Below, one piece after another: positions 1-36,171 of a DNA stretch of 36,171 nucleotides. This DNA comes from an actinobacterium SCGC AAA027-J17. GTDB taxonomy: Bacteria > Actinomycetota > Actinomycetes > Nanopelagicales > Nanopelagicaceae. Location of the stretch: positions 92,913 through 129,083 of the forward strand of contig KB912743.1 of assembly GCA_000383815.1 (NCBI GenBank), read 5' to 3'. The stretch's first letter is position 1. Each line of letters opens with the position of its first letter. The notes beneath the pieces were generated by a model that saw nothing but the letters and a program-made list of their open reading frames with translations, did no database searches and was not told where the DNA came from. A program made the position numbers and the translations under genes.

Positions 1-200
1 GCTGGACTGTTGAGATGTTCTTAATTTTCCATCTAGGACGGCTGGATGTGTGGCCAGTTGATGATTTAGCCGTCAGGCGAGGATGGGACAACATTCACGC
101 AAATTCAAAACCAACTAAGGCTAAAGCACTTTATCTTTTAGGTGAGCCCTTCAAGGGAATGCGTAGCGTTGTTGCTTGGTACTGCTGGAGAGCCTCCTAG
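1..200 (+). CDS. AlkA-like DNA-3-methyladenine glycosylase, C-terminal part
   Basis: The C-terminal part of an HhH-GPD base-excision glycosylase that removes alkylated purines from DNA. The frame is open from the window edge (first full codon at base 3) and begins WTVEMFLIFHLGR, followed by LDVWPVDDLAVRRGW. In AlkA-type enzymes the second Asp of this P-x-D-D stretch is the catalytic residue. The end, EPFKGMRSVVAWYCWRAS, matches the typical family C-terminus. The ATG at 15 is an internal Met, not a start. The stop is 29 bases from the end of the convergent alkD-like gene, so two alkylation-repair genes lie tail to tail. Family membership is clear; the exact substrate is not. Confidence 0.85.
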   Translation, partial: WTVEMFLIFHLGRLDVWPVDDLAVRRGWDNIHANSKPTKAKALYLLGEPFKGMRSVVAWYCWRAS

Positions 201-229
201 TTGTTGAAAGCATAGCTAAATACATTTTG

Positions 230-955
230 CTACTTCTTGCTATCTAGTAACCATCTCTTTCGCTCTGACTTCGGCAACTGCTCAATCGAGTATCGCAACA
301 TTGTCCTAGGCATAAGGTGCACGTGCTGTTTTAGAAAACCTCGAAGTTCTGCAAGATCTCTCTTTCCTGCCTCTCGCAACATCCAACCTGTGGCCTTGTG
401 AATAAGATCATGTGGGTGGTTTAAAAACTCTTTGGCCAAAATTAATGTTGGTTTATTGTTGCCCGCTCTGATTAATGCAAAGGTTAAGATAATTGCAACT
501 CTTTGAACCCAAAGATCTTTATTTTTTGCTAACTTCATCAGGATTTTTACCCGATCAGGCTGATCGATTAAATACTCACCAAGGTATGGGGCGGAGGCAT
601 CAACTAAATCCCAGTTGTTAACAATTCCACCACCTTTGACCATTGAAATATAAGTTTCATACAGCCTCTTGCGCACTCTTTGATCTTTAGCTGCTCTAAA
701 TTGAATAACTAGGATCGCAAGGGCCACAAATCGAATCTCATGAAATGGGCTAGTTGATAACCTCTTTATTTCAGAAAGAGATAACTCTTTGTACTCCTTT
801 GCAACTTTGCGTGAGTGCGGAACAGAGATCCCTAGAAACTTATCTCCAGCCCCATATCCGCCTGGCTGGGTTTGATAAAAACCTTGTTGAGCACTTGCCA
901 GCTTTTTATTTGCTAACCCTTGCATTTTTCGGGTGACGATCGCCGCAGAACTCAT
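230..955 (-). CDS. AlkD-like DNA alkylation repair protein
   Basis: A 241-residue HEAT-repeat glycosylase of the AlkC/AlkD superfamily, which excises positively charged alkylated bases (3-methyladenine, 7-methylguanine) without base flipping. Visible active-site elements are W115 and D119 in NNWDLVD, W149 and R152 in LWVQR, and W191 in KATGWMLREAG. Their spacing matches the Trp/Asp/Arg/Trp set of Bacillus cereus AlkD. Length is normal for the family. It lies tail to tail with the AlkA-like gene and head to head with nhaA, with only 23 bases between start codons. No clear Shine-Dalgarno is seen, but TACCAT lies 7 bases before the ATG, which suggests a leaderless transcript. Confidence 0.88.
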   Translation of the reverse strand: MSSAAIVTRKMQGLANKKLASAQQGFYQTQPGGYGAGDKFLGISVPHSRKVAKEYKELSLSEIKRLSTSPFHEIRFVALAILVIQFRAAKDQRVRKRLYETYISMVKGGGIVNNWDLVDASAPYLGEYLIDQPDRVKILMKLAKNKDLWVQRVAIILTFALIRAGNNKPTLILAKEFLNHPHDLIHKATGWMLREAGKRDLAELRGFLKQHVHLMPRTMLRYSIEQLPKSERKRWLLDSKK

Positions 956-962
956 AAGCTAG

Positions 963-972
963 ATGGTACCTT
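963..972. promoter_or_regulatory. Divergent -10 elements for alkD-like gene and nhaA
   Basis: The GGTACC palindrome at 965-970 gives TACCTT (967-972) on the plus strand, exactly 6 bases before the nhaA ATG, and TACCAT (968-963) on the minus strand, 7 bases before the alkD-like ATG. Neither gene has a Shine-Dalgarno, so both transcripts are probably leaderless and share one symmetric -10 region. Inferred from sequence only. Confidence 0.45.
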
Positions 973-978
973 GGGAAT

Positions 979-2175
979 ATGAATCGAGTAATTAGACCGC
1001 TACGAGATTTTCTCCACCGAGAATCTGCCAGCGGTGTTTTAATTCTGATCGCATCCTTCCTAGGATTGTTAATTGCTAACTCACCCTTATCTGATTCCTA
1101 CTTTGACACCTTAGCCTTTGATTTTGAGATCTCACTTGGTGCAATTTATTTGAACTTAACCATTCTAAAAAGCATTAATTATGTATTAATGACTATTTTC
1201 TTCTTTGTCGTAGGCCTTGAGATAAAGCGAGAGTTAACCTCAGGACATCTTTCCACTTTTAAAAAAGCGATCATGCCCTTTGTGGCAGCAATTGGGGGAA
1301 TGGCGCTCCCTGCTGGAATTTATCTAGCAATTGCTGGCAGAGTTGATGCAAATGGTTGGGGAGTACCTGTAGCAACAGATATTGCCCTAGCTGTTGGTTT
1401 ATTAGCACTGGTCGGATCAAGTGCGGTGGCATCTTTGCGATCATTTCTTTTAGCACTTGCAGTAATTGATGATATTGGCGCAATTTTGATAATTGCACTT
1501 ATTTACTCAACCGGGGTTAACTTCTCTTGGATTGCAGCTGGGGCGATTGCAATAGCAACCATACATACCTTTAAAAAACTTGGCGCTACCTCAACCTTTG
1601 TATATGTATTACTAGGCGTAGCGCTTTGGTACTGCATGTATAAGAGTGGGGTTCATCCAACCCTTGCTGGAGTTGTTTTGGGCTTGATGACGCCAAACAT
1701 AATTAAGTTAAATACAAAGTTAAAAGATGGTGAGGATGGTCAACTTTCAGTAATTGAATGGCTTGAGGAGAGGATCCACCCATGGAGCAGCTTTGCAATA
1801 ATTCCACTCTTTGCCTTTGCAAATACCGGTGTGATAATTACCAATCAATCAATTACCGATGCAATTAACTCACCAATTGCCTGGGGTATTTTTGCTGGAT
1901 TGGTATTGGGTAAGCCAATTGGTGTTCTAGCCGCAGTCATCTTGGCAAGAAAGATTCGATTAGGTCAATACCCGCAAGATGCCAAAAGTATTGACTTACT
2001 TGCAACTGGAAGTGCTGCCGGAATTGGATTTACTGTGGCAATTTTTATTGCAAATCTTGCATTTTCAGATCCTGCCATCCAAGATCTGGCAGTCATTTCA
2101 GTAATTATTGCCTCAATAGTGAGTGCTTTAATTAGTTTACTTTTATTTAAGGTAGTAGCGAAGAAAAAATCTTAA
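979..2175 (+). CDS. nhaA: Na+/H+ antiporter NhaA
   Basis: A 398-residue inner-membrane Na+(Li+)/H+ antiporter for sodium export and pH homeostasis. The key acidic residues are present: D134 in VATDIALAVG and the D164-D165 pair in LALAVIDDIGAIL, equivalent to D133, D163 and D164 of E. coli NhaA. The N-terminus includes a family-typical amphipathic start (PLRDFLHRESASG) and the protein is full length with about 12 hydrophobic segments. The ATG has no Shine-Dalgarno but TACCTT ends 6 bases upstream. It appears monocistronic: the next gene, an MFS exporter, has its own start signals 74 bases later. Confidence 0.95.
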   Translation: MNRVIRPLRDFLHRESASGVLILIASFLGLLIANSPLSDSYFDTLAFDFEISLGAIYLNLTILKSINYVLMTIFFFVVGLEIKRELTSGHLSTFKKAIMPFVAAIGGMALPAGIYLAIAGRVDANGWGVPVATDIALAVGLLALVGSSAVASLRSFLLALAVIDDIGAILIIALIYSTGVNFSWIAAGAIAIATIHTFKKLGATSTFVYVLLGVALWYCMYKSGVHPTLAGVVLGLMTPNIIKLNTKLKDGEDGQLSVIEWLEERIHPWSSFAIIPLFAFANTGVIITNQSITDAINSPIAWGIFAGLVLGKPIGVLAAVILARKIRLGQYPQDAKSIDLLATGSAAGIGFTVAIFIANLAFSDPAIQDLAVISVIIASIVSALISLLLFKVVAKKKS

Positions 2176-2237
2176 TATCACCCTTAGTTTTTAACCTATT
2201 TACTTCACCTTTTTTACAGCTTTAAAGCTTAAGCAGA

Positions 2238-2243
2238 TAAGGT
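2238..2243 (+). promoter_or_regulatory. Possible leaderless -10 (TAAGGT) of MFS gene 1
   Basis: TAAGGT ends 6 bases before the ATG at 2250, the same geometry as other genes in the window. The same bases contain AAGG and could instead serve as a Shine-Dalgarno, so the assignment is ambiguous. Confidence 0.35.
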
Positions 2244-2249
2244 TATTTC

Positions 2250-3464
2250 ATGGGTAAAGCATTTAACAGATTATGGTCTGCCAGCTTAGTTTCAAATCTA
2301 TCTGATGGCGTCCTACTTGCTGCAGCCCCATTACTTGCAATCACCTTAACTGATAACACAGTTTTGATCTCATTCTTAGGTGCGATGGTTATGCTGCCTT
2401 GGCTTTTATTTGCCATTCCAATTGGCGCTTTAGTAGATAGATTAGATCGAAGATATATTTTAGCTGGCACCAACCTGCTCAGGAGTGCGGTGGTGGGAGC
2501 CCTTGCCTTCACAATCGCTGCAGATTTAGTAACTATTTATCTGTTGATATTGGCAGCATTCATTATTGGCACCTGTGAGGTGGCATCTGATACCACAGCG
2601 CAATCTTTGATTCCGCAGATTTTGGAGGAGAAGCATTTTGAAAAGGCAAACTCCAGATTGCAAATATCTGAGACTGTGGTGCAGGGTTTTATCGGCGCAC
2701 CATTAAGTGGCTTCCTCTACGCCCTTGCCATCTACATCCCATTTTTCTTTAACAGTGTTGGCTATATCGTCTCGGCAATTTTGGCCCTATCTATGCCAAT
2801 TCATTTTCTGCAAGATGTTAGAAATGAAAAGAAGGAGAGTGAAAAAAAGCATTTTGTAGCTGATATGAGGTTTGGTATTACATATTTGTTTAACCACAAA
2901 TTACTTAGACGTTTGGTTTTAACTACCTCATTTATTGGAGTCTGCTACTCCATGGGAACTGCAACCATTGTGCTATTTATGGTTCGTGATCTTGATCTTC
3001 CTGAGCCATTATTTGGCTTAGTTTTAACAATTCAAGGAGTTGGCGGCTTGATAGGGGCAGTTATCGCGCCCCATGCTTCAAAGAGATTTGGCAGAGCCCG
3101 CGTTATGACCTTTGGTATTTTCTCTAGTTCTTTTCTGCTCTTGCTTCAGGGATTTTCACCAAACATCTATTTATTTGTAGGGCTATCAGCATTTATGGCA
3201 TTCACCATCTCGCAGTGGAACATATTGTTGATGTCGACCTATCAGAGTGTGATTCCAAATGAGATCTATGGCCGAATCCATGGCACCCGGCGCACCTTAG
3301 TTTGGGGGATGATGCCAATTGGATCTGTATTGGGTGGAGTACTAGCAACTACTGGCTTGCGAACCCCACTTTATGTTGGCGGCGCCCTCGCCACAACTAT
3401 TGCACTCTTCTCAATCAAATTTATGTTAAGCATTGGATCAACTTCAAATCTTGAGAGTAAGTAA
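2250..3464 (+). CDS. MFS exporter (MFS_3/EntS-like), copy 1
   Basis: A 404-residue major facilitator of the EntS/MFS_3 type, with about 12 hydrophobic segments. The MFS loop 2-3 signature is present as GALVDRLDRRYILAG (about residues 58-72), and TAQSLIPQILEEKHFEKANS between TM4 and TM5 is typical of this exporter family. The substrate is unknown. The next gene, 26 bases downstream, encodes a related protein with the same NxLGDG/NLSDG start and the same central loop, so the two form a tandem paralogous pair. No regulator adjoins them. Function beyond proton-driven efflux cannot be stated. Confidence 0.85.
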   Translation: MGKAFNRLWSASLVSNLSDGVLLAAAPLLAITLTDNTVLISFLGAMVMLPWLLFAIPIGALVDRLDRRYILAGTNLLRSAVVGALAFTIAADLVTIYLLILAAFIIGTCEVASDTTAQSLIPQILEEKHFEKANSRLQISETVVQGFIGAPLSGFLYALAIYIPFFFNSVGYIVSAILALSMPIHFLQDVRNEKKESEKKHFVADMRFGITYLFNHKLLRRLVLTTSFIGVCYSMGTATIVLFMVRDLDLPEPLFGLVLTIQGVGGLIGAVIAPHASKRFGRARVMTFGIFSSSFLLLLQGFSPNIYLFVGLSAFMAFTISQWNILLMSTYQSVIPNEIYGRIHGTRRTLVWGMMPIGSVLGGVLATTGLRTPLYVGGALATTIALFSIKFMLSIGSTSNLESK

Positions 3465-3478
3465 CCCCAACCTTTAGG

Positions 3479-3484
3479 TAGTGT
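3479..3484 (+). promoter_or_regulatory. Possible leaderless -10 (TAGTGT) of MFS gene 2
   Basis: TAGTGT ends 6 bases before the GTG start at 3491. The spacer GGTGGG is too close to the start to be a good Shine-Dalgarno, which favours leaderless initiation. Confidence 0.4.
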
Positions 3485-3490
3485 GGTGGG

Positions 3491-4822
3491 GTGTTTAAAA
3501 AGAGGCAAAAAGGTAAAACAAAGCCACTAGGGAAAAACTATTGGCGACTGTGGGTTGCCCATGCTGTTAGCAACTTAGGAGATGGCATCTCTCAGGTGGC
3601 ATACCCCTGGTTAGCCTCTGCGGTAACAAGATCACCACTTTTAATTGCCTCCGTTGCTGTTGCCAGCCGTCTGCCTTGGTTAGTTTTTACACTTCCAGCA
3701 GGTGTGATCACTGATCGCTTTGATCGCAGGAAAATAATTATCGCCATGGATATCACTAGAGCATTCCTTGCCTTACTAGTTGCAGTTGCGGTGACATTTG
3801 AGGTTGATAATCTGCCCGCGCTAGATACAGTCGGTAGTGGCATTGATCTTGCAACAAATTGGTTTTTATACACCGTATTGATTGTTACCGCACTTCTTTT
3901 TGGCTGCGCAGAGGTATTGCGAGATAACTCAGCGCAAACCTTTCTGCCAGAGGTTGTTGAGGCAGATCAACTTGAAAGTGCCAATGGCAAGCTTTGGTCA
4001 GTTGAGTTTGTGACAAATAGCTTTGTTGGACCTCCTTTGGGTAGTTTTTTAATTGGTATTTTTGTCTTTCTACCCTTCTACTTTGACACGGCAACCTTCT
4101 TTGTTTCAGCTGCTTTGATAGCAACCTTGGCAACCATTGCTCGTCCAGTAAAGCCCCAAGCAGAGAAGAAAGCTCTTAACTTTAGAGCTGAGATAAAAGA
4201 GGGTTTTACCTGGCTTTGGAAACATGAGCTGCTTCGTCCAATGGCAATTATTTTGGGATGCTTAAATGGCTTAGGGGCAATTACCGCTGCCACATTTATT
4301 TTATTTGCTCAAGAAATCTTAGATACATCAGTATTTATCTTTGCCATCTTAGGAACAGCAGGTGCTATTGGTGGCACAGTTGGTGGAATTCTTGGCCCCA
4401 AAATCTCAGCAAAATTAGGAAGTGGACCATCGCTTTATCTGACCTTATTAAGTGCTCCAGTAATTACATTGATAATTGGCTTAACCTCATCTTGGCAACT
4501 GTTTTGGGCACTGACCGCTATTGGAACCTGCTTTGCAGTTCTTTGGAATGTTATAACAGTTTCGTTACGCCAATCCATTATCCCAAGCCATTTACTGGGA
4601 AGAGTAAATAGTGTTTATCGCTTCTTTGCCTGGGGTAGTTTGCCAATTGGAACTTTAATTGGCGGGGCGTTAGTAGATCTTGTTCAGCTAACTGGAGATC
4701 GCGAGTTTGCACTGCGCCTGCCATATCTTTTAGTGACAGTAGCTGGCCTGCTGCTATTTTTCTTTGCCGCTCCCAGATTAACCACAGCAAAGATTGAATC
4801 AGCCCGCAAGGCTGCCAACTAA
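3491..4822 (+). CDS. MFS exporter (MFS_3/EntS-like), copy 2
   Basis: A 443-residue MFS protein with a GTG start, paralogous to its upstream neighbour. It carries the loop 2-3 signature GVITDRFDRRKIIIAMD and the family motif AQTFLPEVVEADQLESANGK. Roughly 12 membrane segments are visible. Compared with copy 1 it has an N-terminal basic extension (FKKRQKGKTK) and a longer region between TM3 and TM4 (about residues 100-125, including DTVGSGIDLATNW), which accounts for most of the length difference. Substrate unknown. It is followed by a stem-loop and then by the start of the peptide-transport operon. Confidence 0.85.
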   Translation: MFKKRQKGKTKPLGKNYWRLWVAHAVSNLGDGISQVAYPWLASAVTRSPLLIASVAVASRLPWLVFTLPAGVITDRFDRRKIIIAMDITRAFLALLVAVAVTFEVDNLPALDTVGSGIDLATNWFLYTVLIVTALLFGCAEVLRDNSAQTFLPEVVEADQLESANGKLWSVEFVTNSFVGPPLGSFLIGIFVFLPFYFDTATFFVSAALIATLATIARPVKPQAEKKALNFRAEIKEGFTWLWKHELLRPMAIILGCLNGLGAITAATFILFAQEILDTSVFIFAILGTAGAIGGTVGGILGPKISAKLGSGPSLYLTLLSAPVITLIIGLTSSWQLFWALTAIGTCFAVLWNVITVSLRQSIIPSHLLGRVNSVYRFFAWGSLPIGTLIGGALVDLVQLTGDREFALRLPYLLVTVAGLLLFFFAAPRLTTAKIESARKAAN

Positions 4823-4836
4823 CCCTCACCCCTAAG

Positions 4837-4856
4837 CGGGGTTGTGGAAAACCCCG
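4837..4856 (+). terminator. Stem-loop after MFS pair
   Basis: A perfect 7-bp stem CGGGGTT/AACCCCG with a 6-base loop begins 14 bases after the MFS stop codon. No T-run follows (TAAATAGGG), so it is not a canonical intrinsic terminator; it may be a weak or 3'-end-stabilising hairpin. Confidence 0.4.
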
Positions 4857-4899
4857 TAAATAGGGCAGAATTTGGGGCAATTCAAGGAGTTTGGTGTGG

Positions 4900-4927
4900 G
4901 AGTAGTCGACTTCTCATTCCATACTCT
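4900..4927 (+). promoter_or_regulatory. Putative promoter and operator of the peptide operon
   Basis: A near-palindrome GAGTAGTCGACTTCTC (4900-4915, one mismatched pair around a perfect AGTCGACT core) lies where a -35 region would fall. TACTCT (4922-4927) follows, the same hexamer that precedes nadE in this window. A start about 6-7 bases later would leave a roughly 18-base leader with the Shine-Dalgarno AGGAGAG. The palindrome could be a repressor site. This is inference. Confidence 0.35.
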
Positions 4928-4950
4928 CTTGACCTAAACCTAGGAGAGTA
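4922..4950 (+). promoter_or_regulatory. Inverted repeat covering the RBS of the binding-protein gene
   Basis: TACTCTC (4922-4928) is the perfect complement of GAGAGTA (4944-4950). Pairing can extend by T-G, T-A and G-T pairs to a 10-bp stem with a 9-base loop that fully hides the AGGAGAG Shine-Dalgarno of the gene starting at 4952. It would only form if transcription starts upstream of 4922. If TACTCT is the -10 element instead, the repeat is not in the RNA. Confidence 0.3.
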
Positions 4951-4951
4951 A

Positions 4952-6796
4952 ATGAAATTAAATCGCTTATCTAAGGTAGCAATTGTTGCTACTGCGGCGG
5001 CGGGCCTAGTTGCTGGTGCATTATTACCAGCTAACGCAGCAACCCGTTCCACAGTTGTAATTGTTACCAGCAACGCATTGACTGGATTAAATACCTCAGT
5101 TGATGAAATGAATTTAACAATCAATGGAGATGTTGCTTATCTACAAGGTTTTGGATTCTATTACTACGATAATTCACCTAAGCTTGTTAAAAATACAACC
5201 TTTGGTAATTACAAAGTAATTAGCCAAAACCCATTTAGAGTTCAATACAATGTAAATCCAGGCAAGGTCTGGTCAGATGGCACACCAATCACCGCAGTTG
5301 ATCTACTACTTTCACACGTAGTTCGCTCAAGCTCATACTCACTTGGTGCTGGCTTAGGTGATCCTAAATCTGCTGAAGTTAAGCCAGGGTTTAATTCTCT
5401 TGGCTACGGCGACGTTTATGACACCCACCATGTTTACCTACCAAAATTGTCTGCCGACAAAATGTCACTAACAATTGAGTATGACCAAGCGATTCCTGAT
5501 TGGGAGATTAACGCCCCAGGACCATCACCTGTTCACGCTCTTGTTCACATGGCAGAGGGTAAGAAGTCTCTACAAAACGCTGCAGCAAATCTTGCTGCTA
5601 AGGCAAAGTTTGAAAAGGCTTTCTATGCCTATGACAAGAAGCTTATGGCAGCCATGGGCAAGGTTTGGTCAAATGACTACAACGTTAAGGAAGTTAACGC
5701 TCAAACCAATCCACTACTTTACGTAGGTAACGGTGCTTATATCCTTCGATCTGTTGTTGCAAATGGCACCATCACTTTGGTGGAAAACCCAAGACACAAG
5801 ACAAATCCATCAGGACCAAAGACAAATGGCATCAAGACTGTTCAATTTAGAGTGATTGATAACGCCACTGCTGCAGCTCAGGCATTGCGAAATCAAGAGA
5901 TTGATGTTTATGCCGGTCAACCAACAGCTGACTCAGTAGCTCAGTTGCGTGCAATTCCAACCGCCAAGGTAATTGGTGGACAGAGCTCATTCTTTGAGCA
6001 CATTGACTTGCGCGTAGGAAAAGCAGCTGGCTCAACTACAGAGTACACAGGACCATTTGCCGGCAATAGCCAAAAGGCAAAGGATCTTCGTACTGCATTC
6101 TTGTTGATGTATCCAAGAGATGAGATCGTTGAAAAGATCTTCAAGCCTCTTAACCCAGGTTCAGTTCGTATGGATTCACCAATTGTGTTTCCAAAAGAGC
6201 CAGATTACAAGGCAATCACTTCCAACAGCGGTGTCTCTAAGTTCACCACGGGTACACCATCAAGCCGTGAGGCTGCAGCACTTGCATTGGTGCGTAAGCA
6301 CTCAGCAACTGATGTAAAGGTGAATCTGCTTTGGGGAAATCCAAACAACACCCGTCGCGCTGACATTATGCAATTGGTCAGAGCAGCCGGTAAGCGTGCC
6401 GGATTTGAGGTCAACGCTCCTGGAGTACAGGGTTGGTCATCCAGATTAGCTGATAGCGAATGGGATGCACAGCACTTCGCTTGGGGTAAGACAGCTCTAG
6501 ACCAAAAGGGTAACGCTTCACTTTATTGCACAGTTTGTTCATCAAATTACCTAGGTAATTCAAATGCAAAAATTGATGCAGCAGAGAAGAAGCTTGGAGC
6601 AGCCCCACTAAGCGCCAAGGAGAGATTGGAGCAGTACACAATCATTGAAAAAGAACTTTACAATGATGTTGTAACTCTTCCTATCGTTCAGTTCCCAGAA
6701 GTGACTGGTGCAAATGCCAAGCTGCAAAACGTTAAGCCTGGCCCACTATCACCTCAGATCGTTTGGAACTACTGGGAGTGGAGATATACCAACTAA
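4952..6796 (+). CDS. Peptide ABC transporter solute-binding protein (SBP family 5)
   Basis: A 614-residue extracytoplasmic substrate-binding protein of the DppA/OppA family. An N-terminal Sec signal peptide is clear: basic MKLNRLSK, a hydrophobic run to about residue 28 and AxA-like cleavage at ANAA. No lipobox Cys is seen, so anchoring is unclear. Family features include VWSDGTPITAVDLLLSH near residues 109-125, where SBP_bac_5 proteins carry the W-sDG-p-tA-DV motif, and a late domain with RRADIMQLVRAAGKRAGFEV. An excellent AGGAGAG Shine-Dalgarno sits 3 bases before the ATG. It heads the operon with the two permeases and the ATPase, and is separated from them by a strong hairpin. Substrate likely oligopeptides, but unproven. 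Confidence 0.92.
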   Translation: MKLNRLSKVAIVATAAAGLVAGALLPANAATRSTVVIVTSNALTGLNTSVDEMNLTINGDVAYLQGFGFYYYDNSPKLVKNTTFGNYKVISQNPFRVQYNVNPGKVWSDGTPITAVDLLLSHVVRSSSYSLGAGLGDPKSAEVKPGFNSLGYGDVYDTHHVYLPKLSADKMSLTIEYDQAIPDWEINAPGPSPVHALVHMAEGKKSLQNAAANLAAKAKFEKAFYAYDKKLMAAMGKVWSNDYNVKEVNAQTNPLLYVGNGAYILRSVVANGTITLVENPRHKTNPSGPKTNGIKTVQFRVIDNATAAAQALRNQEIDVYAGQPTADSVAQLRAIPTAKVIGGQSSFFEHIDLRVGKAAGSTTEYTGPFAGNSQKAKDLRTAFLLMYPRDEIVEKIFKPLNPGSVRMDSPIVFPKEPDYKAITSNSGVSKFTTGTPSSREAAALALVRKHSATDVKVNLLWGNPNNTRRADIMQLVRAAGKRAGFEVNAPGVQGWSSRLADSEWDAQHFAWGKTALDQKGNASLYCTVCSSNYLGNSNAKIDAAEKKLGAAPLSAKERLEQYTIIEKELYNDVVTLPIVQFPEVTGANAKLQNVKPGPLSPQIVWNYWEWRYTN

Positions 6797-6810
6797 GACT
6801 TAAAGTCTTA
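6794..6810 (+). repeat. Short inverted repeat at the end of the SBP gene
   Basis: TAAGACTT and AAGTCTTA form a perfect inverted repeat around a single A, overlapping the SBP stop codon. It is short and has no T-run. It may add to the 3'-end structure formed with the larger hairpin at 6850-6887. Confidence 0.3.
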
Positions 6811-6849
6811 ATGGTTAATTGCTTAGTAATAAGTAGTTATAAGTAGTAA

Positions 6850-6887
6850 GTTAGGTGGCGTTCAAAGGAATTTGAGCGCCACCTAAC
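6850..6887 (+). promoter_or_regulatory. Strong intercistronic hairpin between SBP and permease
   Basis: A 17-bp stem (left arm 6850-6866, right arm 6871-6887) contains 16 Watson-Crick pairs and one G-T pair, capped by a GGAA tetraloop (GNRA class). Only ACATTATTTTG follows, so it is at most a leaky terminator. In binding-protein operons such hairpins often protect the upstream SBP message from 3' exonucleases and keep SBP in excess over the permeases; that role is inferred here. Confidence 0.7.
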
Positions 6888-6926
6888 ACATTATTTTGTG
6901 GAATTGCTAGAAAGGTAAGAATTACT

Positions 6927-8471
6927 TTGATTGCATATGTAGTTCGTCGCCTTGGTGCCTTAGTTATGATCCTCTTTGGATCAAGTTTTTTCGTTTACAA
7001 CATTTCAGCAATCTCTACAGATCCCTTAGAGGAGCTTCGCACCAGTACTGCGCCAAATAAGGAACAATTGATATTAAATTTGACCCGTGAGCTTCGTTTA
7101 GATTTACCAGCACCCATTCGGTACTTCATTTGGCTTCGTGGCGTGCTAGGTGTATTTGTTGGTAGAGCAGATTTTGGTCAAACCAGAGAGAACCAACCAG
7201 TAATTACAGAGATCGTTGGCGCACTCCCAATCACAGTTAGATTGGTATTTGTGGCAACCATTGTTGCCATTATTTTAGGAATTGGATTAGGAATTACCTC
7301 AGCACTTCGACAGTATTCAAGATTTGATTATTCAATGACCTTTTTTGCCTTTTTGCTTTACTCCCTACCAATCTTCTGGGTAGCAGTCTTGTTAAAGCAA
7401 TTTTTAGCAATTGATTTTAATGATTTTCTCATTTCGGCTCAGATCTCACTTCCATCAATAATTTTTGCCAGCACAATTGCGGGATTTTTTTGGGCGGCTA
7501 TCTTTAGTGGAACGAGAAAGAGAGTACTACTGATATTTAGTGGAGTTTTTGTAGTGAACTCGGTATTTCTATCCATAATCAGTGCAACTAAGTGGTTTTT
7601 AAATCCAACCATGGGTCCTATTGTGATTTTGCTTGCCGCTATTGGTATCGCATTTGGAATTACCTATCTTTCGGTTGGGTTGGAGAATAAATCCGCGGTA
7701 AAGAGTGGATTATTTTGCGCTGTTGTTGGATCAATAATGTATTTCCCGGCACAAATACTGCTTGATTCAAACAGGCCAAGAGTTGGTTTATTGCTGATGT
7801 TTATCCTATTAATTGGAGTAGCTCTGCTTGGCTCAGTGATATTTAATCGAATTGATAGAGGACCAATCATTCGAACTAATGTTATTTCGGTAGTAATTAT
7901 TGGTTTACTAATAGTTATAGACAAGCTAATGCAATCTTGGCGACCTTATATTGAAAGTGATGATATTAATTTTCGACCGATCTCTACATTTGGTCAGAGC
8001 ACAGCATGGTTATTTGAGGTTCCCTTTTGGGTTAGATCCCTAGATATTGTTCTTCACATGATTTTGCCAACTATTGCTCTGACACTAATTTCATTTGCCG
8101 GATACATTAGATTCTCGCGTGGAACTCTGTTAGAAGTTTTAAATCAGGATTACATAAGGACCGCGCGCGCAAAGGGTTTAACTGAGCGAACTGTAATTAT
8201 GCGCCATGCTTTCCGAAATACCATGATTCCAATTACCACAATTATGGTCACAGATATTGTCTCTATTGTGGGCGGTGCGATTATTACTGAACAAGTTTTT
8301 GGATGGTATGGAATGGGAACTTTGTTTAATAAAGCGATAGTTTCCTTTGATCTGAACTTATTAATGGGCGTAATTCTCTTCCTATCAACGCTAGCGATTT
8401 TGGCTAATTTGATAGCTGATCTTCTTTACTCAGTGCTGGATCCTCGCATCAGAGTAGGAGCAGGAAAATAA
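6927..8471 (+). CDS. Peptide ABC transporter permease, DppB-like, with large insertion
   Basis: An inner-membrane permease of the DppB/OppB family that forms half of the transport channel. The TTG start is preceded by AAAGGTAAG and gives the family-typical MIAYVVRRLGAL. The C-terminal permease domain has the EAA loop (residues about 396-430, including YIRTARAKGLTERTVIMRHA). Length is 514 residues, against about 310-340 for typical DppB. The excess lies at about residues 170-345, between the third core segment and WLFEVPFWVRSLDIVLHMIL. It contains five or six extra hydrophobic segments and is in frame without disruption. The role of the insertion is unknown. Its stop overlaps the next start (TAATG). 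Confidence 0.9.
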   Translation: MIAYVVRRLGALVMILFGSSFFVYNISAISTDPLEELRTSTAPNKEQLILNLTRELRLDLPAPIRYFIWLRGVLGVFVGRADFGQTRENQPVITEIVGALPITVRLVFVATIVAIILGIGLGITSALRQYSRFDYSMTFFAFLLYSLPIFWVAVLLKQFLAIDFNDFLISAQISLPSIIFASTIAGFFWAAIFSGTRKRVLLIFSGVFVVNSVFLSIISATKWFLNPTMGPIVILLAAIGIAFGITYLSVGLENKSAVKSGLFCAVVGSIMYFPAQILLDSNRPRVGLLLMFILLIGVALLGSVIFNRIDRGPIIRTNVISVVIIGLLIVIDKLMQSWRPYIESDDINFRPISTFGQSTAWLFEVPFWVRSLDIVLHMILPTIALTLISFAGYIRFSRGTLLEVLNQDYIRTARAKGLTERTVIMRHAFRNTMIPITTIMVTDIVSIVGGAIITEQVFGWYGMGTLFNKAIVSFDLNLLMGVILFLSTLAILANLIADLLYSVLDPRIRVGAGK

Positions 8472-9571
8472 TGGCGCGCAAATCAAATATAGGTTTAAAC
8501 ACTGGCGAAGAATTACTTGACGGTAATGAAAATGCGATTTTTAACAAGGAAACTGAAGGATTAAGTCAGGGCCAGATAATTTTAAAGCGCTTTGTGCGCC
8601 ACCGTGCCGCGATGGTTGCACTGGTTTTCTTCACTACATTGGTGGCAATTGTTTATACAGCACTTGATTGGCGGATCGGAGATCCACGTAACCCACGGTT
8701 TACTATTCCTGGCTGGTGGAATTATGGTTTTGAAGATACACCAGAGTTATTAACCGAAGGCTGCCCAGAAGGAATACTTGGTTGTCCAACAATTGATTTT
8801 GTGCCATTTGTAGATGGTGATGGTGTCCAATTAGGCCAGCATCCATTTGGTCAAGATAATATCGGTCGAGATTACTTTGCATTGGTAATGCGCGGTGCGC
8901 AGCGATCTATTTTGGTTATGTTCATTATTGGATTAATTGCAACCACTATTGGAACAATTGTTGGTGCGTTAGCAGGATTTTTCCGTGGGTGGACTGATGC
9001 AGTCCTAATGCGCTTAGTTGACTTTATCATCACAATTCCAGTAATTATTATCGGATCGGTAATTGGATTTCATTTCGGTAATAAAGGAGCTGCCTTCCTT
9101 GCCTTATTGCTGGGGCTCTTCTCGTGGACTGGATTATCCCGTTTAGTTAGAGGTGAATTTTTATCACTTCGAGAGCGCGAGTTTGTTGATGCTGCTCGTG
9201 TTGCTGGTGCAACAAATCGACGAATTATCTTTAAGCATATTTTGCCAAACGCAATTGGCGTAATTATCGTCTCAGTTACATTGTTGATGTCAGGTGCGAT
9301 TCTGCTTGAGACAGCACTGAGCTTCTTGGGCTTTGGTGTTACATCACCGGATGTTTCATTAGGCCTTTTAATCTCAAATTACCAAGATGCTTTTACAACC
9401 AGACCGTGGTTATTTTGGTATCCAGGCTTATTTATTATTGCTATCGCACTTTGTGTTAACTTTATTGGTGATGGTTTAAGAGATGCTTTTGATCCTCGTC
9501 AAAGACGCAGACTTTCTAAAAAAGATAAAGAAAATGCCCGCGAGATGCAATCTCGAAGTGAGATGGCCTAA
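8471..9571 (+). CDS. Peptide ABC transporter permease, DppC-like
   Basis: A 366-residue partner permease of the DppC/OppC family. It has an OppC-type N-terminal membrane segment (about residues 44-64), a long extracytoplasmic loop with HPFGQDNIGRDYFALVMRGA, which is the conserved start of the permease domain, and the EAA loop LREREFVDAARVAGATNRRI near residues 235-254. The ATG overlaps the stop of the upstream permease by one base, which implies translational coupling. Its own stop overlaps by 4 bases the end of a gene on the opposite strand, so the operon is crossed here by an antisense gene. Confidence 0.93.
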   Translation: MARKSNIGLNTGEELLDGNENAIFNKETEGLSQGQIILKRFVRHRAAMVALVFFTTLVAIVYTALDWRIGDPRNPRFTIPGWWNYGFEDTPELLTEGCPEGILGCPTIDFVPFVDGDGVQLGQHPFGQDNIGRDYFALVMRGAQRSILVMFIIGLIATTIGTIVGALAGFFRGWTDAVLMRLVDFIITIPVIIIGSVIGFHFGNKGAAFLALLLGLFSWTGLSRLVRGEFLSLREREFVDAARVAGATNRRIIFKHILPNAIGVIIVSVTLLMSGAILLETALSFLGFGVTSPDVSLGLLISNYQDAFTTRPWLFWYPGLFIIAIALCVNFIGDGLRDAFDPRQRRRLSKKDKENAREMQSRSEMA

Positions 9572-10179
9572 TTATGAATAATCAAAAGCAGAGTACCTGT
9601 AACCAAAAGAATCAGACTAAGCCAAAAAGCTTTCCTGTTAAATTGATACCTGTATTGAACAAGTTGCGGTTTATCAAGCCTTTGAAATGCGATCATTTTT
9701 TGGTTAGCAATAGCCGAGGCAACTCCGGAGTGGGAGTTAGGGCTTTGACCGGCTTGAATACTGCCAGTGCTTTGAATGTTCAAACCGCGCAACTCACTTT
9801 GATGAATCGATCTGCTGTGATACCTGCCAGGAGCAGGGGCGGCAAAGGCGTAAATTTGTTTGCTTCCAACACCTTCACCATCAGTCTTAATCGACATGGT
9901 GTAACGAGTGTCGATTTGTTCAACATCTTGCCAACCAATCAAGTGATGAGTAAAGGGATTTACAATTTCAACTCCTTCATCAAAGAAAACAACTTTAGGA
10001 TGAATAAAGATTTGATAGCCGATCAAACAAACCAAAGCTCCCCAAATACTGGCAATGATCAATCCAAAGTTAAATCCATAATCAATGATTTGCAGATAGA
10101 GCATCGTGGCCACTATCCAAAAAGCCATGCCCGCAAAAATGTAACCACTTTTAGGGCGAAAAATTTGAGGATTATTCAC
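9568..10179 (-). CDS. PH-domain membrane protein nested antisense in peptide operon
   Basis: A 203-residue protein with a GTG start. Two hydrophobic segments near residues 13-55 precede a soluble domain resembling actinobacterial bPH_6 PH-like domains (FRPKSG start, EGVEIVNPF, GWQDVEQIDTRYTM, YAFAAPAPGRYHSRS). A final hydrophobic segment lies at about residues 184-201. No function is assigned to the family. It lies on the minus strand between two genes of the plus-strand transporter operon, so its whole length is antisense to the operon message. No TTA, CTA or TCA codon occurs among its Leu and Ser codons, unlike the neighbours; Leu is mostly TTG. Upstream only a weak GAGAAG is seen. The PH call is fairly sure, the role is not. 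Confidence 0.82.
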   Translation of the reverse strand: MNNPQIFRPKSGYIFAGMAFWIVATMLYLQIIDYGFNFGLIIASIWGALVCLIGYQIFIHPKVVFFDEGVEIVNPFTHHLIGWQDVEQIDTRYTMSIKTDGEGVGSKQIYAFAAPAPGRYHSRSIHQSELRGLNIQSTGSIQAGQSPNSHSGVASAIANQKMIAFQRLDKPQLVQYRYQFNRKAFWLSLILLVTGTLLLIIHN

Positions 10180-10221
10180 CAGAGCATCTTCTCATGCACA
10201 TCAGAAAAGCAGGTAGCGTAA
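9574..10221 (+). other. Uninterrupted plus-strand frame opposite the PH gene
   Basis: A 215-codon frame opposite the PH gene with codon boundaries aligned to it. It starts with an ATG 2 bases after the dppC-like stop and ends with a TAA directly joined to the ATPase ATG (TAAATG). The predicted product is rich in Asn, Ser, Thr and Lys, has no membrane segment and resembles no family I know, so it is most likely the shadow of the PH gene. The exact abutment to both operon neighbours makes read-through translation, which would shield the message from Rho, a possibility. Annotated as a frame, not as a confirmed gene. Confidence 0.25.
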
Positions 10222-11859
10222 ATGTCAGATCCAGTACTTCAAGTACGTAATTTCACTGTTGAGTTTTGGGTTGATGGCTCCTGGTATCCAGCTGCAGTAG
10301 ATATGAACTTTGATGTTCAAGCAGGTAAAACCTTGGCCATTGTGGGTGAATCTGGATCTGGTAAATCCACCACCGCAATGGGAATCATGGATCTATTAGC
10401 CTCAAATGCGCGAATGAGTGGCAGCGTTAAGGTCAAGGGAAGTGAAATGATTGGGGTTACAAAATCTCAACTTCGAAAGTTTCGTGGCCGCGAGGTTGCC
10501 TACATCTTCCAAGAGCCGATGACTGCATTAAATCCGGTCTACACAATTGGTTTTCAAATAGTTGAAACTCTTCGTACCCACTTTGATATGGGACCAAAGG
10601 CTGCTAAAGCTCGCGCCATTGAGTTAATCACCTTAGTTGAGATTCCAAACCCTGAGCTTTCATTTGATAAGTACCCTCATCAACTCTCCGGTGGTCAACG
10701 CCAGCGAGCGATGATTGCGCAATCATTAGCTTGTGATCCTGCACTTCTAATTGCAGATGAGCCAACAACAGCACTTGATGTAACAGTGCAGGCTGAAGTT
10801 CTTGATCTAATGCGCGGACTTCGTACCAAGTTAAACTCTGCAATTTTGCTTATCACCCACGATATGGGTGTGGTAGCGGATATGGCTGATGAGATATTAG
10901 TTATGAAGGATGGTTTAACAGTTGAGCATGGCTCCTCCGATCAGATCTTTAATAAGCCAACCCATCCCTATACACAATCACTTCTTAAATCAGTTCCAAA
11001 ACTTGGAACAGTCAAGCAACGTGCAGCTATTGATAATAAGAAGCAGCCGGTAATCAAATTAACTGATGTAACTATTGCCTATCCAAAGCGAGGAAGAATT
11101 CCAGAGTTTGTTGCGGTAAAAGATTTTAACTTAGAGATATTTCCTGGTGAGATTGTGGGCTTAGTAGGTGAATCAGGCTCTGGTAAAACTACAGTAGGTA
11201 GAGCTGCAATTGGTTTGATCCCAATTAAATCTGGCAAGCTAGAAATAGTCGGAAAAGATATTTCAAAGGCAACTCAAAAGGAGTTGTTCCCGATTCGCCG
11301 CCATACTGGAATTGTCTTCCAAGACCCTGCCTCTTCATTAAACCCACGTCTGCCAATTGGTGAATCAATTGGGGAGCCAATACTGCTGGCTGGGCTTGCC
11401 AAGGGTGCTGAGTTAAACCATAAAGTTGAGGAGTTACTACAACAGGTTGAACTTCCAAGATCCTATCGAAACCGCTTTCCACATGAGTTATCAGGTGGTC
11501 AACGTCAACGAGTTGGAATTGCTAGAGCTTTGGCTCTAACGCCAGATTTATTAATTGCTGATGAACCAACATCAGCACTTGATGTTTCAGTTCAGGCAAG
11601 ATTTTTAGAGTTACTACTTGAGTTACAAGATAAGTTGAAGTTTGCTTGTTTGTTTATCAGCCATGATTTAGCTGTCGTTGACATACTTGCTCACCGAATT
11701 GCAGTTATGCAAGATGGGCGATTAGTTGAAGAGGGCGATCGAGACAGTATTTTAAAGAGTGCAAAAAATGAGTACACCCGTAGATTAATTGCAGCGGTTC
11801 CAGTGCCAGATCCAGCAGAGCAAAAGAAGCGCCGTGAGGCAAGGCTGGCCGCTAAGTGA
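10222..11859 (+). CDS. Peptide ABC transporter ATPase, fused DppD-DppF type
   Basis: A 545-residue cytoplasmic protein with two complete nucleotide-binding domains. Domain 1 has Walker A GESGSGKST (42-50), signature LSGGQRQR (155-162), Walker B ALLIADEP and the H-loop ITHD. Domain 2 has Walker A GESGSGKTT (316-324), signature LSGGQRQR (423-430), Walker B DLLIADEP and ISHD. Between them, the THPYTQSLLKSVPKLG stretch is the oligopeptide-transporter C-terminal motif of DppD/OppD. It powers the two permeases encoded upstream. Fusion of the two ATPases is common in Actinobacteria. Its stop overlaps the tldD start (GTGA), so peptidase and transporter genes are coupled. Confidence 0.95.
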   Translation: MSDPVLQVRNFTVEFWVDGSWYPAAVDMNFDVQAGKTLAIVGESGSGKSTTAMGIMDLLASNARMSGSVKVKGSEMIGVTKSQLRKFRGREVAYIFQEPMTALNPVYTIGFQIVETLRTHFDMGPKAAKARAIELITLVEIPNPELSFDKYPHQLSGGQRQRAMIAQSLACDPALLIADEPTTALDVTVQAEVLDLMRGLRTKLNSAILLITHDMGVVADMADEILVMKDGLTVEHGSSDQIFNKPTHPYTQSLLKSVPKLGTVKQRAAIDNKKQPVIKLTDVTIAYPKRGRIPEFVAVKDFNLEIFPGEIVGLVGESGSGKTTVGRAAIGLIPIKSGKLEIVGKDISKATQKELFPIRRHTGIVFQDPASSLNPRLPIGESIGEPILLAGLAKGAELNHKVEELLQQVELPRSYRNRFPHELSGGQRQRVGIARALALTPDLLIADEPTSALDVSVQARFLELLLELQDKLKFACLFISHDLAVVDILAHRIAVMQDGRLVEEGDRDSILKSAKNEYTRRLIAAVPVPDPAEQKKRREARLAAK

Positions 11860-13358
11860 TCACCAAAGTAGATGCTGACTTTTTAGCCCTACCGCTTGAT
11901 AACTGCTCCGATGCTGCAATCAGCGCAGCTAAAGCTGCAGGTGCCTTACATGTTGATGTGCGAATTGAAAGAACTAGAAGTGGCTACCTTTCACTTCGAG
12001 ATGCTAAACCTGAGACTCAAACAGATGAAACAAACTTTGGAATTGGTGTTCGAGTAATCGTAAATGGGGCATGGGGCTTTGCCTCAGCACCTGGTGTAAG
12101 TATTGAGCTAGCAAAGAAATTGGCTATCACTGCAGTTGAGATGGCAAAGACTTCAAAGCCATTATCAACTGATTTTGTCTCATTAGCCAAAGAGCCTGCC
12201 TACCCAAATCAAGAATGGGTATCTGCCTATGAAATTGATCCATTTTCAGTGTCAGATAGTGAAAAAAAGGATCGACTAGCTACTTTAAGTAGCAAACTAC
12301 TAAAAAGTGAAACAGTAAATCACACCAGCGCACATACACATTTTGTTAAGGAACAAAAGTATTACGCAGATATTTATGGAACTAGTACAACGCAGCAAAG
12401 GGTAAGAGTACAAACTCAAATTGAAGCGATCTCAATTGGTGCTCATGGTTTTGAATCAATGCGCACCTTGGCCCAACCAGCTGGCTATGGCTGGGAGTGG
12501 ATGGGAAATTCAATTTGGAATTGGGATGCTGAGATTGAGCAGCTGCCAACATTATTGGCAGAAAAGGTTGCCGCCCCATCAGTTGAACCGGGTAAGTATG
12601 ACTTATTGATTCACCCATCAAATCTTTGGCTAACCATTCATGAATCTATTGGCCATGCAACAGAGCTAGACCGGGCAATTGGGTATGAGGCTAATTACGC
12701 CGGCACCTCTTTTGCTACTCCAGACAAGCTAGGAAAGCTTAAGTATGGCTCTGCCCTAATGAATGTAACCGGGGATCGATTAACTGAACATGGATTGAGC
12801 ACAGTTGGCTTTGATGATGAGGGAGTTGCAGCTCAGAGATGGCAGATTGTAAAAGATGGAGTTTTAGTTGGTTACCAAACAGATCGGCGAATATCTGCTG
12901 TAGTAAACCAAGAGCGTAGTAATGGTTGTGCTTATGCAGACTCTCCAGGACATGTACCAATTCAACGTATGCCAAATGTTTCACTCCAACCTGATCCAAA
13001 TGGCCCAACACTAGAAAAACTAATTGAATCAGTAGATGATGGTATTTATATTTTGGGTGATAAATCCTGGTCAATTGATATGCAACGTTATAACTTCCAA
13101 TTTACTGGACAGCAATTTCATCGAATTAAAAATGGCAAGTTAGTCGGACAGTTAAAGGATGTTGCATACCAGTCAACTACAACTGACTTTTGGGGCGCAA
13201 TGAAGATGGTAGGCGGGCCCTCCACCTATGTCTTAGGCGGCGCTTTCAATTGCGGTAAGGCTCAACCTGGCCAAGTTGCAGCGGTAAGTCATGGTTGTCC
13301 AGCTGCGGTATTTAACAAAATCAATATCTTAAACACCGTATCTGAGGTGGGCAAATGA
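11856..13358 (+). CDS. tldD: TldD-like metalloprotease subunit
   Basis: A 500-residue member of the PmbA/TldD (U62) family. The catalytic zinc motif HESIGH is at residues 262-267 within LTIHESIGHATELDR. In E. coli, TldD forms a heterodimer with PmbA (TldE) that degrades unfolded peptides and removes leader peptides from microcin B17. Other landmarks are VNGAWGFAS (about 69-77) and a C-terminal MVGGPSTYVLGG stretch. The GTG start overlaps the ATPase stop by 4 bases, and its own stop overlaps the pmbA ATG (ATGA), so one transcript links peptide import and proteolysis. The coupling to uptake is seen; a shared substrate is inferred. Confidence 0.93.
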   Translation: MITKVDADFLALPLDNCSDAAISAAKAAGALHVDVRIERTRSGYLSLRDAKPETQTDETNFGIGVRVIVNGAWGFASAPGVSIELAKKLAITAVEMAKTSKPLSTDFVSLAKEPAYPNQEWVSAYEIDPFSVSDSEKKDRLATLSSKLLKSETVNHTSAHTHFVKEQKYYADIYGTSTTQQRVRVQTQIEAISIGAHGFESMRTLAQPAGYGWEWMGNSIWNWDAEIEQLPTLLAEKVAAPSVEPGKYDLLIHPSNLWLTIHESIGHATELDRAIGYEANYAGTSFATPDKLGKLKYGSALMNVTGDRLTEHGLSTVGFDDEGVAAQRWQIVKDGVLVGYQTDRRISAVVNQERSNGCAYADSPGHVPIQRMPNVSLQPDPNGPTLEKLIESVDDGIYILGDKSWSIDMQRYNFQFTGQQFHRIKNGKLVGQLKDVAYQSTTTDFWGAMKMVGGPSTYVLGGAFNCGKAQPGQVAAVSHGCPAAVFNKINILNTVSEVGK

Positions 13359-14737
13359 TTAAAGCTCAAGATTTAATTGAAAAGATCCTAGCTAAGGCAA
13401 GCTCTGATGAATGCATTGTTATTGTTACCGATAAAACACAGGCAAATTTGCGATGGGCAAGCAGCACCTTAACTACCAATGGAGTTCTTCAAGAAAGAAG
13501 TGTGACGGTAATTGCCTTCCTTAAAACAAAGGATGGAATGGCATCAGGGGGCGTATCTAGAACCAATATAGATGAAGCAGATATTGATTCACTCCTGGCA
13601 CAAGCAGTTGCCTCAGCAAAGGCTGCAGGAGCTGCCGAAGATTACGCACCAATTGCTGAAAATGTTCAGCTAGGTAATTGGCAGGCACCACATCAACCAA
13701 CAGGTCCAGAGGTATTTAAAAAGTTTGCACCAGATTTAGGTCAGATGATGGGTAAATCTGTAAGTGATGCAATTGAATTATTTGGTTATGCCGAGCACAC
13801 ACATGAAACTGTTTGGGTGGGATCAAAAGGTGGTTTGCGATTACGAAGTGATAAACCTATTGGCCGAGTAGAGATGACGGCAAAATCTCATGCTCGTACC
13901 CGTTCAACCTGGTATGGCGTAGAGACTCATGACTTTTCAAATGTGGCGGTAGCAGATATTGATAAAGATATTCGCCAGCGCCTGACCTGGCAGGAGCGAA
14001 AGATTGAGCTGCCAGCTGGAAGGTATGACACAGTATTTCCATCAGGATCAGTTGCTGATTTTTATGTTTATATGATGTGGGTTGCAGGGGCCCGAGCAGC
14101 TTTTGAAGGACAGAGTGTATTTTCCAAAAAAGGCGGCGGCACCCGAGTAGGTGAGAAGTTATCTAATGTTGGACTTCAATTATTTAGCGATCCAAGTAAT
14201 GCCCAATTAAATGGCGCAGCATTTGTTCATGCCACCGCCAGCACCCCTTTCACCTCAGTATTTGATAACGGACAAGTGCAAAAACGTTGCGATTGGATCA
14301 AAGATGGCGTACTTGAATCCTTATTACAAACCAGAGCAAGTGCAAAGATGACCTCACTTGCCTACACGCCATTGGGTGATAATTTAATTATGAGTGTAGA
14401 TGGGGCAACAGGCTCTACCTTGGATTTAGTAAAAGGAGTTAAGAATGGATTGCTGGTAACCACTCTTTGGTATATCAGAATGGTAGATCCAAACTCACTC
14501 TTGCTGACTGGATTAACCCGAGATGGGGTTTACTTTGTTAAAGATGGTGAAGTACAAGGGGTAACAAATAATTTCCGCTGGAATGATTCACCTGTTAGCG
14601 CCCTCTCTCGTATCAGCGCAGCCGGGGCTACGGAATGGACTCAGCCAAGAGAATGGGCTGGGGATATGGCAAATATGTCAGCACCTGCTTTAGTAATTAA
14701 AGATTTTAATATGTCGACTGTAAGCCCAGGTAACTAA
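13355..14737 (+). CDS. pmbA: PmbA/TldE-like protease subunit
   Basis: A 460-residue PmbA/TldE homologue and likely partner of the TldD encoded just upstream. As usual for this subunit there is no HExxxH motif, so the active site is supplied by TldD. Family landmarks include TLTTNGVLQERSVTVIAF near the N-terminus, LPAGRYDTVFPSGSVADF in the middle and the late region TGLTRDGVYFVKDGEVQG. The ATG overlaps the tldD stop (ATGA). It is the last gene of the roughly 9.8-kb operon. A weak hairpin with four T residues follows 17 bases after the stop. Length is normal. Confidence 0.92.
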   Translation: MIKAQDLIEKILAKASSDECIVIVTDKTQANLRWASSTLTTNGVLQERSVTVIAFLKTKDGMASGGVSRTNIDEADIDSLLAQAVASAKAAGAAEDYAPIAENVQLGNWQAPHQPTGPEVFKKFAPDLGQMMGKSVSDAIELFGYAEHTHETVWVGSKGGLRLRSDKPIGRVEMTAKSHARTRSTWYGVETHDFSNVAVADIDKDIRQRLTWQERKIELPAGRYDTVFPSGSVADFYVYMMWVAGARAAFEGQSVFSKKGGGTRVGEKLSNVGLQLFSDPSNAQLNGAAFVHATASTPFTSVFDNGQVQKRCDWIKDGVLESLLQTRASAKMTSLAYTPLGDNLIMSVDGATGSTLDLVKGVKNGLLVTTLWYIRMVDPNSLLLTGLTRDGVYFVKDGEVQGVTNNFRWNDSPVSALSRISAAGATEWTQPREWAGDMANMSAPALVIKDFNMSTVSPGN

Positions 14738-14741
14738 GTAA

Positions 14742-14962
14742 CTAAAGTTTTTTTGTTGGTTTATTACCAACTTTTCGCACCAATAAACTTGATGCAACAA
14801 TAGAAATTACAACAGCCACTAACAATCCGGTGTATTGCGCCTCAGTAATAGCAGCTTGAGCAGGCCAAATTTACGGGCAACAAATCCCATGGTGGCAGCA
14901 GCAAGGAGCACAACGCCCACGTTAAGAACTAACGGTGCGGTCTCAACTATCGTTGCGGCCAT
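14742..14962 (-). pseudogene. Remnant of a cation:proton antiporter
   Basis: On the minus strand an ATG at 14962, with an AGAGGG Shine-Dalgarno, opens an N-terminal antiporter-like segment: MAATIVETAPLVLNVGVV, then LLAAATMGFVARKFGLL. This frame ends at a TAG at 14819. In another frame the strand continues with AQAAITEAQYTGLLVAVVIS and IVASSLLVRK up to a TAG at 14742, which reads like the last membrane segment of a CPA2-type antiporter. About 300 or more central residues of a normal protein would be missing, and a frame change lies near 14850-14870. It is downstream of the aldolase gene on the same strand. I read this as an internal deletion plus frameshift; a small expressed ORF of 47 residues is the alternative. 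Confidence 0.6.
14755..14775 (+). terminator. Weak terminator after pmbA
   Basis: GTTGGT-TTATT-ACCAAC forms a 6-bp stem with a 5-base loop (14755-14771), followed by TTTT. Weak, but well placed for the end of the plus-strand operon. It overlaps the tail of the antiporter remnant on the other strand. Confidence 0.35.
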
Positions 14963-15034
14963 AAAACCCTCTATTAACAATTATCGAAGTTGATCTAAGC
15001 CTACTTAAAGAGTTAGAGATGGGGAAGGTAATTA

Positions 15035-15922
15035 TTACTTAACTGAGGCTTTGTAGATTGCCGCAATTGCTTCATCCAACTTAGCGTCAAACTCAGCCTC
15101 ACTTTGTTTTGCAGTTAACCCTTCAGTTAAAGCACGGGAGAAGCTGGCAATTAACTTAGGATTTTTAGCCAAAACCTCATTTGCATGATCTCTGCTGTAT
15201 CCGCCAGAAAGAGCAACAACCCTGACCACCCGTGGATGATCGGCTAACTGTGAGTAAAGCCCAGCTTTTTCTGGCAAGGTCAACTTAAGCATTACATCCT
15301 GACCAGGATTTAATTTATCTAATTGTTTATTAAGTGCTGCAAGTAATAAATCCTCAGCTGCTGCCTTATCTGGACATTTGATATCAACCTCAGGCTCAAT
15401 TATCGGCACTAGACCCTTTGCACAAATTTGTGTGCCTATCTCAAATTGTTGATCAACCACAGCAGTTACACCGACTGGGTTTGCCTGCTTAATCACTGAT
15501 CTCATTTTGGTGCCAAAGACGCCATGCGAAAGTGCGCTACTTAATCTCTTATCTAACTCAGGAATTGGCTTCATAACTTGAGCGCCATCTTTTTCATCAG
15601 CTAATCCATTATCAACCTTTAAAAATGGCACTACTTTCTTTTTCTGCCATAGATACTCAGCACTTCCCATTCCATCAATCATGCGATCCATAGTCATTTC
15701 AAACAAGATCACACCAATTACTCGCTCAGAGGTGAAGGAGGATGATTTAATGATTCGAGTACGCATTTGATGAACTAGATCAAACATTGCTTCATCGCCT
15801 GAGTAGGTGTCAGGCTCAATGCCATACAGTGATAGGGCTTTTGGGGTCGAACCACCACTTTGATCAAGGGCTGCAATAAAGCCTTTACCACTTTTCATCT
15901 GAGCTAATTGTGCTGAATCCAT
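15035..15922 (-). CDS. Fructose-bisphosphate aldolase, class I (bacterial type)
   Basis: A roughly 295-residue class I aldolase that cleaves fructose 1,6-bisphosphate to DHAP and glyceraldehyde 3-phosphate in glycolysis and gluconeogenesis. It resembles the Staphylococcus aureus enzyme: KGFIAALDQSGGSTPKAL near the start, VVPFLKVDNGLA, GLVPIIEPEVDI, the Schiff-base Lys in DVMLKLTLPE, and RVVALSGGYSRDHANEVLA. The start is taken as the ATG at 15922 (MDSAQLAQMKSG) because homologues begin here and GGGG lies upstream; a TTG at 15937 would add five residues. It is divergent from the EamA exporter gene. Function is confident. Confidence 0.93.
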   Translation of the reverse strand: MDSAQLAQMKSGKGFIAALDQSGGSTPKALSLYGIEPDTYSGDEAMFDLVHQMRTRIIKSSSFTSERVIGVILFEMTMDRMIDGMGSAEYLWQKKKVVPFLKVDNGLADEKDGAQVMKPIPELDKRLSSALSHGVFGTKMRSVIKQANPVGVTAVVDQQFEIGTQICAKGLVPIIEPEVDIKCPDKAAAEDLLLAALNKQLDKLNPGQDVMLKLTLPEKAGLYSQLADHPRVVRVVALSGGYSRDHANEVLAKNPKLIASFSRALTEGLTAKQSEAEFDAKLDEAIAAIYKASVK

Positions 15923-16031
15923 TTTCTTTAACCCCAACTCTTAATTAACAGTTTTTGATATTGACCACTGTGTCAGGGCGTAAGGATAACACTTACACCG
16001 TGTGTGATTTTGCTATGACAAGCCCACCCTT

Positions 16032-16037
16032 TAGCCT
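16032..16037 (+). promoter_or_regulatory. Leaderless -10 (TAGCCT) of EamA gene
   Basis: TAGCCT ends 6 bases before the ATG at 16044 and no Shine-Dalgarno is present, which is the common leaderless layout of this window. Confidence 0.4.
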
Positions 16038-16043
16038 TAAACA

Positions 16044-16931
16044 ATGGGCAAGATAAAAAGCTTTGCACCGATCATATTTGTACTGCTGTGGAGCACTGGT
16101 TTTATTGGTGCCAAATACATCCTTCCCTACGCCGAACCCTTTGTTTTCTTAACTATTAGATACCTCTTTGCCACCTTAATTTTGGTGGCGATCGCAAAGG
16201 CGATTGGTGAATCCCTTCGAATAAGTTGGCCACAAGTAAAACAATCAATCTTGGTCAGTGTTTTCTTACATGTTATCTATATTGGCGGTGTTTTCTATGC
16301 AATATTTATAGATATTCCAGCAGGCATTACCGCTGTAATTGTGAGTTTGCAACCAATCCTTGTCTCAGCAGTTGCTATTCCATTATTAAATGAGAGGTTA
16401 AGTTACAAACAGATCTTTGGACTACTTCTTGGATTTATTGGTGTTACTTTCTTGTTGATTCCAAAGTTATTTGAAGGAGATCTTTCAATTGGTTTTTCAG
16501 CTGCTGGAATTACAGCCTGTGTTTTAGCCTTACTGGGCACAACAGCTGGCTATCTGATTCAAAAGAAAGGTGGCTCTGATATCCCATTTTTAGCTGGCAC
16601 CGCTGTCCAATTTGCTTCTGCCACAATTATTTTTGCTATTGCATCAATTATTTTTGAGCCATTAAAGGTTGATATAACTTTAGAATTTATCTTAGCTCTT
16701 GCTTGGATTGTGATAGCACTTTCAATTGGGTCAATATTTCTTCTCTTCTACCTACTGCGCAAGGGAAGTGCTTCGTCAGTTTCCAGTTTGTATTACCTAG
16801 TTCCTCCCTTGACTGCAATTCAAGCTTATTTATTTTTTGGGGAGCGAATTAACACAATTGGCTTAGTTGGTATGGCACTTGCCGCATTAGGCACCCTGAT
16901 AGTTACAAAAGAGGGCAAGAGTAGCCACTAG
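16044..16931 (+). CDS. DMT-family (EamA) transporter
   Basis: A 295-residue membrane protein with ten hydrophobic segments in two repeats, the double-EamA architecture of drug/metabolite exporters. Landmarks are LLWSTGFIGAKYIL-PYAEP at the N-terminus, ITAVIVSLQPILVSAVAIPL in repeat 1, and SVSSLYYLVPPLTAIQAYLF followed by GERIN in repeat 2. Such proteins usually export amino acids or other metabolites; the substrate cannot be told from sequence. Monocistronic: the downstream neighbour is convergent with a gap of 11 bases. Confidence 0.9.
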   Translation: MGKIKSFAPIIFVLLWSTGFIGAKYILPYAEPFVFLTIRYLFATLILVAIAKAIGESLRISWPQVKQSILVSVFLHVIYIGGVFYAIFIDIPAGITAVIVSLQPILVSAVAIPLLNERLSYKQIFGLLLGFIGVTFLLIPKLFEGDLSIGFSAAGITACVLALLGTTAGYLIQKKGGSDIPFLAGTAVQFASATIIFAIASIIFEPLKVDITLEFILALAWIVIALSIGSIFLLFYLLRKGSASSVSSLYYLVPPLTAIQAYLFFGERINTIGLVGMALAALGTLIVTKEGKSSH

Positions 16932-16942
16932 TAAAGGTTTAG

Positions 16943-17386
16943 TTACTGATTTAAAAATATCTTGTACTGCACCCGGTTGGTGATTGCAACCTTGTCATAA
17001 AGTTTTCTAGCAGTTTCATTATCAGGTGCGGTAGTCCAATAAAGACGCTTTGAACCCTTGGCAATTGCAATCTCCTCCACCGCTTTGATTAATGCTCTGC
17101 CAACTCCGCCTCCTCTTACCTTTGGATCCACATACAAATCCTCTAAGTAGCAAAAATCCTCAACCTCCCAGGTTGATGGACGAAAAATATAATGAGTAAA
17201 TCCGACTACTTGACCATCTTTTTCCGCTAATAAACCGGTGATATTAAAATCAGAGTTGATTCGCTTCCAAGTTAATTCATACTGCTCATCAGATAACTTA
17301 GATTCATAAAAAACTATGTACTCTTTAAATAACTCAAGCCACCGAGGTTTATCAGCAGGGGTGATTGGACGAATTTTAATGCTCAT
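16943..17386 (-). CDS. GNAT-family N-acetyltransferase
   Basis: A 147-residue acyl-CoA-dependent acetyltransferase. The acetyl-CoA pyrophosphate-binding motif is VRGGGVGRALI (motif A), preceded by the strand LEDLYVDPK and followed by GSKRLYWTTAPDNETARKLY, which is typical of GNAT motif B. The substrate is unknown. TAGGCT lies on the minus strand (17398-17393) exactly 6 bases before the ATG and no Shine-Dalgarno is seen, so it is probably leaderless. It is divergent from the small Cys-rich gene. Confidence 0.9.
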   Translation of the reverse strand: MSIKIRPITPADKPRWLELFKEYIVFYESKLSDEQYELTWKRINSDFNITGLLAEKDGQVVGFTHYIFRPSTWEVEDFCYLEDLYVDPKVRGGGVGRALIKAVEEIAIAKGSKRLYWTTAPDNETARKLYDKVAITNRVQYKIFLNQ

Positions 17387-17392
17387 TATGTA

Positions 17393-17398
17393 AGCCTA
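17393..17398 (-). promoter_or_regulatory. Leaderless -10 (TAGGCT) of GNAT gene
   Basis: On the minus strand TAGGCT is followed by 6 bases and then the ATG at 17386. Same geometry as other leaderless genes here. Confidence 0.4.
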
Positions 17399-17506
17399 CC
17401 CTGCTCAGAATTAGGTTAGCAATGCCTGATTAGATCTAGTGCGGTGTATTGTTTTGCTATCTAAATATTGTGTTGATAACTTAGAAGGTGCAAAGGAGTG
17501 ATTAAA

Positions 17507-17671
17507 TTGTGTGATCAAGTAACCTGTCGAAAGTGTAAGAAGCCAACCTGGTCTGGTTGTGGTCAGCATATTGAGCAAGCACTTGCTAATGTAGCAAAAG
17601 CTGATCGATGCCAGGGCCATCAGGATGAACCTAAGAAAGCAAATTTATTTTCTCGATTATTTAGCCGCTAG
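17507..17671 (+). CDS. Small Cys-rich (zinc-ribbon-like) protein
   Basis: A 54-residue protein, MCDQVTCRKCKKPTWSGCGQ followed by HIEQALANVAKADRC, and ending NLFSRLFSR. The pairs C7/C10 and C18, with C35 and H38, suggest zinc binding. Similar short proteins with a TCxxCxKPTWxGCGxHxExAL pattern occur in Actinobacteria; their function is not known to me. The start is the TTG at 17507, 8 bases after a strong AAAGGAG Shine-Dalgarno; an in-frame GTG at 17498 would overlap that site. It is the first gene of a co-directional run with the next GNAT gene 8 bases downstream. Confidence 0.8.
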   Translation: MCDQVTCRKCKKPTWSGCGQHIEQALANVAKADRCQGHQDEPKKANLFSRLFSR

Positions 17672-17679
17672 GTAATTTT

Positions 17680-18171
17680 GTGCAGATTAAGATCGAAAAG
17701 GCTAGCGCGAGCCAGGCAGAGCGACTTAAAAGCTTGCGCCTTGCTGCGCTAAAGGATGCCCCTTATGCCTACGGCGCAGTTTATGAGGTAGATAAAGACA
17801 AACCAATCAGTTTTTGGCAACAAGCTTTAACAGGTTCAAATTGGTTTTTCATCTCTATAGATGGTGTTGATATTGGATTAATTGGTGTGGAAAAAGCAGC
17901 CGAAGATCGAGGCAGTGATTGTTGGATTTTTGGCTGGTGGATTGCGCAGTCATTTCGCGGGCAAGGGGTAGCTGCTTTAATGTTAAATGCAATTGATAAA
18001 TTCTGTATTGAAAACAGGTGGCTAAAACAGGGATTAGGTGTTTGGCCAGAGAACAAGCGTGCGATTGCTGCTTATCTTAAGTTGGGTTTTATTGCAGGTG
18101 GTGAGCCAATTCCAAGCAGATCAAAACCTGGCCAGTTATACCTACCGATGTATCGAAATCTGAGTATTTAA
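17680..18171 (+). CDS. GNAT-family N-acetyltransferase
   Basis: A 163-residue acetyltransferase with a GTG start preceded by TAGG at 7 bases. Motif A is visible as QSFRGQGVAALMLNAID, and motif B as GVWPENKRAIAAYLKLGFIAGG, as in GNAT enzymes acting on small molecules or protein N-termini. The early stretch LRLAALKDAPYAYGAVYEVD matches a common subgroup of uncharacterised actinobacterial GNATs. The substrate is unknown. It is separated by 8 bases from the Cys-rich gene upstream and by 25 from the DUF1801 gene downstream. Confidence 0.9.
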   Translation: MQIKIEKASASQAERLKSLRLAALKDAPYAYGAVYEVDKDKPISFWQQALTGSNWFFISIDGVDIGLIGVEKAAEDRGSDCWIFGWWIAQSFRGQGVAALMLNAIDKFCIENRWLKQGLGVWPENKRAIAAYLKLGFIAGGEPIPSRSKPGQLYLPMYRNLSI

Positions 18172-18184
18172 ATCAATTAGTAAA

Positions 18185-18190
18185 TAGGAT
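18185..18190 (+). promoter_or_regulatory. TAGGAT element before DUF1801 gene
   Basis: TAGGAT ends 6 bases before the ATG at 18197. It fits the leaderless -10 pattern, but AGGA could also act as a Shine-Dalgarno at 8 bases, so the role is ambiguous. Confidence 0.3.
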
Positions 18191-18196
18191 ATTGGC

Positions 18197-18556
18197 ATGG
18201 CTAAGAAAGATGTTGATGCTTATATCTCTGCGCAGGCAGAGCCAGAGCGGGCATTATTAAAGCAAATGCGCCAAATCATCATGGAGGTGGAGCCTTCCTT
18301 AAAGCAGGTTATCTCCTATGGCATTCCAGCTTTTAAGTTAGATGGAGATGTAGTTTGTGGAATCGCTGCCAGAAAATCTGGTTGCTCCTTCTATCCATTT
18401 AGTAGCTCAGTGCTTGCTGCTTTGCAGACAGATTTGGTCAAATATCGGCAAACTAAGAGTGCGCTGCACTTTGATACACCATTGCCTAAGACTTTGGTGC
18501 GAAAATTAATGACACAGCGGATGGTTCAGATGATGGTCAAAAAGAAGCGCAAGTAA
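18197..18556 (+). CDS. DUF1801 (YdhG-like) protein
   Basis: A 119-residue cytosolic protein of the DUF1801 family. Characteristic features are DAYISAQAEPERALLKQMRQ at the start, ISYGIPAFKLDG in the middle, and SGCSFYPFSSSVLAAL followed by a helical tail with TKSALHFDTPLPKTLVRKL. Some members are described as putative iron chaperones, but the molecular role is not established. A very basic C-terminus (KKKRK) is visible. It is followed after 17 bases by the HhH-protein gene, an arrangement that suggests co-expression, although the latter has its own -10-like element. Confidence 0.88.
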   Translation: MAKKDVDAYISAQAEPERALLKQMRQIIMEVEPSLKQVISYGIPAFKLDGDVVCGIAARKSGCSFYPFSSSVLAALQTDLVKYRQTKSALHFDTPLPKTLVRKLMTQRMVQMMVKKKRK

Positions 18557-18561
18557 AGTTG

Positions 18562-18567
18562 TAGAAT
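18562..18567 (+). promoter_or_regulatory. Leaderless -10 (TAGAAT) of HhH gene
   Basis: TAGAAT differs from TATAAT by one base and ends 6 bases before the ATG at 18574, with no Shine-Dalgarno. One of the best examples of the leaderless layout here. Confidence 0.5.
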
Positions 18568-18573
18568 CACTTT

Positions 18574-18840
18574 ATGGAGAAAAATCACAAAAAGTTAAAT
18601 CAAGATAGTGATATCTCCCAAAGTGAGCTAGATAGATATGAGAAGTTAGATCGTGAGTGGCGAGAGTACAACATCGCTGCCCCTGCAAGACGTGCCTTAG
18701 TAGATGCTCGGTTGTATAAAGTTTCAGATCTGCGAAAGATTTCACAACAAGAGTTAGAGGATTTACATGGCATGGGCAAGAGCGCTATTGCCAGACTTAA
18801 AGTTTTAATGAATGCTAAAAAAATTAAGTTTCGCCCGTGA
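18574..18840 (+). CDS. Small helix-hairpin-helix protein
   Basis: An 88-residue protein. The first half is charged and probably helical (SELDRYEKLDREWREYN). The second half, IAAPARRALVDARLYKVSDL then EDLHGMGKSAIARLKVLM, is a helix-hairpin-helix module like those of the RNA polymerase alpha C-terminal domain and other DNA-binding proteins. The hairpin LHGMGKSAI is well formed, so nucleic-acid binding is likely; no catalytic domain is present. Its stop overlaps the start of the next gene (GTGA), which implies coupled translation with the FUSC-like membrane protein. Confidence 0.82.
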   Translation: MEKNHKKLNQDSDISQSELDRYEKLDREWREYNIAAPARRALVDARLYKVSDLRKISQQELEDLHGMGKSAIARLKVLMNAKKIKFRP

Positions 18841-20030
18841 AGCGCTTTCTAACCTGGTTTATCAAACTCTTTACCAATCGCAGAACCTGGGTTAGACAGA
18901 TTGTTGTTGCATCCCTGGCCTCCACTACCGCTTGGTTAATTGGTGATTCATTAGTTTTCAAAGGTGGCTTAGTGGCAGCAATTGTTTGTGCGTTAAGTAT
19001 TCGAATCTCACTTTATAAATCAGTTAGAGAGGGATTAGGACAAATTGTTGGAACTGCAATTGGCGCTGGAGTTGCCTTATTAACTGTTCATTACTTCTCC
19101 TTTGGCCCGATCGCTATCGGTATGACAGTTCTGCTCTGCTCAGTTGTGGCCAGGGGACTTCGTCTTGGTGAGGTGGCCTCGGTAAATGTGCCGGTGACAG
19201 CATTAATTGTTATTGGTCCTGGAATCTCAGGCTCTACGGCAGAACATAGATTGATTTCAACATTAATTGGCGCAGCTGTGGCAATTGTTTTCTCCTACTT
19301 CTCCCATGCCAACACCCCAGCTGGTCGAACTGTTAATCAAATTTCAAGATTAGGTAAACGTGGGTCTGAGTTGATTAGTGAGATGGCAGAGGGAGTTGCA
19401 GCTGGCACCTCTAAAAAACAGGCAGGATCTTGGCTTGCAAAGGCTAGATTGCTGGTGGAGGAGATACCAAGTTTAAGATCTCAAGCAATTGAGGCCAGAA
19501 GGTATGCCAAATGGTCACCACTTGCTGAGGTTGATCAAGCAGAGTCTTTGTATATCCAAGGTGTTGCAATTGAGCACATGGTGGTGCAGATACGAAGTAT
19601 GGCTAGAACATTATTTGACTCCACCTTGGATCCAAATCGAAAAGAGAGCATTGATCGACAAATTGCATTTGCTCTATCTGCAACAAGTAGTGCAATTACT
19701 GAAAAGCTAGAGTTAATTGAAACCAAGAGCCGAGATAAACAAATTGATAATATTGCAAAGGACTTACGTCTTGCCGCAGATAACTTCACTGAAGAGATAA
19801 TTGGGATGGCAGAGGTGCTACCTAGAACTCAGTTTGTAAGGTGTATCTCGCTAGTTTCACAGATGAAGATCATCGCTAACTCACTAGATGAGAGCTCACC
19901 TGCCCTACTTTCCGTCTCCACCCCAGGAGAGCCAATTAGCGTCAAAGTCATCGGCACCTCACCCTTTAGTAGGTTAAGTAAGGCAAGCCTTCAAATCTCA
20001 AAATTGATAAGAAACTTCTTACGCAGGTAG
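18837..20030 (+). CDS. FUSC/ArAE-family membrane protein
   Basis: A 397-residue protein with a GTG start. The first roughly 150 residues hold five or six membrane segments (from VRQIVVASLASTTAWLIGDS to LIGAAVAIVFSYF), followed by a long mainly helical cytosolic part with RLGKRGSELISEMAEGVAAG. This is the layout of aromatic-acid exporter/FUSC proteins in their short form. Transport of aromatic acids is known for some relatives, but the substrate here is unknown. Translation is coupled to the upstream HhH gene. Confidence 0.8.
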   Translation: MKRFLTWFIKLFTNRRTWVRQIVVASLASTTAWLIGDSLVFKGGLVAAIVCALSIRISLYKSVREGLGQIVGTAIGAGVALLTVHYFSFGPIAIGMTVLLCSVVARGLRLGEVASVNVPVTALIVIGPGISGSTAEHRLISTLIGAAVAIVFSYFSHANTPAGRTVNQISRLGKRGSELISEMAEGVAAGTSKKQAGSWLAKARLLVEEIPSLRSQAIEARRYAKWSPLAEVDQAESLYIQGVAIEHMVVQIRSMARTLFDSTLDPNRKESIDRQIAFALSATSSAITEKLELIETKSRDKQIDNIAKDLRLAADNFTEEIIGMAEVLPRTQFVRCISLVSQMKIIANSLDESSPALLSVSTPGEPISVKVIGTSPFSRLSKASLQISKLIRNFLRR

Positions 20031-20033
20031 GAT
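20028..20033 (+). promoter_or_regulatory. TAGGAT element before DinB-like gene
   Basis: TAGGAT ends 6 bases before the ATG at 20040 and overlaps the FUSC-like stop codon. It fits the leaderless pattern; AGGA could alternatively act as Shine-Dalgarno. Confidence 0.3.
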
Positions 20034-20039
20034 TGGCAT

Positions 20040-20501
20040 ATGAGCAATGAAGAGTTAAAGGCACTAGCAAGTGATTACCAAGCAGCTACCGAAGTATTTC
20101 TAGCAGCATATGCCAAGTTAGATCCAGCTGATTTAGATAAGCCAAAAAGTGATGGTTGGAATCCACGGCAGGTAATCCACCATTTAGCAGATAGTGAGTC
20201 ACAATCCTGCGCTCGCTTAAAGAGATTAATCGCAGAGCCAGGCACAATCATCCAGGGTTATGATGAGAATAAATGGGCACAAAATCCCACATTGGGGTAT
20301 CTAGTTCTACCAATTGAGGCATCACTTGCCCTATTTAAGGCTTCAAGGCAGGCCTCGCTCGAAATTATTAAGAGATTAGAATTTGCAGATCTTTCAAAAT
20401 CTGGCACCCACACTGAAAGTGGAGCTTATGATCTTCGAAAGTGGTTTAAAACTTACATAAACCATCCAAAGGATCACGCAAATCAGCTATTAGCCAATTA
20501 A
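20040..20501 (+). CDS. DinB-like (DinB_2) protein
   Basis: A 153-residue four-helix protein of the DinB/YfiT superfamily. The metal-binding His positions are visible: VIHHLADSES (about residues 42-51) and NHPKDHANQL near the C-terminus. Superfamily members include thiol transferases that use bacillithiol or mycothiol, but many have no known activity. The GWNPRQVIHHLADSE stretch is typical. The last 12 bases overlap the end of the convergent trhO gene. Confidence 0.85.
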   Translation: MSNEELKALASDYQAATEVFLAAYAKLDPADLDKPKSDGWNPRQVIHHLADSESQSCARLKRLIAEPGTIIQGYDENKWAQNPTLGYLVLPIEASLALFKASRQASLEIIKRLEFADLSKSGTHTESGAYDLRKWFKTYINHPKDHANQLLAN

Positions 20502-21398
20502 CTCTGCGTTGGTGTATTTACGTTGTGGATGTTTGCAAATATCATCATTTAAAGTTTTAGCACAATTAGAGCAGAGCAAATTCAAAGAATTACATGGTGG
20601 CTGCGGGCAGTCGTAGAAGCGATTAGCTGGAGCATTACATTTTTCACAATTAGCAATTGATTTTGTCTTATCACTAAACTCAATCGACATTCGATTATCA
20701 AAGGTGTAAAGGGCGCCCTCCCAAAGTCCATCATCACCAAACTCTTTACCGTAGGTGAAGATGCCGCCATCAATTTGATAAACATCTTTAAAGCCCCGAG
20801 TTTTCATAACTGAGGATAAAACCTCACACCTAATTCCACCGGTGCAGTAGGTAACTACCGGCTTATCCTTAAGGTGGTCATACTTTCCACTATCTAGCTC
20901 GGCAACAAAATCTCTAGTTGTTGAGGTATTTGGGATGACTGCATTTTTAAATCTTCCCACCTGTGCCTCAAAGGCATTTCGACCATCAAAGAAAACAACA
21001 TCATCGCCATGTTTTGCTACTAACTCATCAACCTGAGCAGGTTTTAAATGTTTGCCACCACCAACTACACCATTTTTATCAACTTTAATCTCATCAGGAT
21101 TTCCAAAGGCGACCAACTCGGGGCGAACCTTGACACTTAATTTCGGAAAATCATTTCCAGTTCCATCAGACCATTTAAACTTCATTTTGGCAAAGCCGTC
21201 ATATGATCTGGTTTGCCTAATGTATTTCTTCAAATCATTTATATCCCCACCCAATGTGCCATTGATGCCATGGGGGGAGACAATAATTCTTCCCTTTAAA
21301 TTTAAGCTCTCACAAAGATTTTTCTGCCAGATCTTTATTGCAGCTGGATCTGATAGGGGAGTAAAGATGTAATAGAGGATTACCTTTGAAAGCGCCAT
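20490..21398 (-). CDS. trhO: tRNA uridine(34) hydroxylase TrhO (rhodanese-like)
   Basis: A 302-residue member of the YceA/TrhO family, which forms 5-hydroxyuridine at tRNA position 34 in an O2-dependent reaction. Visible parts are an N-terminal UPF0176 domain (GRIIVSPHGINGTLGG, about residues 36-51), a rhodanese domain with FFDGRNAFEAQVGRFKNAVI and the active-site loop CTGGIRC (C185, C191), and a C-terminal Cys cluster (CEKCNAPANRFYDCPQPPC and then CSNC) that probably binds zinc. On the minus strand TAAAAT lies 6 bases before the ATG, so the message is probably leaderless. Confidence 0.93.
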   Translation of the reverse strand: MALSKVILYYIFTPLSDPAAIKIWQKNLCESLNLKGRIIVSPHGINGTLGGDINDLKKYIRQTRSYDGFAKMKFKWSDGTGNDFPKLSVKVRPELVAFGNPDEIKVDKNGVVGGGKHLKPAQVDELVAKHGDDVVFFDGRNAFEAQVGRFKNAVIPNTSTTRDFVAELDSGKYDHLKDKPVVTYCTGGIRCEVLSSVMKTRGFKDVYQIDGGIFTYGKEFGDDGLWEGALYTFDNRMSIEFSDKTKSIANCEKCNAPANRFYDCPQPPCNSLNLLCSNCAKTLNDDICKHPQRKYTNAELIG

Positions 21399-21404
21399 GT
21401 TGGA

Positions 21405-21410
21405 ATTTTA
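21405..21410 (-). promoter_or_regulatory. Leaderless -10 (TAAAAT) of trhO
   Basis: Reading the minus strand, TAAAAT is followed by 6 bases and the trhO ATG at 21398. It is one base from TATAAT and there is no Shine-Dalgarno. Confidence 0.5.
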
Positions 21411-21495
21411 ACCTCGATTATGAGATTGAAAATTTAGCGGGTTTTTCACGCTTATTACCCCTCAAAATCCCCCTTGATATCACCCTGGGTGAGGG

Positions 21496-23112
21496 GTGAG
21501 GGCACTACCCAAAATCCCCTCTTTGCCTCACCCTTACTGGGTGGCTAACGCTGAAAAATCCTCACCCTCTGTCAGGCGGGTGACTACCTCTGCGCTGGAG
21601 AGTGCAATTGAGCGAGGCGATGTTGATTTCATATACCAAATGTTTGCAACTACTGCCAGAGATTTAGCGCAAACAGGTCAAGGCAAGGAGTTAATAAAAC
21701 TTTCAAAGTATGCAGGAGATCAATCAATCGATGGCAAAGCATTACAAAAAGCTTTTTCACTTATGGGCTACCTTGTTGAGTTAGATTATTCAACTGCACA
21801 GGCACTCGCATTAGAGTTAGAGATTGAAAAAGAAAAAACAAATATAAAAGATTTTATTGCAAAAATGATCGCATTTGCGCGTGCTTTCATTAATTTTGCA
21901 AATGGTGATTTAGCAAACGCAAATAAAGAAATTACTTATGCGTTAACCTCACCAGTTCTCACCACTGATTTAGGTGGAGTTGATAAGCCTGGGCTAGTTA
22001 GAATGCGAGCCTTAATCGAGCATTTGTACTCAGATTTACCCGCGCTACGCCAATCACTAACGCAGATTGAAAATCTAGTCGATGAGTTTGGTGGTACCAA
22101 TATTGCTCACCATCAAATAGCAATAAAGGCTTTAAATTACTATGAAGAGGGAAATTACATAAAAGCTAGTGAGTTTGCAAAGATGGGAGTGGCTTCCGCT
22201 GAAGCCAATGGTTATGTTGGTTTATCAGCTCCACTTGAGTGTAAATATATAGTGGCGCGAACCTTGTTTGAGTTTGCAAAGCTAGACCAAGCACTAATTG
22301 AGCTAGATGAATTAAAAAAAGATGCTAAAGATAATAAGTCTGTACTTTTTTATGTACTAGCTGAAACATTTGCAATTCGAATTTTGACCGCGCAATCAAA
22401 AGTTGCAGAGGCATTGGAGCGATTAAACAATTTACACCTTGAGGTTGATCCAATTGCTAAACAAAATGATCTGGCTTGGTTGATAGATGTTACAGAGTTG
22501 TTTATTCGCTTCATTTTAGGCGACGTTGCAAGAGCGCAGATTCTAATTGAGCGCTCACCAGATCTGCCTTATGTAAGACAGGTAAAGTTAGCCTTGGCTG
22601 GTAATGCCGGGATGAAGACTTCGACCAAAGATGAGGTTTTAAATCTGCCAGAGTCAACATTTAAAGAGCAGATATATAAGTATTTGTATCTTGCAGAGTT
22701 TAAAGCTGAAGGTGGCACAGGGCCAAAGGATTGGATGAAAAAAGCTCTTGAAATAGGTGAAATTACCGGCTGTCGCGAGATGTTTATTAGGCAGAGTAAT
22801 CACCATATTAATCTGATAATGGAGGTTACAAAGGATCAGCCATCGATGTATTTGGAGGAGTTAGTCAGAGATTGTGTTAAGCGATTAAACCAAAGAAGTC
22901 AGGCAGATAAAGCCAGCAGTGAGAATTTAACCTCTCGCGAGATAGAGGTTTTAAAGCACTTAGGTACCGGTAAATCAATTGAAGCGATTGGAAAAACACT
23001 TCACATATCCAAGAATACGATGAAAACGCACTTGCGAAATATCTACCGCAAACTTGAGGTGGCAGGACGCAGTGAGGCAGTTGTTAAGGGTAAAAAACTA
23101 CTTTTAGTTTAA
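21496..23112 (+). CDS. LuxR-type regulator with TPR-like helical domain
   Basis: A 538-residue protein. The C-terminal 62 residues form a LuxR/GerE helix-turn-helix (LTSREIEVLKHLGTGKSIEA, then KTLHISKNTMKTHLRNIYRK). The rest is alpha-helical and TPR-like, resembling the middle part of MalT/LAL regulators, but no Walker A, ATPase or receiver domain is seen. The signal it senses is unknown. The start is uncertain: the GTG at 21496 is the first possible codon after an in-frame TGA at 21490, with G-rich sequence directly before it and no proper Shine-Dalgarno spacing. The stop overlaps the end of the convergent oxidoreductase gene by 4 bases. Confidence 0.85.
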   Translation: MRALPKIPSLPHPYWVANAEKSSPSVRRVTTSALESAIERGDVDFIYQMFATTARDLAQTGQGKELIKLSKYAGDQSIDGKALQKAFSLMGYLVELDYSTAQALALELEIEKEKTNIKDFIAKMIAFARAFINFANGDLANANKEITYALTSPVLTTDLGGVDKPGLVRMRALIEHLYSDLPALRQSLTQIENLVDEFGGTNIAHHQIAIKALNYYEEGNYIKASEFAKMGVASAEANGYVGLSAPLECKYIVARTLFEFAKLDQALIELDELKKDAKDNKSVLFYVLAETFAIRILTAQSKVAEALERLNNLHLEVDPIAKQNDLAWLIDVTELFIRFILGDVARAQILIERSPDLPYVRQVKLALAGNAGMKTSTKDEVLNLPESTFKEQIYKYLYLAEFKAEGGTGPKDWMKKALEIGEITGCREMFIRQSNHHINLIMEVTKDQPSMYLEELVRDCVKRLNQRSQADKASSENLTSREIEVLKHLGTGKSIEAIGKTLHISKNTMKTHLRNIYRKLEVAGRSEAVVKGKKLLLV

Positions 23113-24119
23113 CCTTTGAGGATTGGCCTAAGTGGCAAAGATGCACTCAAATATGCAGCATCTAGTAAAGCAGATTGAGCGATTGCATCATTGGCATCTG
23201 TTTTGATCGCTTTGCCAAGATCTATTGCATCGGCAAATGCCAAGAGTTGATAGGTGTAGGTGGAGATAGATGGCAGGTGCTCAACTCGTTTTTGTCCTGC
23301 TGATTCAACAATCACTCTTGGATCCATGCCGGAAGCCACAAAATTTGGTAGAAAAATACTGCCCTTACTTCCGGTAATGGTGAGAGGGGCTTGCATGCCC
23401 TCTGATTCAAAATCGCCCTTTGCAAGGGCAGCAACTCCATTTGGATATTTAAGTTGAACATAAAGTTTGGTGTCAATCTTTCCATCTGCTGAATTAACAT
23501 CAGCTTTGACTACCGAAGGCTCACCTGCTGCAACTTGCTGGCTAATCATTCTTTGGCTGTGTATTGCATAGCAACCCACATCCATCATTGAGCCACCTGC
23601 TAAATCAAATTGCAACCTTAAATCACCTGGCTTTGGCATATTAATTAATAGAGCAGATTCAACCTTAATTACCTCACCTATCTCACCAGATTTTAAAATC
23701 GCAAGTAATCGCTGAAAGACTGGGTGGTAGTAGTAGTGAAAACCTTCCATAAAAATTTTGCCAGATTTACTTACCGCTGCCGCTACCTCTTTTGCCTCAG
23801 CAGCATTACAAGCTGATGGCTTCTCACTTAAAACATGTTTGCCAGCAGCTAGGGCTTTGATATTCCATGGGGCGTGTGCACCATTGTGCAGCGCGTTATA
23901 AATAACATCTACCTCAGGATCATCTAATACCTCTTGGTATGAGCCATATGATTTTTGCACCTGGTATTGCTTAGCAAATTGATCAGCCCGCACCTTATCT
24001 CTGGCACCTACTGCAAGTAATTTATGGCCAGTAGCCTGAGCTGGATAAATAATGGCACTGGGTGCAATCCTGGCCGCCCCTAATATTCCAATTCGAAGTG
24101 GTTTGCGAGCCTCATTCAT
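23109..24119 (-). CDS. Gfo/Idh/MocA-family oxidoreductase
   Basis: A 336-residue NAD(P)-dependent dehydrogenase. The N-terminal Rossmann fold begins RIGILGAARIAPSAIIYPA, followed by DVIYNALHNGAHAPW and the family motif HVLSEKPSACNAAEA, whose EKP Lys is conserved for catalysis. The C-terminal alpha/beta domain has SGKIFMEGFHYYYHPVFQRL and GGSMMDVGCYAIHSQRMI, as in the dihydrodiol/xylose dehydrogenase-like subgroup. The sugar or related substrate is unknown. TAGATT sits 6 bases before the ATG on the minus strand. It follows tgt on the same strand after 20 bases. Confidence 0.9.
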   Translation of the reverse strand: MNEARKPLRIGILGAARIAPSAIIYPAQATGHKLLAVGARDKVRADQFAKQYQVQKSYGSYQEVLDDPEVDVIYNALHNGAHAPWNIKALAAGKHVLSEKPSACNAAEAKEVAAAVSKSGKIFMEGFHYYYHPVFQRLLAILKSGEIGEVIKVESALLINMPKPGDLRLQFDLAGGSMMDVGCYAIHSQRMISQQVAAGEPSVVKADVNSADGKIDTKLYVQLKYPNGVAALAKGDFESEGMQAPLTITGSKGSIFLPNFVASGMDPRVIVESAGQKRVEHLPSISTYTYQLLAFADAIDLGKAIKTDANDAIAQSALLDAAYLSASLPLRPILKG

Positions 24120-24125
24120 ATAAGT

Positions 24126-24131
24126 AATCTA
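24126..24131 (-). promoter_or_regulatory. Leaderless -10 (TAGATT) of Gfo/Idh/MocA gene
   Basis: On the minus strand TAGATT is followed by 6 bases and the ATG at 24119. It lies within the 20-base gap after tgt, so the gene may have its own promoter inside a tgt transcript. Confidence 0.4.
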
Positions 24132-24139
24132 CCGCCAAA

Positions 24140-25357
24140 TTACTTTTTGTAGTACCGGGCCATAAATTGGGCTTTAAAATCTAAAAATGTGCCATCTTCA
24201 ATACCTTTTCGCATTTGATCCACCAAGCCAACAATAAAGTGTTGATTGTGGATTGTGGCCAAGGTGGCAGCGAGCATCTCCTTTGATCTAAATAAGTGAC
24301 ATAGGTATGCCCGGGTGTAGTTGGCACAGGTATAGCAGGTGCAATCTTTTTCAATTGGAAAGAACTCATTTTTATGTGGGGCATTTGAGATATTCACCCG
24401 GCCATCTTTGGTAAATACTGAGCTAGTTCTTGCTTGCCGGGAAGGGGCTACACAATCAAAGGTATCTGCGCCATTTTCCACCCCAACAAATAAATCATCT
24501 GGTTCACCAATACCTAAAAAGTGGCGTGGCTTATCTTGCGGTAGCTCCTCATTTACCCATCTCAAAATATCGCCCAAGCTTTGTTTATCTAACGCACCGC
24601 CAATACCAAAGCCATCAAAGCTAATCCCATCAACCTTCATATCTGATAAATCCTTAGCCGCCTTCCTGCGCAAATCCTCATACTGGGCCCCTTGCAATAC
24701 CCCAAAGAGTGCTTGGTATGGTTTATCAGAACGTGCCTTAGTTAATCGATCATGCTCTGCCAAACATCTAATCGCCCAAAGCCGAGTGCGCTCTAAGGCT
24801 TTTTCTTGGTAACTTCTAGTGTTGTGCAAGGTAGTGCACTCATCAAAGGCAAAAATAATGTCAGCCCCTATTTGATGCTGCACCTGCATTGAAACCTCTG
24901 GAGTAAAGCGGTGAAGTGAGCCATCTAAATGTGATTTAAAGGTGACCCCATCATCATCAACATGGGCTAGCCGCTCTTTATCATCGGCGATTACATCATC
25001 ATCTTGAAAGGTGTTCTCATCCATAGCAATAACCTTTTTAAAACCAACCCCAAGGGACAAAACTTGAAAGCCACCAGAGTCGGTAAATGTGGGTTTTTGC
25101 CAATTCATAAACTTTCCAAGACCACCTGCCAGGTCAACAATCTCTTGCCCTGGCTGCAGATATAGGTGATAGGCATTTGCTAAAACTGCTTGGGCGCCAA
25201 ATTCAGTGATGGACTCAGGTAACACCGATTTTAAGGTCGCCTTAGTACCAACTGGAATAAAGGCTGGGGTTTTAATCTGGCCATGCGGGGTAGTAATTAC
25301 CCCAGTTCGGCCTAAGCGATTAGACAAACTGGCTTTGACCTCAAATTTAAAACTCAT
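24140..25357 (-). CDS. tgt: tRNA-guanine transglycosylase
   Basis: A 405-residue enzyme that exchanges guanine-34 of tRNAs with GUN anticodons for preQ1 (or queuine). Catalytic features are D93 in FTDSGGFQVLSLG, the nucleophile D301 in DTFDCVAPSRQART, and the zinc site C339, C341, C344 and H370 (CTCYTC and later TIHNQHF). Length is slightly above the E. coli enzyme (375), as usual for actinobacterial versions. No preQ1 synthesis gene is in the window, so the base may come from elsewhere in the genome or from salvage. Upstream on the same strand, 48 bases away, is the M13 peptidase gene. Confidence 0.95.
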   Translation of the reverse strand: MSFKFEVKASLSNRLGRTGVITTPHGQIKTPAFIPVGTKATLKSVLPESITEFGAQAVLANAYHLYLQPGQEIVDLAGGLGKFMNWQKPTFTDSGGFQVLSLGVGFKKVIAMDENTFQDDDVIADDKERLAHVDDDGVTFKSHLDGSLHRFTPEVSMQVQHQIGADIIFAFDECTTLHNTRSYQEKALERTRLWAIRCLAEHDRLTKARSDKPYQALFGVLQGAQYEDLRRKAAKDLSDMKVDGISFDGFGIGGALDKQSLGDILRWVNEELPQDKPRHFLGIGEPDDLFVGVENGADTFDCVAPSRQARTSSVFTKDGRVNISNAPHKNEFFPIEKDCTCYTCANYTRAYLCHLFRSKEMLAATLATIHNQHFIVGLVDQMRKGIEDGTFLDFKAQFMARYYKK

Positions 25358-25405
25358 TATTAACCAATCCTGCTGTTGCTAGGTTAAATTGGCAAATATT
25401 TTAAA

Positions 25406-27364
25406 TTACCAGATCCTGACCCGGGCATTTTCAGGCATAAAGTGAAGATCATCCTTAGTTAGTGCAAATGCTTGATGAAACTCATCTAAATTAGCCACAA
25501 TCTGATTACACCTAAACTCAGCTGGGGAGTGAGGATCGATGGCAATGCGCCTTCTTGCCTCCTCCGGCCGGTACTTACTTCGCCAGCACTGCGCCCACCC
25601 AAGGAAGAATCTTTGATATCCGCTAAAGCCATCGATTACCGGTGGTTTAGCTGATCCAAGTGAGATCTCATACGCCTTATATGCGATGGTTAATCCACCC
25701 AGATCGCCAATATTTTCACCAATAGTTAACGCGCCATTGACCTTAAGCTCTGGCGCTGCCTCTGGGGATAATTGATTGTATTGATCAATTAATTTCGTAG
25801 TCCGTTTTTCAAACTCCTGCCGATCAATATCACTCCACCAATTTACTAAGTTGCCATCACCATCATATTTAGAGCCTTGATCATCAAAGCCATGGCCAAT
25901 CTCATGACCGATCACCGCTCCAATGCCACCGTAATTAGCAGCGTAATCATCAGCGCTAACATCAAAAAATGGCGGTTGCAAAATTGCAGCCGGAAAGACA
26001 ATCTCATTCATCCCAGGGTTGTAGTAGGCATTAACTGTTTGGGGGGTCATATACCACTCAGATTTATCTACCGGTTTGCCGATCTTGGCGTACTCATAAT
26101 CTTGGGAGAATTTTGCGATTTGGGCGAGGTTGCCGATCAAATCATTTGGATCAATACTTAACTTTGAGTAATCGCGCCACTTATCTGGGTAGCCAATCTT
26201 TGGGGTGAATTTATCTAATTTAACAAAGGCTTTCTCCTTTGTCTGTTGGCTCATCCAATCCAGGTTGGTAATGCTCTTTCGGTAGGCGGTGATTAAATTC
26301 TTAACTAACTCAACCATCTTAGTTTTTGCACTCTCACCAAAGTGGCGCTGGACATAGATCTGCCCAACCGCCTCTCCTAACGCCCCCTCCACTAAGCCAA
26401 CCCCACGCTTCCATCGCTGCTTTAATGCCGGAGTGCCGGACAAGGTGGTGCCATAGAAATTAAAGTTCTCATTAACAAACTCACTGCTTAAATATGGGCT
26501 AGCACCAGATAAAACATGCCAGGTCAGCCAGCTGCGCCACTTTGGCAGATCAAAAGCTGCCAATAACTTTGATAACCCTTCAAAGTAGGAGGGTTGTCTT
26601 ATTACTACCTGCTCCAGAACCTGCATTGGAGTCTTGGAGGAGGAGATCCAAAGTTGCCAATCAAAATCTGGGGCTAATTGAGTTAACTGGGCAAAGCTCT
26701 TCTTGTTATAGGTCAGCTCTGCATCTCGATCTTTAACCTGATCCCAATGACAGGCCGCAATCAAACTTTCAATCTCTAGAACCTGTTGGGCAGCTAATGT
26801 GGCATTTTCAAGATTAGCCAACTCAAACATCTTTTGGATGTGGGCGGTGAAGGCATCTCTAATCCCTTGGTACTCACCCTCTCGGTAGTAAGCCTCATCA
26901 GGCAGTGATAATCCTGATTGGCCCAGGTAGACAATATTTTTAGTGGAGTCCTTATTATCGGTTGAGACGAAGGAGTAAAACAGACCAGATAAACCACGGG
27001 CTTCAAACTCACCTAAGGTTTTTAAAAAATCCGCTAACGAATTAATTGATTGGGCAGCTGCTAAATCTTTTGCAATTGGTGAGATACCTAATTTTTCAAT
27101 CCCCGCCTCATCCATAAAGGAGTTATATAAATCGCCAATTTTTTGGGCATTACTTCCGGCAGCTGCTTTGCTAGCTGCCTGATCTAAGATGATTTGTTTG
27201 ACCTGTTTTTCGGCCTGCTCATATAGCCAGTAAAAGGCGCCATCACTTGCTCGATCCTCTGGGATGGTCGATTCCTTAAGCCACTTGCCATTCATAAATC
27301 TAAAGAGATCATCTTGTGGGCGAACCGTTGGGTCAATGTGGGAAAGATCTAAACCGCTCTTCAT
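25406..27364 (-). CDS. M13-family metallopeptidase (PepO/neprilysin-like)
   Basis: A 652-residue zinc endopeptidase. The zinc motif HEIGH is at residues 487-491 in AVIGHEIGHGFDDQGSKYDG; the third ligand E550 and the supporting Asp are in GENIGDLGG; the substrate-binding NAYYNP motif is at about 445-450. Length matches full bacterial M13 enzymes. No signal peptide or membrane anchor is visible, so it probably acts in the cytosol on oligopeptides, in the manner of lactococcal PepO. It is separated from the peptide-uptake operon by about 10 kb, so a functional link is conjecture. A shared transcript with tgt downstream is possible. Confidence 0.94.
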   Translation of the reverse strand: MKSGLDLSHIDPTVRPQDDLFRFMNGKWLKESTIPEDRASDGAFYWLYEQAEKQVKQIILDQAASKAAAGSNAQKIGDLYNSFMDEAGIEKLGISPIAKDLAAAQSINSLADFLKTLGEFEARGLSGLFYSFVSTDNKDSTKNIVYLGQSGLSLPDEAYYREGEYQGIRDAFTAHIQKMFELANLENATLAAQQVLEIESLIAACHWDQVKDRDAELTYNKKSFAQLTQLAPDFDWQLWISSSKTPMQVLEQVVIRQPSYFEGLSKLLAAFDLPKWRSWLTWHVLSGASPYLSSEFVNENFNFYGTTLSGTPALKQRWKRGVGLVEGALGEAVGQIYVQRHFGESAKTKMVELVKNLITAYRKSITNLDWMSQQTKEKAFVKLDKFTPKIGYPDKWRDYSKLSIDPNDLIGNLAQIAKFSQDYEYAKIGKPVDKSEWYMTPQTVNAYYNPGMNEIVFPAAILQPPFFDVSADDYAANYGGIGAVIGHEIGHGFDDQGSKYDGDGNLVNWWSDIDRQEFEKRTTKLIDQYNQLSPEAAPELKVNGALTIGENIGDLGGLTIAYKAYEISLGSAKPPVIDGFSGYQRFFLGWAQCWRSKYRPEEARRRIAIDPHSPAEFRCNQIVANLDEFHQAFALTKDDLHFMPENARVRIW

Positions 27365-27406
27365 AATGGGATAAGCCTATCTTTTCTTAAATTACTTTTG
27401 GGCAAT

Positions 27407-27440
27407 AAAAAATCCCGCCATTTAACTGGCGGGATTTTTT
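27407..27440. terminator. Perfect bidirectional intrinsic terminator
   Basis: AAAAAATCCCGCCA and TGGCGGGATTTTTT form a perfect 14-bp inverted repeat around a TTTAAC loop. The GC core TCCCGCCA is flanked by A6 and T6, so it works from either strand. It ends the histone-like gene on the minus strand 11 bases after its stop and insulates the M13 gene that follows on the same strand. Confidence 0.9.
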
Positions 27441-27450
27441 AGTTAATAAC

Positions 27451-27639
27451 TTACTTTGCAGCCTTCTTACGACGACGACGCTTTGGAGCAGCCTTTGCTG
27501 CTTTCTTACGACGACGACGCTTTGGAGCAGCCTTAGCTGCTTTCTTACGACGACGACGCTTTGGGGCAGCCTTTGCTGCCTTCTTACGACGACGCTTTGG
27601 TGCAGCTTTTGCTGCTTTCTTACGACGCTTTGCAGCCAC
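27451..27639 (-). CDS. Lys/Arg/Ala-repeat histone H1-like protein
   Basis: A 62-residue, extremely basic protein made almost entirely of Ala, Lys, Arg and Pro. After MAAKRRKK there are four repeats: AAKAAPKRRRKK once, then AAKAAPKRRRRKK three times, ending AAK. Sequence like this occurs in the C-terminal tail of mycobacterial HupB and in histone H1-like proteins; here it stands alone without an HU domain. It probably binds DNA or RNA by charge. The GTG start follows AGGAG at 6 bases. It is monocistronic between a roughly 200-base upstream region and a perfect terminator. The exact role is not known. Confidence 0.8.
   Translation of the reverse strand: MAAKRRKKAAKAAPKRRRKKAAKAAPKRRRRKKAAKAAPKRRRRKKAAKAAPKRRRRKKAAK
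27463..27615 (-). repeat. Tandem coding repeat, 36-39 bp units, four copies
   Basis: Four direct repeats at 27615-27580 (36 bp), 27579-27541, 27540-27502 and 27501-27463 (39 bp each) encode the basic repeats of the histone-like protein. The units are nearly identical in DNA, so the copy number could change by slippage or recombination. Confidence 0.85.
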
Positions 27640-27658
27640 GTAGATCTCCTATCAAAGT

Positions 27659-27679
27659 GGTTCGATCCGTCACCGAACC
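27659..27679. promoter_or_regulatory. Inverted repeat upstream of the histone-like gene
   Basis: GGTTCG and CGAACC form a perfect 6-bp inverted repeat with a 9-base spacer, 20 bases upstream of the GTG start. It would lie in the leader RNA or near the promoter. Operator or leader hairpin cannot be decided from sequence. Confidence 0.3.
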
Positions 27680-27802
27680 TGTTTCATGGACAAGCGTGTC
27701 ACTAAATGGCAAAACTTTCCACTCATTTGGCAAAAAAGTTGGTGCGTGTCGCAACTTTATTTATTTAATATTTTATGCATTTTTTAATAAAAGTTAGCCA
27801 AT

Positions 27803-27816
27803 TTTCTGGCCAGAAA
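27803..27816. promoter_or_regulatory. 14-bp perfect palindrome TTTCTGGCCAGAAA
   Basis: A perfect palindrome in the 198-base gap between the MFS gene (ending 27838) and the histone-like gene (start 27639), both on the minus strand. It has the form of a dimeric repressor site. It sits in A+T-rich DNA about 165 bases upstream of the histone-like start. The rest of the gap shows only A+T-rich sequence and two GACACGC repeats. Confidence 0.3.
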
Positions 27817-27837
27817 TGGTGAAAAACTACTGGTGAG

Positions 27838-29106
27838 TTAATTATTTGGTGCAGTTTTACGTTTTTTTGCCTCCGAAACTGCAAATTTATTGGTTTGACT
27901 GTCATATTTTCGAAATTCGGGCAGTAAAGCGGTGAAAAAAGTGACAAAACCGATGCAAAGTAGTCCACCTGAGACCACTGAGGTGCGAAGTGAGGTGCGT
28001 TCGGCGGTAAATCCAGCCCTAGTTTGTCCGCCAAGTGGTCCAACTGAGTAAGAGATTAACTCCACCCCAGCTAATCTGCCCCGAAACTCATCTGGAATAG
28101 ATTGATTCCACAATACTGAACGGAAAAGAGCAGAGACCATATCCGATGCTCCGGCCAAAACAAGAAATAGCAAGATTAATGCCACATGATTAACCAATCC
28201 GGCAATAGTTATCGCCACCCCCCAACCTAGGGCGGCTAAAAATATCGCTCGCCCATGTTTTGTGTAACTCTTAACCCAGCCACTAGTAAGTGTTACCAAG
28301 ATTGAGCCGATAGTTCCGGCGGCATAAAAAAATCCAAGTGCCCAAGGTGCGCCTGCCTGCTCTGCCCAAAATGGATATAGCGCAGTTGGCATGGCAAAAA
28401 ACATTGCTGACAGATCTACTAGATAGGTACCCATTAAATCCTTGCGACTAGTTGCATATTTGACCCCAGCTACCAAACTGGAAAAAGCGGGTTTTTCATT
28501 GATTTCTATGGGTGGAACACTCTTGACCCGAAGCAAAATAATTAAGGATAAAAAGTAGGTAAGTATGTCCAAGATAAATCCAGCTGGCACACCAAAAATT
28601 GAGATTAAAACACCAGCTAATGAGGGGCCCGCAATCATGCCGATCTGCCAACGCATACTCATTAAGGCACTAGCAGCAGGTAGATCTTTATGCTCTACTA
28701 ATCTGGGCAAAATTGCATCAGAGCTTGGTCGTTGCAAGCCATCAACTGCAGCAAATAATGCGGCTACCACATAGATCAGTACCAAATTTGGTGAGGGTAG
28801 AAGTGCGTTAATCAACAAGATGGCAGAGAGAAATAAAGATGCAAACTCAGTAGCCCAGATCATCTTTTTGCGATCCATGTGATCAGCTAGCACCCCGCCA
28901 TAAAGGCCAAAGATCACCAGCGGAATAATCTCAACTAATCCGATTAAGCCAACTGCTAGAAATGATCCAGTCAACTCCTTAACTTGAAAGGGCAATGCCA
29001 CATAGGTGAACATCGAACCGAAGTAGGAGATCAGGCCAGAGAGCCAAAGCCTTCTAAAATCTGGATACTTGCGCAGCGGTGAGAAATCTATTGCCAGATT
29101 TGCCAC
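27838..29106 (-). CDS. MFS exporter (MFS_3 type)
   Basis: A 422-residue major facilitator with about 12 hydrophobic segments. The loop 2-3 signature is GGVLADHMDRKKMIWATEFA (about residues 74-93), and LQRPSSDAILPRLVEHKDLP between TM4 and TM5 is typical of EntS/MFS_3 exporters, the same broad family as the tandem pair at 2250-4822. The GTG start is well supported by AAGGAGGG. It follows panB by 26 bases on the same strand, so the two are probably cotranscribed. The substrate is unknown; pantoate or a related compound would be a guess only. Confidence 0.88.
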   Translation of the reverse strand: MANLAIDFSPLRKYPDFRRLWLSGLISYFGSMFTYVALPFQVKELTGSFLAVGLIGLVEIIPLVIFGLYGGVLADHMDRKKMIWATEFASLFLSAILLINALLPSPNLVLIYVVAALFAAVDGLQRPSSDAILPRLVEHKDLPAASALMSMRWQIGMIAGPSLAGVLISIFGVPAGFILDILTYFLSLIILLRVKSVPPIEINEKPAFSSLVAGVKYATSRKDLMGTYLVDLSAMFFAMPTALYPFWAEQAGAPWALGFFYAAGTIGSILVTLTSGWVKSYTKHGRAIFLAALGWGVAITIAGLVNHVALILLFLVLAGASDMVSALFRSVLWNQSIPDEFRGRLAGVELISYSVGPLGGQTRAGFTAERTSLRTSVVSGGLLCIGFVTFFTALLPEFRKYDSQTNKFAVSEAKKRKTAPNN

Positions 29107-29132
29107 GCCAGCCCTCCTTGGGCAGAGTAAAT

Positions 29133-29942
29133 TTAAGTAAAGCTTTGCTCTGCGGTGGGAAATCTACCCGCTGCCACATCTTGTGCAAACTCAGTAGCAG
29201 CATCACTCATTTCTTTTCGAAGATTTCGATACGCCTTGGCAAGTTTTGGCATCTTGGCGGTTAATCCCATTAAATCTGTCCAAACTAAAACCTGCCCATC
29301 ACAACTATTTCCAGCCCCAATGCCAATGGTTGGGATGGAAAGTGCGGCGGTTATCTTTTCTGCCAGCTGGGCTGGCACCGCCTCTAGAACTATGGCAAAT
29401 ACTCCAACAGCTTCCAACGCCTTGGCATCTTTTAGTATTCGATCCCCATCATCGCCACGACCTTGCACCTTAAATCCACCCAGTGCGTGAACTGATTGCG
29501 GGGTTAATCCCAGGTGTCCCATAACTGGAATGCCAGCTGCAATCAACTTTTCAATCTGGGGCACAACCTTGACCCCACCCTCCAGCTTTACTGCGCCAAC
29601 CTTTGCCTCTTTAAAAAATCTCACCCCAGTTTCAAGTGCTTGTTCGGCGGAGGATTCATAGGAGCCAAATGGAAAATCTGCTACCACCATCGCTTTTTTG
29701 CTAGCCCCTACCACCGCTCTTGCCATTGGAATTAACTCATCAACGGTGACTGGAATGGTGTTTTCAAATCCTAGGAAGTTATTTCCAGCAGAGTCACCAA
29801 CTAGCAATACTGGAATAGCTGCTTGATCAAAAATCTCAGCGGTGATCTGTTCATAACAGGTGAGCATCGCCCACTTTTGCCCCGCCTTTTTTTTGGCAGC
29901 TAAATCAGCAATTGAGATCCGGCCAGATTGAGCATTGCTCAT
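29133..29942 (-). CDS. panB: 3-methyl-2-oxobutanoate hydroxymethyltransferase
   Basis: A 269-residue enzyme of pantothenate (vitamin B5) synthesis that makes ketopantoate from 2-oxoisovalerate using methylenetetrahydrofolate. Family landmarks are PVLLVGDSAGNNFLGFENT (metal-binding Asp), VVADFPFGSYE, GAVKLEGG, VMGHLGLTPQSVHALGGFKV, the catalytic Glu region IVLEAVPAQLAE, and TIGIGAGNSCDGQVLVW. It has a good AAAGGAG Shine-Dalgarno. It is divergent from nadE with a gap of 107 bases and followed by the MFS gene. panC and panD are not in the window. Confidence 0.96.
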   Translation of the reverse strand: MSNAQSGRISIADLAAKKKAGQKWAMLTCYEQITAEIFDQAAIPVLLVGDSAGNNFLGFENTIPVTVDELIPMARAVVGASKKAMVVADFPFGSYESSAEQALETGVRFFKEAKVGAVKLEGGVKVVPQIEKLIAAGIPVMGHLGLTPQSVHALGGFKVQGRGDDGDRILKDAKALEAVGVFAIVLEAVPAQLAEKITAALSIPTIGIGAGNSCDGQVLVWTDLMGLTAKMPKLAKAYRNLRKEMSDAATEFAQDVAAGRFPTAEQSFT

Positions 29943-30027
29943 TACTTACTCCTTTTAGATCAAGGCCGTTTGCGGTCCCTGTCTTTTCTAGGTGGTGCTA
30001 CTTTAACTTAACTTCCGCTCGGTTCGC

Positions 30028-30043
30028 TACCTTAAGGTACTCT
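30028..30043. promoter_or_regulatory. Palindrome and -10 of nadE
   Basis: TACCTTAAGGTA (30028-30039) is a perfect 12-bp palindrome. It is overlapped by TACTCT (30038-30043), which ends 6 bases before the nadE GTG and fits the leaderless pattern. The palindrome also offers TACCTT on the minus strand as a -10 for panB, which would then have a leader of about 85 bases. Alternatively it is an operator. Confidence 0.4.
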
Positions 30044-30049
30044 TGAAAA

Positions 30050-31744
30050 GTGAGCGATACCGGTCAGATTCGAATTGCCCTAGCCCAGATCAATCCAACT
30101 GTTGGAGATCTGCGCAAAAACTGCGATCTAGTTTCCAAGTACGCCTTTGATGCCGCCAATGCTGGAGCAGTTGTGGTGGTTTATCCAGAGATGATTTTGA
30201 CTGGGTATCCAGTTGAAGATTTAGCAAACCGACCATCTTTTAGAGCTGCCTCAATTGCAGCTGTTTCAGAGCTTGCCCTGCGAATTAACGATGAGGGCAA
30301 TGGTGATTTAACACTACTGGTTGGTTATTTAGGTGAAAGTGATACTGGCAGACCACAAAATTGTGTAGCGGTGATTTATCGAGGTGAGGTAGTTGCTACC
30401 TATATCAAGCACCATCTGCCAAATTACGGCGTCTTTGATGAGTATCGAAACTTTGCTCCGGGAAATCACTCACTAGTAATTAGGGTTTGTGGTGTTGATA
30501 TTGGAGTTGCAATTTGTGAAGATATTTGGCAATCCGGTGGTCCAGTTGCCGAGCTTGCTAAGCGAAATATTGGATTGCTGTTAGTGCCAAATGGCTCACC
30601 CTTTGAGGTGAATAAAGATGATGCCAGATTGGCGCTAGTTCAAAAACGGGCAATGGAGATTGGCGCGCCACTGGCATATGTAAATATGACTGGTGGCCAA
30701 GATGATTTAGTTTTTGATGGCGACACAATTGTCACCTCCCAAACTGGGGAGATAATTGCCCGCGCCCCTCAATTTGAAGATGGCTTAATGGTGATTGATC
30801 TTGATGTGAAGCTAGCCTCTAGTGATCCAGATTTAATCATCTCAAATCCGCCAATTTTAAAATATAAGAAGATCACCGCAGGGGTAGCAAGAAGGCTGGG
30901 GGATTTAGAGCAGATCTGGCAAGGGTTGGTAATTGGGCTTAGAGATTATGTGGAGAAAAATAATTTCAAATCAGTCGTTTTGGGATTATCTGGCGGCATA
31001 GATTCAGCCTTAGTTGCTGCCTTAGCTGCTGATGCGATTGGCGCTAATCGAGTTCATGGCATTGCTATGCCAAGTAAATTCTCATCCGAGCACTCACTGA
31101 CCGATGCAAAAGCATTAGCAATAAATATTGGTTTAAATTATCGAATAATTGATATACAGCCAATGGTTTCAAACTTTATTGAAAATCTTCATTTGGCAGG
31201 AGTTGCCGAGGAGAATTTGCAGGCAAGGGTGCGGGGTGTGACCTTGATGGGATTATCAAATCAAGAAGGCCATCTCGTTCTTGCCACCGGCAACAAATCT
31301 GAGTTAGCGGTTGGCTACTCCACCTTGTATGGCGATGCAGTTGGTGGCTTTGCGCCAATTAAGGATTTATATAAAACTCAAGTGTGGCAATTGGCTAAGT
31401 GGCGTAATGATTTAGCAATCTTGCAGGGTGAGGTACCACCAATTCCTGAAAACTCAATTAATAAAGAGCCAAGTGCTGAGCTTCGGCCTGATCAAAAGGA
31501 CTCTGACTCACTGCCAGATTACAAAGTATTGGATCAAATCTTGCAGATTTATATTGATCAAGATGGTGGCCGGCCAGCAGCGCTGGCTGCAGGTTTTAAT
31601 CCAGCGGTAGTAGATAAGGTAGTTGGGTTAGTAGATAGGGCAGAGTACAAGAGAAGGCAGTATCCACCTGGAACAAAGATCTCCAGCAGAGCCTTTGGTA
31701 AGGATCGAAGGTTGCCTATTACATCACATTGGAATGAGTCTTAA
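30050..31744 (+). CDS. nadE: Glutamine-dependent NAD+ synthetase
   Basis: A 564-residue two-domain enzyme that amidates nicotinate adenine dinucleotide to NAD+ with glutamine as the nitrogen donor. The N-terminal nitrilase-type glutaminase has the Glu-Lys-Cys triad: E47 in VVYPEMILTGYP, K120 in TYIKHHLPNYGVFDEY and C156 in GVAICEDIW. The C-terminal synthetase has the PP-loop SGGIDS (314-319) in VLGLSGGIDSALVAALA and NKSELAVGYSTLYGD further on. The GTG start has no Shine-Dalgarno; TACTCT lies 6 bases upstream. Length is typical of the shorter glutamine-dependent form. Confidence 0.96.
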   Translation: MSDTGQIRIALAQINPTVGDLRKNCDLVSKYAFDAANAGAVVVVYPEMILTGYPVEDLANRPSFRAASIAAVSELALRINDEGNGDLTLLVGYLGESDTGRPQNCVAVIYRGEVVATYIKHHLPNYGVFDEYRNFAPGNHSLVIRVCGVDIGVAICEDIWQSGGPVAELAKRNIGLLLVPNGSPFEVNKDDARLALVQKRAMEIGAPLAYVNMTGGQDDLVFDGDTIVTSQTGEIIARAPQFEDGLMVIDLDVKLASSDPDLIISNPPILKYKKITAGVARRLGDLEQIWQGLVIGLRDYVEKNNFKSVVLGLSGGIDSALVAALAADAIGANRVHGIAMPSKFSSEHSLTDAKALAINIGLNYRIIDIQPMVSNFIENLHLAGVAEENLQARVRGVTLMGLSNQEGHLVLATGNKSELAVGYSTLYGDAVGGFAPIKDLYKTQVWQLAKWRNDLAILQGEVPPIPENSINKEPSAELRPDQKDSDSLPDYKVLDQILQIYIDQDGGRPAALAAGFNPAVVDKVVGLVDRAEYKRRQYPPGTKISSRAFGKDRRLPITSHWNES

Positions 31745-31771
31745 TCAATTTAGGCGTAGCTTTTAAAACAC

Positions 31772-31784
31772 GCAAATGATTTGC
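31772..31784. repeat. Inverted repeat GCAAAT-G-ATTTGC
   Basis: A perfect 6-bp inverted repeat with a one-base spacer lies about 27 bases upstream of the -10 candidate of the cysteine leader. Its position near the -35 region would suit a regulator site, but no known sulphur-regulator consensus is recognised. Confidence 0.25.
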
Positions 31785-31810
31785 AATTAGCCTTAACTCA
31801 ATTGGTACTT

Positions 31811-31816
31811 TAGATT
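31811..31816 (+). promoter_or_regulatory. Leaderless -10 (TAGATT) of the cys leader
   Basis: TAGATT ends exactly 6 bases before the GTG at 31823 that opens the leader peptide. Identical hexamer and spacing precede the Gfo/Idh/MocA gene. Confidence 0.5.
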
Positions 31817-31822
31817 TAGCAG

Positions 31823-31903
31823 GTGATTAAATCAATGCGCAAGTGGCTGTTTACGCGCCGCCGGGTAATTGATTTTGGTCTTGCAACATCTTGCAGCTGC
31901 TAA
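31823..31903 (+). CDS. Cysteine-responsive leader peptide upstream of cysK
   Basis: A 26-residue ORF with a leaderless GTG start, or 22 residues from the ATG at 31835. It contains WLFTRRRVIDFGL and ends ATSCSC just before TAA; two of the last three codons are Cys (TGC at 31892 and 31898). The Arg-rich RRxVDL-like core and terminal Cys codons are the hallmark of actinobacterial leader peptides upstream of sulphur and cysteine genes; in mycobacteria such leaderless ORFs act as cysteine-responsive attenuators. TTTCTTT (31907-31913), 4 bases after the stop, can pair with GGAGAAA at the cysK Shine-Dalgarno (31961-31967). A ribosome stalled at the Cys codons would cover it and free cysK translation. 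The mechanism is inferred. Confidence 0.72.
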   Translation: MIKSMRKWLFTRRRVIDFGLATSCSC

Positions 31904-31970
31904 TACTTTCTTTAACCTCATCCTGATCTGCCTTTTTTTCAATCAACCAATTAATTTTTAGGAGAAATAA

Positions 31971-32897
31971 ATGAAGATTTATAACGACATTACTGAGATA
32001 TTTGGAAACACCCCGCTAGTCAAAATTAATAAAATTATGGATGGCGCCCCCGCTAATGTTTGGGCAAAGCTTGAGTTTTATAACCCATCTGCAACTGTTA
32101 AAGATCGCCTTGCGATTGCCATGGTTGATGCCGCTGAAAAAAGTGGTGAACTAAAGCCTGGTGGCACAATTGTGGAGGCAACCTCGGGAAATACTGGAGT
32201 TGCACTGGCTATGGTCGGGGCAGCTCGTGGGTACAAAGTAATTTTAACGATGCCAGAGTCGGTCTCAAAGGAGCGTCGTAAATTAATTAGAGCATACGGG
32301 GCTGAGTTGATTTTAACTCCAGCTGCAGAGGGAATGAAGGGCGCGGTTGCAAGATCAGAGGAGTTAGCAAAATCCGGCGCTGTAATGGTTCGCCAATTTG
32401 AAAATGCTGCCGGTCCCATCATTCACCGCCAAACAACTGGTGAAGAAATATGGCGAGATACTGATGGCACAGTTGATGTTTTAATCTCTGGAATTGGAAC
32501 CGGTGGCACGATTACCGGAACCGGCCAACTTCTCAAAGAGCGCAAACCAAGCATTAAGGTGATTGGTGTTGAACCAGCAGCATCACCTATTTTAAATGGG
32601 GGCGCTCCAGGCTCACATCCGATTCAAGGAATTGGTCCAAACTTTGTGCCACCAGTATTGGATCGAAATGTTTACGATGAAATTTTAGATGCCTCTGCTG
32701 CAGATGCAATTAAGTATGCCCGCCGTGCCGGAAGTGAAGAAGGAATCTTGGCTGGTATCTCGTCAGGTGCTGCGCTTTGGGCAGCCTCCGTAGTGGCAAA
32801 GCGAGCCGAGTTTGCTGGAAAAAATATCGTAGTAATCATTCCTTCATTTGGTGAGCGTTATCTGTCAACTGTTTTGTATGAAGATTTAACAGATTAA
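31971..32897 (+). CDS. cysK: Cysteine synthase (O-acetylserine sulfhydrylase)
   Basis: A 308-residue PLP enzyme that forms cysteine from O-acetylserine and sulfide. The PLP lysine is K44 in [14 protein letters not shown], the substrate loop is TSGNTG (71-76), and the phosphate-binding loop GTGGT is in [34 protein letters not shown] near the C-terminus is also typical. Strong Shine-Dalgarno AGGAG at 8 bases. It is preceded by a Cys-ending leader peptide and directly joined to cysE (TAAATG), so the last two steps of cysteine synthesis are made from one coupled message. Confidence 0.97.
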
Positions 32898-33404
32898 ATG
32901 ATCAAAAGCATTATTGAAGATATTGATACTGCGCTAGCTAAGGATCCAGCTGCGCGTAATCGATTAGAGGTATTACTTACCTATCCAGGCGTGCATGCGG
33001 TTTGGGGATATCGCATTGCCCATTTTCTTTGGCAGATCAAACTTAAGTTATTAGCCAGGATCTACTCAAATTGGATTAGGGCGGTAACTGGAGTTGAGAT
33101 TCACCCAGCAGCAAAGATTGGTAAGCGATTTTTTATTGATCACGGCATGGGGGTAGTAATTGGCGCTACGGCAATAGTTGGTGATGATGTGATGATTTAT
33201 CATGATGTTACCTTGGGTGCTAAATCAGGTGGCAGCGGAAAGCGCCATCCAACAATTGGAAATCAGGTGGTAATTGGTGCAGGGGCGCGAGTAATTGGTG
33301 ATATTTCAATTGGAGAGGGCGCGAAGATCTCAGCCAATATGGTGGTGACTAAGAGTGTGCCAGCTAGAACCTCAGTGGACTCCTCGGAGTTTTTTGCAAT
33401 CTAA
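32898..33404 (+). CDS. cysE: Serine O-acetyltransferase, short form
   Basis: A 168-residue enzyme that makes O-acetylserine from serine and acetyl-CoA. Visible parts are a short N-terminal helical region with [20 protein letters not shown] and a left-handed beta-helix with hexapeptide repeats ([20 protein letters not shown], then [20 protein letters not shown]), containing the catalytic His and Asp residues of the family. It is shorter than E. coli CysE (273), lacking most of the N-terminal domain, as in many Actinobacteria and Firmicutes. The ATG follows the cysK stop directly. The C-terminal peptide ends in FFAI; an Ile end is what binds the CysK active site in the cysteine synthase complex. 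Confidence 0.95.
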
Positions 33405-33471
33405 TTACGCTTAAATTTGGCATCTTTTTTTAGTTAACATAGCCGTAACCAACAGCGGCTTTAATATCCCC

Positions 33472-34782
33472 ATGAGTATGGCCAATGATTTAGCAAAACA
33501 ACAAGCCTTTGTGCTTCGCACCTTAGAGGAGCGAAACATTAGGTTTATCAGGCTTTGGTTTACCGATGTCTTAGGGTTTTTAAAGTCTGTAGCTATTGCA
33601 CCAGCTGAATTAGAAAACGCATTCACTGAAGGTATTGGCTTTGATGGCTCTGCGATTGAAGGCTTTGCTCGAATCACTGAGGCCGATATGTTGGCCAAAC
33701 CAGATCCAGCAAGCTTTTCAATTCTGCCATGGCGAACAGAATCACCAGGGGCGGCAAGAATGTTTTGTGATATTTCATTGCCAGATGGCACACCAGCTTC
33801 AGTTGATCCACGAAGAGTATTGCGACAAACATTAGAGAAGGTGGCCAAACTTGGTTACACCTGTTATACCCACCCGGAGATTGAGTTTTTCTTATTTAAA
33901 GATGAACCAAAACCAGGACAGGAGCCAGTTCCAGTTGATTCAGCTGGCTACTTTGATCACACGCCATCTGTAGTCGGACATGATTTTAGAAGGCAAGCAA
34001 TCACAATATTAGAAGCAATGGGAATCTCAGTTGAGTTCTCACACCATGAAGGTGGTCCAGGACAGCAAGAGATTGATTTGCGATATGCCGATGCATTATC
34101 AACTGCCGATAACATCATGACATTTAGACATGTTGTTAAAGAGGTGGCACTAGACCAAGGTTTTTACGCCTCCTTTATGCCAAAACCATTTACTAATCAT
34201 CCTGGCTCTGCCATGCACACACATATATCTTTGTTTGCTGGTGAGAAAAATGCATTTTATGAAGAGGGTGCGCCAATGCAGTTATCAAAGATTGGTAGAT
34301 CCTTCACCGCTGGAATTATTAAACATGCATCTGAGATAACTGCAATCACTAATCAATGGGTTAACTCCTATAAGCGATTAAGTGGTGGGGGTGAGGCACC
34401 TGCTTTTGCTACCTGGGCTCAGGTTGATCGAAATGCGATGGTGAGAATTCCAACTTACAAACCAAAGAAAGAGGCCTCAACTCGAATTGAGATTCGCTCG
34501 CCAGACTCTGCCTGCAATCCATACCTTGCATTTGCCGTAATTATTGCCGCTGGAATTGCTGGTGTTGAGGGTAAGTATGAATTAAGTGATAATTTAAATC
34601 CCACCCCACTACCAACTGATTTAGCAGAGGCGATTACCGCCATGGAAAAGAGTGAGTTGGTAAAGAAGACATTAGGTGATGATGTATTTGAGTATGTGTT
34701 GCGTAATAAGCGGGCAGAGTGGGATGAGTATCGAAAACAGGTTAGTGCCTATGAATTAGGCAGGTATTTACCAGTTCTTTAG
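33472..34782 (+). CDS. glnA: Glutamine synthetase, GlnA2-type (GSI)
   Basis: A 436-residue glutamine synthetase that makes glutamine from glutamate, ammonia and ATP. Landmarks are GIGFDGSAIEGFARI (latch), the metal-site regions HPEIEFFLF and HHEGGPGQQEIDLRYADA, the ATP-site region GSAMHTHISLF, and NSYKRLSGGGEAP. The adenylylation loop NLYDLPP of GSI-beta is absent; the corresponding stretch is YELSDNLNPTPLPTDLAE. It therefore resembles actinobacterial GlnA2 (GSI-alpha), which is not adenylylated. No Shine-Dalgarno is seen. TAATAT (33462-33467) lies close upstream, 4 bases before the first ATG and 10 before a second ATG at 33478, so the start may be either. It lies 67 bases after cysE. Confidence 0.95.
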   Translation: MSMANDLAKQQAFVLRTLEERNIRFIRLWFTDVLGFLKSVAIAPAELENAFTEGIGFDGSAIEGFARITEADMLAKPDPASFSILPWRTESPGAARMFCDISLPDGTPASVDPRRVLRQTLEKVAKLGYTCYTHPEIEFFLFKDEPKPGQEPVPVDSAGYFDHTPSVVGHDFRRQAITILEAMGISVEFSHHEGGPGQQEIDLRYADALSTADNIMTFRHVVKEVALDQGFYASFMPKPFTNHPGSAMHTHISLFAGEKNAFYEEGAPMQLSKIGRSFTAGIIKHASEITAITNQWVNSYKRLSGGGEAPAFATWAQVDRNAMVRIPTYKPKKEASTRIEIRSPDSACNPYLAFAVIIAAGIAGVEGKYELSDNLNPTPLPTDLAEAITAMEKSELVKKTLGDDVFEYVLRNKRAEWDEYRKQVSAYELGRYLPVL

Positions 34783-34783
34783 G

Positions 34784-34789
34784 TACAGT
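34784..34789 (+). promoter_or_regulatory. TACAGT element before DUF4389 gene
   Basis: TACAGT ends 7 bases before the ATG at 34797, close to the leaderless layout of the window. It begins 1 base after the glnA stop. Confidence 0.3.
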
Positions 34790-34796
34790 TGTGCTT

Positions 34797-35390
34797 ATGA
34801 GCAATCAGATAATTACTGAAATCCATGTTGATCTAGATAACCGAGATAAAAGCACCGCCTTATTTAGACTTTTTTTAGCTGTTCCAGTGTTGATATTTCT
34901 TAGCAGCTTCTCTGAGTTTGCCGATGATCTGCCAGGTGTGCTTGGTGGATTACTAGTTCTACCAGTTGTGCTCTCTATGCTATTTAGAAATGTCTATCCA
35001 TCTTATGTTTTAGCTTTTAACAAAGCACTCCTTGAGCTATCTAATCGAGTAAATGCTTATGTATTGGTACTCACCGATGAATATCCATCAATTGAGGCAA
35101 ATCAAAAGGTGCGCCTTATCTATCCAGAGATAGATGGTGGGAAAAAACTCTCTCCTTGGATGCCATTAGTTAAATGGTTTCTAGCAATTCCATTGTTCTT
35201 ACTTGGCATTATCTACGCCATCTATGGCTTTGCTTTGACGCTAATTAGCTGGTTTAGCGTAATTACCAAAGGCTTTTATCCAGAGGATAAGGCGGAGGAG
35301 GTTATTAAGGTGATTGCTTATTGGAACCGGTTATATGGATATGCACTCCTACTGGTAACTGATGAGTACCCATCTTTTTCACTTAACTAA
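34797..35390 (+). CDS. DUF4389 membrane protein
   Basis: A 197-residue protein of the DUF4389 family, function unknown. Two membrane regions are visible: TALFRLFLAVPVLIFLSSF with the following hydrophobic stretch (about residues 20-65), and WFLAIPLFLLGIIYAIYGFA (about 124-143) with its extension. The motif NRVNAYVLVLTDEYPS occurs in the middle and recurs near the end as NRLYGYALLLVTDEYPSFSL, so the protein has an internal duplication. An alternative GTG start at 34791 would add two residues (ML). It ends with a 4-base overlap with the convergent P450 gene. Confidence 0.85.
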   Translation: MSNQIITEIHVDLDNRDKSTALFRLFLAVPVLIFLSSFSEFADDLPGVLGGLLVLPVVLSMLFRNVYPSYVLAFNKALLELSNRVNAYVLVLTDEYPSIEANQKVRLIYPEIDGGKKLSPWMPLVKWFLAIPLFLLGIIYAIYGFALTLISWFSVITKGFYPEDKAEEVIKVIAYWNRLYGYALLLVTDEYPSFSLN

Positions 35391-36171
35391 CGCAGTGAGA
35401 CTTTGTTCTTAACCTCACCCTTTGGTCGGTAAGTAGCTCTTGGTTGGGCCTTAGGAAACTTTCCACTTAATCTAAAGTTTTTCGCCACCATCAACAAGAT
35501 TAACCTTGCTTCAGCGAGCGCAAAGTACTCACCCAAACATTTACGGCTTCCGCCACCAAATGGAAAGTATGAACCGCGGGGGAGTGATTTTTCAAAGTTT
35601 GAATCCAACCAACGATCTGGTTGCCATTTTTCTGGCTCTGGGAAAAATCTTGGATTTCTATGTGTTACATACTGACTAACTAATACATGAGCACCCTTTG
35701 GAATCTTTACTCCATCAATTGTGCAATCAGTGGTGGCGATTCGAGGTGCAACCCAAACTGGGGGAGCAAGTCGCATCGTCTCCTGCAAAATTGCAGATGC
35801 CACCTTTGAGCTCTCCTCTAATTCAAGATAGGTCGGAGTTCGCCCCTCCTTAATCCAAGTTGCATTATCTGCCTCATCCTCTAATTGCTTTCTAACCTGA
35901 GAGTTTTTAGCCAGGTATGAAAAAGCCCAACTCATTACATTTGCCGTTGTCTCATGTCCACTTAAAATTAAAGTTAAAACCTCATCGCGGATATGTTCAT
36001 TTGAGATCTGATCTCGCATTTGTAGCAAGATTCCTAATAAATCATCATCCTTCTTCTCATTACTTTCAATCCGCTTATTAATGATCGCCTCTGCGATATC
36101 TACCAAGCGATCAGATGCCACCTCAAACTCTTTAAAGTACTTAATGCCAGATTTATCAAAACGATCAAGGC
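35387..36171 (-). CDS. Cytochrome P450, C-terminal part
   Basis: The frame is open to the window edge, so the GTG at 36121 is internal and the real start lies beyond 36171. Visible P450 elements are the I-helix oxygen-binding motif LSGHETTA, the K-helix ETMR (ExxR), the NPRFFPEPEKWQPDRWLD region, and the heme loop FPFGGGSRKCLGEYFALAEA with the Cys thiolate ligand. It is a monooxygenase; the substrate is unknown. The short C-terminal end and KDDDLLGILLQMRD resemble class I and CYP102-like bacterial enzymes, but a subfamily cannot be fixed. No ferredoxin or reductase gene is visible in the window. Confidence 0.93.
   Translation of the reverse strand, partial: LDRFDKSGIKYFKEFEVASDRLVDIAEAIINKRIESNEKKDDDLLGILLQMRDQISNEHIRDEVLTLILSGHETTANVMSWAFSYLAKNSQVRKQLEDEADNATWIKEGRTPTYLELEESSKVASAILQETMRLAPPVWVAPRIATTDCTIDGVKIPKGAHVLVSQYVTHRNPRFFPEPEKWQPDRWLDSNFEKSLPRGSYFPFGGGSRKCLGEYFALAEARLILLMVAKNFRLSGKFPKAQPRATYRPKGEVKNKVSLR

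Follow-up and report, generated by a model that had tools for sequence, protein, structure and literature searches.

A conserved, predicted leaderless peptide ending in Cys precedes cysK-cysE in a freshwater actinobacterial lineage and is a candidate cysteine-responsive attenuator

The window, by which we mean the whole stretch of 36,171 nt that was analysed (actinobacterium SCGC AAA027-J17, GCA_000383815.1, KB912743.1 92,913-129,083), contains a short ORF of 26 codons, and the first gene behind it belongs to the cysteine-metabolism operon cysK-cysE (Table 1). Re-reading of the sequence confirmed all coordinates given in an initial annotation for TAGATT, the GTG at 31823, the 26 codons, the Cys codons, the T7 run, GGAGAAA and cysK-cysE, as well as the presence of TTTCTTT past the leader stop, and the identification of cysK and cysE is secured by model scores that in both cases exceed the cut-off. 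Six bases separate TAGATT from the GTG start codon, two of the last three codons of the leader encode Cys, and the ATG of cysE directly abuts the stop codon of cysK. An Rfam scan of the window gave no match, and neither did a Pfam search with the leader peptide; the profile of the leader family matches the ORF in its own genome with an E value of 6.7e-15. A start led by a Shine-Dalgarno (SD) sequence at the in-frame ATG at 31835 was rejected, as this ATG is not maintained in the close relatives L004-L007, which keep GTG or ATG at the position of 31823.

Table 1. Features of the leader locus (window coordinates)
Feature	Position	Strand	Basis or remark
Palindromic operator-like box CGCAAATGATTTGCA (consensus TGCRAANNNTTYGCA)	31771..31785	+	-52 to -38 from start site; scored across leader promoters
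-10 box TAGATT	31811..31816	+	TANNNT 6 or 7 nt before the start codon in 103/106 distinct leaders
Predicted leaderless leader-peptide ORF, 26 codons + TAA, VIKSMRKWLFTRRRVIDFGLATSCSC	31823..31903	+	conservation, profile match
Leader-peptide core W-L-F-T-R-R-R-V-I-D-F	31844..31876 (Asp codon 31871-31873)	+	pN/pS 0.22
Putative regulatory Cys-Ser-Cys codons	31892..31900	+	Cys at Asp+7 (31892-31894) and Asp+9 (31898-31900)
Leader stop TAA	31901-31903	+	sequence
C-rich, G-poor spacer, possible Rho-loading region	31904..31956	+	14 C, 2 G in 53 nt
TTTCTTT	31907-31913	+	inside spacer; starts at the 4th base past the leader stop
T7 run	31933-31939	+	inside spacer
SD sequence GGAGAAA of cysK	31961..31967	+	sequence
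cysK, cysteine synthase A	31971..32897	+	TIGR01139, 433 bits, above cut-off
cysE, serine O-acetyltransferase	32898..33404	+	TIGR01172, 226 bits, above cut-off

Of 296 genomes of the order searched for the cysK protein, 146 have it, and from these 129 usable loci, that is loci fetched with at least 150 nt of upstream sequence, were available. At 105 of these 129 loci a homologous ORF (W-x-F-T-R-R-R-V-I-D-F ... Cys) precedes cysK at a distance of 51-159 nt, always directly behind the promoter, and the ORF, its Cys codons and the RRxVD core are thus kept among the relatives; the remaining 24 cysK loci of the family have no counterpart. The 105 leaders comprise 104 distinct sequences and one identical copy and, together with two named loci, make up a set of 106 distinct leaders that was chosen by the core alone, without a Cys criterion; the leader consensus reads MxxIxxWxFTRRRVIDFGRAxSCxC. 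With the leader profile, 216 of the 296 genomes in the order and 206 of 346 sampled from the class give matches at E values of up to 0.05, the weakest being uncertain. No such leader was found within 700 nt of the cysK genes outside the family (Arthrobacter, Microbacterium and others), so that the link between cysK and the leader seems confined to the family of the window. Two public MAGs, deposited as Bifidobacterium breve and as Streptomyces griseus (L032, L043), carry cysK loci with leaders of this family, and their names are almost certainly wrong.

The arrangement of promoter and start codon is equally regular. Of the 106 distinct leaders, 92 start with ATG and 14 with GTG, and in 103 a TANNNT box stops 6 or 7 nt short of the start codon, as compared to 1.8% of all ATG and GTG codons in the same DNA; the three exceptions (L017, L022, L025) have a box resembling TTATT in this position. 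Such a geometry strongly implies leaderless translation from an mRNA that would begin with the start codon itself, as had been supposed for the window; it is by promoter geometry that the ORF start fits the transcription start site.

Selection on the leader acts at the level of the peptide. Among 69 non-redundant leaders, synonymous change in the core is saturated (pS 0.74) while nonsynonymous change is rare (pN 0.16, ratio 0.22, as opposed to a ratio of 0.55 in the tail), with Asp kept in 69/69, Phe in 68/69 and Trp in 66/69 leaders and Thr and the arginines nearly invariant. At least one Cys is present in the tail of 104 of the 106 leaders, and the [KR]R-x-[VI]-D-[LF] core is accompanied by a Cys at Asp+9 in 101 of them, the position Asp+7 being occupied by Cys in 74. 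As the distance from Asp to the stop codon varies (10, 11 or 12 codons) and Asp+9 stays fixed, the position of the Cys goes with the core and not with the stop. In several leaders there is just one Cys codon, for instance in those ending in DFGRLAGSLC, a slender basis for the plain sensing of starvation. The five leaders without a Cys at Asp+9 (L168, L174, L183, L204, L206) look like products of decay; in L204 and L206 the core IKRRVIDFMR is kept, every Cys is lost and the tail reads KTSASL. The fixed spacing of Asp and Cys, the operator-like palindrome and the excess of C over G in the spacer had all gone unmentioned in the initial annotation.

Across the Actinomycetes, related leaders are also found in front of DUF4395 and rhodanese genes. 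The family of the window itself has a second leader (MFSIQPVYFTKRRVIDFARAKGCMCW), which precedes genes for a DUF4395 protein, a Fur-family regulator and a folate-binding protein, and a third (MFFTKRRVIDFCRVNSTSC), which lies before a rhodanese with a signal-like N-terminus, and the fetched matches to the leader profile include short ORFs such as MQTVALTKRRAVDFCRVGSCMC before DUF4395 (PF14340). All 38 of the second, third and outgroup leaders and all 23 leaders fetched via the independent NCBIfam model NF042934 have a Cys at Asp+9, both sets being biased towards this spacing in that the two models used end on that Cys. Against the NCBIfam models of Cys-rich leaders (curated cut-offs of 45, 27 and 45 bits for NF042933, NF042934 and NF042936, respectively) the window peptide gave no match at E<10. 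NF042933 matches 15 of 40 members of the cysK-leader family at E values of up to 10, the best being 6e-6, and the outgroup leaders reach 41-44 bits with this model and pass NF042934. The latter has matches in 198 of 297 genomes of the class, in 176 above the cut-off, but none in the genome of the window or in any listed genome of its family. Hence the leader shares core and spacing with the NCBIfam families but stays below their thresholds and is not a member of these models as curated.

The initial annotation had pointed to leader peptides of mycobacteria and Streptomyces as an analogy, and this was well chosen, as core and spacing are held in common and the peptides look like homologues, not only analogues. 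Like the leader described here, the mycobacterial polycysteine sORFs (NF042933 Ms5788A, NF042936 Ms4527A) are leaderless, have 20-30 codons and no intrinsic terminator, combine a [KR]R-x-[VI]-D-[FL] core with a Cys at Asp+9 and lie before a sulfur or cysteine operon. The leaders of the window's family differ from them in that they stand before cysK-cysE, have the core WxFTRRRVIDF and contain Cys codons that are non-contiguous and sometimes single, and in that the models match the window peptide not at all and its relatives weakly. NF042934, a cis_reg_atten model of a putative leader peptide, has the similar core L-x-K-R-R-x-V-D-[LF]-x-R-V ... C and ends on the same Cys. Leaderless Cys-rich uORFs are known to precede cysA2, Rv0485 and nirA (PMC4633059), and two papers describe the mycobacterial polycysteine leaderless sORFs as attenuators that act on downstream translation (Canestrari 2020, as cited in PMC9031893 and PMC13236596). 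Cys leaders without terminators have also been reported before cys operons of Mycobacterium and P. acnes and before cbs in B. longum (Seliverstov et al. 2005, PMC1262725). These share with the present leader the Cys codons adjoining the stop codon, the lack of a conserved terminator and a polypyrimidine spacer, and Rho was suggested to be involved; they belong to other species and operons, however, and the authors rated the Rho proposal as weak, since the motifs were not conserved. Searching the open papers, we found no description of such a leader for the lineage of the window. The leader thus appears to be an unannotated, divergent new member of the known cysteine-responsive leaderless attenuators, placed outside the curated models.

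We propose that the leader senses cysteine, a pause at its Cys codons raising the expression of cysK-cysE and a plentiful supply of cysteine attenuating it, and we put the probability of this reading at about 0.7. The cysK-cysE mRNA would begin at the GTG at 31823, leaving no 5' UTR ahead of the leader. A shortage of charged Cys-tRNA would make the ribosome pause at the Cys codons at Asp+7 and Asp+9, just before the stop codon, and expression of cysK-cysE would go up; when cysteine is plentiful, the ribosome would complete the leader and depart, and expression would be attenuated. During the pause the RRxVIDF core would lie in the exit tunnel and probably strengthen the pause. The conservation, the core, the position of the Cys codons and the gene context all support the earlier suggestion that a Cys-ending leader peptide controls cysK-cysE; that expression responds to cysteine, and in which direction, is inferred.

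What else could the ORF be? Short ORFs are common in this DNA, with 61 of 20 aa or more within 4 kb, and one might by chance overlie a promoter-proximal 5' UTR, but the profile match, the presence at 105/129 loci and the pN/pS ratio of the core refute such an origin, whose probability is negligible: the leader ORF is real. The strong selection on the peptide would also suit a small protein acting in trans that lies next to cysK incidentally. This we consider very improbable, as the ORF is always promoter-proximal, before cysK or other sulfur genes, and its Cys residues are clustered at the C-terminus. A closer contender is arrest by the nascent chain, in which the core within the tunnel would halt the ribosome on decoding of the Cys at Asp+9, so that the peptide would be read and not the number of Cys codons. 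In its favour are the conservation of the core at the peptide level in the face of saturated synonymous change, the reach of this core across the class in many families, and the fixation of Cys at Asp+9 and not at the stop codon; single-Cys leaders such as DFGRLAGSLC retain exactly this Cys. The conserved core could, however, serve leaderless initiation or functions at the RNA level instead, and the comparison sets beyond the cysK leaders are biased by models ending on that very Cys. On balance we think of arrest as a possibility held at rather less than even odds; it does not exclude the cysteine-sensing leader proposed above, with which it is compatible.

By what route would a pause in the leader be passed on to cysK-cysE? 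Translational control had been favoured over termination in the initial annotation, with TTTCTTT as an anti-SD element. The absence of an intrinsic terminator stands: the T7 run lacks a strong stem, no stem is conserved across clades, and the intrinsic terminator and antiterminator of a classical trpL-type attenuator are not found at the locus. A candidate terminator of the form GCAG...CTGC-T7 in the window was discarded, its stem being disrupted in L004 and L005, which have TGT as the Cys codon. A clade-by-clade search for conserved RNA structure by consensus folding returned nothing save hairpins among near-identical sequences; hairpins past the leader stop in one genus (CTAAAAACT...AGTTTTTAG, L196/L197) appear in single-sequence folds and are lost in the consensus fold. 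TTTCTTT is not supported as the anti-SD element. Its pairing has a probability of 0.00 in the fold of the window, where the SD of cysK is predicted to pair with the region from about 31917 onward, it is lost in the sister L006 and not conserved, and shuffling the same spacer yields a 7-bp match to GGAGAAA, with G-U pairs allowed, in 36% of cases.

In a more general form, SD masking would mean that RNA at the leader end pairs with the SD of cysK and that the paused ribosome keeps the SD open, a mechanism given for mycobacterial Cys leaders in PMC13236596. Across the 69 leaders, masking by a ribosome stalled at the leader end changes the cost of opening the SD by a mean of -0.70 kcal/mol, a relief that slightly exceeds the 0.08-0.42 obtained with 12 shuffled sets and is also larger than when the mask covers an earlier part of the ORF (p 0.013). 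Individual cases are strong, the cost dropping from 8.4 to 1.8 kcal/mol in L209, and the sister L007 having an 8-bp SD pairing just past the leader stop (P 0.92), which is missing in the sister L006. Against this, the SD lies no deeper in structure than in shuffled sequences (4.31 vs 4.24-4.94), masking the downstream spacer brings as much relief (0.90), and no clade has a conserved helix. SD masking is possible, in our view at rather less than even odds. The alternative is termination by Rho in an exposed, C-rich and G-poor spacer, with the paused ribosome at the 5' edge of the spacer blocking it. The spacers contain on average 23% C and 11% G, and C is at least twice as frequent as G in 47 of 69 leaders as compared to 6% of control regions, which are partly coding; no such bias was seen in upstream intergenic DNA. 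Rho is encoded in the genome of the window (E 6e-196). A C-rich spacer may, however, simply be a stretch without structure. As a C-rich, G-poor spacer follows the leader and Rho is present, we hold attenuation by Rho to be no less likely than SD masking and favour it slightly, as a tentative choice somewhat short of even chances. An output other than these two is unlikely.

TnaC of E. coli is an arrest peptide with Rho-dependent attenuation, in which the pause adjoins the stop codon and the Rho site follows. If both arrest by the nascent chain and termination by Rho apply, the present leader would resemble it in the order of a pause at the stop codon and then a Rho site. It would differ in that the signal would be cysteine or Cys-tRNA and the mRNA leaderless, and no relation in sequence is claimed.

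The palindrome upstream of the leader suggests a second, protein-based layer of control. Of the 106 leader promoters, 102 match the consensus TGCRAANNNTTYGCA with a score of 13-15 out of 15, as compared to 11 of 2120 random 30-mers (about 0.5%), and the palindrome is located at -51/-52 in 96 of the 106 leaders. It recurs at the promoters of the second and third leaders (L265-L283; DUF4395-Fur and rhodanese) and, in the genome of the window, before cbiM (L306, around 1501). One lead is its similarity to the Streptomyces Nur box (TTGCAA-N5-TTGCAA), which is a site of the Fur family; the palindrome is a likely operator of a sulfur/metal regulon. A Fur-family regulator gene is part of the DUF4395 operon behind the second leader (L265, 1800-2219, minus strand); a search of the window's own genome assembly, which is 72% complete, gave no Fur-family match.

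The box is still found at -52 in several cysK loci that have no leader (e.g. L155, L162, L185, L190). Among the loci that lack the leader peptide are some in which cysK is itself leaderless, with its ATG in the place of the leader start, 6-7 nt past the -10 box (L155, L162, L185, L188-L191, L193-L195, L200). As box and -10 element are kept without it, the leader cassette would seem to form a module that sits between a fixed promoter and cysK. To judge by the 24 loci without the leader peptide and the five leaders without a Cys at Asp+9, control by cysteine would be dispensable in some species.

In kind the leader is an ordinary one, and the point of interest is the Asp+9 rule, which hints at a ribosome-arrest signal. 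One may speculate, at odds well below even, that the [KR]R-x-[VI]-D-[LF] core together with the Cys at Asp+9 defines class-wide cysteine arrest peptides of the Actinomycetes, which in the family of the window are coupled to Rho attenuation and an operator. If this were true, the core would set the pause at one defined Cys codon, and the leader would be an arrest peptide and not a plain counter of Cys codons; the fixed spacing and the conserved core in any case give the loose group of 'polycysteine' leaders a hypothesis of peptide arrest that can be put to the test. Control by cysteine leader peptides would now reach an abundant, genome-streamlined freshwater lineage and the cysK-cysE operon, with a whole branch of leaders escaping the curated models, and the pair of operator and leader would offer a compact model of sulfur control in cells with very few regulators. 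Actinomycetes with large genomes may have many such leaders on further genes; up to 14 matches to NF042934 were found in one genome of family f19.
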